A DNA stretch of 20,469 bases, taken from a virus. The DNA lies in IMG/VR virus record IMGVR_UViG_3300010155_004072, positions 1-20,469 of that record. One strand, 5' to 3'. Made by a program: the position numbers and the translations under genes. Positions 1 through 20,469 of the stretch are shown one piece after another. A model generated the notes under the pieces. It saw only the letters and a list, made by a program, of their open reading frames with translations. It did not search any database and was not told the DNA's origin. Position 1 is the stretch's first letter. Each line of letters begins with the position of its first letter.

Positions 1-674
1 GGGGCGGTGTAGGCGCTCGCGTGGAGATCGATCACGATCTCCGATATCCCCTCGATCTCGTCAAGCTCTGACGGGCTGTTGACCCGGAGGACACTGGCCT
101 CGATATAACCGCCCACGTTTGCAGACGAGAACGCCGAAGACGCGGAAAGGTCGCCGACCCTGACCCGGCCGGCGGTGCAAGGTCCGCCGAGGAGGCGCTC
201 AAGATCCGCATATAGGACGACGAGCTTGGCCCTGTGGTACGTCCCCGATCCGAAGACGATGGAACGGGCGCGGCCGTGGCTGAAAGGCCTTAGATCGGTT
301 CTCTGGGCCGGAGAAGAATCGAGAATATCAACGCTCTTAAGTGGAACTATTCCGGCCGGGGCCCGGCCGCCGGTGTGCGTGGTGTTTCCCGGGATCGTCG
401 TCACGGTCGACACTAGGCCGAGCGCTTGGGCCGAAGACTCGGACACGCGGACGTAGAGTTGAGAAACGGTGGTGTTTTCCACCGTGACCCGGTCGAGGGC
501 CTGATCGTAGCTGAAGGAAAGCCCGGTCACCGTTGACGTTAGCCCGGCGATCCAGTCTCGGAAAGTCGCGAAACCGATCACCGAGAAATCGGTGTATGTG
601 ATGTTATTCGGGCTTGTCCCCACGTCCCCGAAGCCCGGAACGTCGCAATTAATGAAGGCCTGAATATGGCTCAC
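1..674 (-). CDS. Partial tail-region protein (3' end beyond window)
   Basis: I translated this frame by hand: it opens at a GTG at 674 and stays open for 224 codons to the window edge, so the C-terminus is missing. The GTG overlaps the stop of the upstream gene (GTGA), and GAGGTGATC, a nine-base match to the complement of the 16S rRNA tail, lies just upstream; together these fix the start. The protein is rich in Thr, Ser, Val and Gly with alternating hydrophobic residues, as expected of beta-structured tail proteins, and has no signal peptide or membrane segment. I do not recognise a family. Its place two genes after the tape measure suggests a distal tail, baseplate or receptor-side component; that is inference from gene order only. 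Confidence 0.85.
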   Translation of the reverse strand, partial: MSHIQAFINCDVPGFGDVGTSPNNITYTDFSVIGFATFRDWIAGLTSTVTGLSFSYDQALDRVTVENTTVSQLYVRVSESSAQALGLVSTVTTIPGNTTHTGGRAPAGIVPLKSVDILDSSPAQRTDLRPFSHGRARSIVFGSGTYHRAKLVVLYADLERLLGGPCTAGRVRVGDLSASSAFSSANVGGYIEASVLRVNSPSELDEIEGISEIVIDLHASAYTA

Positions 675-1312
675 AGGATCACCTCGATCGTTGCTTCACA
701 CCATCCGGACACCGAATCCCGGGTCTGGAACTTGGCCCGGCCCATGTGCCCGGTGTGGATCACTGATCCGACAAGGATCGAGATCTTGCCCGGGGTGTCG
801 GCCAAGTCGAGCACCTCGCCGAGTCGGAGGGAGTCGGCCCGGAGGAGGTCCACGGAGATCACGGGGGATTTCCAATCCGTACCCGGCGTGCGGACAAGCA
901 CCGCCCGATCCGAAAGCGTGATCCCGGCCTTCGGAGGCGTCGGCACGTCGAGAGTAAACCGAATTTGATCGTCGATGTGGAACGAGTCCGAGGCGATCGC
1001 GTCGGCCTGGTAGGAATCGGATCCAGTAAACGGCGTCGAGGTGAAGCCCGACCGGGTCGCGGCCACGCCGGTCGTAACGAGGGTAAATCCGGCGGTGCAA
1101 GAGAGGACGAGTTTTCCAGTAGTCACAGTCGAGACGGTGAAGATCTCCGGGTAAAAAGTGGTCGAGCATTTGGCCGCGACGGTGGACAAAAACTCCAGAG
1201 AGCTAGACGAATCCGCGGCCGTAATCGTCTCCGTCGTGGCCCCGATCGTGACCTGAAAAGTACCCGCCCAACCGGTCCGGTTTACGGCGATCCCTCGGGC
1301 GTCCGTGGCCAT
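671..1312 (-). CDS. Putative tail structural protein
   Basis: This 213-residue product begins at ATG 1312, preceded by an AAAAGGGG ribosome binding site about eight bases upstream. The first 110 residues are Thr/Ser/Ala-rich with short beta-like stretches (for example GKLVLSCTAGF near residue 66) that look like a repetitive beta-sandwich; the second half contains hydrophobic and charged strands ending in ATIEVIL. No catalytic motif, coiled coil or signal peptide is visible. The stop codon overlaps the GTG start of the next gene by four bases, so translation is probably coupled. Gene order (tape measure, small protein, this gene) fits a distal tail or minor tail protein. I do not recognise the family, and the function is inferred only from position. 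Confidence 0.8.
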   Translation of the reverse strand: MATDARGIAVNRTGWAGTFQVTIGATTETITAADSSSSLEFLSTVAAKCSTTFYPEIFTVSTVTTGKLVLSCTAGFTLVTTGVAATRSGFTSTPFTGSDSYQADAIASDSFHIDDQIRFTLDVPTPPKAGITLSDRAVLVRTPGTDWKSPVISVDLLRADSLRLGEVLDLADTPGKISILVGSVIHTGHMGRAKFQTRDSVSGWCEATIEVIL

Positions 1313-1337
1313 TAAAAGGCCCCTTTTCTTGCGGTTT

Positions 1338-1523
1338 TCACACTGTGCATTTTCGATCCGATAAACGTTGCACCGCGGTCGATTTCTTCGTCGTGGCCTT
1401 TTTAGGTACTAGGTGTCGCACTTCGGTATAACGGCCGTTAGACGGCAAGCCAGGGGCCCTCTCGGCGATTTGGGTTTCCCCCTCGATCGCCTGTTTTTGG
1501 GCCTGTTTTTGGGCGCTTTTCAT
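1338..1523 (-). CDS. Small basic protein after the tape measure
   Basis: A 61-residue ORF whose ATG overlaps the tape-measure stop by four bases (ATGA), the arrangement seen at many junctions in this cluster. The N-terminus is Gln/Lys/Ala-rich (MKSAQKQAQKQ) and probably helical; the C-terminus is Lys/Thr-rich and basic. There is no recognisable ribosome binding site, only a GGCGGCGGCG run, so translation would depend on coupling to the tape measure. The 25-base gap to the next gene leaves little room for anything else, which supports a real gene. I do not recognise it. It may be a tail-tip assembly factor, but that is a guess. Confidence 0.6.
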   Translation of the reverse strand: MKSAQKQAQKQAIEGETQIAERAPGLPSNGRYTEVRHLVPKKATTKKSTAVQRLSDRKCTV

Positions 1524-3814
1524 ATGGTCGCCGCCGCCGGAAGTCCGCTCGAAGTGACCTCATCGACGGCCTGGGAAACGTCCGATCCAAGCTGCGCCGT
1601 GGACCCTACAAAGCCCATCACATTTACCGTGAACTCCCCGCCGCCTCCGGTCTGCCCGGCCATGCCGCCGCCTCCGGATGCGATCGTGGGTGCTACCTTT
1701 TTCGCGGCCTTTCCGCCCTTGCCAGTGGCACCCTTTCCGGCGATGGCGGCGAACATCGTAGCCGAGAGCGCGAAGGCCACACCCGAGGGGATGTTACCTT
1801 TCGCGAATGAAAAAATAGAACTAGCGGCGGCGAACGCCGCTTTAACACCTGCGGCGGCGCGCTCGTTACGTATGCCGCTGGCGGCGACGTTTCCGAGTGC
1901 GGAAATCGCACTCGGAGCGCCGGCAGATAGCTGCTTCCAGTCCTTGGCCACTTGGGTAGTCATCGCCGACATAGTCCCGAGGGCGGCGGCGGTGTCGTCC
2001 TTGTTGGTTTTGGAATATGCGGTGATCTCCTCGGCGTATGACGAGGCGGCCGATAGCGATGATTGCTGCATTTCCCTTTTTTCCTCTTCGAGCCTTCGCC
2101 GGTCGTCGTTCTCTCGTTGTTTGATGTCGATAAGGGTCAAGTACTTGTGTTCCTCGGCGCTGATCTCCTCGGCGTCTAACTGTTGCTGCAATTCTAGCTC
2201 CCGGGCTTGGCGATCGTGCCGATCCTGGAGTGACTGGGAATCGAAGGCCGCCAACTCGCCGCGCAATTGCATTTTAAGAGTCGCGATCTTTCTGTGCTGT
2301 CCCTCGACGTCCGCGGGTTCGTCATCCTTGAGCTTGTCCATGTCGGCCTTGAACTTCGCGGCGATCATGATCATCCCCTTGGCATATTGCTCCTCGCTGA
2401 TCTTAAACTTCGACTTGTGTTCCTTGACCTCCTCTGCTTTTTTCGCCTCGATCACGGCCTCTTCGCTCACCGTGGAGGCCTTGTAGATAAGCCACTCCCT
2501 ATCAATCCTCTGCAGTTCCTTTTTGTGCGCCTTGGCGCTCGCCGCCCACTTCGCCGCGTTGGCAACCTTCTTCGCCCGACGACTCGCGTCTGCGGAGTCT
2601 GCGGCGTCGGCGGCGAAGTTCTCTTCGGCGATCTCCGCGTCGAGGAGCGCTGTGCGCTCGGCGATCTCCTTTTTCCGATCGGAGACACGCTGGGTGTAGA
2701 TCTTGCGAAGCCTTTTGGATGCGGTCTCGACGATCGCCTCCATGTCGTCGCTGCTCCTTTGCGCTCCACCCTGGAAAGCGTTCCACATCTGTTTTGTCTC
2801 GCGATCTGTGAATTCAAGCGTTTTAAGGAGGGTCTCCTGGAACTTTAAGGCTTCATCATGGGTGAGCGTCCCGATCTGCTCGATCGTCTTCAGGGCTATC
2901 CGTCGGCCCTTGTCGAGCCTTTCGAGAAGACTCAGATCCTTGAGCCCCATCACAGTGTCGTGGATCTGGTCGTTGACCCCCGTCAGGCTCTTTTTTAATG
3001 TCCGGTTGGCCACCGCGGCCGCGTCCGCTCCGGCGGCGAGTGATTCCATATCGGAGACGAGATTCTTGAATTTGTTGTCAAGCTTGTGTGCGTCCATCGT
3101 CAGAGCGTCAAAGTCCACCTCGTCAAACTTGCTATTCAGGTGCTCGACCGTGGCCCCGAGTCGAGCGTAAATCTGATCAGCCTTGGAAAGCTCGTCGACG
3201 GCCTTCCCCTGACTGATGGCGTAATCTTTCGTCGCATCATCAAGATCGATCGTGACTCCGAGCATCTTAAGGCTCGACGTCCTGCCGGAGATGACGGCGG
3301 TTACCAGTCGCTCGGCCGTCGCGCTCATGTCCTTGCCGGTCGCGAGGTACATCTTTGTCGCCACCTCAAGAACCCCGACCTGCTGCTCGGTTGTGGCCCC
3401 TAGAAGCTCCATCTGGTTCGCCAGCTGTTGGATGTCGGTCTCGGTCATGATCCCCTTGGTGACCTTGTTCATCGCGCCCATCGCCTCGTCGGCCTGCTCG
3501 TGTAGTTGCCGGAAAATCACGTCTGCGTTACCGGCGATCTCTCCACTCTTAAGGCGGCCGATGATCTGATCGTAAACCATCATCGGAACACGTAGCGCGG
3601 CCGCGGCGAGCATGATTTTTGATCTCATCTCCGTCCATTGGGTATTGACGTTTTTTAGGTTCGCGGTGACCTTCGCGAACGCCCCCGATTTTTTCGCGGC
3701 CTTCTGGGTCTCCGTGCCCAGTCTCCGCATCTGCTCTTGTGATTGCTTGAGGACCGAGGAAACCTTGTCTTGGCCGACGAGTTCAACGAGAAGTTCAATC
3801 TGGGCTTGTGCCAT
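1520..3814 (-). CDS. Tape measure protein
   Basis: This 764-residue protein is the longest in the window and sits directly after the tail assembly chaperone frames, the standard position of the tape measure, which spans the tail tube lumen and sets tail length. The sequence is mostly predicted helix: an N-terminal Gln/Lys-rich segment (QIELLVELVGQDKVSSVLKQ), a long Lys/Glu/Ala/Arg heptad-like coiled-coil stretch in the middle and second half, a hydrophobic Ala-rich segment at about residues 653-693, then a Gly/Lys-rich linker and a short beta-like tail. The frame extends 15 codons further upstream, but the ATG at 3814 is preceded by AAGGAG eight bases away and follows the preceding stop (TAG) by one base, so I choose it. 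At the usual 0.15 nm per residue the tail would be roughly 115 nm. Confidence 0.92.
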   Translation of the reverse strand: MAQAQIELLVELVGQDKVSSVLKQSQEQMRRLGTETQKAAKKSGAFAKVTANLKNVNTQWTEMRSKIMLAAAALRVPMMVYDQIIGRLKSGEIAGNADVIFRQLHEQADEAMGAMNKVTKGIMTETDIQQLANQMELLGATTEQQVGVLEVATKMYLATGKDMSATAERLVTAVISGRTSSLKMLGVTIDLDDATKDYAISQGKAVDELSKADQIYARLGATVEHLNSKFDEVDFDALTMDAHKLDNKFKNLVSDMESLAAGADAAAVANRTLKKSLTGVNDQIHDTVMGLKDLSLLERLDKGRRIALKTIEQIGTLTHDEALKFQETLLKTLEFTDRETKQMWNAFQGGAQRSSDDMEAIVETASKRLRKIYTQRVSDRKKEIAERTALLDAEIAEENFAADAADSADASRRAKKVANAAKWAASAKAHKKELQRIDREWLIYKASTVSEEAVIEAKKAEEVKEHKSKFKISEEQYAKGMIMIAAKFKADMDKLKDDEPADVEGQHRKIATLKMQLRGELAAFDSQSLQDRHDRQARELELQQQLDAEEISAEEHKYLTLIDIKQRENDDRRRLEEEKREMQQSSLSAASSYAEEITAYSKTNKDDTAAALGTMSAMTTQVAKDWKQLSAGAPSAISALGNVAASGIRNERAAAGVKAAFAAASSIFSFAKGNIPSGVAFALSATMFAAIAGKGATGKGGKAAKKVAPTIASGGGGMAGQTGGGGEFTVNVMGFVGSTAQLGSDVSQAVDEVTSSGLPAAATI

Positions 3815-3815
3815 C

Positions 3816-4178
3816 CTAAGGGCTCCTTCGTTTGATGGCCTCGGCCCGTTTCTTGTCAACGGCGATCCGAAGGTCGGTCAAATAGTCCTCAACCCACGCC
3901 GCGTATGCGTCGGGCCATCCGGAGATCGCGGAGGTTTCGGAGGCGACGAAGAGGGAGACGGCAACGGCAAGCTGGGGTGAGGCGAGGTATGACGCGGGGC
4001 ACGCATCCCAGGCCCGGCGGAGGACCTCGGAGCCCTCGAATGGATAATCAAGGCCCGGCACGCCCCACTCGTCACATCGGCGATCTCGGGGGCATTGCTG
4101 GCAATTGAGCCCGTATGGGGCCCCGGTGATGATCTCGTGATTAGACCAGACGAGCAGAACTAGCTCACGTTTTTTTTT
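3816..4178 (-). CDS. Tail assembly chaperone, T-part (reached by frameshift from G)
   Basis: This frame encodes about 120 residues ending one base before the tape-measure ATG. It has no usable start codon: the first GTG after the slippery run lies inside WGVPGLDY, beyond a Cys cluster (CQQC, then Cys six residues on), and the open frame further upstream (to 4496) translates to an Arg/Ser-rich shadow of the G gene. The frame is +1 (equivalently -2) relative to G and joins it at a GGGGGGCC-A9 run. The known family arrangement is a short G protein and a minor G-T fusion that load the tape measure; here the fusion would be 256-257 residues. The C-terminal half is helical (AWVEDYLTDLRIAVDKKR). The Cys-rich patch is unusual. 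Expression as a fusion is inference from geometry. Confidence 0.8.
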   Translation of the reverse strand, partial: KKKRELVLLVWSNHEIITGAPYGLNCQQCPRDRRCDEWGVPGLDYPFEGSEVLRRAWDACPASYLASPQLAVAVSLFVASETSAISGWPDAYAAWVEDYLTDLRIAVDKKRAEAIKRRSP

Positions 4179-4587
4179 GGCCCCCCGTCGCGGTGGTAAG
4201 CTCGATAATGAATTGCGCCATCGAACTGATGAACTCCGGCGGGACCCCTTCGTTGACGATCCGCCGGATTTCCTCCTCGTCGTCGATCGTGGTGCCGTCG
4301 CCGCGGTCGATCCGGGTGATCGACAGGGCGCACATCTCGCACGCCGCGTACGCCATCCCGGTCGAGTCGGACCCGATCGCCCCAAGCCCCAAGAACTCCC
4401 GGTTATTGAGGGGTCGGACAACGAAGCGATCCGGAGGCGGCCCGGTTCGTTTGATCCGTCCGTTGGCCGAATCGGCCCTGATGATCTCGGGTTCATCGTC
4501 CGCCGCCCCCTTCTTGACCTTGATGGCCGGGTCTCCGGTCCAGAAAACCCCGACCGCCTGATCCGTCCTGGTCAGTAAAAACGCCAC
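4165..4587 (-). CDS. Tail assembly chaperone, G-part
   Basis: A 140-residue protein lying between the tail tube gene and the tape measure, where siphoviruses place the G chaperone. It starts at a GTG at 4587 that shares one base with the stop of the tail tube gene (TAGTG), with no clear ribosome binding site, implying reinitiation. Features include a small beta-like N-terminus (VGVFWTGDPAIKVKK), a central RFVVRPLNNREF segment and a helical C-terminus (PPEFISSMAQFIIELT). The frame ends in a TGA two bases past an A9 run, and the alternative T frame begins exactly there. Identity rests on gene order plus the frameshift layout rather than on sequence similarity I can recall. Confidence 0.85.
   Translation of the reverse strand: MAFLLTRTDQAVGVFWTGDPAIKVKKGAADDEPEIIRADSANGRIKRTGPPPDRFVVRPLNNREFLGLGAIGSDSTGMAYAACEMCALSITRIDRGDGTTIDDEEEIRRIVNEGVPPEFISSMAQFIIELTTATGGQKKT
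4170..4186 (-). promoter_or_regulatory. Programmed frameshift / slippage site for the G-T fusion
   Basis: On the minus strand the sequence reads GGGGGGCC followed by nine A residues, then CGTGA. In the G frame the A run is read as CAA AAA AAA ACG TGA; in the T frame it is GCC AAA AAA AAA CGT GAG. Going from G to T requires +1 or -2. Lysyl-tRNAs on AAA AAA can re-pair perfectly after either slip, and RNA polymerase slippage (loss of one A or gain of two) on an A9 run would give the same product. The stop codon immediately after the run fits a recoding window. Confidence 0.75.
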
Positions 4588-5873
4588 TAGAGGAACGAAA
4601 TCCGAAAGTCGGAATCCATCGGATCCGATCCGGTCCCCGGGAGCGGATCGGCGTTGGCCGCGTCCGCCGTGTTATTTCCTGGATGGTAGGTCCGCTCTTG
4701 CATAATCAAGCCCTCCTGGTCGCCGAGATTCCCCACGGCCATTTCAATCGGCGCGGGGATACAGACGCACATCATGTTCCCGGGCGTTGTGCCAAGTTGG
4801 AGGAAAATCGGATCGATACCCGTCTGAAGATTGAACAGCGGGGCCGCCGTGAGAAGCTCGGAGAAGCTCGCCGTTGCTCTCCGGGCGGTACACAGAAGGC
4901 CGCCAACTCCATTGCTGGCCGCGTGGTCGAGCTTGGGGGCCAGATCCTGCTCAATTGTGATGCTCAGGTTATTGATCGCGGTGGCCGTGTTTCCCGACAG
5001 ATAGCGCGCCGCATTCTTGCCGATTGCGGTGGGGATTGTCTGGAGGGTGAATGCCTGATCGCCGAGCGCCGTTCCGGTCGATAGCTCCATCCCGTTCACG
5101 ACGAAGGTGGCCGCACACGTCGGGACGCCTCGGGGGTCTAGCGTAAGCTCGACGGACTTGACGACACAAGAGTCCATCACGATCCGAGAGGTGTTATCGA
5201 GCGATCTCCACTCTAGCGTGAAAAATAGCGTTTCGATTGATGTATCAATAAACGCCGTCTTGGCCCCGTAGATCGTCTCGTCGGCCGCCACGGTACCGCC
5301 CAGGTTCTGCAAGAGTACCAGGGTGTCGTCGCTGCCGACGTTATTGGAGATCGACTTTACATAGGCGGCCCGGTATTCGAGATCGCCTGATCCGGTCGGG
5401 GTCGTCCTCACGGCGACGGCCTGGCCAGTCGCGAAATTGTCAGTGATGTCGGAGTCCGTGGTCTCGTCGATCGGGAGGATTCCATTGTCGGTGGCCGTCG
5501 AAGTAGACAGAGCAAGATAGCCCCCCGCGTGCGCGCCTCCCATCAAGCTCTTGAGGATGTGGATCTCCGGATGATTGATCGTCCCCGTCGATGGGATCGT
5601 GGGGTTCGTGGTAGGAAGACCAGAGCCGGCCGATGACATCCCGTGCAAGGGGAAGGTGATGCTATACTCCTGGCCATGCTGCGACCCCTCGATCGGGGTC
5701 AGGTAATAGTGCCCCGACGTGATCGTGTTTCGCTCGAAAACTTCCCGGGTCACGGGCGGTAAGCTCGCCTCACATTCGAGGGCCGTGAAGGAGGCCGCCA
5801 ACGTCGTCGGCGTGCCCCATGTCGATTGATGGGCGATCGCAATTCGCCCCACATTGGTCAAGTTGTAAGCCAC
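4587..5873 (-). CDS. Major tail tube protein
   Basis: This 428-residue protein begins at a GTG at 5873 behind a strong AAGGGGGG ribosome binding site six bases upstream, consistent with high expression. It opens with MAYNLTNVGRIAIAHQSTWGTP, a beginning typical of phage tail tube proteins that start with a short strand and a GT-P loop, and is Thr/Gly/Ala/Asn-rich with many short strands and few long helices. It precedes the chaperone G/T genes, exactly where the tube subunit sits. At 428 residues it is longer than a minimal tube subunit (about 150-250), which suggests an added beta domain, perhaps within the Thr-rich middle (about residues 110-200). I cannot assign a precise family. The call is strong from order and composition. 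Confidence 0.85.
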   Translation of the reverse strand: MAYNLTNVGRIAIAHQSTWGTPTTLAASFTALECEASLPPVTREVFERNTITSGHYYLTPIEGSQHGQEYSITFPLHGMSSAGSGLPTTNPTIPSTGTINHPEIHILKSLMGGAHAGGYLALSTSTATDNGILPIDETTDSDITDNFATGQAVAVRTTPTGSGDLEYRAAYVKSISNNVGSDDTLVLLQNLGGTVAADETIYGAKTAFIDTSIETLFFTLEWRSLDNTSRIVMDSCVVKSVELTLDPRGVPTCAATFVVNGMELSTGTALGDQAFTLQTIPTAIGKNAARYLSGNTATAINNLSITIEQDLAPKLDHAASNGVGGLLCTARRATASFSELLTAAPLFNLQTGIDPIFLQLGTTPGNMMCVCIPAPIEMAVGNLGDQEGLIMQERTYHPGNNTADAANADPLPGTGSDPMDSDFRISFL

Positions 5874-5888
5874 GGAAAACCCCCCTTT

Positions 5889-6314
5889 TTACGGATCTCG
5901 CCGATCGTATTGAACGGAGAGATCCCAATTTACAATCCAATATCCATTAGGATCCAGAACATCGGAGCCCGGCCGGATCTCAATGGTCCGGATCTGGGCG
6001 TGCTCCGTGAGTTGTCGCAACGCGTCCACGCACTCATCGCCGTCGTCAAGTTTCCGGCCCGTCGTGCCCCTGCCTTCGACATAAAGAACCGTTAACTCAA
6101 AGGTTATCTCATACGGATCCGCGGCCCCCCCCAGAGTCGTGACGAGCGACTGGGCCGGGACTTGCGGCCCGACGCGGTCGAGACGGAACGCCCGATCCCG
6201 GGCCGGAGTGTCGAAGTCGTGGGCCCTGTAGACGTCCTCGGTGCTCACCTGGGATCCGGGGGTGATCGCTTCGATCGCGTCAACGATCGCGGTCCGCACC
6301 TCCGCCGCCCTCAT
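5889..6314 (-). CDS. Tail terminator / tail completion candidate
   Basis: A 141-residue protein. The frame runs upstream to 6386, but the ATG at 6314 overlaps the upstream stop by four bases (ATGA) and starts the globular sequence MRAAEVRTAIVDAIEAI, so I choose it. The pattern, an N-terminal amphipathic helix, a middle strand pair (YEITFELTVLYVEG), then a helix (DECVDALRQLTEHA) and a terminal strand pair (IRTIEIRPG and WIVNWDLSVQYDRR), is the alpha/beta layout of gpU-like tail terminators, which cap the tail tube. It sits between the head completion gene and the tail tube gene, the normal slot. No catalytic residues. Function is inferred from fold-like pattern and position. Confidence 0.72.
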   Translation of the reverse strand: MRAAEVRTAIVDAIEAITPGSQVSTEDVYRAHDFDTPARDRAFRLDRVGPQVPAQSLVTTLGGAADPYEITFELTVLYVEGRGTTGRKLDDGDECVDALRQLTEHAQIRTIEIRPGSDVLDPNGYWIVNWDLSVQYDRRDP

Positions 6315-7213
6315 AATACGATCCGGGTGGAAACCGGGGCCACCTCGCCCACGTCGACTGTATTGGAGTCGTCGGAATCGTACCACGTCATCGCATCGAT
6401 CGCCCGGGCCACCTCGACGGCCATCCGGTTGTCGAGGGCGTCAAGTTGATCCAACAAGTCGTCATCGCTGTTAACGAGGACGTGCCGATCATCGAGCAAG
6501 ACCCATTGAAGGGCCACGCGCCCGGCCTCCCGGAGCGAGTCCGGATCGCCGAGCAAGTGGGGGCGGCGTTGGCTCTCAAGGAGACGGGAGCGGACCCGCC
6601 GGTTGGCCCGATCTGCTACTTCCTCCCGCCGCGCTGGGGTCATGGCCGACGCGGATCCGGGATGGAGCCGGGCCACATACTGGTAAACGTCGTCGGGCGT
6701 AACCGGATCCCTAAACAGGGTCCGGACCACATGGAAGATCGACGAATAGGCCCTGACCTTGCCGTCCTGGCGGGTCACGGTCCAAAGGACGCGCCGATTG
6801 GTCCCCCGGTCGGCCGTGGCGGCCGCCGGGAGTGTCCAGGAAACACGGGCACCCCTAAAGGATGTCCCGGCACCCGGCGCGGTAAGGAACCCGGGAGGAT
6901 CTCGAAGCGTGACAACCGATCCGAACATCGCCGCGATCGTGACGATCGCGACCTCGCCGGCCAAGTTTTCCAGGCGGTATGATCGGCCGACGTAAACCCC
7001 GGAAGCCGAATCGAGAGTTAAGCTCTGATGGCTCGACCCCGCCGACGATGCCACGGAGGTAGCCACGCCATCGACGACGACGGCCGAGGATGCAAGCTCA
7101 ACCCCGCCATCGTCGAAAGCCACGGCCGCGGCCGTGGAAAGGTAGCTTTCCTCCGTGTCAGGGTACACCTCGATCTCCGTCGAGGTGCTATTTTCGAGCA
7201 CCTCCCAGGCCAT
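6311..7213 (-). CDS. Head-tail connector / head completion protein with N-terminal beta domain
   Basis: A 300-residue product starting at ATG 7213, which shares one base with the capsid stop (TGATG); a GTG at 7237 is possible but has no ribosome binding site. Residues 1-165 look beta-rich with Ser/Val/Ala repeats. Residues about 168-290 are helical and begin DPVTPDDVYQYVARLHPG, followed by REEVADRANRRVRSRLLES and a final DNRMAVEVARAIDAMTWYD; this resembles the small helical gp6/DUF1320-type connector proteins that follow the capsid gene. The combination of a beta domain fused in front of a connector-like domain is unusual. The domain assignment is by pattern recognition, not a search. Confidence 0.65.
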   Translation of the reverse strand: MAWEVLENSTSTEIEVYPDTEESYLSTAAAVAFDDGGVELASSAVVVDGVATSVASSAGSSHQSLTLDSASGVYVGRSYRLENLAGEVAIVTIAAMFGSVVTLRDPPGFLTAPGAGTSFRGARVSWTLPAAATADRGTNRRVLWTVTRQDGKVRAYSSIFHVVRTLFRDPVTPDDVYQYVARLHPGSASAMTPARREEVADRANRRVRSRLLESQRRPHLLGDPDSLREAGRVALQWVLLDDRHVLVNSDDDLLDQLDALDNRMAVEVARAIDAMTWYDSDDSNTVDVGEVAPVSTRIVL

Positions 7214-8184
7214 CAGGAAACGCCGGCCCCAAAACACCCGGAGACGGGGGCACGCCAGTAGACCTTAGCCTCGAAAAGCACACTGACAACCCAGTTTCGG
7301 TTCGCCACGTCCTGGATAATTTTGATGGACGGAGGCGTCGGGACCCACAGGTTAAGCGGTGTGTTTTCGGTTGAGAAAAGATACCAGTTATTTCCATCCG
7401 TGAGGTACGCCGATTCGATTATCGAAAAAGGGCGGTTAAATTGTGGGTTCGAGTGCGCCCCCGCGGAACCGATCGCGGCCGCGCCGGTAAGGCGATCCGT
7501 TGCCCCTGACGTCCCGGTCGCGTTGTCGGTGAACGTCTGCGCATACATCGGAGATCCGACGAGACGCCGGGCGGTGTCGCCAAGCTCGGGAGGGACGATC
7601 AATGCAAGCGGTCCGCGGTCCAATTCGAGGGGCTCACCAGCGGTGTTCTTCCACTTACGGAGGGCAACCCGGCCGTCATTCAAGCTGGAATGGCTCAGGG
7701 CTGCGCTGGAAAGATTCGACTGGACTGAACTGCCGTCCGTGTGTGCTGCCGAGAAAATCTTGACACTTGCGCCGGCATCCCCCGATGGTACTTCCGTTGT
7801 CGTGATGCCGAGGGGCAACGCGTCAAAAACGAGCTTCTCGAACGTTCTCTTAGCGCCGATCATCAACTTCTCGGCCCCGTTGGCCACGACGTTGCTGTCC
7901 CGCGCCTCCTCGATTTCCGTAAAGGTGAGCTTGCCAGAGTAGGCGGTCGGAGTGACCGAAACGGCCGCGGCCGATCCGTGGGTGTGTGCGGTGATTGGAT
8001 CCGCGTGCGCCCCAATCTGGCCGACAGGATGATCCGCCCACACTTGCTTTGCCGCTGCGTTCTCAGACGAAAGATTTGTGAACGCTTCGAACTGGGGCAA
8101 CCAATTAAGGACATCCTCTTGGTAGGCCTCGATCAGGGTCTCGTATTTGTTGGTAGTGCCGTATGGTGTAATAGTCGTCGCCAC
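7213..8184 (-). CDS. Major capsid protein (Mu gpT-like)
   Basis: A 323-residue protein starting at GTG 8184, with AAAGGGGG five bases upstream. It has the hallmarks of the Mu gpT-type major head subunit: an N-terminal helix leading to FTNLSSENAAAK, a central conserved-looking SSLNDGRVALRKWKN followed by PLALIVPPELGDTARRL, and a late strand segment NWYLFSTENTPLN. It shells the capsid with the scaffold encoded two genes upstream. No N-terminal protease-processed delta domain is obvious, consistent with a separate scaffold gene. Neighbours (portal, scaffold before; connector after) support the call. The family assignment is from recalled motif pattern. Confidence 0.88.
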   Translation of the reverse strand: MATTITPYGTTNKYETLIEAYQEDVLNWLPQFEAFTNLSSENAAAKQVWADHPVGQIGAHADPITAHTHGSAAAVSVTPTAYSGKLTFTEIEEARDSNVVANGAEKLMIGAKRTFEKLVFDALPLGITTTEVPSGDAGASVKIFSAAHTDGSSVQSNLSSAALSHSSLNDGRVALRKWKNTAGEPLELDRGPLALIVPPELGDTARRLVGSPMYAQTFTDNATGTSGATDRLTGAAAIGSAGAHSNPQFNRPFSIIESAYLTDGNNWYLFSTENTPLNLWVPTPPSIKIIQDVANRNWVVSVLFEAKVYWRAPVSGCFGAGVS

Positions 8185-8208
8185 AATTTCCCCCTTTCTG
8201 GCCGCCTT

Positions 8209-8586
8209 TTAACGGGCGGTGTTTTTTAACATCTCCGCGGCCTCTGCCGCCAGAAATTCTTGATGGATCTCATCCGGGATCCGCCACGATTCGGGGTTGA
8301 CGTGCCCCGCTACCGTGATGTGTCCGTCTGTGACCTTCTCGAAGCCCTTCGCCTCACAGGCGAGCCGGGCCATGTCCTTCGTTCGCTCCGTTGCGTCCGA
8401 CGGGATGACCGTGTAGTGCCACCCCGCCTCTTTGCCCAGGATCGTCCCTGGAAGCTCTCCACGCGTGTTTGCGAGCTTTTGGCGTATTTCCTCGGCCCTG
8501 GCCTTCGCGGCCTCCCGGGTGGCGTTAGACGACCGCCTCTTTCGTTCTGCGGCATCTGCTCGATCGGCGTCTTTGTTTCTTCTCAT
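8209..8586 (-). CDS. Unknown protein between scaffold and capsid genes
   Basis: A 125-residue protein from ATG 8586, overlapping the scaffold stop by four bases (ATGA) and preceded by AAGGGGATC. The frame also extends to 8628 but without support. The N-terminal 45 residues are extremely charged (RRNKDADRADAAERKRR) and probably helical; residues about 45-125 look globular (GWHYTVIPSDATERTKDMARLACEAKGFEKV, which I quote only in part: GWHYTVIPSD). The C-terminus ends in an Ala/Glu helix. No family recognised. Position between scaffold and capsid suggests a virion or assembly role, such as a head decoration or minor capsid factor, which is inference. Confidence 0.82.
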   Translation of the reverse strand: MRRNKDADRADAAERKRRSSNATREAAKARAEEIRQKLANTRGELPGTILGKEAGWHYTVIPSDATERTKDMARLACEAKGFEKVTDGHITVAGHVNPESWRIPDEIHQEFLAAEAAEMLKNTAR

Positions 8587-9194
8587 CTCGTGATCCCCTT
8601 GGCCGCTTGTTGCATGACGTCCCGCCATCCCTTTTTGCGTCCGACCGGGTGGTGCCCAGTCGGATCGGGGGCGGGTGCCTTGGGCGTGCCTTTGAAAAGC
8701 TGCTCGTTTTCTGCTCGGAATTTAGCATACACCCGGCGGCCCTCTTCGGTGTAGGGCGACGCGTCCTTGGCGGTGGGCGCGTGGATCGCATATTCCCACT
8801 TAATGATCCCCAATTGCTCCAGGAGATCCCGCCGGGCCTTTTCGGCCTGATCGGCGCGCGCGGCGTCCGCCTTCGTTTTCTCGGTCTCGGCCTTCGTCCT
8901 GGCCTTCTCCGCGTCCGCCCGGCCCTTCTGCTCGGCGAGCAACATCTCCTTGAGGGAAGAAATTTCCCCACGGAGATCCGCGATCTCCGATTCACCCGGA
9001 GCCGGAAGATCGGCGGGGGATTCGGGGTCATCGGGATCGGGTGCAAGTTCAAGGTTTGGGGCCGGGGCCGGAGCGGAGGGCTCGGGCTCGGGGGCTTGCG
9101 TGGCGGGGTCCACCTCGACAGGCGGATCGCTTGTCTGCCGATCTGCCGAATCTACAGGATCACTATTTGCTGTCACTGTTTGGTTGGTTTCCAT
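8583..9194 (-). CDS. Scaffolding protein
   Basis: A 203-residue protein. I choose ATG 9194 (METNQTVTAN) behind GAGGTGGTG rather than the upstream start at 9233, because the longer form lacks a binding site and would begin close to the predicted transcription start. The first 80 residues are acidic and Pro/Ala/Glu-rich (low complexity, likely disordered). Residues about 80-140 form a strong coiled coil (SEIADLRGEISSLKEMLLAE, then Ala/Lys/Glu repeats). The C-terminus is basic (GRKKGWRDVMQQAAKG), the usual capsid-binding element of scaffolds. It precedes the capsid gene by one small gene. Scaffold proteins guide capsid assembly and leave or are digested afterwards; no protease domain is visible here. 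Confidence 0.85.
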   Translation of the reverse strand: METNQTVTANSDPVDSADRQTSDPPVEVDPATQAPEPEPSAPAPAPNLELAPDPDDPESPADLPAPGESEIADLRGEISSLKEMLLAEQKGRADAEKARTKAETEKTKADAARADQAEKARRDLLEQLGIIKWEYAIHAPTAKDASPYTEEGRRVYAKFRAENEQLFKGTPKAPAPDPTGHHPVGRKKGWRDVMQQAAKGITR

Positions 9195-9229
9195 CACCAC
9201 CTCATGCCCCCGAGTCCGTGCCCAATTGG

Positions 9230-9260
9230 ACACAATGCCCGACCATTGTGTGACATTGTG
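9230..9260. repeat. CATTGTG dyad and direct repeat over the scaffold promoter
   Basis: ACACAATG at 9230-9237 and CATTGTGT at 9244-9251 form a perfect 8-base inverted repeat with a 6-base spacer. A further CATTGTG occurs at 9254-9260, ten bases from the previous copy, one helical turn. The middle copy coincides with the -10 element of the predicted promoter. This looks like an operator, but it could instead form an mRNA hairpin at the 5' end of the scaffold message. Confidence 0.5.
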
Positions 9261-9273
9261 ATCGGCGGGTCAA
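9245..9273 (-). promoter_or_regulatory. Predicted internal promoter for scaffold and capsid genes
   Basis: On the minus strand, TTGACC (9273-9268) and CACAAT (9250-9245) are separated by exactly 17 bases, matching the sigma-70 consensus at 5 of 6 and 4 of 6 positions. It lies in the only sizeable gap of the leftward unit (9195-9280), upstream of the scaffold ATG at 9194, and would start RNA near 9238. A separate promoter for scaffold and capsid would allow higher late expression. Not tested. Confidence 0.5.
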
Positions 9274-9280
9274 CAATTGA

Positions 9281-10018
9281 TCACAACCCCAGAGATCGGC
9301 GTATTTTCTGGATCAGGCGGCGATCCCCTCTCATGGGGATCTTCGGCTTGTCTTTGGTTTTTATTGCGCGGCCGCCGACGGCCAAAAGTATGCACGTTCC
9401 GACCGCGTTCGCCTCCGACGAGGACGGTTGTAATATGGAGATCGGCGAGTGGCCGCCAGACGCCGTGTGCTGGGGCCCATAGGTGACGACGGGCTGGCCG
9501 TTCCTCCATTTTGTCGTGGGGGCGTTTTTCGACATACCCGACACCGCGAGGGCCTTGTGTTGGTTGCGAACGGTCACCGCCTTTTCGCGTGTTCCCGCGA
9601 CTTTTCCGGCGCTCAACTTTAGGCCGGATCGGGTCGCCCGGAACTTGGCGGCGCGCGCCTTCGTTTCCACCACCTGAGTTTTAAGGACGACTTGGCCACT
9701 TCTGTTTTTCCGGTATGCCTTCGACTTCCGGGCGAAATAGGCGCGCGCGCCGACCCCGCCATGTCTGGAAACCGGGGCCACGGTCAGAGATCGCCACATC
9801 TCCCCACTTAGGACGCCGGGCCCGAGCTTGCCCCCATCCGATGCCTTCTGACGATCGCGGACACGCTCCCGAATGTGAAAAGCGATCGTCGCGCAGATCT
9901 TGACGGCCGGCCTCCACGTCCGGATCAAGCGTGGCGTGAACTTGGCCCCCCAGAAAATCCCGATCGAAAGGCCCTTACCGCCGGGTGGGCGGAATACCTC
10001 GCGGCGTGCTTTAGCCAT
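9281..10018 (-). CDS. Basic neck / virion morphogenesis candidate
   Basis: A 245-residue, very basic protein (Lys/Arg-rich throughout). The frame extends to 10114, but the ATG at 10018 gives MAKARREVFRPP, sits eight bases into the portal 3' end (ATGGCTAA overlap) and has a GGGGG binding site five bases upstream. Residues about 50-110 contain a helix RLIRTWRPAVKICATIAFHIRERVRD followed by a GPGVLSGEMWRSLTV segment; a helix, then a Ser-Gly-x-x-x-x-Ser-Leu turn leading into strands, resembles the HK97 gp10 / Mu gpG-type morphogenesis proteins. The middle is Lys/Ala-rich. Position directly after portal fits a neck or minor head role. Confidence in the gene is high and in the function low. Confidence 0.7.
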   Translation of the reverse strand: MAKARREVFRPPGGKGLSIGIFWGAKFTPRLIRTWRPAVKICATIAFHIRERVRDRQKASDGGKLGPGVLSGEMWRSLTVAPVSRHGGVGARAYFARKSKAYRKNRSGQVVLKTQVVETKARAAKFRATRSGLKLSAGKVAGTREKAVTVRNQHKALAVSGMSKNAPTTKWRNGQPVVTYGPQHTASGGHSPISILQPSSSEANAVGTCILLAVGGRAIKTKDKPKIPMRGDRRLIQKIRRSLGL

Positions 10019-11330
10019 CGGATCCCCCGCCCTGCACTTGCCGGTACTCCTCCAGGTTCTCCTTGACGATCTGCCGGGCCTCCGCGAGGGGGACGCCCAT
10101 TCGGGAGGCCACAAGACGCGAAGGACTCGTGATGCCCAGCGAGGCCCCTAGCTGGTCGGCCTGTGACTGATGGAGGATGTCGGCTGGCAACTCGATCTTG
10201 TTGTACCCCATTTGCACGCGGGGGGCCTTGATGGTCCCGGTGTTAGCTCCGAAGTTCCACGAGAGCACAGACGCCGCGACGGCCGCCATGTCGTTTTCGC
10301 AGTCGATCAGGGCGTTTGTAAGCTCCTCTTGATGGGCGTCACGATCGATCATCTCGATCCGTTTTGCGACGGCCGTGACGGCCCGGGTGTAGTCCTGGGG
10401 CCTGAGCCCATAGGTGACCCGGAGCATGTCCCAGAATTTGGTAGTCGACGCGATATAGTCGGCGAGGTTGGAGGTAGGGCTCACGACATTGAACGACGAC
10501 TCGCTATCCAGGCCGATCACGGTGTCCGCTCCGAACTGCAATTCCTGGGCGCGCTCCGGTGTGAGGCCGGAGATCACACGCTGTCCGTGAGAGGTGTTCA
10601 AAGCGACATATTGCCAGTCTGCCATAGCGACAGATATGGATATCTGAGCGTCGTGTAACTCCAAGGGGAGGGCTGACCATACGCTTCCTGGGTGCTCGAC
10701 CCCCCCGAGCCGAGCAACGAACACCGGGAGCATGTCAAAGGGCATCCGGCCGTCGTCGGTGTAGACTCCGCTCACCTTCTGGCCGACGTATTCGGCGCGG
10801 TCAGGAGTGATCCTCAAGGTCCCGTACCTTACCCGATCGTGCGTAGCTTCGAGGGCCACCTTAAAGCGGATCTCCCGGGCGGCCTGGATGTTGGCCGAGT
10901 CCGTCGGATCCGGATCGATTTCGCACATATATGGGGGGAATAAATCCAAATGCCAACGATTCCGGCCACTTACGGGACGAAATAGGCCTATTACTGTGCC
11001 CTGTGTGACCAGCAATTCCGTGAGGCGTTTCATCACGGTATTAATTCTGAGCCCGTCATAGACCCGGGCGATCACGGAGGTCGAGGCGTCCCCGTCGATA
11101 AATGTTCGAGTTGGGGGCCGCCTGTAATGTGGCGTCAATTCCTTGCTAAACGACCATACGACGGGAAGATCCCGAGCTAGCCGCCGGCCGTGGCTTCGGG
11201 GGAATAGCTTGGGGAGGATCTCTTTTTGGATCGATCTGAAATCCCGGTTTAAGAACTCGTGGAGGCGCTTTGATGTCTTGTGCCAATTCGGATCGCGCTG
11301 GGTCATCCCCGGGTAATGATCAAGGTTCAT
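10011..11330 (-). CDS. Portal protein
   Basis: A 439-residue protein starting at ATG 11330, seven bases after the terminase stop, with AGGGA upstream. Gene order (TerL then portal) and size fit a portal, the dodecameric ring through which DNA is packaged and to which the neck binds. Recognisable features: an N-terminal stem with KELTPHYRRPPTRTFIDGD, a middle region PLELHDAQISISVAMADW that resembles the portal core helix before the crown, and a long helical C-terminal part (VAKRIEMIDRDAHQEELTNALIDCE) ending in a Gln-rich EEYRQVQGGGSDG tail. Portal sequences diverge strongly, so the call depends on neighbours and helical layout; I would expect a structure search to confirm it. Confidence 0.85.
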   Translation of the reverse strand: MNLDHYPGMTQRDPNWHKTSKRLHEFLNRDFRSIQKEILPKLFPRSHGRRLARDLPVVWSFSKELTPHYRRPPTRTFIDGDASTSVIARVYDGLRINTVMKRLTELLVTQGTVIGLFRPVSGRNRWHLDLFPPYMCEIDPDPTDSANIQAAREIRFKVALEATHDRVRYGTLRITPDRAEYVGQKVSGVYTDDGRMPFDMLPVFVARLGGVEHPGSVWSALPLELHDAQISISVAMADWQYVALNTSHGQRVISGLTPERAQELQFGADTVIGLDSESSFNVVSPTSNLADYIASTTKFWDMLRVTYGLRPQDYTRAVTAVAKRIEMIDRDAHQEELTNALIDCENDMAAVAASVLSWNFGANTGTIKAPRVQMGYNKIELPADILHQSQADQLGASLGITSPSRLVASRMGVPLAEARQIVKENLEEYRQVQGGGSDG

Positions 11331-11337
11331 ATTTTCC

Positions 11338-12672
11338 CTACATGGTAAACGCTCCGATCATGCCGTGGCGGCCCTTCGCCATATACGCGCAAGAGTCGAT
11401 CGCGTGGTCGAAAACGTTATCCTTAAGCACCTCGTCTACAAGCTCATTGTTGACCGTGCGGCGGCGCAACATCTCGAACGATCGTACAATGCCGCGATCG
11501 CCATCGCAATGCAATAATCCGGTAGAGAAGGCGAGCTTAGGCGGGTTCAATTCGTCGGCCTGCGCGTCCCCCATTGGGTCGAGGAGGGCCCGGATCGTTT
11601 CCATCCCGCCCCATTGCGATTGTTGCGCCCTCGATTGCATCGTGATGATCTGTGCCGATCTAAACTCGTTCATCAGCCACCGGTTTTGACGGGGGTCGGC
11701 GCGGTCGGTGTAGCACGCGAGGGGCTCGCGGCCGAGCTTCTTGGCCATATCGCGAATCATTCCCCTCTGGCGATCCATCGGGGTATCGTCGGGGTGCTCT
11801 TCGAGGAAACACACGTCGATCTCTGTACCGTCGCGCTCGATCCTTTGCCACGCGAGGAACGACGCGTGCGAGTATCCCCAATCGCACGACAGGAACCACG
11901 GATCGCCGTACTGGTGACGGTGATCGATCAGGTGGCCATCGGGCCACCTCTTTTTGACGAACTCGGGGAAAACCACGTCGGGGCTTCGGAGCAAAGAACA
12001 CTCCACCTCGGAGCGCCAACTCCGTCGGGATAAGTTCGCCTTCCAGTCCGCGACCACTTCGGCGTCGAGGTACGGGTTGTCCATCGACGTCGATTTTACA
12101 AGGTGGTGAATTTTCGATCCGCCCTGGAGCGCCTCAACGAAGAGGCGCGGAACGCCACGGTACCCCTTAGGCGTGGTCGTCGCCCATTTCCTCGAACTCC
12201 CGATCCGGACACGCCCGGAAATCAGCGCCCAGATCGCCGCCGGATCCGGGACCTGCTCGATCTCGTCCACATAGGCACCTGCAAGCTCGATCCCACGGAG
12301 CCGATCGACGTCCTTGGCAAAGCTCAGAAACCAAAGCTCAGCGCCGCCGCGTAGCTCCAGGATGAAATCCGAGCGGTGAAACCGGCGGACTAAGCTCCAA
12401 CCCTTGGCGCGCTCCCAATGGTCGAGCATCGCTAGGATCCGCGCAACGTGGATCCGCTTTGATTGCCGGAAGGTCGGCGCAAACACCCCGATCGGTAGGC
12501 CGCGATTCTCGGGCCTCAACGCCTCCGTGACGCACGCAAGGAGGCCCACGGCGGTCTTCCCGGAACCGATGCCCCCGAGATAGAGCCGATTGGGCTGGGG
12601 GGCTAGCATAAACCGCATCTGGGCCGCGTGTAGAGGCCCGAGGCCCAAAGCGCCGACGGTGGTGCTTGTCAA
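11338..12672 (-). CDS. terL: Terminase large subunit
   Basis: The DNA-packaging motor, ATPase plus nuclease, 444 residues. It begins at a TTG (12672) that overlaps the small-subunit stop (TTGA) behind GAGGG six bases upstream. Walker A is GGIGSGKT at about 33-40, Walker B ends in AYVDEIE with the Asp-Glu pair at 136-137, and a coupling motif TTTPKG lies at about 166-170. The RNase H-like nuclease shows Asp264 (SCDWGYSHA), Asp323 (CYTDRADP) and Asp426 in FDHAIDSCAYM, a typical third acidic residue. Length is normal for a compact large terminase. TerL should bind TerS on the DNA end and dock on the portal. I see no adjacent cos or pac site that can be named. Confidence 0.96.
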   Translation of the reverse strand: MTSTTVGALGLGPLHAAQMRFMLAPQPNRLYLGGIGSGKTAVGLLACVTEALRPENRGLPIGVFAPTFRQSKRIHVARILAMLDHWERAKGWSLVRRFHRSDFILELRGGAELWFLSFAKDVDRLRGIELAGAYVDEIEQVPDPAAIWALISGRVRIGSSRKWATTTPKGYRGVPRLFVEALQGGSKIHHLVKSTSMDNPYLDAEVVADWKANLSRRSWRSEVECSLLRSPDVVFPEFVKKRWPDGHLIDHRHQYGDPWFLSCDWGYSHASFLAWQRIERDGTEIDVCFLEEHPDDTPMDRQRGMIRDMAKKLGREPLACYTDRADPRQNRWLMNEFRSAQIITMQSRAQQSQWGGMETIRALLDPMGDAQADELNPPKLAFSTGLLHCDGDRGIVRSFEMLRRRTVNNELVDEVLKDNVFDHAIDSCAYMAKGRHGMIGAFTM

Positions 12673-13106
12673 TTGCCGCCCTCGACCTCGGGGAGATCTG
12701 TGGTCAGATCCAGGTCGAGATCCTCCGCCGGGACAAGCTCCAGGTTAACCGAATCGGGGATCGCGGCCTCGCCTGCGTTCACCTTCTCTGCGATTCTCCG
12801 CAGTTGATCGTAGTGCTTCGATCTCGTGGTGGTTTTCACGCGCTCGGGGACGTGCTCCGGATCCGCCTCGTTGAGCCGTACCAGATCGCCGACGATCAGA
12901 GCGGCCACAAACGGGAGCCCAAGCGATCGATAGGCGAGATCGAAAGCCTTTTTTTGCTGTGCGGACGCGTCGGGACCCATAACCAGCCGCTTCATCGCCT
13001 TGACGTCCGAACTCATCGCCCGGGGGCTCTTGCCGGACTTGTTCCGGGTCCTAAGCGCTTGGGTCTCTACGGTGGCCGAGCTTGCGCGGCCGGCGGGATT
13101 GCTCAC
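12669..13106 (-). CDS. terS: Terminase small subunit (by position)
   Basis: A 145-residue protein from GTG 13106 with an excellent GAGGAGGTG site five bases upstream. It overlaps TerL by four bases. The N-terminal 30 residues are Ser/Arg/Ala-rich and probably disordered; a helical middle (KAMKRLVMGPDASAQQKKAFDLAYRS, then FVAALIVGDLVRLNEADPEHVPERV) could supply DNA binding and oligomerisation; the C-terminal 25 residues are acidic (LDLDLTTDLPEVEGG), as often found in small terminases for TerL contact. Sequence is not diagnostic and a classical helix-turn-helix is not obvious. The assignment rests on adjacency and coupling to TerL. Confidence 0.7.
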   Translation of the reverse strand: MSNPAGRASSATVETQALRTRNKSGKSPRAMSSDVKAMKRLVMGPDASAQQKKAFDLAYRSLGLPFVAALIVGDLVRLNEADPEHVPERVKTTTRSKHYDQLRRIAEKVNAGEAAIPDSVNLELVPAEDLDLDLTTDLPEVEGGN

Positions 13107-13118
13107 AATAGCACCTCC

Positions 13119-13292
13119 TCAAGTCTTCCCCCTGTCCAGTTCGATCCGGATCAGTTCGCGCCCTGCGATCCTGATCTCGATCGTGGCCGTTCTCGTTCTT
13201 GATCGCCCGAGCCAATCGAGGATCGCCCGAAAAGCACGGCCGACCTCGGCCCCGGCCGAATCTCTTGGCGAGTTAATCGGGTCTAGCATCAT
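13119..13292 (-). CDS. Small unknown protein between resolvase and TerS
   Basis: I found this 57-residue ORF by hand. It starts at ATG 13292, overlapping the resolvase stop by four bases (ATGA), and stops at 13119-13121 where the TGA forms part of the GAGGAGGTG binding site of TerS. It therefore fills the 182-base gap exactly, as expected of a gene in a compacted operon. Its own ribosome binding site is poor (a GGGGG run touching the ATG). The C-terminal half alternates hydrophobic and charged residues (TATIEIRIAGRELIRIEL), a beta-hairpin-like pattern. Family and function are unknown. Confidence 0.6.
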   Translation of the reverse strand: MMLDPINSPRDSAGAEVGRAFRAILDWLGRSRTRTATIEIRIAGRELIRIELDRGKT

Positions 13293-13834
13293 CCCCCGGG
13301 GACTCGCCCCGTCATCGCGTAAATTTCGCCGCGGGGGTCCATCACCGGGCGGCGGACCCGGATGATCATCCGTGGCGATCCGTGCTTTTCGGCGTACACC
13401 TTAAGCACCCGGAGGTCAACCACCTGCTTGTCATCCCTCCAGAACCCTGACCCCTTCGCGCCCAGGCTGTCCAAGACCGCCTTGGACACGTTGTCCCCGT
13501 CCGGTTTCTGTGGACACCACATCACGAGGCCATCGGGATCGGATTTGCGGCGGAGCCGTTTGGGCCGGCCCATGATGCAAACCAGATCGACACGGACGGG
13601 CCCCTCAAGCACCTCCGCCGGCATATGCTCCCGAGCCATCAGGGCAAGCCGAGCTTGCCACTGTGCCGTCGCGCTCGGAAGGTAAGTCCCCTGGGCCGTG
13701 ACTCGGGCGCTTTGCTTGCCCTTGGGGGCGAGCGGAATCTCAAAAACGACGTCAAGGGGACGAGGGCCCGGCGAGGGGTCGGACCCCTCGCCGGTGGTGA
13801 TGGCCGTCCTCATCTCTTTTGTGCGATCTCCCAT
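13289..13834 (-). CDS. RusA-type Holliday junction resolvase
   Basis: A 181-residue protein starting at ATG 13834 directly after the preceding stop (TAA then ATG). It carries the RusA signature: KPDGDNVSKAVLDSL followed by FWRDDKQVVDLRVLKVYAEK, which supplies the catalytic and metal-binding acidic residues and the positively charged DNA-contacting Lys. An N-terminal 45-residue extension precedes the core and is Pro/Gly-rich, making it longer than the roughly 120-residue E. coli RusA. The usual role is to cut four-way junctions during recombination or to resolve branched DNA before packaging; its location just ahead of the terminase genes fits the second. Confidence 0.93.
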   Translation of the reverse strand: MGDRTKEMRTAITTGEGSDPSPGPRPLDVVFEIPLAPKGKQSARVTAQGTYLPSATAQWQARLALMAREHMPAEVLEGPVRVDLVCIMGRPKRLRRKSDPDGLVMWCPQKPDGDNVSKAVLDSLGAKGSGFWRDDKQVVDLRVLKVYAEKHGSPRMIIRVRRPVMDPRGEIYAMTGRVPGG

Positions 13835-14113
13835 TTAGGCCTCATGCGCCGGCATTTGCAGCAACGCCAATTCGTCGATCCGCTGGCAAAGATCCTCGAC
13901 GACCTTTTCCTGTGATCCTCCCGACACGAGACGACAAACGGAGATAATCCCGGAGACGTACACGATCCGGAGGATCCCGATCTCGATCGCGGCCTCCAGG
14001 CCGGTCACAACCGGCCGATCGCACCGCGCCGTCTTTGTGATCATAAATCGGTTAAGCGCCTCTTGGATCCGCTCGTCCTCGAAGAGGTCGATCGCTTGTT
14101 GAATGTCCGTCAT
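13835..14113 (-). CDS. Small unknown protein after the helicase gene
   Basis: A 92-residue protein, ATG 14113 overlapping the helicase stop by four bases (ATGA), and abutting the resolvase start. The N-terminus is helical and acidic (DIQQAIDLFEDERIQEALNRF), then comes a hydrophobic segment (LEAAIEIGILRIVYVSGIISVC) with a Cys, and a C-terminal helix (QEKVVEDLCQRIDELALLQM). The hydrophobic middle is not long or uniform enough for a confident membrane span. I do not recognise the family. Its place between helicase and resolvase suggests a replication accessory role such as a loader or helicase-binding factor, which is inference. Confidence 0.72.
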   Translation of the reverse strand: MTDIQQAIDLFEDERIQEALNRFMITKTARCDRPVVTGLEAAIEIGILRIVYVSGIISVCRLVSGGSQEKVVEDLCQRIDELALLQMPAHEA

Positions 14114-15402
14114 CCTTGGGCCCCCGGTGGGTAGAAGCTCTGGGCTGGCCAGTTCGCCTCTGTTTTCCAGGCCGCCTCCGGGCCGGTCCGGTTTTTGACT
14201 GCCCGAAGCTCGCAGATCTGCCGGTTCATGGGATCCGGATACCAGATATTAACGACCCAGTCGGCCTCTTGGCTCACGATGTCACTCTCTGCGATGTCGT
14301 GGAGGCCCGGCGGTCTGCTGTTGTTCGCCGATTCCCGGTTTAGCTGGCAAGCGACGAGCCACGGCACATCAAACTCCTTGGCGTGATCCCTCATCCGCTT
14401 GGCGAAGTCTCCGAGGGCGTGGCGCATCACACGCGGATCGGGGACCCGGATCCGGTGAATATGATCGACAACGAACACGGAGACGCCATCCCGGGCCGCT
14501 CGGGTCGCCGAGGCGATGATCGCCTTGGGGTCAAGCTCATCGGAGATCTCGATCCGCCGGCCTAGACCCGCGGCGATATTGTCGGCGGCGCGTTGGGCTC
14601 GCTCCCAGTTGGGCACGCCTTGTATTTCCGATCGGAATATCTCCCGGGCGATCGCCTTCGCCGCGAGGTCCCGGGGGTGTAGCTCCAGAGAGAAAAACCG
14701 GATCCGGGTGTCGGGTTGTAGGTGTGCGATCTGAAGCGCCACATAGGTACAGAGCGTGGTTTTCCCCGCTGACGTGCGGCCGCCGATCAACCCTAGCTGC
14801 CCCCCGGCGATCTGACCACCCCGGGCCTTGTTGATGTCCCGATCGAAAATCGGGAGGCCGGTCCGGAATCGACGCCGGCGGCCCTCCTCGAAATCGCGGA
14901 GCGCTCTGGCGTGCTCCTGGGCGGCCTCTGATAGCGTGACAACCCGGCCGCCGCGTGGCCCTGCGGAGAGGTCAGAGAGCCGGCCGATCGCCTCTTCGGC
15001 CGCCTCGACGTCCCTCGACGCCGCGGCGGTCGTCACCTTTCGAGACTCGTACACCATCCGGCGGAGCCGGGCTTGTGTGGCGAGCGTCTGGGCGTCGTGC
15101 CGGATCGTGGTAGTGGCGGCGACCTGTGAGATCCACCCAATCAACTCGACCTGTACAGCCTCGAAGGGCGATCGCTCGTCGGAGATCTCCCGGGCCACCC
15201 ATTCGAGTAGGGCGGCGTCGGGGACGCCCTCCGACACCCCGCGCCGGATCGCGTCGAGGGCGTCACGGGATCTGGGGTTGACCATGTCATCGGGATCGAG
15301 AACGTCGGCGACGACATCGAGGCCACGCGGGTCGAGGAGAACGGAACCGAGGATCGCGTGCTCTAGTTGCACGTCTGAGGTGCGGATCGCTGTGATCGTC
15401 AT
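14110..15402 (-). CDS. Replicative DNA helicase, DnaB-type
   Basis: A 430-residue helicase that starts at ATG 15402 (ATGA overlap with the initiator stop) behind GGAGGGG. The N-terminal domain has the DnaB pattern QLEHAILGSVLLDP at about 12-25. Walker A is GGRTSAGKTT at about 207-216, followed by SLELHPRD in place of the usual glutamate motif (SLEM), Walker B is VFVVDHIHRI near 309-318, and CQLNRES near 350 corresponds to the DNA-binding loop with QLNR. The ordinary Asp-Tyr of Walker B is Asp-His here. The protein should unwind phage DNA at the fork; a phage-encoded helicase beside an initiator is the lambda/P22-like arrangement, though here there is no obvious separate loader. Confidence 0.95.
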   Translation of the reverse strand: MTITAIRTSDVQLEHAILGSVLLDPRGLDVVADVLDPDDMVNPRSRDALDAIRRGVSEGVPDAALLEWVAREISDERSPFEAVQVELIGWISQVAATTTIRHDAQTLATQARLRRMVYESRKVTTAAASRDVEAAEEAIGRLSDLSAGPRGGRVVTLSEAAQEHARALRDFEEGRRRRFRTGLPIFDRDINKARGGQIAGGQLGLIGGRTSAGKTTLCTYVALQIAHLQPDTRIRFFSLELHPRDLAAKAIAREIFRSEIQGVPNWERAQRAADNIAAGLGRRIEISDELDPKAIIASATRAARDGVSVFVVDHIHRIRVPDPRVMRHALGDFAKRMRDHAKEFDVPWLVACQLNRESANNSRPPGLHDIAESDIVSQEADWVVNIWYPDPMNRQICELRAVKNRTGPEAAWKTEANWPAQSFYPPGAQG

Positions 15403-16244
15403 GGTTGCCCCTCCATTGCCGCCCGGAGGGCCTCATCGGCGCGCTTGGGGTCCTGTGGGGCGTATGTGGGCACGCCCGAGGATGGGGCTGGGCTATCAGG
15501 CTCCAGGAAGTTTCCGATCCTCACGGTCCACGGCCGATCGCCGCGGGTCGGGAATAGCTGCGCGATGTCCCGCCGGTGAGCCTGACCCCGGACCCAATAC
15601 CACGGATCCGAGAGGGCGTGCTCCAGGTAGCCCTTGACGACCTCGATCGGGTGGGCTTTGAGGACGTCGGTGATCCTCTTTTTTTCCACGTCCTGCGCTT
15701 GTCGCTTTTTCTTCGCCTTTTCCCTCCAGAACTCAACCGCAAGTCCGAGGTCTTCCGAGGGCTCTCTTTCTTTCTTTCTATCTATCTTTCTAAGGTAGAC
15801 CGGTCCCGGAGTGGTAGAAGAGTGGTCTTCTACCAGGGGTAGACTAGGCTGACGGGCGGGGGGATTGTCACACCACACGGCGGCCGCGTCGATGTGGTGA
15901 TCCTGGCGGCCCGGTAGCTTGGGGCGTCCGCGTCGATCCCGGTTCTTGTTGGGCTGATCTTCGTCAAAGCCTGCGATCTCGATCCACGCCTGATCGCCGC
16001 CTGGATCCGCGTACCACTCGACGAGCCCGGCGGAGTGCAAGCTCGCGAGGGATTCAGCGAATTCTGACGGGGTCCGGAGCGTCGGGCCGAATCTGTGGAG
16101 CAGAGCCCCGGGATGGCCGCACAACCGGCCATAAGAGTCGGAGACCGTGAGGATGTGGAAGTATAGAAGCTTGGAATGGTCTGGGAGAAATAGGAATCTA
16201 GGATCACATATTATATCTTGGCGGATGGCCCTCCACGTCGTCAT
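15399..16244 (-). CDS. Replication initiator (winged-helix, O-like)
   Basis: A 281-residue protein. The frame extends to 16313, but ATG 16244 (MTTWRAIRQD) has an AAGGGGGG site and overlaps the stop of a leader ORF, so it is the likely start. Residues about 1-95 form a winged-helix-like domain (SKLLYFHILTVSDSYGRL, then a wing ending WIEIAGFDEDQ), resembling the DNA-binding domain of phage replication initiators. A charged linker with Pro, Arg and Lys (about 95-165) spans the suspected origin, and the C-terminal part (FWREKAKKKRQAQDVEKKR, then SDPWYWVRGQAHRR) has the layout of the helicase-recruiting domain of DnaD/O-type proteins. It is coupled to the DnaB-type helicase by a four-base overlap. 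Function is inferred from domain pattern plus position. Confidence 0.82.
   Translation of the reverse strand: MTTWRAIRQDIICDPRFLFLPDHSKLLYFHILTVSDSYGRLCGHPGALLHRFGPTLRTPSEFAESLASLHSAGLVEWYADPGGDQAWIEIAGFDEDQPNKNRDRRGRPKLPGRQDHHIDAAAVWCDNPPARQPSLPLVEDHSSTTPGPVYLRKIDRKKEREPSEDLGLAVEFWREKAKKKRQAQDVEKKRITDVLKAHPIEVVKGYLEHALSDPWYWVRGQAHRRDIAQLFPTRGDRPWTVRIGNFLEPDSPAPSSGVPTYAPQDPKRADEALRAAMEGQP
15763..15843. other. Putative replication origin inside the initiator gene
   Basis: Between 15794 and 15843 the hexamer GGTAGA (or its complement TCTACC) occurs four times: 15794-15799, 15813-15818, 15829-15834 (reverse) and 15838-15843. A perfect 10-base inverted repeat (15812-15821 and 15826-15835, 4-base loop) and the palindrome GACCGGTC (15798-15805) are in the same stretch. 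Beside it lies a strand-asymmetric tract of tttc and tatc repeats (15763-15792), purine-only or nearly so on the minus strand. Lambda ori has this plan: four iterons with dyads next to an AT-rich purine-asymmetric segment, inside gene O. The functional call is inference. Confidence 0.5.
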
Positions 16245-16279
16245 GATTGGCCCCCCTTGATGCGTGTTTTTGGTTGCAT
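16241..16279 (-). CDS. 12-codon leader peptide ORF upstream of the initiator
   Basis: ATG 16279 starts an ORF encoding MQPKTRIKGGQS and ends in TGA that overlaps the initiator ATG by four bases (ATGA). Upstream is AAGGAGGTG (16295-16287), one of the strongest ribosome binding sites in the window, with a seven-base spacing. The initiator's own AAGGGGGG site lies inside the leader ORF. Ribosomes translating the leader would deliver or hold translation for the initiator, a common control device for replication proteins. The peptide is basic and too short to be an enzyme; I infer a regulatory role. Confidence 0.55.
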   Translation of the reverse strand: MQPKTRIKGGQS

Positions 16280-16303
16280 TGTGTCGCACCTCCTTGTGTC
16301 GGA

Positions 16304-16332
16304 AACATGGCACGCGATCCGGGCCGCGTCAA
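16304..16332 (-). promoter_or_regulatory. Predicted leftward promoter
   Basis: TTGACG (16332-16327, 5 of 6 to consensus) is followed after exactly 17 bases by CATGTT (16309-16304, 3 of 6). Transcription would begin near 16297, only a base or two before the AAGGAGGTG site of the leader peptide. The -35 is strong and the -10 weak, which often means an activator or repressor-controlled promoter. It would drive replication and, by read-through, morphogenesis genes. Confidence 0.5.
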
Positions 16333-16369
16333 ATATCGAGTTAAATCAAGCAATTTGACACGCGATCCG
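16311..16369. repeat. Paired 11-bp repeat in divergent promoters (operator candidate)
   Basis: CACGCGATCCG occurs at 16311-16321 and again, same orientation, at 16359-16369. The first copy lies in the -35/-10 spacer of the leftward promoter and the second in that of the rightward promoter. Between them, GTCAAAT (16328-16334) and ATTTGAC (16353-16359) form an inverted repeat made of the two -35 regions. A dual regulator binding the 11-mers would cover both promoters. Confidence 0.5.
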
Positions 16370-16383
16370 CCGGGCCCCATACT
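16355..16383 (+). promoter_or_regulatory. Predicted rightward promoter
   Basis: TTGACA (16355-16360, perfect -35) is followed after 17 bases by CATACT (16378-16383, 4 of 6 to TATAAT). The start site would be near 16390, about ten bases before ATG 16401 of the helix-turn-helix gene, so the message has almost no leader. This is the best promoter match I found in the window. Confidence 0.6.
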
Positions 16384-16400
16384 CGCCGCGGGTGGTTAAT

Positions 16401-16796
16401 ATGCAAAGACGAATAATTGATTATGGCCCGTGGATCCGTGCCGACCGGATGCGGGAAAAGCTCGGGGGCGCGGACGAGATGGAGGCCGCGATCAGGTCCG
16501 ACAAGATCGAGGTCTTCGAGATCGAAGGCGATCGGTTTGCGCGGTGGACCGTTTGGGCTCGCCGTCCCGGGTTTAAGTCGGGATGGGTCTCCGTTCCGGA
16601 GATGGCCGCACACCTGGGATTGTCGAGGCGATCTGTATTGTACCAGATCCAGCGGGGGTGGCTTGAGATGCGGTACCGCGGAGAGATTAAAGAGGTCAGG
16701 AGGATCAAGGATGACGACGACGAAAACCCCGGCAAGCATCGGGTGGCAATTCCGGATCGAATTGGCGGCCGGGGCGAGGCGACCGACGTGGCTTAA
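16401..16796 (+). CDS. Helix-turn-helix DNA-binding protein (regulator candidate)
   Basis: A 131-residue protein from ATG 16401; a GTG at 16392 is also possible but would sit at the predicted transcription start. GGGTGG provides a weak binding site. Residues about 62-92 (WVSVPEMAAHLGLSRRSVLY) form a clear helix-turn-helix, with the recognition helix SRRSVLYQIQRGW, of the MerR/excisionase type that introduces a first-helix tag such as VPEMAAHLG. The N-terminus (MQRRIIDYGPWIRADRM) and C-terminus (basic-acidic tail) are not recognised. It is the first gene of the rightward unit, next to operator-like repeats, so it may autoregulate and control the leftward promoter. The last 86 bases overlap the exonuclease gene in another frame. 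Confidence 0.8.
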   Translation: MQRRIIDYGPWIRADRMREKLGGADEMEAAIRSDKIEVFEIEGDRFARWTVWARRPGFKSGWVSVPEMAAHLGLSRRSVLYQIQRGWLEMRYRGEIKEVRRIKDDDDENPGKHRVAIPDRIGGRGEATDVA

Positions 16797-17769
16797 GGCC
16801 CGGAAGGGTCGGATCACAGGATCCAAGATCTCCGACATCATGGGCCACGGCTACCACGACGTGCACGATCGATACCTGCTCGAACGCGGCGAGCTAGTCG
16901 ACGACCCGGCCCCGTCGCTGGCTATGAAACGAGGTACTCTGATGGAACCCGAGATCCTCAAGACCGCGGCCGCGGATCCGGCCCGGCCCGGAGCGTTTGA
17001 GGTGCTCACCACCCCGTCTTTTGTGCTCCATCCAACCGAGGATTGGATCGGGTGTTCTCCCGATTTCCTGGCCACCTCGTCGAGTCCTCCATTTTGCGAC
17101 AAGTGGGGGAGTTGGCCCGTGAAGATTTACGGTGAAATCAAAAGCCGCGATAGCTCCCAAAGGGCCCATTACAAGGGCGGAGGGTGCAAGCCGGCCGATC
17201 GCCTCCAGGTTCTCCTCGGGTGCATTTGTACCGGCGCAGATCTCGGGCTGCTCGTCGTCGAGATGCAATCAAACGTCCAATACAGGATCATCGAGCGAGA
17301 TCCAGACCTCGAAGCGGAGATGATCGCGGCGGCGTCCAAGTTTCGCCGAGCGGTGGGCAATGGGAACCGCGGCGATCTCCTTGAGCTTGCAGAGTCCGGA
17401 GAGGTCCGCCGGGCCATCGTCTCGGAGCGCTACGCCGAATCAAGGCCCGACACGATCGACACCGAAGACCCGGACATTGAGAGCCTCGTGGCCTACGTCT
17501 CCGAACTCCGAGAGAATCGATCCGAAATAATGGAGATCATCGCCCAGACCGAAGCCCTGATCGGCGATTTTATGGGCGAAGCCGAGCACCTATCGACCCC
17601 GGACTATAGCGCCCACTTCCCGGCAAGCCGACCAGGGCGGCGCAGCTTTAGCGTCAACGCCCTTAAGGCCGCGTTGCCCCACATCGATCTAGAACCATAC
17701 TACAAAACCAGCAAGCCCAAGGGCCGGGGGACCCTTCGGATCAGGAGAAAAGATGATGACGAAATTTAA
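16711..17769 (+). CDS. YqaJ / lambda-type recombination exonuclease
   Basis: A 352-residue protein of the PD-(D/E)XK phage exonuclease family that degrades one strand of linear DNA to make single-stranded ends for annealing. The start is ATG 16711, with AGGAGG seven bases upstream; the frame runs open upstream but only as a shadow of the helix-turn-helix gene. Motifs in order: WLKARKGRITGSKISDIMG at about 27-45 (the R-x-x-T-x-S start), GTLMEPEIL with Glu80, GCSPDF with Asp117, GEIKSR with Glu142-x-Lys144, and RLQVLLGCICTGAD with Gln166. All catalytic positions are present. The C-terminal 100 residues form a charged helical extension. The end overlaps the next gene by 17 bases, so the two are probably expressed together. 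Confidence 0.92.
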   Translation: MTTTKTPASIGWQFRIELAAGARRPTWLKARKGRITGSKISDIMGHGYHDVHDRYLLERGELVDDPAPSLAMKRGTLMEPEILKTAAADPARPGAFEVLTTPSFVLHPTEDWIGCSPDFLATSSSPPFCDKWGSWPVKIYGEIKSRDSSQRAHYKGGGCKPADRLQVLLGCICTGADLGLLVVEMQSNVQYRIIERDPDLEAEMIAAASKFRRAVGNGNRGDLLELAESGEVRRAIVSERYAESRPDTIDTEDPDIESLVAYVSELRENRSEIMEIIAQTEALIGDFMGEAEHLSTPDYSAHFPASRPGRRSFSVNALKAALPHIDLEPYYKTSKPKGRGTLRIRRKDDDEI

Positions 17770-18574
17770 GCCCCCTGTACTAGCCGCCCGTTCCCCCCTG
17801 CTCGACCCCCGACGCCTCCGGATCTGTGTCTTCGGGGCGTCTGGATCTGGAAAGACCACTTTCGGATCCCAGTTCCCTCGACACATCTTTTTCGACCTCG
17901 ACGCCGGGGCGGAAGCGGTATCGATTCGCCCGTTTCCGGCCGAGGTTCCCGCCGATTTTGCGGCCCATTGTAGAGCCCAGAAGCCACCTCTTACGCCCTC
18001 GCGGTGGACGTGGCTCCGGTACGGTATACAGGCCGCCATCGACTCCGGGGAGGGCGAGGCGCTGATCATCGACACCATTGATGCCGCGTGCGATCTGGCA
18101 TTCGATCACGTCTGCTCCGAATTCGGGATCACACACCCCGACGATCGCCCGAGCCAGAAAGCGCAAATGTGGGGCCGGATCAATCGCGAGATCGAGGGGC
18201 TCCTCAAGTCCACCCGGGCCCACTCCGGAGCCGTGGTTTTCATCTCTCACGAGACCCAGAGGGACTATGATCCCGATGGCAACGCGATCGGCATGTTCGA
18301 CAAGAACACCCGGGACGTGAGGACCCGATATATCCCCTCACTGAGGGAGCGCCCCCGTGTAGCCCTGGAGAAGGTGTGCTCCATCATCGGGCGGGCTTAT
18401 ATCGACGACCAGGGGGCCCGCTGGCTGTATATCGGGACTAACCCGAAGTTCTCGACGAAGCTACGGATCCCGCCATCGGTCGCCGACCTCTTCGACGACC
18501 GGATCCCGTTGGGCTATGACGCCCTCCTGGAGCCTTTCCGGGCCGCCTACAAGAAGTTGAACGCCGAGCCGTGA
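17753..18574 (+). CDS. Sak4-like RecA-fold ATPase (recombinase / annealing protein)
   Basis: A 273-residue ATPase with start codons at 17753 and 17756 behind AGGAG; I give the first, the second has slightly better spacing. Walker A is GASGSGKTT at about 28-36, Walker B ALIIDTID at about 103-110, and a third nucleotide-sensing segment VVFISHETQRD follows at about 161-171. This core pattern, a compact RecA-like fold without DnaB or RecA accessory domains, is that of the AAA_24/Sak4 group of phage single-strand annealing proteins. It follows an exonuclease gene, the classical partner arrangement of recombination systems. Sak4 is usually paired with an SSB, and I see none nearby. The family name is from motif pattern and context. 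Confidence 0.85.
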   Translation: MMTKFKPPVLAARSPLLDPRRLRICVFGASGSGKTTFGSQFPRHIFFDLDAGAEAVSIRPFPAEVPADFAAHCRAQKPPLTPSRWTWLRYGIQAAIDSGEGEALIIDTIDAACDLAFDHVCSEFGITHPDDRPSQKAQMWGRINREIEGLLKSTRAHSGAVVFISHETQRDYDPDGNAIGMFDKNTRDVRTRYIPSLRERPRVALEKVCSIIGRAYIDDQGARWLYIGTNPKFSTKLRIPPSVADLFDDRIPLGYDALLEPFRAAYKKLNAEP

Positions 18575-18837
18575 TCGCCGTCCGAATCCGACCCCAGAAT
18601 CTTACAGCCGACCAGATCGGCCGGGTGTGTGACGCCGGGTGTTGGCTCCCCCGTCCCGACGTCGTCGCCTCCGATGATCCAGACGCGCTTGAACTGGTAT
18701 GCTACGATCTGATCGAGGCCGGGATCGACGTGGAGCACATCCGAGAGGACGAAGCCCGGCCGGTCGGACTCACCGAGGATCAGGCCTACATGCTCGGATC
18801 GGTGTGGCTATACGATGAACTCAAGTCGAGGCGGTAA
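18571..18837 (+). CDS. Small acidic unknown protein
   Basis: An 88-residue protein from GTG 18571, which overlaps the previous stop (GTGA). No convincing ribosome binding site is seen, so it depends on coupling. It has a short beta start (MIAVRIRPQNLTADQIGRV), two Cys, and an acidic helical middle (DPDALELVCYDLIEAGIDVEHIRED). The C-terminus is a hydrophobic-helical GSVWLYDELKSRR. No family recognised. The alternation of short strand, helix and Glu/Asp suggests a small globular accessory factor. It sits in the recombination module, but nothing links it to that function beyond position. Confidence 0.75.
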   Translation: MIAVRIRPQNLTADQIGRVCDAGCWLPRPDVVASDDPDALELVCYDLIEAGIDVEHIREDEARPVGLTEDQAYMLGSVWLYDELKSRR

Positions 18838-18859
18838 GATCAGCCGTCAAGGGGGGCAT

Positions 18860-19027
18860 TTGAATGAGACGAAAAACGAGGAACGCGCTGTGCATTGGAT
18901 CAAGGGCCTCGGGGCCCTGTGCAAGGCTCCGGGGACTGTCACGATCACGTGGAGCCCGGAGCATGTGACGTGCCCAGACTGCAAGGAGAGGATGAGTGAT
19001 GACCAGGAGGAAGAACGCCCCCCATGA
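18860..19027 (+). CDS. Small Cys/His protein (possible zinc binding)
   Basis: A 55-residue product. I choose TTG 18860 because AAGGGG (18849-18854) lies five bases upstream and just after the preceding gene ends; an ATG at 18815 in the same frame would overlap the preceding gene and lacks a binding site. The core is VHWIKGLGALCKAPGTVTIT followed by PEHVTCPDCKERM: one His, one Cys, then a CPDC pair, the layout of very small phage zinc-ribbon-like proteins. The C-terminus is acidic (DDQEEERPP). It overlaps the methyltransferase gene by 29 bases. Function unknown; nucleic-acid or protein binding is possible. Confidence 0.7.
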   Translation: MNETKNEERAVHWIKGLGALCKAPGTVTITWSPEHVTCPDCKERMSDDQEEERPP

Positions 19028-20222
19028 ACCCGCCCCGCGGACCTGGGTCTACACGGGGGACTGCGCTGATGTGATGGCCGCCGAGCTTGAACCGGAGAGC
19101 ATAGACGCGATCGTGTCCGATCCTCCCTATGGGATCGGGTTCATGGGAAAGGATTTTGACAATCTCGGCGACGGCGGCGACCAGCAAGCATTCCACCGCC
19201 GTTGGGCCGAGGCCGCGATCCGGGTCCTCAAGCCGGGTGGGTACGTTCTGGCGATGGGCTCGCCGCGCACATATCATCATCTCGCCTATGGGTTGGAGCT
19301 TGCCGGATTTGAAATCAGAGACTCGATTCACTGGATCTACGGATCCGGGTTTCCCAAGTCGCTCGACTGCGGGGGAGGTCTCGGGACCGCCCTCAAGCCG
19401 GCCCATGAACCGATCCTCGTCGCCCGTAAACCCTTCCCCGGGACCGTGGCCCAGAATCTCGAAGAGCATGGCACTGGGGCCATCAATGTCGAGGCGTGCC
19501 GGGTTGGAGTGGAGCCGGTGACGATCAACAGGTACGACGCCGGCGGCGATCCGTTCCTGGGACACCGGGAGGATAGCCGGGGGATGAACGGGGAGACCTA
19601 CGAGCCCCACGAATCGATCGGGCGATGGCCTCCCAATGTGATCCTAGCTCACGTCGAGGGCTGCGGGATCCGATGTGTGGAGGGGTGCCCGGTGGCGGAG
19701 ATGGATCGGCAGAGTGGATATACCGTGTCCAGATCTGGCGGGATTGCAGGGTGGCAAACCGGCGGTTATGTCGGCGGAGTCCCGGGCCCGGATGTCGAGC
19801 GGATATGCCCGGAAGACTCCGGAGGAGCCTCCCGCTACTTTCCGATCTTCAAATACAAAGCAAAGCCCGGCCGTGAGGAGAGGGAGGCGGGGTGCTGGGA
19901 TCTGGAGGGGAGGAACTGGAGCGACGGGCGGAAAGGGATCGCCAATCACCCGAAGCTGAGAGACGCCCGATCTCGCGGAAATCACCATCCGACCGTTAAG
20001 CCCCTGGATCTCATGCGCTGGTTGTTGGCCCTAGTTGTCCCCGACGGTGGGATCGTTCTCGATCCGTTTCTCGGGAGTGGCTCCACCCTCTGCGCGGCGG
20101 TCCTGGAGCAAGTCGACGCCATCGGAATCGAGATGGATCCGGCCTATGTGGAGATCGCCCTGGCTCGGATCCGGTACTGGGCGAGCACCGATGACGCCCG
20201 GCAAATGGGGCTGGGAATCTGA
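18999..20222 (+). CDS. DNA methyltransferase (N6-adenine or N4-cytosine, beta class)
   Basis: A 407-residue enzyme. I use ATG 18999 with GGAGAGG seven bases upstream; a GTG at 18996 precedes it. Motif IV is DPPY at about 41-44 (SDPPYGIGFMGKDF), the AdoMet motif I is DPFLGSGSTL at about 355-364, and a motif X-like HHPTVKPLDLMRW lies near 329. The order IV, target-recognition region, then I defines the beta class. The middle (about 80-320) carries a Cys cluster (GCGIRCVEGCPVAEMDRQSG), a signature common in phage methyltransferases of this type. It transfers a methyl group from AdoMet to DNA; the target sequence cannot be read from the gene. There is no cognate nuclease next door, so it is an orphan, most likely protective. 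Confidence 0.93.
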   Translation: MTRRKNAPHEPAPRTWVYTGDCADVMAAELEPESIDAIVSDPPYGIGFMGKDFDNLGDGGDQQAFHRRWAEAAIRVLKPGGYVLAMGSPRTYHHLAYGLELAGFEIRDSIHWIYGSGFPKSLDCGGGLGTALKPAHEPILVARKPFPGTVAQNLEEHGTGAINVEACRVGVEPVTINRYDAGGDPFLGHREDSRGMNGETYEPHESIGRWPPNVILAHVEGCGIRCVEGCPVAEMDRQSGYTVSRSGGIAGWQTGGYVGGVPGPDVERICPEDSGGASRYFPIFKYKAKPGREEREAGCWDLEGRNWSDGRKGIANHPKLRDARSRGNHHPTVKPLDLMRWLLALVVPDGGIVLDPFLGSGSTLCAAVLEQVDAIGIEMDPAYVEIALARIRYWASTDDARQMGLGI

Positions 20223-20469
20223 CCAGATCGGGGCCTGTTTTGGACGGTTTCCCCCCATAAACTAAATCACACACAAGGCCCCTAGCTTCGCGTCTAACGA
20301 CCGTTGGACTCTTTCGCGGCCCTAGTATGTAAAACGCCCAGCGCGCAGTAATCGATCGCAGTACAACGATGGGCCCGGCCAGTTTCCCGCCCCTATGCAT
20401 AGCGTGTGCCAACTTTCGTTATCTACTCGCGTGTAGGTTTAATTAAAGGGGAAAAAGCGCGGGGCGAGA
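20223..20469. other. Non-coding AT-richer right end
   Basis: No credible gene follows the methyltransferase stop. The 247 bases are visibly less GC-rich and lack the GATC density seen elsewhere. They hold a long-loop inverted repeat (GGGGCCT at 20230-20236 and AGGCCCC at 20276-20282, no T-run), a 10-base palindrome TTTAATTAAA (20438-20447), and an AAAGGGG (20446-20452) that could serve a gene starting beyond the window. I see no convincing terminator and no strong sigma-70 promoter. Confidence 0.4.

Follow-up and report, generated by a model that had tools for sequence, protein, structure and literature searches.

A conserved run of nine A's is a candidate recoding site in the tail assembly chaperone gene of an uncultured tailed phage

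How is the second frame of a two-frame tail gene expressed when it has no start codon near the point where the first frame ends? The question arises in the window, by which we mean the whole 20,469-bp stretch of DNA analyzed here, an IMG/VR uncultured virus record that represents a putative tailed phage. Its minus strand encodes terminase (PHROG 2), portal-like (PHROG 145), head, tail-tube-like and tape-measure-like genes, and between the last two of these lie two long frames, G and T, that meet at a run of nine A's (A9). The arrangement resembles lambda G/GT, in which two frames flanked by the tail tube and tape measure genes yield a short G and a minority GT, with T startless; lambda, however, shifts -1, whereas here T stands +1 (or -2) of G, the site is a run of nine A's, and G stops two codons past it. 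The features of the locus are the following:

4587-5873, minus strand: tail-tube-like (major tail) gene directly upstream of G, matching PHROG 290 (minor tail protein, E 2e-6)
4165-4587, minus strand: G, probable tail assembly chaperone, 140 aa, with a GTG start; called from its frame and from G+C by codon position
4163-4182, minus strand: 20-nt block GGCCAAAAAAAAACGTGAGC, identical in the close relatives L003 and L004
4170-4178, minus strand: A9, the putative slip run, read ..CAA AAA AAA A.. in the G frame and AAA AAA AAA in the T frame
3816-4178, minus strand: T domain, 120 codons and a stop, +1/-2 of G, without a start codon near the junction
1520-3814, minus strand: tape-measure-like gene directly downstream of T, with its likely start at ATG 3814 and a weak match to PHROG 1538 (tail length tape measure, E 0.008)

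At the junction, the minus strand from 4190 to 4165 reads CGAC GGGGGG CC AAAAAAAAA CG TGA. In the G frame this becomes ACG GGG GGC CAA AAA AAA ACG TGA, so that the protein ends in ..GGQKKT* and its stop codon begins two bases 3' of the run, whereas the T frame continues as AAA AAA AAA CGT GAG and stays open to the TAG at 3818-3816. The third frame, -1 from the run, reads KKNVS* and closes four to five codons after the run in both the window and L003. An earlier note on this DNA had stated that G ends two bases past the run and that T is +1/-2 of G, which excludes a plain -1 shift, and the frames bear out both statements; correspondingly, an XXXYYYZ heptamer with T in the -1 frame of G is found only in the remote relative L002 and in neither the window nor L003. 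The run is the only A9 or T9 in the whole 20.5-kb window (expected 0.02), and the codon choice CAA AAA AAA has a probability of 0.033 in the window and 0.021 in L003 under the phages' own codon usage. Because the 0 and -1 frames both close within two to five codons of the run in these two phages (chance background for such an early -1-frame stop, 0.13 and 0.18), every slip except the one directed into T would give a G-sized protein.

Conservation of the junction can be judged from the contigs L003 and L004, which come from two metagenomes in IMG/VR, are 99.8% identical to each other and, therefore, count effectively as one independent relative. They show the same gene order as the window, and their proteins share 51–53% (G) and 46–48% (T) amino acid identity with those of the window. 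Alignable DNA of the window and L003 is elsewhere mostly 66–68% identical, but GGCC-A9-CGTGAGC is unchanged and in the same frame (G ends in QKKT* and T begins with KKKRE), and across the junction the two share 20 identical nt, as long as any exact match between them. The junction run is also the only A9 or T9 in the 10.3 kb of L003 (expected 0.01). The earlier note had called for relatives to be aligned for conservation of run and frame, and both are exact in L003 and L004. Conserved A runs among homologues are taken as a mark of polymerase slippage (PMC1088944), and a coding-strand run of about nine A's is kept here in one independent relative. The same note had treated GGGGGGCC plus nine A's as the signal; the A9 part of that proposal survives, whereas the six G's preceding the run are not conserved, their counterpart in L003 being GGCGGTGGCC, and we reject them as part of a slip signal. 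In an exact scan of IMG/VR for CAAAAAAAAACGTGAR, only the two known relatives among 18 stretches showed the G-T arrangement, so the motif alone is no signature.

The syntenic remote relative L002 (IMG/VR 3300025141_000321) has a T that is 30% identical in amino acid sequence to that of the window; the protein before the tube is also similar. L002 contains no A run of seven or more, and its T lies -1 of its G. The sole strict X_XXY_YYZ heptamer in the frame of its G is C_CCT_TTA at L002:4974-4980 (about 0.04 expected in the open overlap), and homology to T starts directly after it, with RRQRIRGVVW aligned to KKRELVLLVW, such that a slippery sequence stands at the homologous place in each lineage: A9 in the window, L003 and L004, and CCCTTTA in L002. 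A broken run in relatives had been named in the earlier note as grounds for abandoning the idea; the run is indeed broken in L002, but a classical -1 heptamer stands there instead, and recoding is not refuted. As far as sequence comparison can tell, recoding is conserved, and its motif and direction differ within one lineage (A9 with +1/-2 versus CCCTTTA with -1, at a homologous residue). G of L002 runs about 46 codons beyond the slip site as a Ser/Ala-rich tail (L002:4981-5118), in contrast to the stop two codons past it in the window and L003; the composition of this segment (0.63/0.83/0.70 by codon position) suggests that the T frame is the dominant one there.

The neighborhood and the predicted structure of G both bear on what the two frames encode. 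The order tube, G, T, tape measure is common to all three lineages (window, L003 and L002), which places G and T between tube-like and tape-measure-like genes, as in a G/GT cassette. The tail-tube-like protein of the window is 56–58% identical in amino acid sequence to that of L003 and 28% to its counterpart at the same place in L002, and its tape-measure-like protein resembles the L003 and L002 genes in the same place, that of L002 matching a tape measure family (PHROG 3779, E 3e-5). The AlphaFold2 model of G (pLDDT 68) has as its best solved matches 3fgx (Z 8.3), 3klu/YqbN (Z 6.3) and the HK97 tail assembly chaperone 2ob9 (Z 5.9), which stand above the remaining matches, though these Z scores are middling, and several of its matches in the viral structure library bear the name tail assembly chaperone. 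The predicted fold aligns with these three structures over most of its length; G differs from HK97-type chaperones in its slip site and in having no sequence-family match, in that no credible Pfam or PHROG family was found for G or T. Because the top three fold matches agree with one another and with the gene order, G as a tail assembly chaperone is supported at the level of a predicted structure. The reading of G and T as a tail-chaperone pair, with which the earlier note began, gains from gene order, fold and syntenic relatives alike. The structure model of T (pLDDT 47) was too poor for use. In all three lineages, T keeps the cysteines C26, C29, C35 and C60 (GLxCxxC..RC..W..CP) as well as GWPDAYxAW (compared over window 3816-4178, L003:5001-5348 and L002:4977-5273), and this conservation may point to a small metal-binding domain in the T part of the protein.

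Two readings would dispense with recoding altogether. In the first, ribosomes initiate internally or re-initiate and so make T as a protein of its own, a reading to which the T frame lends itself in that no stop interrupts it as far back as 4571, an ATG lies at 4496 inside that stretch, and a GTG at L002:4941 opens the T-frame ORF of L002. However, G+C by codon position in the T frame upstream of the run, though that frame is open, is 0.50/0.83/0.59 and not coding-like, whereas G (0.59/0.49/0.81) and T after the run (0.66/0.51/0.73) are both coding-like, as are the tube and tape-measure genes; likewise, changes between the window and L003 are in excess at third codon positions, in G up to the run and in T beyond it. 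Past the run, T offers no ATG, GTG or TTG before codon 40 (window) or codon 24 (L003), and both of these lie inside conserved sequence; a CTG stands at T codon 8 of the window, and L003 has none there. The claim that T lacks a start codon thus holds for the surroundings of the junction, in which neither the window nor L003 shows a true T start, but it depends on the compositional argument against the ATG 4496 stretch, and with that argument we consider a separate T improbable. Still harder to credit is a sequencing or assembly error hiding a true A8 (or A11) and one continuous gene. Homopolymers are generally error-prone, and an A8 or A10 that joins the frames without slippage had been put forward as a way in which the idea could fail, but an exact A9 in the same frame in two further contigs, from another phage species and two metagenomes, speaks against it, as does the presence of two frames in L002. 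We put the probability that A9 is a functional recoding site for GT, whatever the machine, at about 0.86. Most expression would then give G (140 aa), and a minority would cross A9 into the +1/-2 frame to give GT (about 257–258 aa), in which T would follow on from ..GGQKK(K)RE... If lambda is a guide, G may coat the tape measure protein, and GT may use its T part to recruit the tail tube protein. The sequence itself shows two coding frames in a +1/-2 relation, an A9 and a frame kept exactly in a diverged relative, and a T without a start; the slippage, its rate and these functions are what we infer from the locus.

Which machine would slip at A9 is a closer call, and the weights that we give to the candidates are judgements rather than computed values. 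Four routes into T are compatible with the frame: RNA polymerase could drop one A or add two, and the ribosome could shift by -2 or by +1. We slightly favor polymerase slippage that would yield a minority of A8 or A11 mRNAs, at a little short of even odds, because the run fills the polymerase hybrid (its nine A's match the 9–10-bp hybrid in length), both non-T frames close within five codons and no 3' stimulatory hairpin shared by the window and L003 was found (3' structure z about 0.15 in the window; -2.2 over 50 nt and -0.67 over 80 nt in L003). A precedent is the nine-A run of Thermus dnaX, a known case of polymerase slippage with stops nearby in both other frames (PMC5009743). On the other side, E. 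coli RNA polymerase on poly(A) prefers single insertions (PMC6260861), and a single-A insertion would land in the useless -1 frame, the T frame requiring a one-base deletion or a two-base insertion; established G/GT cases are, moreover, described as ribosomal (PMC5009743). A ribosomal -2 shift, in which tRNA-Lys in the P and A sites on AAA AAA would re-pair two bases upstream and then read AAA CGT GAG, comes close behind, with the balance leaning against it. The last two bases of CAA together with AAA AAA supply exactly the eight A's needed for tandem re-pairing, phage Mu is reported to use -2 in the same gene pair (PMC5009743; PMC4378225) and some phage shifts seem to work without a stimulator (PMC5009743). 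Yet this run should also allow a competing -1 slip, whose only product would be G-sized, the lack of a shared 3' structure counts here as well and upstream anti-SD pairing is weak, being equaled by 6–11% of random 20-mers. The ribosomal +1 shift, with P-site tRNA-Lys sliding forward on AAA A ahead of ACG, agrees with the frame relation and has been suggested for tail chaperones in certain haloviruses (PMC5009743; PMC7230728), but we think it unlikely, as the last four A's would suffice for it and the retention of CAA and the first AAA, in GC-rich genomes that prefer CAG and AAG, would go unexplained, and as ACG is common (84/3535 codons) and offers no obvious slow A site. Returning to polymerase slippage, we tentatively extend it, with somewhat less assurance, to the history of the site: the G:GT ratio would be set by slippage on A9 instead of ribosomal frameshifting, and within the lineage this mode would have replaced, or been replaced by, a classical -1 ribosomal heptamer at the homologous residue.

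Polymerase slippage can respond to RNA structure on the 5' side of a run. In both the window (4170-4260, minus strand) and L003 (4919-5009), the RNA can be drawn as a long-range stem, with a 5' arm GGYCCCGCC about 60 nt upstream of the run and a 3' arm that ends at the A run. Synonymous recodings of L003 do equally well, and we make no claim for this stem as a signal.

The G/T pair of tailed phages is known to use -1, -2 or +1, depending on the phage (PMC5009743), and the window site is a variant of this known G/GT frameshift with an unusual slip run. Phage Mu tail assembly genes, with their -2 frameshift, share the frame relation and the gene pair, but no homology was found. Thermus thermophilus dnaX shares the A9 run and the nearby stops in the other frames, but it is a cellular gene in which slippage shortens the product, whereas in the window slippage would lengthen it. 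The haloviruses HSTV-2 and those of the HF1 group, for which +1 has been proposed in tail chaperones, reach the same frame as in the window; the HF1 group has a conserved TTT-CGC motif without a conventional slippery sequence, whereas the window has A9. Among the open-access papers searched, none described an A9 or polymerase-slippage G/GT site; an absence at that scope is weak evidence.

Among conserved recoding events, the one behind the G/GT ratio is a classic, and the ribosome is usually taken to be responsible. A conserved A9 standing alone at this junction means that slippage by the polymerase can be put to the test as another explanation in phage tail genes. The pairing of A9 (+1/-2) with CCCTTTA (-1) is, in addition, a natural experiment in which a recoding site changes direction and motif and the fusion product is kept. 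A practical consequence is that gene callers will overlook or truncate T in such phages.

Searches of viral contigs with G alone, with the tube protein alone or with terminase gave no relatives; T and MTP alignments against viral contigs matched only L002, L003 and L004, and a scan with the L002 tube protein returned only L002 itself. T alignments against genome contigs gave no match, nor did tube and tape measure against annotated phages, and T against annotated phages reached only E-values of 3 or more.

Two further runs were seen along the way. A G8 run lies at window 6125-6132 (minus strand) within ORF 5889-6386, the gene preceding the tube-like one. In L013, a frame that by eye looks TIR-like (568-1152) holds CAAAAAAAAACGTGAA in the same phase, with its A9 at 604-612; a 75-codon open frame lies upstream in the other frame, but an ATG at 568 could start the TIR-like frame without slippage.

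What the first reader, a model, noticed from the sequence alone, without database searches (positions are those of the whole stretch)
15663..15843. Lambda-like origin inside the replication initiator gene
Four GGTAGA hexamers, one reversed, with internal dyads in about 50 bases, sit beside a strongly strand-asymmetric tract (15763-15792, extended by pyrimidine runs on the plus strand at about 15676-15735) in the middle of the gene encoding a winged-helix initiator. It maps to the poorly constrained linker (residues about 136-160), as lambda ori does within O. Elsewhere I noticed only one GGTAGA copy (14130), though I did not scan exhaustively.
Basis: partly seen in the sequence, partly recalled or inferred. 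Interest (0 to 1): 0.7.

Follow-up and report, generated by a model that had tools for sequence, protein, structure and literature searches.

The report
Phage replication origin inside initiator gene
An uncultivated phage very probably carries its DNA replication start site inside the gene for the protein that recognises it, as lambda and P22 do; this is a known arrangement in a phage with no close relatives in the collections searched.

Summary
Four GGTAGA hexamers (one reversed) lie in 50 bp, with a perfect 10-bp-arm inverted repeat made from two of them. They sit beside an AT-rich, strand-asymmetric tract in the middle of a 281-aa gene. The protein has a winged-helix N domain and a disordered linker, and it matches phage replisome organizers by fold. 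Its gene overlaps a DnaB-type helicase gene by ATGA, as P22 genes 18 and 12 do. Synonymous recoding never gave four copies (0/3000) and cannot explain the AT excess; all three arginines in the tract use the rare codon AGA.

Lambda O, P22 18 and three Gram-positive initiators gave the same mid-gene repeat signal. So did 27 of 44 distant genes lying just upstream of DnaB-like helicases, against 0 of 92 control genes. In lambda and P22 the AT-rich purine tract lies just downstream on the coding strand, as here. The best reading is an intragenic theta origin of P22/lambda type: a new member of a known kind, with no experimental proof.

No close relatives were found, so conservation of these hexamers could not be tested. 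A wider conserved hairpin in such linkers (loop T[AG]A[AC]), which the window matches only in part, is the most novel lead.

The parts
15399..16244 (-). Replication initiator gene (281 aa, ATG at 16244): winged-helix N domain, disordered linker, helical C part
   Evidence: AlphaFold2 (residues 5-93 confident, 95-169 pLDDT <50); BFVD Foldseek 'Replisome organizer' E 2e-6; tblastn to Paenibacillus phage 'DnaD domain protein' E 1e-3
15966..16232 (-). Winged-helix DNA-binding domain, residues 5-93
   Evidence: secondary structure; PDB Foldseek hits are winged helices (CodY, Fur, BlaI; prob 0.9+, E 0.04-0.1)
15738..15962 (-). Disordered linker, residues 95-169, which holds the DNA elements
   Evidence: pLDDT below 50
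15794..15799 (+). GGTAGA site A (putative initiator half-site)
15813..15818 (+). GGTAGA site B, left arm of the inverted repeat
15829..15834 (-). GGTAGA site C, right arm of the inverted repeat
15838..15843 (+). GGTAGA site D; with C forms TCTACC-AGG-GGTAGA
15812..15835 (.). Perfect inverted repeat, 10-bp arms, 4-nt loop (TGGTAGAAGA GTGG TCTTCTACCA)
   Evidence: ssDNA fold -10 kcal/mol, z -2.2 to -2.3
15762..15791 (-). AT-rich, purine-rich tract on the coding strand (pyrimidines on +), putative unwinding element
   Evidence: codon table (three AGA Arg codons, each 5.5% usage)
14110..15402 (-). DnaB-type helicase gene, overlaps the initiator by ATGA (15399-15402)
   Evidence: PF03796 E 6e-25, PF00772; PHROG 19 E 2e-48; BLASTP to P22 gp12 E 1e-9
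16245..16391 (.). Intergenic region between divergent early operons: sigma70-like promoter and two 14-nt repeats; probable operator/promoter region and rival origin candidate

Best explanation
The stretch 15762-15843 is the phage's theta-replication origin, embedded in the initiator gene. The winged-helix domain of the initiator binds the GGTAGA sites, probably as dimers on the B-C inverted repeat and neighbouring half-sites. It bends or wraps this DNA and opens the adjacent AT-rich, purine/pyrimidine-asymmetric tract. Its linker and C-terminal part then recruit the phage-coded DnaB helicase made from the overlapping downstream gene, without a loader, as in the P22 18/12 module. Shown: the sequence elements, their DNA-level (beyond-codon) nature, the identity of both genes, and the same anatomy in known intragenic origins and in distant phages. 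Inferred: binding, melting, helicase loading and the actual start of replication.
For: Sites and tract confirmed. Synonymous-recoding test: 0/3000 reach four hexamers, AT 4 sd high. The repeat metric in this gene is z 4.4 with 0/200 synonymous shuffles, peak starting at 0.47 of the gene; lambda O z 4.0 (0.37), P22 18 z 3.8 (0.49), phi31 Orf269 z 3.1, Mock2 z 4.5, Javan246 z 2.6. In lambda O and P22 18 the AT maximum, also purine-rich, lies just downstream of the repeats on the coding strand, as here. Annotated lambda iterons and the P22 rep_origin lie in the same part of O and 18. Of 44 mechanically chosen genes directly upstream of DnaB-like helicases, 27 exceed synonymous shuffles (p<=0.02), mostly with the cluster at 0.37-0.54 of the gene; 0 of 92 control genes do. 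A purine rise of +0.08 (t 3.5) sits at the 3' end of the clusters. Fold and family evidence for both genes. Literature: lambda ori = four 18-bp iterons + 38-bp AT-rich stretch inside O (PMC3349717); its AT-rich region is strand-asymmetric (PMC5043065); SPP1 oriL with repeats and AT-rich DUE lies within gene 38 (PMC6316719).
Against: No close relative was found in the searched collections, so conservation of the DNA cannot be shown. The hexamers are short and in mixed orientation. A four-in-50 cluster of some hexamer arises in 5-11% of random windows. The initiator has no significant sequence similarity to O or gp18. TP901-1 rep, used as a control, gave no signal with this metric (z 0.9). The cumulative GC-skew minimum (15059) is nearby but confounded by gene orientation.
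Confidence: 0.8

Rival explanations
1. The repeats and hairpin act in regulation (operator for autoregulation, or an mRNA structure affecting initiator/helicase expression), and the origin is elsewhere.
For: The inverted repeat is a good dimer-binding or RNA hairpin element.
Against: It lies mid-gene, about 400 nt inside the reading frame; no promoter-like or terminator-like site there, no Rfam family. The repeats plus AT/purine tract match known origins.
Confidence: 0.08
2. The origin is the intergenic region 16245-16391 between the divergent early operons.
For: AT-rich, two 14-nt direct repeats and an imperfect inverted repeat.
Against: A sigma70-like promoter overlaps it, so operator use explains it; repeats are few; position does not match the helicase-adjacent initiators surveyed.
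Confidence: 0.07
3. Chance: a low-complexity Lys/Arg/Glu linker and a random hexamer cluster.
For: Linker residues RKIDRKKERE favour purines; some hexamer cluster appears in 5-11% of random windows.
Against: Synonymous recoding 0/3000; rare AGA codons three of three in the tract; coincidence of repeats, tract and location; 27/44 analogous genes show the same.
Confidence: 0.05

Closest known systems
Phage P22 gene 18 / gene 12 module with ori inside gene 18
   Same: Initiator gene overlapping a DnaB-type helicase gene by 4 bp; annotated rep_origin in the middle of gene 18; repeats followed by an AT/purine-rich tract on the coding strand
   Different: Initiator sequence unrelated; repeat GGTAGA instead of GGTAAA-type; the P22 hairpin follows the tract, here it precedes it
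Phage lambda ori in gene O
   Same: Four repeat elements next to a strand-asymmetric AT-rich tract in the initiator linker (PMC3349717, PMC5043065)
   Different: Lambda has four regular 18-bp dyad iterons and uses a loader (P) with host DnaB; here hexamer half-sites in mixed orientation and a phage DnaB
Replisome organizers of Gram-positive phages (SPP1 gene 38/oriL; Lactococcus phi31 Orf269; Paenibacillus Mock2; Streptococcus Javan246)
   Same: N-terminal homology with Mock2 (29% over 113 aa), fold match, repeats in the same linker; SPP1 oriL lies within gene 38 (PMC6316719)
   Different: Mock2 and Javan246 have a DnaC/DnaI-type loader next to the initiator, not a DnaB; repeat sequences unrelated

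Membership tests
Intragenic iteron origin of lambdoid/P22 type | Repeated initiator-binding sites inside the initiator gene, in the linker | tested here: met
   Four GGTAGA at residues 134-150 in the disordered linker; exceeds synonymous shuffles. The repeats are met; binding itself is not testable here
Intragenic iteron origin of lambdoid/P22 type | Adjacent AT-rich, strand-asymmetric unwinding tract downstream on the coding strand | tested here: met
   83% purine, 73% AT window at gene nt 450-480; lambda O 77/77% and P22 73/77% at nt 435-465
Lambda ori proper | Four regular dyad iterons about 18 bp long | tested here: not met
   Hexamers in mixed orientation, spaced 19, 16 and 9 bp; one perfect dyad only
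P22-type replication module | Initiator gene immediately followed by a phage DnaB-type helicase | tested here: met
   ATGA overlap 15399-15402; P22 gp12 BLASTP E 1e-9
Lambda O / P22 gp18 protein family | Sequence homology to O or gp18 | tested here: not met
   BLASTP E >1; no significant Pfam/PHROG match
Phage replisome organizer (DnaD-like initiator) fold group | Winged-helix N domain with matching fold/sequence | tested here: met
   weak in sequence, whole-chain TM low because linker and C part are poorly modelled
Functional replication origin | Initiator binds and replication starts here | not testable with these tools
   Needs binding and replication assays
T[AG]A[AC]-loop linker hairpin class (described here) | Stem-loop with T[AG]A[AC] loop 3' of repeats and tract, in fixed codon frame | tested here: not met
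   No such loop in the window gene; its hairpin shares frame and GAAG/CTTC arms with L093 but has loop CCAC and lies 5' of the tract

The most novel reading that the evidence does not exclude
Phage intragenic origins share a third, little-noticed element: a stem-loop in the initiator linker with a conserved T[AG]A[AC] loop, covarying stems and one fixed codon frame, lying between the repeat/tract region and the exchangeable C-terminal domain. It could be a single-strand structure for priming or helicase loading, an RNA hairpin, or a domain-exchange junction. The window's GGTAGAAGA-N4-TCTTCTACC hairpin would be a diverged member in which the arms also serve as initiator sites; L093 (same arms, same frame, loop TAAA, next to a DnaB gene) would be the bridge.
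Probability: 0.25. Interest if true: 0.6.

Novelty: new member of a known kind. Interest (0 to 1): 0.4.

Why it matters
It gives a testable origin for a phage with no close kin in the searched collections. It also suggests that the lambda/P22 layout (repeats plus asymmetric AT tract in the linker of the initiator gene beside the helicase gene) is widespread enough to predict origins in uncultivated phages from sequence alone. The linker hairpin, if real as a class, would open a question about how these origins load helicase or prime.

Tried and rejected
Close relatives by initiator, helicase, terminase, capsid and portal in viral contigs and by helicase in genome contigs: none. Initiator against Pfam, PHROGs and PDB sequences: no significant family. 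Extended motif TGGTAGAAGA with 2 mismatches: nothing beyond chance outside the hairpin. Transcription terminator: none found. Rfam and tRNA: none. GC skew: minimum at 15059, not usable because gene strand switches at 16.3 kb. SPP1 record not in the collection. The first control comparison used upstream genes I had picked after seeing scores; the mechanical set was run to avoid that bias and is the one to quote, although the 92 control genes come.

Full report
What is there. The four GGTAGA copies are at 15794+, 15813+, 15829- and 15838+; two more lie far away at 11521 and 14130. It is the only hexamer with four copies in 50 bp. That alone is modest: 5% (order-1) to 11% (order-2) of Markov-resampled windows contain some such cluster. 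Sites B and C form a perfect inverted repeat, 15812-15835. The + strand from 15762 to 15791 is nearly all pyrimidine.

DNA-level constraint. The stretch codes for PSLPLVEDHSSTTPGPVYLRKIDRKKEREP. Recoding it with the phage's own codon usage gave four GGTAGA in 0 of 3000 trials, and AT 35.0 +/- 2.6 against the observed 46. The three arginines in the tract all use AGA, a 5.5% codon in this phage. The protein therefore does not explain the DNA.

The gene. It runs 15399-16244 on the minus strand. AlphaFold2 gives a confident winged helix at residues 5-93, a disordered linker at 95-169 and a poorly modelled helical C part (mean pLDDT 52.6, six-row alignment). BFVD fold matches are led by replisome organizers and include a lambda O N-terminal protein; PDB matches are winged-helix DNA binders with E above 0.001. 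The N domain is 29% identical to a Paenibacillus phage DnaD-type initiator. The next gene, overlapping by ATGA, is a DnaB-type helicase, 23% identical to P22 gp12 over most of its length (E 1e-9). Nothing resembling a loader was identified nearby.

Comparison with known origins. I scored each gene for the best 100-nt stretch covered by repeated 7-mers (direct or inverted) and compared it with codon-permuted versions of the same gene. Window z 4.4, lambda O 4.0, P22 18 3.8, Mock2 4.5, phi31 3.1, Javan246 2.6, TP901-1 0.9. Among 17 other window genes one other (6311-7237) scored above 3. Annotated lambda iterons and the P22 rep_origin sit in the same part of their genes. The AT maximum, also purine-rich, starts at nt 435 of O and 18 and at nt 450 here. 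Papers support these parts: lambda ori in O (PMC3349717), its strand asymmetry (PMC5043065), SPP1 oriL in gene 38 (PMC6316719).

Distant phages. No close kin was found, so I took 80 distant IMG/VR contigs with a DnaB-like helicase (identity 20-30%). In 64 of them an upstream gene could be scored: mean z 2.05 against 0.44 for the helicase genes (p 2e-8). In a mechanical set of 44 directly adjacent genes, 27 reach p<=0.02, mostly with the cluster centred at 0.37-0.54 of the gene, and a purine rise occurs at its 3' end. None of 92 other genes in these contigs reach p<=0.02 (the upstream set of that call was hand-picked, the controls were mechanical).

A hairpin class. The exact hairpin GGTAGAAGA-N4-TCTTCTACC occurs in three other IMG/VR contigs; one copy (L093) is in the linker of an unrelated-looking initiator that overlaps a DnaB gene. 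This led to a wider pattern: stem-loops with loop T[AG]A[AC], mostly between 325 and 465 nt before the helicase, with different stems in different phages and P22 18 included, 15 on the coding strand against 2 on the other. I did not verify each ORF as an initiator; only 12 of 120 had a detected DnaB within 900 nt downstream, and several are plainly other proteins. The window hairpin shares the frame and the GAAG/CTTC arms but not the loop or the order, so it is not filed as a member. One identical-stem hit could be chance given how many such hairpins exist.

Verdict. Intragenic origin of P22/lambda type, predicted, not proven: 0.8. New member of a known kind.

Noticed in passing
L017, L025, L028, L041, L042, L062, L065, L073, L093, L090 (P22 gene 18) and many of L095-L213: Stem-loop with T[AG]A[AC] loop, covarying stems and fixed codon frame in phage initiator linkers, after repeats and tract and before the C-terminal domain. 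No literature on it found in the library.
   Followed up: partly
L095-L213 hairpin contexts: Directly before that hairpin there are often tandem hexanucleotide repeats such as (GAACCA)n, (CCGACC)n or (GATACA)n, giving proteins with DTDTDT, EPEPEP or PDPDP linkers.
   Followed up: partly
window 13768-13794: Perfect palindrome with 13-bp arms (CCGGCGAGGGGTC G GACCCCTCGCCGG) at the start of the RusA gene.
   Followed up: no
window 7120-7204: Cluster of three perfect inverted repeats with 8-9-bp arms at the start of the gene after the capsid gene; it also gives a repeat score z 3.4.
   Followed up: no
window 16245-16391: Divergent promoter region with two 14-nt repeats (TGRCACGCGATCCG) and a sigma70-like promoter; probable operator region.
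   Followed up: partly
window 10011-11330: The portal gene holds the most atypical codon usage of the window.
   Followed up: no
window 16840-18574: Early plus-strand operon with a RecE-like exonuclease and a Sak4-like annealing protein, then a DNA methyltransferase at 18996-20222.
   Followed up: no
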